DNA of 28,844 nucleotides. It comes from Planctomycetota bacterium. Lineage in GTDB: Bacteria; Planctomycetota; Phycisphaerae; WQYP01. The stretch spans positions 1-28,844 of the forward strand of contig JAJYZY010000011.1 of the NCBI GenBank assembly GCA_021799715.1. The letters are read 5' to 3'. This document shows, piece after piece, positions 1 through 28,844 of the stretch. The notes below the pieces were generated by a model. The model ran no database searches, was not told where the DNA came from, and was given only the letters and a program-made list of their open reading frames with translations. Made by a program: the position numbers and the translations under genes. The first letter of the stretch is position 1, and the number at the start of each line of letters is the position of its first letter.

Positions 1-284
1 GCAATATACGCCATTTTCACGCCCGTTGGCGGAAAAGCTGCGACCGGCATGCCCGGACACACGGGAAAACTCAAATCGTCATATATGATTGTCTATATAT
101 GATTTCGCCCTGGGTGGCATGGGGCACCATGGCCAGCGGCGGCGCGGGGAACATTGCCATCGACCGGCAATATTCCGCAACCGCGGGATGTCAAACCAAT
201 GACCGCGCCAGGCAGCATACCGTCACAGCCACATCAAGCGACGAACCATTCCCATAAAGTACGCAAATGTGCTGTCGAGGTCAA
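1..284. other. Non-coding window edge downstream of proS
   Basis: I see no convincing gene here. The stretch holds a direct repeat of ATATATGATT (81-90 and 95-104) and a small hairpin with arms ATTGCC/GGCAAT near 155-173 just past the proS stop codon. The hairpin has no T-run, so it is at best a weak terminator. The open frame from 154 runs backwards through proS and looks like a shadow. Confidence 0.4.
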
Positions 285-2021
285 TTACACTGCCACAAGG
301 CCGGTGACGTGTGCGACAACTGTATCAAGGCTTATCATTTCCGGCTCTTTCAGGGAACGGGATTTTAACTCCACCTGTCCGGCTGCCAATCCCTTGTCAC
401 CGATGACGATGCGCAGCGGAATGCCGATCAGATCGGCATCCTTGAATTTTACTCCGGGCCGCTGATCCCGGTCATCGACCAGCACATCCAGCCCGCGCGC
501 GGCTAGTTCGCCATGCAGGCGGTCGGTTACTTCCTTCGCCCGGCCCTCATATTTAATGGGTGTAATGATTACGTGGAACGGCGCAATGGCCATGGGCCAG
601 CGAATTCCGTCGGCATCGGAAAGCGTTTCCAGCGCGCCGACCAGAATACGCCCCGGTCCAATGCCGTAGCACCCCATAATCAGGCTGTGACTTTGCTGCT
701 TATCATCGCTGTAGGTGGCACCGAGGGCGTCGCTGTATTTGGTGCCAAGTTTGAAAACATGGCCAAGTTCAATGCCTTTGCTGAAAATCAGTTCTGCTCC
801 GTTTGGGGCCTTATCTCCGGCTGTGATATTGCGTATATCCGCGATTATGGCCCTGGATTGCATGTCCGCGGAAATATGCTGCTTCCAGTTGAAGTTGGTC
901 ACATGCCAATTCGCTTCATTGGCTCCCGATGTGGCATTGGCGATCAGCAGGGCGTCGGGGTCAATAATCAGTTCGGCCCGGACAGTGTTGACGATATGCG
1001 GCCCGACATAGCCAATGGCAAATCCCGCCGCCCGCGCAGCGGCTTCGTCAGCCAGTTCCACCGGGCCGGCGATGCGGCGGATTTTCGCCTCATTTATTTC
1101 ATGGTCACCGCGGACACAGGCCACAATCCATTTTCCCGAAGCGGCATCGCCCTGACGAAATACCATGGTCTTAATCATCGCGGTGGGCTGAATGTTCAGC
1201 AGTTTACAGACTGCAGTTATGGCGGCGGCATCAGGCGTTTGTATTTTCACCAGTTCAGCTTCCGGCTGCTGCGGCGCGGCGGAAAATGACATATCCGTTG
1301 CGCCATTGCGACCGGCGCGTTCCAGATTCGCCGCCCATGAATCATCGGCGGCCCGGACAATAACATCTTCACCGGCTTCGCACGGGCAGATGAACTCGTG
1401 GCTGGCATCGCCACCAATCGGTCCGCTTTCAGCTTCCACGGGAATGGCGGGAATGCCGCAGCGCTGGAAAATCTTGACATAAGCATTGTACATATCCTGA
1501 TACGTATTGTTCAGGCTGTCGAGTGAACTATGAAAGCTGTACGCATCTTTCATGAAAAATTCCCGTACGCGCAACATGCCGTTGCGCGGGCGGGCCTCAT
1601 CGCGGAATTTGGTTTGAATCTGATAAAGCGTGATAGGCAGTTGCTTGTGGCTGCTGATGTACGCTTTAACCAGCTCAGTCACGCATTCTTCATGCGTTGG
1701 GCCGAGGATCATTTCCGTTCCCTTGCGATCCTTGAGCTTAAAAAGCAGGGCACCATAATCGAAGTAGCGGCCTGTTTGCTTCCATAATTCCGCCGGCAGC
1801 AGGGCGGGCATGTGAATTTCCTCGGCGTTAATAGCATTCATCTCCTGCCGGATTATCGCATTGATTTTCTGCATGGCCCGCCACCCCAGCGGCAGCCAGT
1901 CATATACCCCCGCGCTGATGCGGCGAATCAACCCCGCGCGGATCATGAGTTTGTGTGAGAGAATATCCGCGTCCGTCGGCGCTTCGCGGCTGGTGGGAAT
2001 TAAACTGCGGGACCAATACAT
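285..2021 (-). CDS. proS: Prolyl-tRNA synthetase (bacterial type)
   Basis: Charges tRNA-Pro with proline in the cytoplasm. About 578 residues, the usual length for the bacterial ProS that carries an editing insertion. The N-terminus reads like the family (APTDADILSHKLMIRAG, then AGVYDWLPLG). Class II motif 2 is FRDEARPRNG near residues 139-148, preceded by GPTHEE; motif 3 is GCYGIGPGR. Between them lies the long insertion domain (about residues 220-400) that in known enzymes hydrolyses Ala-tRNA-Pro. The C-terminal anticodon-binding domain is present. I chose the ATG at 2021 because GGAG lies 9 nt upstream; the in-frame TTG 15 nt further up overlaps that Shine-Dalgarno. pheA lies 209 nt upstream on the same strand and a separate promoter-like sequence sits between them. 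Identification is firm. Confidence 0.96.
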   Translation of the reverse strand: MYWSRSLIPTSREAPTDADILSHKLMIRAGLIRRISAGVYDWLPLGWRAMQKINAIIRQEMNAINAEEIHMPALLPAELWKQTGRYFDYGALLFKLKDRKGTEMILGPTHEECVTELVKAYISSHKQLPITLYQIQTKFRDEARPRNGMLRVREFFMKDAYSFHSSLDSLNNTYQDMYNAYVKIFQRCGIPAIPVEAESGPIGGDASHEFICPCEAGEDVIVRAADDSWAANLERAGRNGATDMSFSAAPQQPEAELVKIQTPDAAAITAVCKLLNIQPTAMIKTMVFRQGDAASGKWIVACVRGDHEINEAKIRRIAGPVELADEAAARAAGFAIGYVGPHIVNTVRAELIIDPDALLIANATSGANEANWHVTNFNWKQHISADMQSRAIIADIRNITAGDKAPNGAELIFSKGIELGHVFKLGTKYSDALGATYSDDKQQSHSLIMGCYGIGPGRILVGALETLSDADGIRWPMAIAPFHVIITPIKYEGRAKEVTDRLHGELAARGLDVLVDDRDQRPGVKFKDADLIGIPLRIVIGDKGLAAGQVELKSRSLKEPEMISLDTVVAHVTGLVAV

Positions 2022-2102
2022 CTGGGAACACTCCAAAATCGTTCAACTGGCCGAAAATGGCCGCCGGGCACCCGCCCACGGTCATTGATGGCTCCGTGAG
2101 TT

Positions 2103-2129
2103 TGTATAACCACTGCGCTCTATTTGCAA
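2103..2129 (-). promoter_or_regulatory. Candidate promoter of proS
   Basis: On the minus strand TTGCAA (2124-2129) and TATACA (2103-2108) are separated by 15 nt, a short but usable spacing. The predicted transcript would have a leader of about 75 nt before the proS ATG. Based only on resemblance to sigma-70 hexamers. Confidence 0.35.
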
Positions 2130-2169
2130 GCGGTGGGGGCGGCTGTTGCGACACACACTAATTTAGCGG

Positions 2170-2194
2170 CCATGTCCGTGTCATATCGACATGG
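2170..2194 (-). terminator. Hairpin after pheA
   Basis: Perfect 7-bp inverted repeat, CCATGTC and GACATGG, with an 11-nt loop, 37 nt past the pheA stop codon and before the proS promoter. No T-tract follows in the direction of pheA transcription, so it may be only a weak or RNA-stabilising hairpin. Confidence 0.3.
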
Positions 2195-2230
2195 TGCGCA
2201 CTGCGGCTCCAGCGCGCAGGAGGGCGGCAT

Positions 2231-3328
2231 TTATAAAGTCTCCACCGCACGTGGGAAACTGCCGAGAATCGCCAGATGCAGGCAATGCGACCGCACTTCT
2301 TCCAACGCTGTTTTTACCGCCGGGTCATCGCTGTGGCCCAGCAGATCGGTAAAGAAATAATATTCAAAATTCCGTTTCTGACTTGGTCGCGTATCTATGT
2401 TCGTGAGGTTGATGCCGTGCCTGCGGAATACATCCAGTACATCCACCAGCGCTCCGGATTTATGCGCGGTGGTGAAAATAATGGATGTTTTATCATCACC
2501 GCTGCGCCGGGGCGGCTGGCGTCCAATAACCAGAAAGCGGGTAACATTATTGGCATTATCTTCAATATTGGCGAAGAGTGTTTTCAGCATGTATAACTCA
2601 GCCGCCAGCGAAGAACCGATCGCGGCGGCTTGGGGTTCCGCGGCCGCCAGTTCCGCGGCCTTGCTGCTGGACGCCACAGGCATCCGCGGCACATCGGGCA
2701 TGGTGGCGTTGAGCCAACGGCGGCACTGATTAAGCACCTCCGGTTTGCTGTATATTTTGTTTACCTCTTCCGGCTCGCAGAGCGCCAGCAGGTGATGATG
2801 CACGATAATCTGCATTTCCGCCACGATGGTAACATGCGGGTATTCAATAAACGCATCCATCGTTTCCACAATGCCGCCGATGGTCGAATTTTCTATCGGT
2901 GCCAGGCCCATGTCCGCATGGCCCCGCGCAACTTCATCAAATACGCCGGCAATATCCGCAACCGGTTCATGGTCAACCGATGAACCAAATTTTTTTACCG
3001 AAGCCAGGTGCGAAAAACTTCCCTTCGGCCCCAGATACGCGATCCGCAGGGGCTTTTCCAGGGCAAAGCTGCCGGACATCAATTCCCGATAAATGGCTTC
3101 CAGACACGCATCAGGCAGCGGACCGCCGACACTTTTATTGGCCTTGCGGATTCGCTCGAGGACAATTTTTTCCCGGTCGGGGGCGTAGATCGGCGCGTTA
3201 GACTGCTGCTTGATTTTGCCGATCTCCACGACAATGCGCGCCCGCGCGTTAAGCAATTCGACAATATTGTGATCCAATTGATCAATGCGCTGTCTTAGTG
3301 CGTCCAATGGATCTGATTGTGTCATCAT
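2231..3328 (-). CDS. pheA: P-protein: chorismate mutase / prephenate dehydratase
   Basis: Converts chorismate to prephenate and prephenate to phenylpyruvate, the committed route to phenylalanine. 365 residues, normal for the fused enzyme. Residues 1-90 are an AroQ-type chorismate mutase helix bundle (R..ID.LD..IVELLNARA). Residues about 93-275 are the dehydratase, with GPKGSFSH (100-107), PIENST (144-149) and the catalytic TRF motif at 263-265. Residues about 280-365 are an ACT domain with GAL at 292-294 and IDTRPS at 311-316. The last is a variant of the usual ESRP-type phenylalanine-binding motif, so feedback inhibition is likely but the binding site is slightly altered. Two ATG codons are adjacent; GAGG lies 7 nt before the first. 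The gene has its own promoter-like sequence. Confidence 0.95.
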   Translation of the reverse strand: MMTQSDPLDALRQRIDQLDHNIVELLNARARIVVEIGKIKQQSNAPIYAPDREKIVLERIRKANKSVGGPLPDACLEAIYRELMSGSFALEKPLRIAYLGPKGSFSHLASVKKFGSSVDHEPVADIAGVFDEVARGHADMGLAPIENSTIGGIVETMDAFIEYPHVTIVAEMQIIVHHHLLALCEPEEVNKIYSKPEVLNQCRRWLNATMPDVPRMPVASSSKAAELAAAEPQAAAIGSSLAAELYMLKTLFANIEDNANNVTRFLVIGRQPPRRSGDDKTSIIFTTAHKSGALVDVLDVFRRHGINLTNIDTRPSQKRNFEYYFFTDLLGHSDDPAVKTALEEVRSHCLHLAILGSFPRAVETL

Positions 3329-3396
3329 ACAAATGCCTCGGTTATTGCAGTCGATCCGGCCGTGGTCCGTTCGGACGAACCTGTCTACTTATTAGA

Positions 3397-3425
3397 ATAC
3401 TAATCGCCGATATCGCGATCAGCAA
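3397..3425 (-). promoter_or_regulatory. Candidate promoter of pheA
   Basis: Minus-strand TTGCTG (3420-3425) and TAGTAT (3397-3402) are 17 nt apart. The spacer contains the overlapping palindromes CGATATCG and TCGCGA, and the leader holds GTCCG/CGGAC arms. These could bind a regulator, but no known operator is recognised. Confidence 0.45.
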
Positions 3426-3466
3426 CGCCACGGGTATCAATCTTAATTTACAGGCGTGACAGAGCA

Positions 3467-4576
3467 CTATGGGCTGTCAAATAAATTATGTGCCGGGCAG
3501 AAGCCGCATTGCGAAAAATACGCCATGGCCTCCCCCACGGTGGTAAAAAGATTGGTTGCGGTTTGTGTTACAAACGGGCTGGGCGCGGCTTTGGGCCGCC
3601 AGATGACATATACTTCCCGCGCATGGTCATACGCATGCTGAAGTTCGCGTTCCACACCGCTGGATAAACCGGGACGGCCGTCGTCGAGTTCCGGAATATA
3701 GGATACAATCATATCACTCTGCCGCACCATCATGAAATCGCGGGCGTAAATCTGGCCGTTAATATCGCCCCCAATGGTCAGTATCTCCGGCACCCGCAAC
3801 TGCACGGTCCCGCCGGACGTTTCCACGTTCAATGTTTGGCGGCCTTCCTCCACGGCCAGAACCGCAGCGTCATACAGCATTTTTTCATCCACATCGCCCG
3901 GATCAAATGTGATAAATTTCTCCGCCATGGATCGGCGAAAATCATTGATTTCATTGAGTATATGGGGCAGATTCATGACATGGCTCATGGGAAAACTGGG
4001 ATACACTTTTCGCATTCCCGGCCGCATGAGCAGGCGAAACAGCGTTAAGGCCGTGCTGGCGTGCCGGCCGCGGGCAAGCACAAAAAAAGCCCCCGGATGC
4101 CGGGCGTTGGCGCGGGCCATAAGTTCCGTCGCCAGAATTTCTTCTTCCCGCCAGACCATTAAATCCTTCAGGCTGTGGTCCACATTATGATCCCGCAGCA
4201 GTCTCTGGTGCACCGATTCCACATTGTCCAGCAAGGTGACATAGATATCCGCCTGAAGTTGCGCCAGTTGATCAAAATCAAACGCGGCAAACAGACCATG
4301 TTTCCAGCGGAAAGTGGCATGTGAATTAATAATCACATTGGGATGATTCGGTAATTCGCTGATAATATCGCGGAAAACCGCACGCCGCAGGCTTGTTAAC
4401 CGTGACAGCGGCAAATCCAGAATACGGCCCGGTTTAACATCTGCCGCTTCGCTGTACATCATGTCGCCGACATGAAATACCTTCAGCGGTTCGCCATGCG
4501 CGCGGGCGATTGCTTCTAATTCTTTCAGATAGTCCTGTCGGTCAAGTCCCACCTGGCCGGTTAATAACATTCTCAT
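3467..4576 (-). CDS. Two-domain protein: nucleotide-kinase-like N-terminus, deoxyribosyltransferase-like C-terminus
   Basis: 369 residues, function not assigned. The N-terminal ~190 residues look like a P-loop kinase of the adenylate-kinase type: a beta strand into LLTGQVGLDR, then HVGDMM, then VIINSHATFRWKHG, then an LRD motif. The loop lacks the GK[ST] of a normal Walker A, so ATP binding is uncertain. The second half begins at KVYPSFPMSHV and ends with QSDMIVSYIPE, GLSSGVERELQHA and EVYVIW. This pattern resembles nucleoside 2-deoxyribosyltransferase folds, where a conserved Glu follows a Ser/Gly-rich turn. I chose the ATG at 4576: AAGGAG lies 11 nt upstream and the kinase-like strand starts immediately. 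The in-frame ATG at 4642 would lengthen the protein by 22 residues. It lies 88 nt behind the ketosynthase and is probably cotranscribed with it. The real substrate is unknown. Confidence 0.6.
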   Translation of the reverse strand: MRMLLTGQVGLDRQDYLKELEAIARAHGEPLKVFHVGDMMYSEAADVKPGRILDLPLSRLTSLRRAVFRDIISELPNHPNVIINSHATFRWKHGLFAAFDFDQLAQLQADIYVTLLDNVESVHQRLLRDHNVDHSLKDLMVWREEEILATELMARANARHPGAFFVLARGRHASTALTLFRLLMRPGMRKVYPSFPMSHVMNLPHILNEINDFRRSMAEKFITFDPGDVDEKMLYDAAVLAVEEGRQTLNVETSGGTVQLRVPEILTIGGDINGQIYARDFMMVRQSDMIVSYIPELDDGRPGLSSGVERELQHAYDHAREVYVIWRPKAAPSPFVTQTATNLFTTVGEAMAYFSQCGFCPAHNLFDSP

Positions 4577-4664
4577 GGCGGTGCGTTCTCCTTCAACCGG
4601 GGCATTATAGCCGAAGGCCGCGGTGCGCTTGGGCTTCCACATCTTGTCCGATGCCGTCGGGCGT

Positions 4665-5972
4665 TTACACCGCGAATTTGCGGAGAATCAGCGTATCATT
4701 CTGTCCACCAAAGCCAAAGCTGTTGGACATCGCCACATCCACCTTTATTTTCCGGGCGTTATTGGGGACATAATCCAGGTCGCATTCAGGATCCGGCACG
4801 CTGTAATTGGCCGTGGGCGGAATCATTTGATCCCGTATGCACAACACGCAGGTAATGGCCTCAACAGCGCCGGCAGCCGCAATCAAATGCCCCATCATGC
4901 TCTTGATGCTGCTGATGGGCACCTGCCTGGCGCGTTCCTTAAAGACCCCTTTAATGGCAAAAGTTTCAGTTGAATCATTTTCTTTTGTGCCGGTCCCATG
5001 GGCATTGATATAGTCAATATCCGAGGTTTGCATGCCCGCATCCCGCAGGGCGGATTCAATGGCCACAATGGCCCCACGACCATCAGGGTGTTGATCGGTC
5101 ACGCGATAGGCATCCGCGCTGCTGCCATAGCCGACCACTTCCGCCAGAATCCTGGCTCCGCGGGCTTCGGCGTGTGAAAGGCTTTCCAGAATCAGCACGC
5201 CGGCCCCTTCGCCAATGACAAAACCGCTGCGCGTGGCGTCAAATGGGCGGCATGAGCGTTTCGGATTTTCATTAAACGTGGAAAGGGCGGTCAATCGGTT
5301 AAAGCCGGTGACACCAAAGGGGTGAATCATGGAATGCGCGCCGCCGGAAATCACCACCGCCGCATCACCCCTGCGAATCAGTTCCGCCGCCTCGCCCAGC
5401 GCTTGCGTGGATGCGGCGCACGCGGTCAGACAGTTAATGGCCGGGCCGCGCGCGTCAAATTCCATGCTCAAATGTGAAATGGGCATGGCGGGTTCCTGCT
5501 CAATTTCCCGCAGGGCATGAAACGCTTGCAGCGCCTGTTGGCCCCATTGGGCCATATTCATGCCGCGCGATTCCTGATTCCACGACTCCAGAGCAACCCG
5601 TGTGAAATTGTCAAAATCCAGCGCCGCATCGCCCGTACCCATATATACCGCCACCGAATACGGATCCACCGCCGCGGCTTCTTTTGACCCGGGCTGCGGC
5701 AGCCCCGCCATGTCCCATGCCTGATGCGCCGCATCCAAAGCAAATCCGGTGGCCCGGCTGATTTCTTCGTGTTTTCCGGAAGTCCGCAAATTTTCGGGCA
5801 ATTGATAATTTTTTACTTCCGCCGCGAATTGCGTCGGAAAATAGCGCGCATCAAATAATGTTGTCGGCGCAATACCGCTTTCACCGGCCAGCAATTTCGC
5901 CCACACGTCATCAATGGTTCGGCCCAGGGGGGTAACCCATCCTACGCCCGTTATCACCACACGATTTTTCAT
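4665..5972 (-). CDS. Beta-ketoacyl-ACP synthase (FabF/KS-alpha type), active site intact
   Basis: Decarboxylating Claisen condensation of acyl and malonyl units carried on acyl carrier protein. 435 residues, slightly longer than the ~412 of housekeeping FabF. All catalytic residues are visible: nucleophile Cys185 in TACAAST, His325 in NAHGTGT, Lys357 in SSIKSMMGH and His362. SNSFGFGGQN (416-425) is the C-terminal glycine-rich motif. The ATG at 5972 has GGAG 5 nt upstream. The gene starts 53 nt after an inactive ketosynthase homologue, an arrangement like the KS-alpha/KS-beta pairs of type II polyketide and aryl polyene pathways, though there the active gene often comes first. It could instead be the organism's housekeeping FabF, but the absence of fabD, fabG or acpP nearby and the inactive partner argue for a special role. 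Confidence 0.88.
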   Translation of the reverse strand: MKNRVVITGVGWVTPLGRTIDDVWAKLLAGESGIAPTTLFDARYFPTQFAAEVKNYQLPENLRTSGKHEEISRATGFALDAAHQAWDMAGLPQPGSKEAAAVDPYSVAVYMGTGDAALDFDNFTRVALESWNQESRGMNMAQWGQQALQAFHALREIEQEPAMPISHLSMEFDARGPAINCLTACAASTQALGEAAELIRRGDAAVVISGGAHSMIHPFGVTGFNRLTALSTFNENPKRSCRPFDATRSGFVIGEGAGVLILESLSHAEARGARILAEVVGYGSSADAYRVTDQHPDGRGAIVAIESALRDAGMQTSDIDYINAHGTGTKENDSTETFAIKGVFKERARQVPISSIKSMMGHLIAAAGAVEAITCVLCIRDQMIPPTANYSVPDPECDLDYVPNNARKIKVDVAMSNSFGFGGQNDTLILRKFAV

Positions 5973-6025
5973 ACTTACTCCGTTTGCATCAGGTCTTCAC
6001 CTGGGGAACTGGTTGCATTTATTCT

Positions 6026-7369
6026 TCAGGAATAGCGCCTTAAAACCACCGCCGCATTCTGCCCCGCGATCGAACCGGTGGTCACCAGAACATGCTGCAA
6101 ATGTGCCGCATGCGTCTGCTGCGGCACATTGAGTTCCGCAATGGGAGCGGTACAATTCACGGCTCCGGGAACCATCTGATGCTGCAGCGCCATTGCCGCC
6201 GCCGCCAGGTCCAATGCTTGCGATCCGGCTCCGGCATCACCGATGCCGCCCCGGATCGGCATGACTTCCGGCCGCAAAGTCCCAAATACATGATGAATCG
6301 CCGATGCCTCCGCCCGATCATGGCCGACGATAGCATAACCGCTGGGGATCACCATCTGCACATCCGCGGGGCTTGTATCGGCGTCTTTTAAGGATTTGCT
6401 CATGGCCACCGCCATCGCTTCGCCCGCCGGATCAGGCCCGGCAATTCCGCGGGCGCTGGATGACGCCCCGACACCGGCAACTTCCGCATAAATTTTTCCA
6501 CCCCGCGACAGGGCGTGTTGCAGTTCCTCAATAATCAACACACTGCCACCTTCCGCAATGACCGTTCCACAGGCTGCCTGATCCATGGGCCGACATGCCG
6601 TTGCCGGCTGATGATTTCCCGCCGTGGTGAGTCGCTTCAGCAATGTCCAGCGCATTAATCCCATCGGATGCACCATGGATTCGCACCCGCCAACCAGGGC
6701 AATATCCGCCTGGCCGCGTTGAATGGTGCGGCACGCCTCGGCTAAAGCCAAGCCGGCTGAAGCCTGTTGGCAGGTTATGGTGTTGGACGGTCCCTGTGCG
6801 TCATGAATGATGCTCACATGGCAGGCCAGCATGTTGGGCAGATATTTCAACAGCCACAGCGGCGTAAGCAGGTCCATGCCGCTGGGCTTGGTTGGATCGT
6901 CTGATTTGCCCCATTTTTTTAAACTCAGGGAGCCATCCTCCGCTTTTGCCGGAGCCATTGCGGCAGCCAATTCATTGAGATCAGCGCAAATAAGGCCCGC
7001 GCCGATATTGCACCCGATCCGCCGGGCGTCCACTTCAAACCAGGTGTCGTCGGGTTTCTTTCCGCCAAATGTCTCCATCACACCGCGCGTGGCCAAATGG
7101 GCATCGCGCACGGCTCCGTCCGCCGCCAATACCGCCAGTTCTATATCGCGGGCCATGATTTTTGTGGCTTTACGATAACTCTTTGGGACGTAATCCATGG
7201 TTTTAAACGCCGGTACCTGACCGGCAATTTGGCTGGGAAATGCCACCGGATCAAAGGCCGACAGCGGCGCGATGGCCGATCGCATGTCGGTAAGCCCCTT
7301 CCAAAGTTCGCCGCTGGTTATACCATGCGGGCTGACCGCTCCAACTCCGGTAATGACAACGCGCCGCAT
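6026..7369 (-). CDS. Chain length factor-like (KS-beta) ketosynthase homologue without catalytic residues
   Basis: 447 residues with thiolase fold throughout: RRVVITGVGAVSPHG at the start and GSIAGQNAAVVLRR at the end. Aligned by eye with the neighbouring active enzyme, Gln202 (in TITCQQASAG) stands where the nucleophilic Cys should be. Ser343 (IPSGYA) replaces the first His, Arg373 replaces the Lys and Asp378 (GIGD) replaces the second His. In type II polyketide systems the chain length factor also carries Gln at the nucleophile position and forms a heterodimer with the active ketosynthase, setting chain length. Cys200 lies two positions away and is not in register. The ATG at 7369 has GGAG 5 nt upstream. 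First gene of a probable three-gene operon. The protein could also be a dead paralogue, but the frame is fully open and well preserved. Confidence 0.82.
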   Translation of the reverse strand: MRRVVITGVGAVSPHGITSGELWKGLTDMRSAIAPLSAFDPVAFPSQIAGQVPAFKTMDYVPKSYRKATKIMARDIELAVLAADGAVRDAHLATRGVMETFGGKKPDDTWFEVDARRIGCNIGAGLICADLNELAAAMAPAKAEDGSLSLKKWGKSDDPTKPSGMDLLTPLWLLKYLPNMLACHVSIIHDAQGPSNTITCQQASAGLALAEACRTIQRGQADIALVGGCESMVHPMGLMRWTLLKRLTTAGNHQPATACRPMDQAACGTVIAEGGSVLIIEELQHALSRGGKIYAEVAGVGASSSARGIAGPDPAGEAMAVAMSKSLKDADTSPADVQMVIPSGYAIVGHDRAEASAIHHVFGTLRPEVMPIRGGIGDAGAGSQALDLAAAAMALQHQMVPGAVNCTAPIAELNVPQQTHAAHLQHVLVTTGSIAGQNAAVVLRRYS

Positions 7370-7431
7370 GAAATCTCCGCATTAAGCTACCATCCGCCGC
7401 GTCAGATTATCCCATTGGTGTCTGAACCGGC

Positions 7432-7473
7432 GGAGTTGGAATTCTATGCCGTAATGGCGGCAATTCCAACTCC
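7432..7473. repeat. Perfect 12-bp inverted repeat in the divergent promoter region
   Basis: GGAGTTGGAATT (7432-7443) and AATTCCAACTCC (7462-7473) are exact reverse complements separated by 18 nt. The same GGAGTTGGAATT recurs at 8050-8061 within the pyrK-like gene. The arms coincide with the -35 and -10 hexamers of the minus-strand promoter, so this may be an operator for a dimeric regulator. Confidence 0.75.
7441..7469 (-). promoter_or_regulatory. Candidate promoter of the ketosynthase operon
   Basis: Minus-strand TTGGAA (7464-7469) and TAGAAT (7441-7446) are exactly 17 nt apart, a good sigma-70-like pair, giving a leader of about 65 nt. The hexamers lie within the arms of the 12-bp inverted repeat, so a protein bound there would block transcription. 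Confidence 0.5.
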
Positions 7474-7531
7474 CCGCCGCGTCCGCCAACTCCGCTGGCA
7501 GGCTTTGCCGCTGTGCGTTATGCTTTGGCGG

Positions 7532-8545
7532 ATGACTCATTGCCCGGAATATAACACGGCGGTACCCCGCGACTCCAACCGCAATCGCGGCCAATTCGCC
7601 GCCGCCGTCGTGGCAAACACCAATATTTGCCGTGAACATTTTCTTCTCACACTGCGGGTAGCGGATTTTCCCCCCAGCCGGCCCGGACAGTTTGTGCAGG
7701 TGTTGTGCCCACCACCGGATACCGCGTCCGGCAGGCCCTCTGACCCGGCAGTATCGGCGGAACCGGAAGTTCAAGAATTGCATTGGGAGCCGGGAACGCT
7801 GCCGCCGCGTTTTCATGACCCTTATTTGCTGGAACCCGAACCGTACCTGCGCCGGCCATTTTCCATCGCGGGTCGCCGCGATGATATGGTAAACCATTGC
7901 TGCGACATTGACCTCATCTACCGGGTAATCGGCAAAGCCACCGGGCGAATGGCGACTCTGGCGACCGATGATTGCATATCCATACTTGGGCCTTTGGGCA
8001 ATGAATTTCCGGTACCCGACGCGATGACGACAGCTTTTTTAGTCGGCGGGGGAGTTGGAATTCCGCCGATGATTTATCTGGCGGAGAAGTTTCAGCGCCT
8101 GGGCATTAAGGCAGTGGCTTTTATCGGCGCTCAAAAAGCGGACCTCATTCCGTTGCGCATAACCGGTGACGTTGGCACCAAGCCGACATCCAATGTGCGG
8201 GAATTTGCGGATTTTGAAACCCAAACGGTTGTCGCAACGGATGACGGCTCTCTGGGCAATAAGGGTTTTGTCACGCAGGTGTTGGAGCAATTTTGCACCA
8301 AAAATCCCGATCCTGGAGCGGTGGTGTTCTGCTGTGGGCCAACGCCCATGATGCGGGCCACCGCGTTGGTTGCCGCGCGGCTCAAGTTGCCGTGTTACGC
8401 ATCGCTGGAACAGCCGATGGCCTGTGGCATGGGTACCTGCCAGAGTTGCGTAATTAAATACCGCTCCGTTAATGCGCCGGATTGGGTGTATAAACTCACC
8501 TGCAAAGATGGCCCGGTATTCAACACAACGGATATACTGTGGTAA
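7532..8545 (+). CDS. PyrK-like flavin / 2Fe-2S electron transfer protein
   Basis: Ferredoxin-reductase-like protein of about 337 residues resembling the electron transfer subunit of dihydroorotate dehydrogenase B, which passes electrons from dihydroorotate oxidation to NAD. Visible parts: a beta-barrel with PGQFVQV, the FAD motif RRPFSI, the NAD-binding FLVGGGVGIPPMIYLAE, and a C-terminal 2Fe-2S cluster with Cys298, Cys303, Cys306 and Cys324 (CGMGTCQSC ... YKLTCKDGPVF). An insertion of roughly 35 Pro/Glu-rich residues separates PGQFVQV from RRPFSI, making it longer than typical PyrK (about 260). No PyrD lies beside it. The frame is open back to 7097, but that part overlaps the divergent ketosynthase gene. 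The start is uncertain: 7532 is the last ATG before the first conserved strand and has no clear Shine-Dalgarno. A sulfhydrogenase or glutamate-synthase-type partner is an alternative. Confidence 0.75.
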   Translation: MTHCPEYNTAVPRDSNRNRGQFAAAVVANTNICREHFLLTLRVADFPPSRPGQFVQVLCPPPDTASGRPSDPAVSAEPEVQELHWEPGTLPPRFHDPYLLEPEPYLRRPFSIAGRRDDMVNHCCDIDLIYRVIGKATGRMATLATDDCISILGPLGNEFPVPDAMTTAFLVGGGVGIPPMIYLAEKFQRLGIKAVAFIGAQKADLIPLRITGDVGTKPTSNVREFADFETQTVVATDDGSLGNKGFVTQVLEQFCTKNPDPGAVVFCCGPTPMMRATALVAARLKLPCYASLEQPMACGMGTCQSCVIKYRSVNAPDWVYKLTCKDGPVFNTTDILW

Positions 8546-8623
8546 CCGGTGCTTCCGATGCACCCGCCGCCCGGCCGGGGTTATTTCCGGCGGGATGGGC
8601 CGCAAAATATGGAGAATCGGTAA

Positions 8624-9730
8624 TTGAATAATATTGTACATCTGGTTGACCCTACCAGTGGTATGGATGTGTTGGATACTATCGCCCTGGCGGTCAATGG
8701 CGTGCCCGGAAAGCACCATGTATTGATTTTTGGACACAATGGATGGCTGGGGGCGGCCATTGAGGCGGGAATTCCAAAAAAAAACATCACATGGAGCCGA
8801 ACTCTGGCACGCTGGGACCCCACTATGGGCCGCGCGCTGACGCAATGGGTAAAAAAAAATAATCCGACTCATATCCACGCTTGGGGATATTGGAGTATGG
8901 CGGCGGCCAGTGGCCTGAAAGGTTGCAACGGCGGCCGAATCGCCTTTATTCAGTGTGCCCCAAATTCGGCGCAATTGCGACAATTGCAGAGAAACATGAA
9001 GCGTTCGCAATGGCATTTCATTACACCCTGGCAATGCGTGCAGACGGCCCTGGTTGCCGGCGGGATTCCTCAAAATCATGTTACCCGCGTTAGCCCCGCC
9101 GGATGGCTGGCACCTGTCACCAAAGCTTTGCCCGGCAACTTGCGGCGATCACTGGGAATGCAGGCGCGCGAAGGACCGGTGGTGTTTCTGGGCGGATGGT
9201 CCGAAGAATCGATCAGGCATGATTTGGCCATCTGGGCGGTGGGAATTGTGGCGGAATCCAATGCTGATCTCTGGGCTTTGATACGCAACGATGATGTGCC
9301 GCGAAAAGAGGCCGTCAATCCATATGCCGGCTATCAGTCCTTTGCGCGCACCTTGAAAGACCCGCAATTGGTGACCATTGCGCCTTCTCAATACACATGG
9401 GGCCAATTGGCGGGCGTGGCTGATTTTTTTCTCTTTGCACCCAGACGGTCCGCGGGCGTAAGCAGCCTGTTAACCGCCATGGCATTGGGAAAGCCGATTA
9501 TCAGCGCCAGGACGGATCAGGTCTGTGAATTGCTGGAAAATGGAACCAGTGCCCTGCTGGCACCGCCGGATAATCCGCGCGAATTGGCCGCCCGGCTTAA
9601 CGCGCTGATGGAAAACAAGGCCCTGGCCGCCAAAATTGGCGCTGGTGCCAAAGCCGCGTACGATAACCTCGCCCGCCCGGAATTGTTTATCAACCAATTG
9701 GACGCCATTCACGGTCAACTTACCGGTTAG
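8624..9730 (+). CDS. GT-B fold glycosyltransferase (family 4-like)
   Basis: 368 residues. It probably transfers a sugar from a nucleotide donor to a cell-surface or lipid acceptor; neither is known. The first half is an acceptor-type Rossmann domain beginning NIVHLVDPTSGMDVL and containing HIHAWGYW. The second half has VVFLGGWSEES, then the donor-side helix ADFFLFAPRRSAGVSSLLTA and MALGKPIIS, ending PPDNPRELAARL. The E-x7-E motif usual in this family is degenerate (Ala and Thr at the two Glu positions), so donor binding or activity may differ. The start is TTG at 8624 with GGAG 9 nt upstream. It lies 78 nt behind the PyrK-like gene and may be cotranscribed. No signal peptide or membrane segment is seen. 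Confidence 0.72.
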   Translation: MNNIVHLVDPTSGMDVLDTIALAVNGVPGKHHVLIFGHNGWLGAAIEAGIPKKNITWSRTLARWDPTMGRALTQWVKKNNPTHIHAWGYWSMAAASGLKGCNGGRIAFIQCAPNSAQLRQLQRNMKRSQWHFITPWQCVQTALVAGGIPQNHVTRVSPAGWLAPVTKALPGNLRRSLGMQAREGPVVFLGGWSEESIRHDLAIWAVGIVAESNADLWALIRNDDVPRKEAVNPYAGYQSFARTLKDPQLVTIAPSQYTWGQLAGVADFFLFAPRRSAGVSSLLTAMALGKPIISARTDQVCELLENGTSALLAPPDNPRELAARLNALMENKALAAKIGAGAKAAYDNLARPELFINQLDAIHGQLTG

Positions 9731-9780
9731 GTGTGACAATGGGCTATGAGCCTTTCCGGTTAATGGCCGGGTTCGCCATG

Positions 9781-9878
9781 GGGCCGGCATTTCCCCTATG
9801 CGCCGTCGTAGCGCGGGCTGACTTTGGGGAATCATTCCGCGCGATGTGATGGCAAAGCATAGGGCGCATTTCCGGCCC
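9781..9878 (+). ncRNA. Candidate structured RNA: three-tier nested stem
   Basis: Three perfectly complementary arm pairs are nested in order. The outer is GGGCCGG (9781-9787) with CCGGCCC (9872-9878); the middle is CCCTATGC (9794-9801) with GCATAGGG (9857-9864); the inner is GCGCGG (9811-9816) with CCGCGC (9837-9842), closing a 20-nt loop. The stems are separated by small internal loops. It could be the 3' hairpin of the glycosyltransferase transcript, a small RNA or a leader element of ppk1. It does not match SRP RNA, 6S RNA or any riboswitch I know. The strand is a guess. Confidence 0.4.
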
Positions 9879-9881
9879 ACC

Positions 9882-9903
9882 AAGCGGGGGGGCGGCGCTT
9901 TTT
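9882..9903 (+). terminator. Possible terminator after the glycosyltransferase gene
   Basis: AAGCG and CGCTT form a short 5-bp stem around a G-rich loop, and the CGCTT arm runs into a stretch of five T. It lies about 150 nt past the stop codon and directly behind the nested stem. The stem is short, so support is weak. Confidence 0.3.
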
Positions 9904-10068
9904 CCGGCACCTCAACGCGGCTCCCGGCAGTACCGTCTCTTTGAGCGGCGGGCCACCGTCGCCGCGGTTTGATGAGAGCCAAAAATCATGCCGTCGAGCC
10001 CCGCCGCATATGCGGACAAGCTCCAGGCCTGAAAACAACCGATCCAAATAATCTCTTAATATTCCGAT

Positions 10069-10098
10069 TTGGCAAAACCGCCCCCTCAATGGTACTCT
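10069..10098 (+). promoter_or_regulatory. Weak candidate promoter of ppk1
   Basis: TTGGCA (10069-10074) and TACTCT (10093-10098) are separated by 18 nt. TACTCT is a poor -10 match. It would give a leader of about 150 nt. Confidence 0.3.
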
Positions 10099-10255
10099 TT
10101 TAATGCGGGTGCGGGTTTTACGCTGCGGGACGCGCACAGCCACGCCGCGGACACCGCGGCCAAATTGGCCGGCGCGATGGAAAACCCGAAGTAAACGATG
10201 CGCAGGCCCTGATTCTGAATTTCAGTATGATGTGAAGAAAGCTTCGGAATTTAAT

Positions 10256-12397
10256 ATGACCACGATCACCGAAAACTCAGCCACGACCCTGCAGCCTCTC
10301 ACCGGCGGACCGGCTGACATCCGCTTTTTTAATCGTGATTTGAGCTGGCTGGATTTTAACGCGCGGGTTCTGCACGAAGCCGCGGACAAACGAAATCCAT
10401 TATTGGAACGCTTGAAATTTCTGGCGATTTTTGCCAGCAATACTGATGAATTTTTCATGAAACGCATCGGACTGCTCAAACGCTGGATTATCAACAAACC
10501 CAACGAGACCGGCCCGGATGGCCTGACGCATCGGCGGCAGCTTGAATTGGTGCGCCAACGGCTGGCCGATATGTGCGCGCTGCAACATGACATCTGGAAA
10601 CGGGAACTTCGTCCCCAGTTGGCGGAAGCGGGCATTACGCTGCGCCGCTATGAGGAACTCACCGAACGCCAGCAGGTTCACGCGGCGGAATATTTCACCC
10701 GCTATATTTTTCCCGTGCTCACGCCGCTGGCGGTCGACCCGGGACACCCCTTCCCGTTTATCAGCAACTTGAGTATTTCCATCGGCGTGCTGCTGCGCCA
10801 ACCGGCGCTGCCGGAAGCGTTGTTTGCCCGGGTGAAAGTTCCGCGCCTCTTCCCGCGATGGTTTAAAATTGAAGAACCATCGGGCACCATTTTTGTCCCG
10901 TTGGAAAGCCTCATCCAGGGGCGGCTTGAAATGCTTTTTCCGGGCATGCACGTGCTGGAATCACAGATTTTCCGCGTGACCCGCAGCGCGGAAGTCGAGG
11001 CCGCCGAGGATATAGAAGATTCCGAAGACCTGCTGGAGGAAGTTCAGGAGGAATTGCGGGCCCGCCGATTTGCCGAAACCGTGCGCGTGCAGATTTCCCC
11101 CGGCATGTCGGATGAAATGCGCCATTATTTAACCGATGGCCTGGAAGTGCACAGCGAATATCTGGAGGAAGAACCCGAGCCGCTGGGGCTGGCCGATATG
11201 ATGAGCCTGGCGACATTGGATATTCCCGCTTTGCGCACGCCGACATGGACACCCGTGTGCGCTCCGGCACTGGCCGATTCGGATGCCAGCATTTTTGCCA
11301 TCATCCGCCAGAGCGATATTCTTGTGCATCACCCGTATGAAAGTTTTAACAGTTCGGTTGAACGCTTTATTCTTACCGCGGTCAATGATCCACAGGTATT
11401 GGCCATTAAAATGACCCTGTATCGCACCAGCGGTGATTCGCCGTTTGTGCCGGCTTTGGCGCGGGCCGCGGAAATGGGCAAACAGGTCGCGGTGCTGGTG
11501 GAGCTCAAGGCCCGGTTTGATGAGGAAAGCAATATCCAATGGGCGCAGGCACTTGAAAGCGCCGGTGCGCATGTTGTCTATGGTATTCTCGGCTTGAAAA
11601 CCCACACTAAAATTGCCCTCGTGGTGCGGCGCGAGGATAACGCGGTGAAATCTTACGCCCATATTTCCACCGGCAATTACAATTCACGAACCGCCGAAGT
11701 TTATACCGATTTGGGTCTCTTTACCTGCCGTGGAGATATTTGTGAAGATGTGGTGAACCTGTTTTCATTTCTCACGGGCAGGTCGTTGAAAAGTGATTAC
11801 CATAAACTGCTGGTGGCTCCCGTCACCATGCGCCGGCGATTCCGGGAAATGATTCAACGGGAAGCGGCGCATGCGCAGGCCGGCCGTCCGGCGCGGATTA
11901 TCGCCAAAATGAACGCCCTTGAGGATGCGGAAATTATTGATGCGCTTTACCGTGCGTCGCAGGCGGGTGTAAAAATTGATCTTATTGTCCGCGGATTCTG
12001 TTGCCTCCGGCCCCAGGTTCCGGGCTTAAGCGATAATATTCGTGTGATCAGTATTGTCGGCCGATTTCTGGAGCATTCCAGAATTTTCTATTTCCATAAC
12101 GACGGTATGGAGGAGATGTTCATGGGCTCGGCGGATTGGATGAGCCGAAACTTAAGCCACCGCGTGGAAGCCGCCACACCCATTGAAAATCCGCTGTTGT
12201 CCCAGCGCATACGGGAGATTCTGGATATCATGCTTGCGGATAATCGGCAGGCATGGGACCTGGCCGCCGATGGCACCTGGACCCAGCGCCATCCCGCCGC
12301 CGATGAGCCGGAACGGGGCAGTCAGACCCGGTTGATGCAACTGACCATTGAACGGCAACACGCCATCGCCGAAGCGGCCGATGGCCCGCCGCGGTAA
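10256..12397 (+). CDS. ppk1: Polyphosphate kinase 1
   Basis: Reversibly moves the gamma-phosphate of ATP onto inorganic polyphosphate, a phosphate and energy store tied to stress survival. 713 residues, the normal length. The N-terminal domain starts FFNRDLSWLDFNARVL and continues LKFLAIFASNTDEFFMKR, both typical. The catalytic C-terminal domains carry HHPYESF, KMTLYRT, ELKARFDEE, His450 in GLKTHTKIAL (equivalent to the autophosphorylated His of E. coli PPK), STGNYN, and the second conserved His614 in FYFHNDG followed by MGSADWM. I chose the ATG at 10256 because the upstream in-frame 51 residues do not resemble the family; the Shine-Dalgarno there is weak. It stands alone: no ppx or phoU adjoins it. 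Confidence 0.95.
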   Translation: MTTITENSATTLQPLTGGPADIRFFNRDLSWLDFNARVLHEAADKRNPLLERLKFLAIFASNTDEFFMKRIGLLKRWIINKPNETGPDGLTHRRQLELVRQRLADMCALQHDIWKRELRPQLAEAGITLRRYEELTERQQVHAAEYFTRYIFPVLTPLAVDPGHPFPFISNLSISIGVLLRQPALPEALFARVKVPRLFPRWFKIEEPSGTIFVPLESLIQGRLEMLFPGMHVLESQIFRVTRSAEVEAAEDIEDSEDLLEEVQEELRARRFAETVRVQISPGMSDEMRHYLTDGLEVHSEYLEEEPEPLGLADMMSLATLDIPALRTPTWTPVCAPALADSDASIFAIIRQSDILVHHPYESFNSSVERFILTAVNDPQVLAIKMTLYRTSGDSPFVPALARAAEMGKQVAVLVELKARFDEESNIQWAQALESAGAHVVYGILGLKTHTKIALVVRREDNAVKSYAHISTGNYNSRTAEVYTDLGLFTCRGDICEDVVNLFSFLTGRSLKSDYHKLLVAPVTMRRRFREMIQREAAHAQAGRPARIIAKMNALEDAEIIDALYRASQAGVKIDLIVRGFCCLRPQVPGLSDNIRVISIVGRFLEHSRIFYFHNDGMEEMFMGSADWMSRNLSHRVEAATPIENPLLSQRIREILDIMLADNRQAWDLAADGTWTQRHPAADEPERGSQTRLMQLTIERQHAIAEAADGPPR

Positions 12398-12523
12398 TCT
12401 CCGGGCCGCCCGGTACGGAAAAACGGAAAAGCATGTCGTTCACGCTCCTGTAAAAATCCACTGCGGAGCCACGCGGTGCAAACTCGCGGCCGATTCAACC
12501 GTTCCCGGCGCGGCAATGGCAAG

Positions 12524-12544
12524 CCCGGCATGAATCATGCCCGG
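12524..12544 (+). terminator. Hairpin after ppk1
   Basis: CCCGGCATG and CATGCCCGG pair around a 3-nt loop with one mismatch. It lies between the ppk1 stop codon and the tRNA promoter. There is no T-tract, so it may not terminate on its own. Confidence 0.3.
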
Positions 12545-12570
12545 AATCCGGAAACGCGAATTCAATAAAT

Positions 12571-12599
12571 TTGACCTAAAGTGTGTTCAAGTATACTCT
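12571..12599 (+). promoter_or_regulatory. Candidate promoter of tRNA-Ser
   Basis: TTGACC (12571-12576) is followed by TATACT at 12592-12597 (15-nt spacer) or TACTCT at 12594-12599 (17-nt spacer). Transcription would start about 20 nt before the mature tRNA. Confidence 0.5.
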
Positions 12600-12626
12600 T
12601 ATTAATCTTCGTTTCGGCGAAGCTCT

Positions 12627-12713
12627 GGAGAGATGTCCGAGTGGCTTAAGGAGCACGATTGGAAGTCGTGTGTGGGGGTAACCTCACCGTGGGTTCGAAT
12701 CCCACTCTCTCCG
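12627..12713 (+). tRNA. tRNA-Ser, anticodon GGA
   Basis: 87-nt serine tRNA with a long variable arm. The acceptor stem GGAGAGA pairs with TCTCTCC, followed by discriminator G at 12713. The anticodon stem CACGA/TCGTG encloses the loop TTGGAAG, giving anticodon GGA, which reads UCC and UCU. The T arm is GTGGG-TTCGAAT-CCCAC. The terminal CCA is not encoded. Decayed insertion-sequence DNA follows, as is common next to tRNA genes. Confidence 0.95.
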
Positions 12714-12732
12714 TTAAAAACCATGGCGCGTT

Positions 12733-12761
12733 CAAAAACCGTTGTTTAACAAGGGTTTTTG
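12733..12761 (+). terminator. Terminator-like hairpin after tRNA-Ser
   Basis: CAAAAACC (12733-12740) pairs with GGTTTTTG (12754-12761); the stem continues inward through TTG/CAA across one G-G mismatch. The A-rich 5' side and T-rich 3' side fit an intrinsic terminator that could work in both directions. It lies 20 nt after the tRNA. Confidence 0.5.
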
Positions 12762-12781
12762 CCTTTCAACCGCCTGCATAT

Positions 12782-12947
12782 TCAGGTGCTGTCCCCAAAC
12801 TGTCCCAATTCGATGCTGCCTGCCATCGATTCCAATTTCATAATTTCACGGTTGGCTTTTGTGTCGAAGATACGGAGGGTAGCCTCCCGATACAACGGAT
12901 GTTGCGGCAAATTCCGGTGCTTCGCAACGCGATTATGAATAGTAAAA
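12782..12947. other. Unassigned sequence between tRNA-Ser and the transposase remnant
   Basis: The minus strand has an open frame ending at 12782 whose last ~50 residues (…REATLRIFDTKANREIMKLE…) look protein-like, but the upstream part of the same frame is not. It may be a second gene fragment from the same decayed element. No function can be given. Confidence 0.25.
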
Positions 12948-13565
12948 TCAACGTGTTTTGCGTCTTGCGGGCAGCTTCTTCCTCGTGGCTGCCGGCACGC
13001 CTCGGCGCGGCTGCGCCTGGGGCATGATGACCCGGGTCTTTTCAAATAATTGCTGAACCGATTCCCGCGGCTGCGGTATGCAATTGCACCGCGGCTTGCC
13101 GCGAATCCACAGTTCCGTTGTGCAGAGCGTTTTGAGTTCATCAAGGCCTTCCCGCACCGTGGCGTCCATGTCCTGCCATCACCAGGCCAACTCCTGTGCG
13201 ATTCGTGTCCGTCGTACGAACCACATCTACCGTGGAATTTTCGGGCGGAGCACAACACGCGGCCGGAGAGAACGCGTGGATATCCCGCCGCGCCGTTGGT
13301 AATTCCGATGTCGGCAGCTTCTGATGGTTTGCAAGCCGAAGATTTGCGGGAGAATGACATCACGATTATCAGGCGGATCGTAATCAGGACAACCGCATCG
13401 CTGCATGGAATGAATGTTTGAACCGCAACGGCACAATCCCGATCTCGGTTTCTGAATTATGGACATCGGGACAGGCGGCACGAAGCGGTCGGCGGCGGCG
13501 CGGTCGATCGGCGCGAGGTGTGGACCATTTGCGTGTCGCGTCAATTCCAGCAACTCCGCGTTCAT
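12948..13565 (-). pseudogene. Decayed insertion-sequence transposase (IS1634-like C-terminus)
   Basis: One minus-strand frame is interrupted by TAG at 13227-13229 and TGA at 13179-13181, yet reads through in register: MWFVRRTRIAQELAW, stop, WQDMDATVREGLDELKTLC, then IPQPRESVQQL, MPQAQPRRGV and AATRKKLPARRKTR. The LxPxxxPxRxVxxATRKKL pattern near the C-terminus recalls transposases of the IS1634 group, an assignment from memory. The upstream portion (13227-13565) contains a Cys-rich stretch (GLCRCGS … RCGCPDY) that I cannot match and may be frameshifted. No inverted terminal repeats or target duplications were found, so the element's limits are unknown. The product would be non-functional. Confidence 0.45.
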
Positions 13566-13783
13566 TCGCTACCTCCGCTGTGAAACAGTGCGTTAATATC
13601 ATCATGTCGCCGTGCCGCGGTGGTGGATTCACTATCGGCGGCTATCCCGATGCAACCGACGGCTTGCACTTGGAATCGGGAAAGCCTGCCGGTAGGATTT
13701 ATTAACATTATTAACGTGGCTGGCGGGAGATGTTGGCTCTCGATGCCGACGGACGGCAGCCGTCGCGGAAAGTAACGAACCTG
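13566..13783. other. Intergenic sequence before the epimerase-like gene
   Basis: No gene recognised. It contains ATTAACATTATTAACG near 13698-13713, a short AT-rich direct repeat (TTAACattaTTAAC), possibly part of a promoter for the following gene. Confidence 0.3.
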
Positions 13784-14764
13784 ATGGATGACGCAATAAA
13801 CAATCCGCCTCTTCACGCCGTCACCGGTGCTTTTGGATATTCCGGACGTTATATTGCGCAACGATTGCTGAACGCCGGAATAGCCGTGCGAACATTGACT
13901 TCCTCACCGCGGCGCGTCAATCCCTTTGGCAATTCCGTGGAAATCAGGGAATTTGACTGGCGGGACACCGACAGGCTCGCTGCGGCGCTGGACGGGGTGG
14001 AAGTGCTTTACAACACATACTGGGTTCGCTTTAACAGCAAAAACTTCTGCTTTGCGGAGGCTGTCGAAAACAGCCGGAAACTGTTTGCCGCCGCCCGGGC
14101 CGCCGGTGTGCGGCGCATTGTGCATGTGAGCATAACCAATCCGGATATCCATTCAAATCTGGAATATTTCCGCGGCAAGGCGCAGGTGGAGCAGGCATTA
14201 ACGGACTGCGGAGTGGCTTTCACCATCCTCCGGCCCGCGGTCCTTTTCGGCAAGGAAGATATTTTAATAAACAACATCGCGTGGATGTTGCGACGCTTGC
14301 CGGTTTTCGGAGTTTTTGGGGACGGCGAATACAAAATGCAGCCGATCTATGTTGATGATTTAGCCGAGTTGGCGGTGCGGAGCGCGGGTGGCAGCACAAA
14401 TGAGGTTATCCAAGCCATCGGACCGGAGACATTTACCTATCGCGAACTGGTAAAAGCGATAGGACGCATCATCGGCTGCGATCGGCCCATCATCTCCGTT
14501 AATCCGGAGGTGGGATACCTTTTTGCGGCTGTGGCCGGAAAGATGGTTCATGATGTGATTATCACGCTTGATGAAATTCGCGGCCTGATGGAGGGGCGGC
14601 TGTTTGTTGATGGCCCGGCCGCTGGAACCACCAGGCTCACGCAATGGTCGCAGGAAAACCGCCAGTGGTTGGGGCACCGCTATGCCAGTGAAATGGCGCG
14701 CCGCCGGGATCGGGTCAGCGACTATACGGCTTTGCGCGGGGACGGCCAAATGGTTGGCAAATAA
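13784..14764 (+). CDS. NAD(P)-binding epimerase / NmrA-like protein
   Basis: 326 residues, an atypical short-chain dehydrogenase. The N-terminal Rossmann strand and dinucleotide loop read HAVTGAFGYSGRYIA. There follow an acidic/basic turn (TSSPRRVNPFG), the central VRRIVHVSIT strand, YFRGKAQVEQAL where the catalytic Tyr and Lys of classical members sit in YxxxK (here YFRGK), and TILRPAVLFG. The C-terminal half contains QPIYVDDLAELAV, typical of the NDUFA9/NmrA and SDR_a5 groups. These bind NAD(P) and act in sugar, sterol or quinone metabolism, or as complex I assembly proteins; the substrate here is unknown. I chose the ATG at 13784 because it precedes the first strand closely and GGAAAG lies 11 nt upstream. 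The earlier ATG at 13730 has a purine run directly against it, leaving no spacer. Confidence 0.75.
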   Translation: MDDAINNPPLHAVTGAFGYSGRYIAQRLLNAGIAVRTLTSSPRRVNPFGNSVEIREFDWRDTDRLAAALDGVEVLYNTYWVRFNSKNFCFAEAVENSRKLFAAARAAGVRRIVHVSITNPDIHSNLEYFRGKAQVEQALTDCGVAFTILRPAVLFGKEDILINNIAWMLRRLPVFGVFGDGEYKMQPIYVDDLAELAVRSAGGSTNEVIQAIGPETFTYRELVKAIGRIIGCDRPIISVNPEVGYLFAAVAGKMVHDVIITLDEIRGLMEGRLFVDGPAAGTTRLTQWSQENRQWLGHRYASEMARRRDRVSDYTALRGDGQMVGK

Positions 14765-15006
14765 CCGCGGTTCTCCGACGGGAAAGATATTTTGAAATTG
14801 AAGCGGGAGCGGAACAACCCCTCGCAGTTCCAGCCAGCCTGCCGCGGGCGGCCGCCGAGCGGCTGCGGGAAATGCGATGCCCACCGGCTGATATTTTGCC
14901 GTAACGGGTTCAAACCGGGGGCCGATTGACCATAGGCTGTGAAGGTCTAAAAAATCATGCGATAAAGAATATTGATTTGCCCGTTGATACTGGCTTGATG
15001 GGGGGA
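14765..15006. other. Convergent intergenic region
   Basis: Lies between the epimerase-like gene and the cold-shock gene, which point towards each other. No gene or clear terminator was seen; the GC-rich palindrome GGCGGCCGCC near 14847 could form a short hairpin. Confidence 0.3.
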
Positions 15007-15243
15007 TCAGCTTTGTGCCTGCGGCGCGACGGCGGCTTGAATTTTGCGCACGCTGACGGCTTTGACGCCCTTGGGGCCGGGCTGGCATTCATATTCCACC
15101 ACATCGCCATCGGCAAGCGTGCGATATCCCGTTGCGAGAATGGCCGATTGGTGCACGAAAATATCCTGATTATCCGGTCCTTCGATAAAACCGAAGCCCT
15201 TACGATCATTAAACCACTTGATTTTGCCAACCAGCATTGCCAT
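15007..15243 (-). CDS. Cold-shock domain protein (CspA family)
   Basis: Single-stranded RNA/DNA-binding chaperone of 78 residues. The five-stranded OB fold is complete: GKIKWFNDRKGFGFI with RNP1 KGFGFI at 15-20, RNP2 DIFVH at 27-31, then DGDVVEYECQPGPKG and a short Ala/Gln/Ser tail. I chose the ATG at 15243, 9 nt after GGAG; the ATG at 15249 is only 3 nt from it. A good promoter lies about 115 nt upstream, so the transcript has the long leader typical of cold-inducible csp mRNAs, although cold control is not shown. It is divergent from tsf. Confidence 0.93.
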   Translation of the reverse strand: MAMLVGKIKWFNDRKGFGFIEGPDNQDIFVHQSAILATGYRTLADGDVVEYECQPGPKGVKAVSVRKIQAAVAPQAQS

Positions 15244-15539
15244 ATTCATTATCTCCGGCTAATCAATTAAGAACGCCACGTTGAGAACAGATGAACGACA
15301 GGGACTGTTTTACGCAAATACACACAAATCCTATATGGAATAAATTCAGCATCGGTGAGTATGAGCCATATTCTTTGGTTTGTCAAGAAAAACAGGTCAA
15401 AAAATTACAAAATGAGCTGATTTCAAGGGCAAGTGGACGTTTGCGGCAAGAAGGCGTAAAATTGCCGGGCTATGGCGCATAAGACGGCGCCAGCCTGGTT
15501 AATGGGTTGTTTTAATTTGGAACACCGAGGAAATATAGA
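15244..15539. other. AT-rich divergent region between the cold-shock gene and tsf
   Basis: Noticeably AT-richer than its neighbours. It holds the cold-shock gene promoter and leader on the minus strand. The promoter of tsf must also lie here, but I found no good hexamer pair for it. A 63-codon open frame at 15291-15482 lacks a Shine-Dalgarno and runs over the promoter, so it is not called. Confidence 0.5.
15358..15386 (-). promoter_or_regulatory. Promoter of the cold-shock gene
   Basis: Minus-strand TTGACA (15381-15386, perfect -35) and CATACT (15358-15363) with a 17-nt spacer. Transcription would start near 15350 and leave a leader of about 107 nt. Confidence 0.65.
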
Positions 15540-16412
15540 ATGGCGGAAATCAACGCAAAAGATGTCATGACACTGCGGGCGCGTACCAATGCGGGCATGA
15601 TGGATGCAAAAAAGGCACTGGTGGAGGCCAATGGCGATATGGAAGCGGCCATTGAGCTGCTGCGTAAATGGGGCGCTGGTCGGGCGGAAAGCAAAACCTC
15701 CAATGAGATGAAAGAGGGCCTGGTTGGTGGGAAAATCAGTGAAGACGGAAAGCTCGGTGTGATGGTCCGCCTGGGCTGTCAGACTGATTTTGTCGCCCGA
15801 AATGAAGCTTTTCAGAAGTTGCTGCATGATCTGGTGGAGTTGGCGTTCACACACGACGTTTCGACTCCGGCCCAGCTCAATGCAGTTCAATATTCCGATG
15901 GTTCGGGGCGCAGCGTGGAAGCGGTGATCAAGGAACTCGTCGGCGGGTCCATCAAGGAAAACATGGCCGTCACGGGTTTGGCGCGATATAAAACAGCCCA
16001 TGGCCTGGTGGGCAAGTATGTGCATCATAATGCCAAAGTCGGCACATTGGTTCAGGTTGATGGCAGCGGCGATGACGCGGTTCGCGTGCTGATAGGCGAA
16101 ATTGCCATGCACGTCACCGCGGGAATGCCGTTTGTGCCGCTGGCCGTCAACCGGGAAGCGGTGGATGCAGCGGTGGTGCAGCGCGAAAAGGAACTGGCGG
16201 CGGAAAGCATGAAAGGCAAGCCGGCGAATCTGGTGGAGAAAATTGTGTCCGGGAAGATGGACAAGTTCTTCGCGGATAACGTTCTGCTGGAGCAGCCGTT
16301 TGTGAAGGATGAAAGCAAACGCATCCGTGATTTGGTGGCGGAAACCGGCAAGGCCGTGGCCGCGCCATTAACGGTGGTTGGTTTTGCCCGCTTTAAGGTA
16401 GGCGAAGTCTGA
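15540..16412 (+). CDS. tsf: Elongation factor Ts
   Basis: Guanine nucleotide exchange factor for EF-Tu. 290 residues, normal length. The N-terminal UBA-like domain reads VMTLRARTNAGMMDAKKALV, followed by AAIELLRKWG. The EF-Tu-contacting motif TDFVARN is at 82-88 (CQTDFVARN, where many species have ETDFVARN). Two core subdomains follow, ending VGFARFKVGEV. GAGGA lies about 9 nt before the ATG. It is followed after 29 nt by pyrH and then frr, the standard order, but rpsB, which normally precedes tsf, is missing; a divergent cold-shock gene lies there instead. Confidence 0.96.
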   Translation: MAEINAKDVMTLRARTNAGMMDAKKALVEANGDMEAAIELLRKWGAGRAESKTSNEMKEGLVGGKISEDGKLGVMVRLGCQTDFVARNEAFQKLLHDLVELAFTHDVSTPAQLNAVQYSDGSGRSVEAVIKELVGGSIKENMAVTGLARYKTAHGLVGKYVHHNAKVGTLVQVDGSGDDAVRVLIGEIAMHVTAGMPFVPLAVNREAVDAAVVQREKELAAESMKGKPANLVEKIVSGKMDKFFADNVLLEQPFVKDESKRIRDLVAETGKAVAAPLTVVGFARFKVGEV

Positions 16413-16441
16413 TTCTGTAACAGGTTTGGCTGGAGTTTTAC

Positions 16442-17230
16442 ATGATCCAACCGCGCTACCGCCGCGTTCTGTTGAAAATTTCCGGCGAAGGCCTTTGCCA
16501 GGAAGGGGGCTTTGGCTTTGATATGGCGGAACTCACCGGCATTGCCCGGCAGATCGCCGAAGTGGCGCAGCTTGGCGTGCAAGTGGCGGTGGTCATAGGC
16601 GGCGGGAATTTCATCCGCGGCGAGACGCTGGCAAAATCCGGTGAAATTCAACGGTCAACCGCGGATTATATGGGGATGCTGGCCACGGTCATCAACGCCA
16701 TGGCATTGCAGGAAGTTTTGGAGCATCTGGGGCGGCCAACGCGGGTGGCCAGCGCCTTGAATGTGATTCAAGTCGCCGAGCCGTTTATCCGCCGAAAGGT
16801 GCTGCGACATCTGGAAAAAGGCCGGGTAGTGGTGTTGGCGGCGGGCGTGGGGAATCCCTTTTTCACCACCGACACCTGCGCCGCCCTGCGGGCCACGGAA
16901 TTGCAGGCTGACGTGCTGCTGAAAGCCACGAAAGTCGATGGCGTATATGATTCGGATCCAAAGAAAAATTCCCACGCCAAGTGTTATTCGGAACTGACGT
17001 ATCGGCAGGTTATTACGGATAATCTGCGGGTAATGGATATGACGGCCATCAGCCTGGCGATGGAAAGCAAAATTCCGATTATCGTCTTCAACCTGAAAAA
17101 AGCGGGCAATATCATGCGCGTGATAGCAGGTGAATCCATCGGCACGCGCATTACCCACGCCGAAAACAACGGCCAATCAACGAACGCCCGCATGATTGCG
17201 GAAAGTTTATCACCGAATCCCGGAGCGTAA
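16442..17230 (+). CDS. pyrH: UMP kinase
   Basis: Phosphorylates UMP to UDP, feeding pyrimidine nucleotide synthesis; bacterial UMP kinases are hexamers regulated by GTP and UTP. 262 residues, about 20 longer than E. coli PyrH because of a C-terminal extension. Amino-acid-kinase fold motifs: LLKISGEGL (10-18), VVIGGGNFIRG (50-60), DYMGMLATVINAMALQ, TTDTCAALRATELQADVLLKATKVDGVYDSDP and MDMTAISLAMESKIPIIVFNL. GGAG lies 6 nt before the ATG. The stop codon is 4 nt upstream of the frr ATG, so the two are almost certainly translated from one message. Confidence 0.96.
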   Translation: MIQPRYRRVLLKISGEGLCQEGGFGFDMAELTGIARQIAEVAQLGVQVAVVIGGGNFIRGETLAKSGEIQRSTADYMGMLATVINAMALQEVLEHLGRPTRVASALNVIQVAEPFIRRKVLRHLEKGRVVVLAAGVGNPFFTTDTCAALRATELQADVLLKATKVDGVYDSDPKKNSHAKCYSELTYRQVITDNLRVMDMTAISLAMESKIPIIVFNLKKAGNIMRVIAGESIGTRITHAENNGQSTNARMIAESLSPNPGA

Positions 17231-17234
17231 AACC

Positions 17235-17795
17235 ATGCCCATAGACGAGATTTTATTCGACGCCGAAGAACACATGGAAAAAGCAATCGAGCACCTGCGC
17301 CACGAACTGCGCGGTTTCCGCACGGGACGGGCCAGCACCTCGCTGGTGGAATTTATCAAGGTGGACTATTACGGTGCGCCGACGGATTTACGATCTTTGG
17401 CATCTTTGACCACACCGGACGCCACATCCATTCTGATTAAACCGTTTGATCCGGCATCATTGAAAGATATCATCAAAGGCATTGAGGCGGCTAATCTGGG
17501 TATCAATCCGATCAATGACGGCAAGCAGATACGTCTGGTGTTGCCGCCATTATCCGGCGAACGGCGGCAGCAGTTGTTGGGAAAAGTCAAGGAGGCGGCG
17601 GAACATGCCCGCATTTCCATGCGCAATGTGCGGCGCGACGCCAATAAACACATTGATCAGGATGAAAAGGAATCCGGAACGCCCGAAGATCAGGCCAAGC
17701 AGGCCAAAGAGGACATTCAGGAACTATTGAAAAAATTTGAAGCCAAGGTAGATGAACTCGTGCAGGCTAAACACAAAGAAATCACCGAAGTTTAA
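17235..17795 (+). CDS. frr: Ribosome recycling factor
   Basis: With EF-G, splits post-termination ribosomes. 186 residues, as in E. coli (185). Domain I helices are evident: EHLRHELRGFRTGRAST at the start and AKQAKEDIQELLKKFEAKVDEL at the end; the small beta domain contains YYGAPTDLRSLAS and IKPFD, and the hinge has NLGINPINDGKQIRL. I chose the ATG at 17235 with GGAG 9 nt upstream; the earlier in-frame start at 17196 is inside pyrH. Confidence 0.96.
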   Translation: MPIDEILFDAEEHMEKAIEHLRHELRGFRTGRASTSLVEFIKVDYYGAPTDLRSLASLTTPDATSILIKPFDPASLKDIIKGIEAANLGINPINDGKQIRLVLPPLSGERRQQLLGKVKEAAEHARISMRNVRRDANKHIDQDEKESGTPEDQAKQAKEDIQELLKKFEAKVDELVQAKHKEITEV

Positions 17796-17895
17796 GACCG
17801 CTTGCCGATGGATTTAAACTGCGGGATCATCCGTCCATACTACCATTGCCAAATCTCGGCGCGGCGCTTACGGGGGGAAGTCTTGCCGCGATATG

Positions 17896-17924
17896 TTGGC
17901 CAACGGACAGTGAAGAACTACAAT
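17896..17924 (+). promoter_or_regulatory. Candidate promoter of the small heat-shock gene
   Basis: TTGGCC (17896-17901) and TACAAT (17919-17924) separated by 17 nt, about 55 nt before the start codon. No CIRCE or ROSE-type heat-shock element was recognised in the leader. Confidence 0.5.
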
Positions 17925-17987
17925 GGCGGGCGTCGAGCATGCGCGGAAATGCCGGCCTGATGGTTCGGTGCCAATGCCAAGGGGTCC

Positions 17988-18407
17988 ATGATGCGTGATA
18001 TTGAACTGGCAAATCTGGAAGAATCGGCCATGATGAACCGCATGGTCAAAGCTTTGGCCGATACGGTATTAAGCCGGGGTGTGTTTCAGTCGTGGGCAAC
18101 GGATTCCTGGCGGCCGGAAGTAAATTTGTATGAAACGCACAGTGCGTTTATGGTGTGCGCGGACCTGGCGGGAATGGACGAACATGCCATTCATGTCAGC
18201 GTGGCGGGCAATCAACTGGTGATCCGGGGACGGCGAATTTGCCCCATGCCCGGCGGCAAGGAAAAAGCGGTGGCGGTGCATCTGATGGAAATAGATCATG
18301 GTGTTTTCGGAAGGAACATCGATATTCCAGCCAATGTGGATGAATCTCGCATATCGGCGCACTATGATGCGGGAATGCTTTGGGTAACATTGCCCAAAGC
18401 GCGTTGA
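17988..18407 (+). CDS. Small heat-shock protein (Hsp20/alpha-crystallin)
   Basis: ATP-independent chaperone that holds unfolding proteins. 139 residues. The alpha-crystallin domain is clear: WRPEVNLYETHSAFMVCADLAGM (from residue 41), NQLVIRGRR, HLMEIDHGVFGRNIDIP and the closing GMLWVTLPKAR. The protein stops right at that last strand, so the C-terminal I-x-I tail that links dimers into oligomers is missing, and the N-terminal arm is only about 40 residues. Two adjacent ATG codons (17988, 17991) follow AGGGG; either could serve. It precedes lon, which fits a protein quality-control grouping. Confidence 0.88.
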   Translation: MMRDIELANLEESAMMNRMVKALADTVLSRGVFQSWATDSWRPEVNLYETHSAFMVCADLAGMDEHAIHVSVAGNQLVIRGRRICPMPGGKEKAVAVHLMEIDHGVFGRNIDIPANVDESRISAHYDAGMLWVTLPKAR

Positions 18408-18421
18408 TGTTCAGGCGGGAG

Positions 18422-18448
18422 TTGACGCCTTTTCTGTGGTGATATAAG
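18422..18448 (+). promoter_or_regulatory. Candidate promoter of lon
   Basis: TTGACG (18422-18427) and TATAAG (18443-18448) with a 15-nt spacer, in the 64-nt gap before lon. The predicted start near 18455 makes the TTG at 18460 unlikely as initiator. Confidence 0.4.
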
Positions 18449-18471
18449 CGGACGTTGGATTGCGGGATAGC

Positions 18472-21111
18472 ATGGCGGAAAAAAACAAAGTTCAAACACA
18501 ACCGTCGGAGCCGGGTGATAAGGAAACTTCGACGGGCAATGAGACACCGGCGGCGGTGGAACCCGGGGCAACCACGGCCAGTGTCGGTGGGCCGATGCTG
18601 CACCAGGTGCGAATTCCTGAAACAATTGCCATTATGCCGGTGCGCGATGCCGTCGCCTTTCCCGGAGCGGTTATTCCGCTGACGATCGGACGGGATAAAA
18701 GCCGACGGCTGCTTGATGATGTCATGCCCGGCGACAAAATACTCGGTGTGCTGACGCAGAAAAATGAGAGTGTGGAAAATCCGCAACCCGGGGATATGCA
18801 CACGGTGGGCACGGTGGCGATCGTGCTGAAAATGCTGCGTCCGGCGGATGGGCAGCAGAGCATAGTGGTGCACGGCCTGGTGCGGTTCCGGGTGCTGGAA
18901 TTTGTGCAGCAGGAACCATATCTCAAAGCGCGGGTTGAGGCCCTGCCGGATGCCGCGGAAAACTTCGGACCGGAAACGGATTTGCTCGTCGGCAGCGTCC
19001 GGAAGGCCGCAAAACGGATGATTGAATTGTCGCCGAATATTCCCGACGAGGCGGCCGGTATTCTCAATGATATTGATTCGCCGTCAACGCTGGCGGATTT
19101 TCTGGCGGCGAATCTGCACGAGTCGGTATCGGAAAAACTGGCACTGCTGGAAGAAACCGATGTAATCAAGCGCTTGCTGATGGTCCGCCAGCAGCTTGCA
19201 ACCCGCATAGAACTTCTGGAGCTTGAAGAAAAGCTCCAATCGCAGGTGCGATCCAGCATTGACAAAAATCAGCGGCATTATTTCCTTCAGGAGCAGTTGA
19301 AAGTCATTCAAAAGGAACTTGGCCAGGCGGATGAGCAGAGCCAGGAACTTGCGGACCTGAAAAAGCGCATTGAAGACGCGAAGGTGCCGGACGTGGTGAA
19401 AAAAGAGACGGACCGGGAGCTGGCGCGGCTGGCCGCGGTGCCGCAGGCGTCACCGGAATACGGGGTTATTCGGTCTTTTCTGGAGACGGTTGCGGAGTTG
19501 CCGTGGAGCAAATCCACGCAGGATGATCTGGATATCAACCGGGCTGGCGCGATTCTGGACCGCGATCACTATGACCTGGAAAAGATAAAAAAGCGCATCG
19601 TGGAATTTCTGGCCGTGCGCAAGCTCAATCCGGCGGGACGGGGTCCGATTCTCTGTTTTCTTGGCCCGCCCGGGGTGGGGAAAACGAGTCTGGGCAAATC
19701 CATTGCGGAGTCTCTGGGAAGAAAGTTTGTGCGCATGAGCCTGGGGGGTGTGCGGGATGAGGCGGATATCCGCGGTCACCGGCGGACGTATGTCGGTTCC
19801 ATGCCTGGACGTATTATTCAGGAACTGCGAAAAGTCGGCACAAATAATCCCGTGATGATGCTGGATGAAGTGGATAAGCTGGGCGCGGATTTCCGGGGTG
19901 ATCCATCGGCCGCATTGCTGGAAGTGCTGGACCCGCAGCAGAACAATACCTTTCAGGATCATTATCTTGGGGTTCCGTTTGATTTAAGCCATATCATATT
20001 TATATGTACAGCCAATTACATGGAACCCGTGCCGCCCGCCTTGCGCGACCGCATGGAAGTTATAGAAATTCCGGGCTACACGCAACAGGATAAGCTGCTG
20101 ATAGCCAGAAAATATCTTGTTCCGCGGCAACTGAAGGAAAATGGCATTACACGCCAAAACTGTGACATTCCGTCCGCAACGCTGGAAGCCATGATAGACC
20201 GTTATACCCGTGAGGCGGGGGTGCGCAATTTGGAACGCACCATTGGTTCGGTCATGCGTGGTGTGGCGGCGGCACTGGTCAGCGGCGCGCCGGCGGCCGG
20301 CAAAACCGGGGGGGTAAAGAAGACCGCGGCCAATGGCAAGCCGGCTGCGAAAAACGCCGCATCGGCCAAAAAGGAAAAAATAATGGTAAAGGCTGATGAT
20401 CTAAGCAAGTATCTTGGACCACCCATTTTTGAAAGTGAAGTGGCTCTGCGCACCGCCACCGCCGGTGTGGCAACCGGTCTGGCCTACACGCCGGCCGGCG
20501 GCGATATATTATTTGTGGAAGCCACGCGGATGCCGGGCAAGGGGCGGCTTCGCCTGACCGGGCAGATTGGCAATGTGATGCGGGAATCGGCGCACGCGGC
20601 CTATTCGCTGCTTAAGAATAATGCGGAAAAGCTGGGCATTAACGCGGTCATATTTCGCGATATGGATGTGCATGTGCATGTCCCGGCCGGAGCGGTTCCC
20701 AAAGACGGACCTTCGGCGGGCGTTGCCATGTACACTGCGTTGGCCTCATTATTCATGAATAAAGCGGTGCGGCCTGATGTGGCCATGACCGGGGAAATTA
20801 CTTTGCGCGGTCTGGTATTGCCCATCGGCGGGGTGAAGGAGAAGGTGATCGCGGCGCAGCACGCGGGAATTAAAACCGTGATTTTGCCGGATCGAAATGA
20901 AAAGAACCTGCAGGAAATCCGGCAGCAGTTGAAAAAAGAAATGAAGTTTGTTTTCGTCAAGACGGTCGATGACGTCCTGGCCGCCGCGATAAAAGCTGGT
21001 AATGGCACCGATCCCCGGCCCGTGTCCGCGGCGAAAAACAACGGCTTAAATCACACCCGCAAGAACCGCCGGCTTCCCGTGGAAAAAGTCATGGAGAATC
21101 CGGCGCGATGA
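18472..21111 (+). CDS. lon: ATP-dependent Lon protease
   Basis: Soluble AAA+ serine protease that removes damaged and regulatory proteins. 879 residues. Order: a ~45-residue Ala/Thr/Glu-rich lead, the LON substrate-binding domain ([16 protein letters not shown]), coiled helices ([17 protein letters not shown]), the AAA+ module with Walker A GPPGVGKT at 398-405 and Walker [11 protein letters not shown], then a protease domain with Ser748 in [10 protein letters not shown] and Lys791 in [10 protein letters not shown]. Residues about 604-637 form a Lys/Ala-rich insert ([17 protein letters not shown]…) between the AAA+ module and the protease domain, absent from most Lon proteins. I chose the ATG at 18472 (GGGA just upstream) over the TTG at 18460. 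Its TGA overlaps the lipB ATG, so the two are translationally coupled. Confidence 0.96.
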
Positions 21112-21869
21112 ACGGTGCAGCACCCATCGTGCCGGACGGACAGCCTCAACAGCGCGGTGCGCCGAATGCAAATGAACAGGTAGCCAATCTGCATGAGCCG
21201 ACGGAGCTTATCGCAGTGGATCTTGGCGTCATGGAGTATCGCGCCGCGTGGGAAGCGCAATTGCAGTGGCACGCAAAAGTTCTAAATGGTTCATATTCCA
21301 GTGGCGTGGTGCTGCTTGTGGAGCATCCGCCGGTCATTACCATTGGGCGGCATCCGGGGGCGCTGGACCATCTGCTGGCCGACCGCGACGTGCTGGCGCA
21401 GCGCGGCGTGGCGGTGGAATTAACCGACCGGGGCGGAGATATAACGTTCCACGGGCCGGGGCAGTTGGTGGTCTATCCGATTATTCCCTTGAACCAATAT
21501 CATTTAAGAATACATGACTACATGCGGCTGTTGGAACAGTCGGTTATTCAGACATTGGCGAAGTGGAATATAACCGGATTGCGGGAAAACGGGGCAACGG
21601 GGGTTTGGGTAAAGCCCGCAAACGGTGGGTCGCATGGGTTGTCCAAGATTTGCGCCATCGGCGTTAAACTGCGTCGCTGGATTTCCCTGCATGGCCTGGC
21701 TCTGAACGTTACAACTGATTTGAGTTATTTCGAGCTGATTAATCCGTGTGGTTTGGGGCGGCCGGTCACATCCCTGCGGGCGGAACTGGATCAGCGATGC
21801 CCGGGCATGGAAAGCGTGAAAAAGCCGTTGGTTCGTGAATTATCCGGGTTGCTTGGTCATTTACGGTGA
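21108..21869 (+). CDS. lipB: Octanoyl-ACP:protein octanoyltransferase
   Basis: Moves octanoate from acyl carrier protein to lipoyl domains, the first step in endogenous lipoate synthesis. 253 residues, with a ~30-residue N-terminal extension compared with typical LipB. Motifs: VEHPPVITIGRH, DRGGDITFHGPGQLVVYPI, the catalytic Lys180 in SKICAIGVKLRRWISLHGLALN, and the catalytic Cys214 in INPCGLG. The ATG overlaps the lon stop as ATGA, so expression follows lon. lipA is not in the window. Confidence 0.95.
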   Translation: MNGAAPIVPDGQPQQRGAPNANEQVANLHEPTELIAVDLGVMEYRAAWEAQLQWHAKVLNGSYSSGVVLLVEHPPVITIGRHPGALDHLLADRDVLAQRGVAVELTDRGGDITFHGPGQLVVYPIIPLNQYHLRIHDYMRLLEQSVIQTLAKWNITGLRENGATGVWVKPANGGSHGLSKICAIGVKLRRWISLHGLALNVTTDLSYFELINPCGLGRPVTSLRAELDQRCPGMESVKKPLVRELSGLLGHLR

Positions 21870-21882
21870 ATTCCTATATAAT
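21853..21882 (+). promoter_or_regulatory. Promoter of typA
   Basis: TTGGTC (21853-21858), an 18-nt spacer and a perfect TATAAT (21877-21882). The -35 lies within the end of lipB. The leader is about 113 nt, long enough to hold regulatory structure, none of which I recognise. Confidence 0.6.
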
Positions 21883-22002
21883 AAGGGTCTTTGGCATTGT
21901 GGCCGCGTGATGGCCGCATAAGCGCTGTAACCGCCCGGAGCGGACTGGACGGCGGCTGGCATAAAGCTGCCGGATAAAACTTTTAACACTGGAATTCATA
22001 CA

Positions 22003-23859
22003 ATGAAACGCCGCGACGAACTACGAAATATCGCCATTATCGCCCACGTTGACCACGGCAAGACCACACTGGTGGACGCATTGCTGCGGCAATCCGGCAT
22101 GTTCCGAACGGGGCAGATGTCGGAAGACACGCTGATTCTGGATAACAACCCCCTGGAACGCGAACGCGGCATTACGATCCTGGCGAAAAACGTGGCCATG
22201 AATTACGCGGATTCCGCGGGCGTGATGCGGAAAATCAATATTATTGATACCCCGGGCCACGCCGATTTTGGCGGGGAAGTGGAGCGCGTGCTGAAAATGG
22301 CCGATGGCGTGCTGCTGCTGGTGGACGCCTTTGAAGGCCCCATGCCGCAGACGCGCTTTGTGCTCAAGAAGGCTTTTCATTATCACATCAAGCCCATCGT
22401 GGTGATTAATAAAATTGATCGCCCTGATTCGCGGCCCGATGAAGTACTCAATGAAATATTTGATCTGTTTGTGGAACTGGAAGCCGATGATGACGCGCTG
22501 GATTTTCCGGTCATTTACGCCTCCGGGCGCGCGGGTTTTGCGCGGCTCGAAACCACCGACACAAATATGGACATGCGGCCCTTGCTGGAAACCATTGTCA
22601 AGAAAATCCCCGGCCCGGTGGCCGATCTGGAAAAGCCGCTGCAAATGCAGATCACGAACATTGACTACAATGAATATGTCGGGCGCATCGGCATTGGCCG
22701 GGTATTCAACGGTTACCTGCGCAAGGGCGAAAAAATTGCCCTGTTGAAGCGCGACGGAAAAAATGAAGCCCACAATATTACGGAATTGTACCTGTTTGCC
22801 GGTTTGGGCCGGGAAAAAGCCGAGCATGTGGAAGCCGGGGACATCTGCGCTGTTGTCGGCATTGAAGATGTGGATATCGGCGATACCATTGCGGCCGCCG
22901 AGCACCCCGTGGCCCTGCCGCTGATTGATGTCGATGAACCGACTCTTAGCATGATTTTCAGTGTCAACGATTCGCCGTTCGCCGGGCGGGAGGGCAAATT
23001 CATAACCAGCCGGAATGTGCGTGATCGGCTGTATCGTGAATTACAAAGCAACGTTGCGCTGCGCGTGGAGGATACGTCATCCGCGGATTCATTGCGGGTC
23101 AGCGGCCGCGGCCTGTTGCACCTGGGCGTATTGCTGGAGAATATGCGCCGCGAAGGCTATGAACTGCAGGTCAGCAAGCCGAAGGTCATTTTCAAGGAAT
23201 TGAACGGCCACAAGTGCGAGCCGGTGGAAAATCTCGTCATTGACGTACCGCAGCAACATGTCGGCTCGGTCATGGAATCCATCGGTAACCGACGCGGCGA
23301 GCTGGTGCGCATGGATACCAAAGGCAATATGACGCACCTTGAATTCACCATTCCGGCCCGCGGCCTGATCGGCCTGCGTACCCGGCTGTTAAACGCCACG
23401 CAGGGTGAAGCGGTCATGCACCACACATTTCATGACTACCAGTTTATCCGCGGCGCGTTGCCGGGACGGCAAAACGGCGTCATGGTGAGCATGGAAAACG
23501 GCACAACCAATGCCTATGCCCTGGATACGTTGCAGGATCGCGGGGTCATGTTTGTCAAACCCGGGGATGAAGTGTACGAGGGCATGGTTGTCGGTGAATA
23601 CAACAAAGACACGGATATTACCGTCAATGTGTGCCGCGAAAAGAAACTTTCCAACATGCGCACCACTTCGAGTGACAAAAATATCATCCTCAAGCCGCCC
23701 CGGGATATGTCATTGGAAATCGCCCTGGAATACATTGAAGATGATGAACTCGTTGAAATTACGCCGCAAACCATTCGTCTGCGTAAGCGCTATCTCAAAG
23801 AGAATGATCGCAAACGCATGGGGCGATCGGATGCCGCGATGGAAGCCGTATCCGGATAA
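22003..23859 (+). CDS. typA: Ribosome-associated GTPase TypA/BipA
   Basis: Translational GTPase related to EF-G, needed for ribosome assembly and growth under stress such as cold. 618 residues, normal. GTPase motifs: G1 AHVDHGKTT (14-22), ERERGITI before G2, DTPGHADF (G3), [12 protein letters not shown] (G4) and the SG of YASGRAG (G5). EF-G-like domains II, III and V follow, then the family-specific C-terminal domain starting near [14 protein letters not shown], with [16 protein letters not shown] and [21 protein letters not shown]. The Shine-Dalgarno before the ATG is weak. It has a separate promoter and is followed after 44 nt by a PHP phosphatase gene. Confidence 0.97.
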
Positions 23860-23903
23860 TGGAATTGCCGCGCCCGCCGATGGCTGAAACTGGGAAATAA
23901 ACC

Positions 23904-24617
23904 ATGAGCCGCATTGACGTACATAATCATTATCTACCCGGCATGGATGATGGTTGCCGAACATACGCGGACGCGGTGCCGTGCATTCGAGCCTTTATGG
24001 AAAAAGGCTACAATCGCTTTTTTCTCACACCGCATACGGGACCGACGGATATGTGCGACATTCGTCCGGAAGCCACGGTGGCGGCGATGGAGGAATTTCA
24101 GCGCCAAATGCGATTGGCCGGCATTACCGCTGAATTCAGACCCGGCGGCGAATTGCGGCTCTCCCCTGACATGCTGCGTTGGAAAGATACATCGGGGGTT
24201 CCGACTTATGGCATGAATACGCGCTATGTTCTGGCGGATTTATGGGAGCCGGACTGGCCGGTTTGGGCGGATCAATGTGTTGACTGGCTGGTGGGAAACG
24301 GCTTTACGGTTATCCTGGCGCATCCGGAACGCATGATGGTGATGCGGGAAAATCCAAAGTTTATCCAGACGCTGGCGGATCGCGGGTTGCTGTTTCAGGG
24401 AAACCTTGGTCCGCTGGGCGGATCAGAACCCGATGCGCAGCGGTTGTTGGCGGAACGCTTTTTGCGGGATGGCCGCTATTTCATGCTCGGATCGGATTGC
24501 CACCGCTTTGAACACGCCCGCGCCCGTCTGAATGGCTTTGAACGCGCCCGGGAGATTGTGGGTGAAAAGATGCTCGCTCAACTCACCATAGAGAATCCGG
24601 CCAAACTTTGGCTATAA
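23904..24617 (+). CDS. PHP-domain phosphatase, CpsB/YwqE-like
   Basis: 237 residues. Members of this family (CpsB, YwqE, Wzb-independent phosphatases) remove phosphate from bacterial tyrosine kinases that control capsule or exopolysaccharide synthesis, using a cluster of metal ions. The metal-binding motifs are complete: HNH in DVHNHYLPGMDDG (H7, H9), TPHTG, a Glu in PGGELRLS, ILAHPERM, and GSDCHRF near the end. GGGA lies about 8 nt before the ATG. It follows typA by 44 nt and may be transcribed with it. No tyrosine kinase or capsule gene lies in the window, so the partner is unknown; other PHP roles are possible. Confidence 0.82.
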   Translation: MSRIDVHNHYLPGMDDGCRTYADAVPCIRAFMEKGYNRFFLTPHTGPTDMCDIRPEATVAAMEEFQRQMRLAGITAEFRPGGELRLSPDMLRWKDTSGVPTYGMNTRYVLADLWEPDWPVWADQCVDWLVGNGFTVILAHPERMMVMRENPKFIQTLADRGLLFQGNLGPLGGSEPDAQRLLAERFLRDGRYFMLGSDCHRFEHARARLNGFERAREIVGEKMLAQLTIENPAKLWL

Positions 24618-25038
24618 GCCGGGATTTTCCCATATCGCAACTTTCGTTTGGTAAATCGGCAGGACATGTTGAAGCGACGCAGGCTGTTGTAGCCCGCATC
24701 ACGGATCGTAGTACTCCGGAACTCAGCATCCGGGATGCTTTCTCATATTTGCCGCCGGCAAATAGTCCGAATGTCATTTTGTGGTTTGACCGAATTACAC
24801 TTCTGCCGCGCAAGCAAATTCCACGGAAAAAAAAGGGTGAAAGGTGATCCGAACCGCGCTTAATCAAAATGCATCAATAAACGCTTGCGCGAAAATAATT
24901 CCACACTGGTCATGCCGCCGCGGGGGGGAACCGCCAAGCCGGGTGGCTGGTGTGGCAAAAGAAAGCGCGAAGTTCAGGATGCACAGCGCCAAATCATCGC
25001 GGAGGTTTTAACAATTAGAGCGGAATTCGGCTCACCGT
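24618..25038. other. Convergent intergenic region, no clear gene
   Basis: Lies between the PHP phosphatase and the GGDEF-EAL gene, which converge. A 79-codon frame opens at TTG 24608 inside the preceding gene and ends at 24847 with a Lys/Arg-rich tail; it has no Shine-Dalgarno and no recognisable motif, so I do not call it. CCACAC and GTGTGG near 24901-24956 could form a long imperfect stem. No T-run terminator was seen. Confidence 0.4.
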
Positions 25039-28000
25039 TTATGCGACGGTTGCAATGACGGTATTTTGCGGTGGTGCCGCGGGAGGGACATCCTCCAAAC
25101 GCCGATCTGTTATCAGGAATTGCGCAAACTGATCGGCCGGTACCGGTGGACTGAAATGATATCCCTGCATGGCGTTGCAGCCCAGAAGTTTCAAGAGTGT
25201 GACCTGCTCGATTTTTTCCACGCCTTCGGCAATGGTTCGCAGTTGCAGATTATCAGCCAGATCGACAATGGTATCGACCACCGCAAGGTCTTTAGGGTCA
25301 TCCATCATGTCCCGTATGAATGAGCGATCTATTTTCAGAGTATCAATTGGGAACCGCGTCAGATAACTCAAACTGGAATAGCCTGTGCCAAAGTCATCGA
25401 GTGAAAACCGGATGCCCAATTTCTTGATTTCCAGCATTCTATCACGCAGGGCGTCGGTCTGCTGCATAAGCGTTCCTTCTGTGATTTCCAGTTCCAGCAG
25501 GGACGGATCAATTCCCGTTTCAGTGAGAATATTGTGGATGGTCTGTTCCAGCGAGGCTTCGCGGCATTGCAGGGCGGAGAGATTCACGGCAATGGGGACA
25601 ACCGGCAGGCCGGCAAGCTGCCACCGCCGATTTTGTTCGCATGCGGTGCGCATAACCCATTCGCCGAGGATTATTATAAGGCCTTTTTCCTCCGCCAACG
25701 GGATAAAACGCAGGGGCGAAATAAGCCCCCGTTCGGGATGTAGCCAGCGGATCAGGGCTTCCGCGCCGACAATCCGACCGGTCTGCAGATTCACAACCGG
25801 CTGATAGTGCAGCACAAACTGATCCAGCCGGATGGCTTCCCGCAGGTCATTTTCCATGCGGATGGATTCAACGGCCGCTTCGTGCATTTCGGGGGTGTGG
25901 AAGGCGGCGCGGTTGCGGCCCTCTTTTTTCACTTCATACAGCGCCTCGTCCGCGGTTCGCAGCAACACGCCGCTGTCTTTCCCGTCGCGCGGAAATACGC
26001 TGATTCCGATACTGCAGGTAATGTGGAACGTATGGCCCGCGATGACAAACGGCACACTCATGGCGTCAATAATTTTCTGGGAAACCACCGCCACATCCGC
26101 CGGTGACTTGGGATCGGTTATCAGGACAATAAACTCGTCTCCGCCCAGACGCGCCAGCGTGTCTTCGGTTCGCAGAGTGCCGCGGATGCGCATGGCGGCG
26201 CTTTGCAGAAGTTCGTCACCAAAATCATGGCCGAGTGTATCATTGACATTTTTGAAATTATCCAGATCCAGGAATAATATCCCGACAAGACTGTCACGGC
26301 GTTGCGCTTCGCGAATGGCTTGTTCAATGCGATCAATCAGCAGCGTGCGGTTGGGCAGGCCGGTAAGGGCGTCATGGAATGCCAGATAGTGTATGCGCTC
26401 TTCCGCGGCCTTGCGTTCGCTGACATCGCGGAAAATACTCAATATCAAGTGCCGCCCCTGGAGATCCACGCGGGACTCAACGGCGTCGGCCGGAAACGTG
26501 CGCTGGTCTTTGCGGAGGATGGTAACGTTGGAATCTACGGTTTTACCGGTAACAAGAATTTTTACATATCGGGCCAGGGTTTCGGATTGCTGATTTTTCG
26601 GAAATAACGAGGATGCCGGCATGCGCAGCAGTTCCTCGCGGGAATAGCCCAGTTGATCCAGCGCGCGGCGATTGGCTTCAATGATCCGGCCGTCACTTTC
26701 CGCCAGAATAATGGCATCACCGGCGGCTTCCATGACTACGTGATAGCGTTGTTCGGAATCACGCACTGCCTGCTCCGCGGCTTTGCGGAAATCCTCGCGT
26801 GCCGCGTCTTCCATGGCAAACGATACACCGTTGGAAATTTCAGTCAGCAGATTGGTAAATTGCGCATCAAACCGTTCCTCGGCAGAGCAGTAGATGGCCA
26901 GAGCGCCGACAACCGCATTATGCCTGATCAACGGAAAAGCGGCGGCTGATTTCAGCCCGGCCTGTACCGCTTGAATTTCCCATTCCCGCGACGGGGCTAG
27001 AAAATCCAGTCGATTGATGATCACAGGCTTTCCAGTGGTAATGCAATTATCAATGGGCTGGCAGCCGGCGGGCAATGTGTTGTCATCGGGGTTTACAATT
27101 CTCTTGAGATAGGAGACAACCGCAGAACCGGCGCTGGCGGCAGTAGTCAAATTCCCCGTCGTTGAATCCAGCATGACAATCGCAGCCAGATCAAAATGGC
27201 CGAGGCGCACAACAATCCGGCAAACTTCGGAAAATAGTTCCTCCTGGCGGCAGTGATGGGCAATCAGGGAGTGGGTTTGGCTTAGCGCGTCGTAAAGGTC
27301 GCGAACCTGCCGAACTCGTCCTTCGGCATTTGTTCTTTCGACAAGTGCGCCGATAAGCGAGCGATACATGGAGAAAAACAGGAACGCCATAATTGCGGCG
27401 ATCAGAAGTGTTATGCCCACGCTTACCGCCAGCCAGAACCGCAAGTTCGACAATCTCGCTGTAAATATTCTCTGCAACCAGCGCGTGGTGAGCATGGACG
27501 TATGGGAAATGTTGGCGGCGATTTTATCGGATATAAACAGCAATCGCACCCGCGCATCCAAATTATAGACACCGGGGCGTCCGGCCAGTTCAATGAGGTT
27601 TTCACTAAGCGTGGAAAGCTGGGATGTGCTGGAACTCATGATGGTAAGAAAATCGGGATTGCTTCGCATGGGCAGACGCAAATTGTGCACAATGGACCGG
27701 ACCTGTCCCCAGTAGAGCCGGGCGACCAATTGATGGACCTGGCTGCTTTGTGTAAATGCCTGCCGGGCGGTTTGCGGGTTTTCCAGCAGCGTAGTACGCA
27801 ACGTATTAAGGCTGGTGAGAGCATCGGGAATTTTCTTGCGGACGACTTTAATCGCGCCGAGGATATGCGGGTCATGATCGCGATTCAGTTGGGCATAATC
27901 CGAAGCTACCAACGCAATGTTCCAGATATGCGATAATTCTTGAGCGTATTTCGCGGCGATCAGATGCGGCGGCAGAGTTTTATCAAGTGTTTTTAATTTG

Positions 28001-28380
28001 TTCCAATTCTTAATAACGGATTTCCACAGGCCCGAAACGTGCAGCGCTTCAGCCAAGGCATGATTTTGCCGTCCCATGCTTGCCATCAGGTAGTCGATTT
28101 GCATGCGGGTTTTAACGGCCTGGCCGGATGGAATAAACTCATTGCGATCACGCGCGATAACACCTTGTTCATGATCTTGGATAAGATTCATTAACTCCGC
28201 CATGGATTGGCTGTAACGCGCCCAGCGCAATTCCGACTGCACGGCTCGAATCTTGCCGGTCTGCGAATCGTATAGTTCATAAAGCGGAATCGCCACAGCC
28301 AGCAGAAGAGCAAAGCCTACAATTGCGAATTTCGTGCGGTGTTTCAGCCGCTTCATAAAGGCTGTTAATGGATCGCTCAT
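25039..28380 (-). CDS. Membrane-anchored GAF-PAS-GGDEF-EAL c-di-GMP enzyme
   Basis: 1113 residues. Order: short cytoplasmic start; transmembrane helix 18-37; a helical, presumably periplasmic sensor of about 275 residues; second helix 315-339; GAF (about 365-525); PAS (about 550-665, MEAAGDAIILAESDGRIIEANRRAL); GGDEF (about 680-840); EAL (about 855-1095). GGDEF is intact at 746-750, with the inhibitory RxxD site (RTED, 737-740) five residues before it. EAL is intact at 874-876, and VNLS, EITE, DDFGTGYSS, LKIDR, AEGVE and QGYHFSPP follow. So both synthesis and breakdown of c-di-GMP look possible. I chose the ATG at 28380, with GAGG 11 nt upstream and the positively charged lead to the first helix. 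An in-frame GTG at 28506 would add 42 residues but has no ribosome site. Confidence 0.9.
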   Translation of the reverse strand: MSDPLTAFMKRLKHRTKFAIVGFALLLAVAIPLYELYDSQTGKIRAVQSELRWARYSQSMAELMNLIQDHEQGVIARDRNEFIPSGQAVKTRMQIDYLMASMGRQNHALAEALHVSGLWKSVIKNWNKLKTLDKTLPPHLIAAKYAQELSHIWNIALVASDYAQLNRDHDPHILGAIKVVRKKIPDALTSLNTLRTTLLENPQTARQAFTQSSQVHQLVARLYWGQVRSIVHNLRLPMRSNPDFLTIMSSSTSQLSTLSENLIELAGRPGVYNLDARVRLLFISDKIAANISHTSMLTTRWLQRIFTARLSNLRFWLAVSVGITLLIAAIMAFLFFSMYRSLIGALVERTNAEGRVRQVRDLYDALSQTHSLIAHHCRQEELFSEVCRIVVRLGHFDLAAIVMLDSTTGNLTTAASAGSAVVSYLKRIVNPDDNTLPAGCQPIDNCITTGKPVIINRLDFLAPSREWEIQAVQAGLKSAAAFPLIRHNAVVGALAIYCSAEERFDAQFTNLLTEISNGVSFAMEDAAREDFRKAAEQAVRDSEQRYHVVMEAAGDAIILAESDGRIIEANRRALDQLGYSREELLRMPASSLFPKNQQSETLARYVKILVTGKTVDSNVTILRKDQRTFPADAVESRVDLQGRHLILSIFRDVSERKAAEERIHYLAFHDALTGLPNRTLLIDRIEQAIREAQRRDSLVGILFLDLDNFKNVNDTLGHDFGDELLQSAAMRIRGTLRTEDTLARLGGDEFIVLITDPKSPADVAVVSQKIIDAMSVPFVIAGHTFHITCSIGISVFPRDGKDSGVLLRTADEALYEVKKEGRNRAAFHTPEMHEAAVESIRMENDLREAIRLDQFVLHYQPVVNLQTGRIVGAEALIRWLHPERGLISPLRFIPLAEEKGLIIILGEWVMRTACEQNRRWQLAGLPVVPIAVNLSALQCREASLEQTIHNILTETGIDPSLLELEITEGTLMQQTDALRDRMLEIKKLGIRFSLDDFGTGYSSLSYLTRFPIDTLKIDRSFIRDMMDDPKDLAVVDTIVDLADNLQLRTIAEGVEKIEQVTLLKLLGCNAMQGYHFSPPVPADQFAQFLITDRRLEDVPPAAPPQNTVIATVA

Positions 28381-28580
28381 GCCTGATTGAACCTCATTCC
28401 CTTCAGAGTAATACATCGGTTGATTGAGTAAATCGCCCAATGGATACCTAACACTCACCGAATACCGTTTCCCGATGGACGGATCAAACGTCAGCACAAG
28501 CGGCACATCGACGATTGCAGCAGACCGACACCATCATCTCTACCATTATCGGCATTCGGGGCTGGAATCTGAATGATCGA

Positions 28581-28609
28581 CCTATAAGAAAATCAAAGGC
28601 GGCTGTAAA
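28581..28609 (-). promoter_or_regulatory. Candidate promoter of the GGDEF-EAL gene
   Basis: Minus-strand TTTACA (28604-28609) and TATAGG (28581-28586) 17 nt apart. The leader to the chosen ATG would be near 195 nt; to the alternative GTG about 70 nt. Confidence 0.4.
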
Positions 28610-28736
28610 TTGCACGGACTGGAGCATGAAACAACGCTAAATATTGCAAATATGCAGTATCCGGCGATATTTGCATGGCTCTTTCAAGTCGTGCGGCTGA
28701 GATAAAGAAAAGGCAAAATCAGGGCGAAATCATATA

Positions 28737-28766
28737 GAGACATGGGCATAGTTTATATGGTATAAT
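28737..28766 (+). promoter_or_regulatory. Possible outward promoter at the window edge
   Basis: Perfect TATAAT at 28761-28766 with GAGACA 18 nt upstream (28737-28742). It would drive a plus-strand gene lying beyond the window, divergent from the GGDEF-EAL gene. Confidence 0.35.
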
Positions 28767-28844
28767 ATTCGTGTTTACGTAGTTTGCGCCGGCGGCTCTA
28801 TTGTGGTACAAATGACGTCTGGTACGCGTGGCCACGCGATGGAA

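What the first reader, a model, noticed from the sequence alone, without database searches (positions are those of the whole stretch)
4665..7369. Active ketosynthase paired with a chain length factor-like dead homologue
Seen directly: the downstream gene keeps Cys185, His325, Lys357 and His362. The upstream gene has Gln202, Ser343, Arg373 and Asp378 at those positions yet keeps the full fold and an open frame. In type II polyketide and aryl polyene pathways a KS-alpha pairs with a KS-beta that carries Gln in place of Cys and sets chain length. Inference: this operon makes a heterodimeric condensing enzyme for an unusual polyketide or fatty-acid-derived product. The gene order (dead partner first), the loss of all four catalytic residues, and the lack of adjacent ACP, ketoreductase or dehydratase genes set it apart from known clusters.
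Basis: partly seen in the sequence, partly recalled or inferred. Interest (0 to 1): 0.75.

Follow-up and report, generated by a model that had tools for sequence, protein, structure and literature searches.

The report
Planctomycete paired active/dead ketosynthase genes
These two neighbouring genes look like the working and the non-catalytic half of one chain-building enzyme, part of a five-gene lipid- or polyene-making set kept by nearly all sampled bacteria of one planctomycete class, whose product is still unknown.

Summary
KSb (6026-7369, -) has Gln202/Ser343/Arg373/Asp378 where KSa (4665-5972, -) has Cys185/His325/Lys357/His362, and is under purifying selection (dN/dS 0.06-0.09).

KSb is found in 143 of 150 genomes sampled from the class. 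In 87 loci, 0 KSb keep the nucleophile Cys (E 42, Q 25, D 18, A 2); 83 of 83 KSa do. KSa lies just downstream in 80 of 87.

"No adjacent ACP or dehydratase" is local: 38 of 87 loci read dehydratase-ACP-dehydratase-KSb-KSa; around the window this set is split up.

Outside the class sample, 4 of 18 KSb-type proteins still have Cys; their KSa carries Lys, not Glu/Asp, at acyl-pocket position 108. One tree places these as the first branch of KSb, suggesting one loss of catalysis, separate from known chain length factors (AU support borderline).

Best reading: a heterodimeric, chain-length-factor-like condensing enzyme in a dedicated second elongation module. Heterodimer and product are inferred. 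Cys-less planctomycete FabF paralogues were reported in 2009; I found no report of this cassette.

The parts
6026..7369 (-). KSb: catalytically dead FabF-fold ketosynthase homologue (447 aa; Gln202, Ser343, Arg373, Asp378 at the catalytic positions)
   Evidence: (PF00109/PF02801)
4665..5972 (-). KSa: active-type ketosynthase (435 aa; Cys185, His325, Lys357, His362; Asp at the FabF-108 acyl-pocket position)
5973..6025 (-). 53-bp gap between KSb and KSa, consistent with one operon
   Evidence: coordinates; transcription not tested
3467..4642 (-). downstream gene of 391 aa with an AAA_17 / weak adenylate-kinase-like match, 22 bp after KSa; found beside the pair only in the window and closest relatives (8 of 87 loci), so probably not part of the ancestral set

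Best explanation
KSb and KSa are the two halves of a heterodimeric condensing enzyme that works like a type II PKS ketosynthase/chain-length-factor. KSa carries out the condensation on its Cys-His-His site. KSb contributes structure: its invariant hydrophobic segment (LWLLK.LPN, FabF positions 132-140) is proposed to line or close KSa's acyl pocket across the dimer interface. With a dedicated long ACP and two FabZ-like hotdog dehydratases (next to the pair in many relatives, scattered in the window's clade) it forms a second elongation module beside the housekeeping set, borrowing ketoreductase and possibly enoyl reductase. The dead half probably arose inside this family from a catalytically intact partner. 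The product is proposed to be a long-chain or polyene acyl chain for the cell envelope. Shown: gene set, residues, conservation, co-occurrence. Inferred: dimerisation, interface role, borrowed reductases, history. Speculative: the product.
For: KSb profile match in 143 of 150 class genomes, one match in 141 (in G094 the second match is its KSa). KSa directly downstream on the same strand in 80 of 87 loci. 0 of 87 KSb with Cys; KSa Cys and His at C163/H303 in 83 of 83, Lys and His at K335/H340 in 82 with one truncated. HD1-ACP-HD2-KSb-KSa in that order in 38 of 87 loci; clustering of neighbouring ORFs found no further recurrent gene beyond 7 of 82 loci. In 199 phylum genomes, 29 of 30 with a KSb-profile match also hold the long ACP and 29 of 31 ACP genomes have the match (p about 2e-31, uncorrected for kinship). 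The parts persist after the cluster breaks up: ACP in 12 of 13 and HD2 at full score in 9 of 11 genomes of the window's wider clade. dN/dS 0.06-0.09. Housekeeping FabF over cut-off in 6 of 6 genomes. KSa E/D at 108 in 83 of 83, E134 in 83, E136 in 81; KSb L132, W133, L135, L138 in 87 of 87. Outside the class sample the KSa pocket state goes with the partner's state: E108/E134 with a Cys-less KSb type in 4 of 4 genomes, K108 with a Cys-bearing one in 4 of 4.
Against: No interaction was tested and no heterodimer could be modelled here. Seven of 87 loci lack a KSa directly downstream (4 with none in the stretch, 3 further away). Outside the class sample the family is not uniformly dead: 4 of 18 KSb-type proteins keep Cys, His, Lys and His (G163, G191, G211, G276), so both partners may be active there; and in G217 and G322 the ACP-dehydratase set is followed by KSa alone, with KSb elsewhere in the genome. 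The pocket/partner association rests on two groups of four, each possibly only one or two lineages, so it may be a single event. No genome is held for the window; its ACP and dehydratases are inferred from relatives with 85-89% identical KSb. The interface role of positions 132-140 rests on recalled FabF structures; the papers seen only support Ile108 lying in the acyl pocket. Lys136 also occurs in housekeeping FabF_L012, so a KSb-specific salt bridge is not supported.
Confidence: 0.75

Rival explanations
1. [quoted passage not shown] This refines the best explanation about product, not about the pair.
For: Similar composition and consecutive FabF-like genes in acpXL-fabZXL-fabF2XL-fabF1XL (passages of PMC11901934). 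LpxB is present in all 30 genomes with a KSb-profile match in the phylum sample. [quoted passage not shown]
Against: LpxB is in 187 of 199 genomes, so it does not discriminate. KSb and KSa score far below NCBIfam NF005084 and NF005076 (78.9 of 320 and 337.5 of 629 bits), which I recall, without a call, as models for the rhizobial pair. No acyltransferase recurs next to the set.
Confidence: 0.35
2. The module is a highly reducing type II PKS-like system making a polyene or polyunsaturated chain, in which the acidic residue at KSa position 108 ejects each beta-ketoacyl-ACP so that it is reduced and dehydrated before the next round.
For: E/D at FabF-108 in 83 of 83 KSa against Ile in E. coli FabF and FabF_L012. 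In the ishigamide KS-CLF a charged pocket residue, Asp113, is reported to release beta-ketoacyl-ACP for reduction and dehydration (PMC8358021). Two dehydratases and no reductase recur in the set.
Against: Asp113 of Iga11 was not mapped onto FabF position 108. Active Streptomyces KSs used as references have Val there, and four KSa relatives have Lys instead. Housekeeping enoyl reductase could act on the intermediates.
Confidence: 0.3
3. KSb is a malonyl-ACP decarboxylase of KSQ type that primes the module.
For: Gln in place of Cys in the window's clade (24 of 24 loci), as in KSQ domains (recalled).
Against: Decarboxylation in this fold uses the two catalytic His. Both are present in only 2 of 87 KSb (L092 with Glu, L132 with Asp), none with Gln; the window has neither.
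Confidence: 0.07
4. The dead ketosynthase recruits a pre-formed non-fatty-acid moiety into the pathway, as suggested in 2009 for divergent FabF paralogues of anammox bacteria.
For: Proposed in PMC2649909. The R. baltica NP_866153 pattern there (Glu163, Lys328, Asn333) resembles the common KSb pattern Glu/Lys/Asn.
Against: No gene for such a moiety recurs beside the set; close pairing with an active KS is better explained by a CLF-like partner.
Confidence: 0.08
5. Two independent homodimeric enzymes that merely share an operon.
For: No interaction data. KSb without a KSa in the stretch in L097, L098, L099, L129. In four genomes outside the class sample both neighbours have full catalytic residues, and in G217 and G322 KSa and KSb are not adjacent.
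Against: 80 of 87 loci adjacent and in fixed order; complementary clade-specific changes in the 108 and 132-138 segments of the two proteins, with the KSa state following the KSb state in 8 of 8 genomes outside the class sample.
Confidence: 0.12

Closest known systems
Type II polyketide KS-alpha/KS-beta (chain length factor), e.g. actinorhodin 1tqy
   Same: Active KS plus Cys-less partner encoded side by side; Gln at the nucleophile in the window and in two Streptomyces CLFs; full-length protein.
   Different: Dead partner is encoded first; Glu/Asp is the family norm (60 of 87); the better-sampled tree puts the CLFs with Streptomyces KS-alpha and KSb with KSa (AU borderline); some KSb relatives still have Cys; near-universal in a class sample.
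Cys-less FabF paralogues of Rhodopirellula (Rattray et al. 2009)
   Same: Planctomycete FabF homologues with Asp or Glu for Cys163, the common state in KSb; genomes G234 and G251 carry two such proteins each.
   Different: The passages and results section I read discuss active-site residues and ladderane clusters; I saw no account there of a dehydratase-ACP-dehydratase-KSb-KSa set or of pairing with an active KS.
Rhizobial VLCFA locus acpXL-fabZXL-fabF2XL-fabF1XL
   Same: Dedicated ACP, FabZ and two consecutive FabF-like genes.
   Different: Model scores far below cut-off (model assignment recalled); two dehydratases here; ACP of about 130 aa with an insert; no recurrent acyltransferase or alcohol dehydrogenase. 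Whether FabF2XL is dead was not tested.
Aryl polyene ApeO-ApeC
   Same: KS-CLF heterodimer with ACPs and a two-protein dehydratase (PMC8358021).
   Different: The CLF there is about half-size (240 aa in L046), KSb is full length. A separate APE-like set with a 258-aa partial KS exists in relative G004, with matching KS hits in all six of G001-G006.
Ishigamide-type highly reducing KS-CLF (Iga11-Iga12, 6kxd)
   Same: Charged residue in the acyl cavity of the active KS, KS/CLF logic, separate dehydratase.
   Different: Position equivalence not mapped; 6kxd_A scores 215 bits to KSa against 332 for the best FabF.

Membership tests
Type II PKS chain length factor (KS-beta) | Gln replacing the nucleophilic Cys in a KS-fold protein | tested here: met
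   Gln202 in the window; but Gln in 25 of 87 family members only
Type II PKS chain length factor (KS-beta) | encoded next to an active KS | tested here: met
   80 of 87 loci
Type II PKS chain length factor (KS-beta) | common descent with known CLFs | tested here: inconclusive
   grouped with CLFs (97/92, long branches); apart from them (KSa+KSb 100/97, CLF+Streptomyces KS-alpha 98/87); AU against KSb+CLF p 0.031, dead KSb+CLF p 0.065
Type II PKS chain length factor (KS-beta) | forms a heterodimer and sets chain length | not testable with these tools
   no complex prediction or assay available
FabF equivalog TIGR03150 | score above curated cut-off 493.75 bits | tested here: not met
   KSa 462.8, KSb 241.6; housekeeping FabF 597-605 in G001-G006
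Aryl polyene CLF (ApeC) | half-size CLF with one thiolase half | tested here: not met
   KSb is 447 aa and aligns along its whole length to FabF structures; E. coli APE CLF is 240 aa
Rhizobial FabF2XL/FabF1XL (NF005084/NF005076, assignment recalled) | score above curated cut-off | tested here: not met
   78.9 of 320 and 337.5 of 629 bits
Cispentacin AmcF | NF058662 cut-off 325 bits | tested here: not met
   KSa 235.7, KSb 106.9
Dedicated FAS II / type II PKS module | own ACP and dehydratase in the gene cluster | tested here: met
   38 of 87 loci carry HD1-ACP-HD2 upstream; FabA-like and PP-binding domains. Not met at the window itself
Dedicated FAS II / type II PKS module | own ketoreductase in the cluster | tested here: not met
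   no recurrent reductase in 82 loci

The most novel reading that the evidence does not exclude
A planctomycete class keeps, as core metabolism rather than as an optional secondary pathway, a type II PKS-like synthase whose dead partner evolved independently of known chain length factors: from an ancestral pair in which both ketosynthases were active (still present in some relatives) one subunit lost catalysis while the pocket of the other changed from basic to acidic. It makes an undescribed polyene or very-long-chain acyl lipid of the planctomycete envelope.
Probability: 0.35. Interest if true: 0.75.

Novelty: new variant of a known kind. Interest (0 to 1): 0.55.

Why it matters
KS/chain-length-factor pairs are known mainly from sporadic natural-product clusters (recalled). 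Here a pair of that design is near-universal in a class sample, with its own ACP and two dehydratases, and the gene set persists where the cluster has broken up. That points to an undescribed core lipid. Relatives with an intact Cys in the partner make the origin of a pseudo-enzyme subunit testable step by step. One contig of the sample has the same length (3,868,357 bp) as the contig of a protein labelled Limihaloglobus sulfuriphilus and carries the complete five-gene set (L092), so a named species is likely available for finding the product.

Tried and rejected
Rejected: KSb as a pseudogene (open frame, dN/dS 0.06-0.09). Cys200 as nucleophile. The pair as the only elongating ketosynthase (standard FabF over cut-off in 6 of 6 genomes). 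The kinase-like gene as part of the core set (8 of 87 loci). A KSb-specific salt bridge through Lys136 (same Lys in FabF_L012). My own earlier wording that the partner is dead in every member: true of the 87 loci read, not of 4 of 18 KSb-type proteins from elsewhere in the phylum (made while checking this report).

Led nowhere: LpxB co-occurrence (187 of 199). Mapping Asp113 of Iga11 onto FabF position 108 (searches did not bring up a closer relative of 6kxd). Rooting KSb in the first tree (the third AU test did not finish and was not rerun). Literature searches for a described planctomycete KS pair or gene set: 0 papers; 0 papers; these cover open-licence PMC papers only. Fold lists show FabF, the actinorhodin KS-alpha chain and the ishigamide KS; absence of other chains there is not evidence.

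Full report

WHERE IT COMES FROM. A scan of the species-genome collection with KSb gave six loci at 85-89% identity, all metagenome bins labelled Planctomycetota or Phycisphaerales, and one 24% match in an acidobacterium. KSb, KSa and the 391-aa gene are together in all six (in L003 the third gene is cut by the contig end). No genome is held for the window, so its genome-wide content is inferred from relatives.

HOW WIDESPREAD. With a 36-row KSb profile (A1) I searched 150 genomes of the class of relative G001: 143 have a match at E<=1e-80, 141 of them one match. Of the two with a second match, G094's second is its KSa (273 bits) and G076's was not examined. The tool does not name the class; I take it to be Phycisphaerae, since wherever an organism is given among the 120 rows listed it is Phycisphaerae, Phycisphaerales, Planctomycetes/Planctomycetota or Limihaloglobus sulfuriphilus, and the last is in Phycisphaerae. 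Most rows carry no organism. In 199 genomes of the phylum, 30 have a match at the same threshold; weaker homologues would be missed.

CONSERVED GENE SET. I read the neighbourhoods of 87 loci: the window, L001-L006 and 80 stretches. Together they cover 85 of the 143 class genomes with a match, plus G004 and the window; the other 58 were not fetched. KSa lies directly downstream of KSb on the same strand in 80 of 87; in three it is further away (L100, L132, L150) and in four none was found in the stretch (L097, L098, L099, L129). Upstream of KSb, 46 of 87 have hotdog protein HD2, 39 an ACP and 38 hotdog HD1; all 38 complete sets have the order HD1-ACP-HD2-KSb-KSa. Some stretches end at a contig end, so these are lower bounds. 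Clustering neighbouring ORFs of 82 loci returned, on the same strand, the KS family (82 loci), the hotdogs (46) and the ACP (39); two more same-strand groups (20 and 14 loci) lie at the positions of the KS genes, and the rest occur in at most 7 loci. HD1 and HD2 are FabA/FabZ-type (PF07977; 71-103 bits to FabZ models, below the cut-offs) and the ACP is about 130 aa with a PP-binding domain and an insert.

THE WINDOW'S CLADE HAS A BROKEN-UP CLUSTER. Of 24 loci with KSb above 700 bits, only L080 has HD1, ACP and HD2 next to the pair; of the other 63 loci, 37 have. In the clade the parts are elsewhere: the long ACP in 12 of 13 genomes tested at E<=8e-44 (G020 has only a housekeeping-level match), and HD2 at more than 230 bits in 9 of 11 (none in G004; a fragment at a contig end in G005). 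In L173-L176, L178 and L180 HD2 sits beside a gene whose protein begins like glyceraldehyde-3-phosphate dehydrogenase (my reading; no family search was run). A hotdog match lies next to the ACP at a third place (L206, L209, L210; elsewhere by the coordinates).

CO-OCCURRENCE. In the same 199 phylum genomes the ACP is found at E<=3e-40 in 31 (four more at 1e-15 to 3e-18 were left out of the count). Twenty-nine of the 30 KSb-match genomes have it (not G019) and 29 of the 31 have the KSb match (not G052, G266); hypergeometric p about 2e-31 without correction for relatedness. Six of the seven class genomes without a KSb match still have the ACP (not G120).

RESIDUES IN THE CLASS. At the four FabF catalytic positions KSb shows: C163 = E 42, Q 25, D 18, A 2 of 87; H303 = F 21, H 18, P 16 and others; K335 = K 48, R 28 and others; H340 = N 39, D 25, H 4 and others. 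KSa shows Cys and His at C163 and H303 in 83 of 83, and Lys and His at K335 and H340 in 82, with one truncated. Gln marks the window's clade (24 of 24, plus L094). KSa has E/D at position 108 (83 of 83), E134 (83), E136 (81) and Q137 (83); KSb has L108 (86 of 87), L132, W133, L135, K136, L138, P139 and N140 (87 of 87) and R201 (86). Ile108 lies in the FabF acyl pocket and helps control access to it (passages of PMC4606726 and PMC5206705). Recalled FabF structures place the 130-140 segment at the dimer interface near the partner's pocket; this was not mapped here. The simplest reading is that KSa's pocket is completed by KSb's hydrophobic segment, while KSa's own segment, now acidic, faces the dead site. 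K136 also occurs in FabF_L012, so I claim no specific salt bridge.

OUTSIDE THE CLASS SAMPLE. While checking this report I fetched 20 stretches from 16 phylum-sample genomes that were not in the class sample; these were chosen from the KSb matches, not all of which were fetched. They hold 18 KSb-type proteins, recognised by W133 (18 of 18) and, where present, by position. The nucleophile is D in 6, E in 5, C in 4, N in 2 and S in 1. The four with Cys (G163, G191, G211, G276) keep all four catalytic residues; they sit in a full HD1-ACP-HD2-KS-KS array, and their profile scores were ambiguous (higher to KSa than to KSb). The eight KSa-type proteins all have intact catalytic residues. Four have E108/E134 and come from genomes with a Cys-less KSb type (G181, G204, G217, G322); four have K108 with Arg or Asn at 134 and come from the four genomes with the Cys-bearing partner. 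In G217 and G322 the array reads HD1-ACP-HD2-KSa and KSb lies elsewhere. G234 and G251 have two Cys-less KSb types each.

ORIGIN. In a first tree (70 rows) KSb (29 rows) and KSa (25 rows) are each one side of a branch at 100/100 and 100/99, apart from FabF; KSb joined two Streptomyces CLFs and a further Streptomyces KS at 97/92 with long branches meeting, and AU tests rejected neither KSb+KSa (p 0.122) nor KSb+FabF (p 0.112). In a second tree with the phylum rows (59 rows) KSa and KSb families form one group apart from FabF and CLFs (100/97); the Cys-bearing proteins are the first branch on the KSb side (97/92), the Cys-less ones form one group (100/99), the K108 KSa are the first branch on the KSa side, and the CLFs go with Streptomyces KS-alphas (98/87). 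AU for KSb+CLF is 0.031 and for dead KSb+CLF 0.065. So a duplication, followed by one loss of catalysis in KSb apart from the known CLFs, is favoured but not proven.

HOW IT PROBABLY WORKS. Shown: an active and a dead KS kept together in the class; a gene set of two dehydratases, an ACP and the pair; a separate FabF over the equivalog cut-off in 6 of 6 genomes, next to an ACP gene and a short-chain-reductase-like gene in the two loci I looked at (L009, L012). Inferred: KSa/KSb heterodimer, ketoreductase from the housekeeping set. Open: the product. The composition recalls the rhizobial very-long-chain fatty acid locus, although model scores exclude membership if the recalled model assignment is right. 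The acid at KSa position 108 recalls the ishigamide synthase, where Asp113 is said to release beta-ketoacyl-ACP (PMC8358021, introduction and cavity section); equivalence of the positions was not established.

PRIOR KNOWLEDGE. Cys-less FabF paralogues of Rhodopirellula baltica (Asp, Glu) and divergent ones of Kuenenia were tabulated in 2009, and import of non-fatty-acid moieties was suggested for the Kuenenia ones (PMC2649909, passages and section 9 read). I saw no description of the five-gene set in the ten literature searches made, which cover open-licence PMC papers only.

Noticed in passing
L250, L253, L256, L265 (G163, G191, G211, G276): HD1-ACP-HD2-KS-KS arrays in which both ketosynthases keep all catalytic residues and the second has Lys at FabF position 108: a possible living intermediate of the pair.
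   Followed up: partly
L039 7654-11655 (G004:C58): An aryl-polyene-like set in a relative of the window: ACP, acyltransferase, two small proteins without Pfam match, a 371-aa KS with intact catalytic residues and a 258-aa partial KS.
   Followed up: partly
L038 8844-12328 (G004:C31): A further KS set: FAD-dependent halogenase-like oxidoreductase, full KS with intact catalytic residues and a 296-aa protein with no Pfam match.
   Followed up: partly
window 3467-4642 (-): 391-aa protein with a weak adenylate-kinase/AAA_17 N-terminal match, beside the pair only in the window, L001-L006 and L104; its C-terminal part has no assigned domain.
   Followed up: partly
L240 2171-11254 and L249 1446-10792: Streptomyces plasmid clusters with the order FabD-ACP-reductase-dehydratase-KS-dehydratase-KS-long KS protein-KASIII-like; in L240 the second KS has Ala for the catalytic Cys, a separate dead-partner arrangement.
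   Followed up: partly
L260, L261 (G234) and L263, L264 (G251): Two different Cys-less KSb-type proteins per genome at separate places, like the two Rhodopirellula paralogues reported in 2009.
   Followed up: partly
G076:C39:34139-35434 and C68:1410-2705: A class genome with two strong KSb-profile matches (454 and 438 bits).
   Followed up: no
L097, L098, L099: Divergent KSb with Glu for Cys, His303 kept and Glu at H340, without KSa in the fetched stretch.
   Followed up: no
window 7097-8545 (+): Gene divergent from KSb with a dihydroorotate dehydrogenase electron-transfer-subunit-like C-terminal part (NAD-binding and Fe-S domains); the ORF as called overlaps KSb on the other strand and the true start is unsettled.
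   Followed up: no
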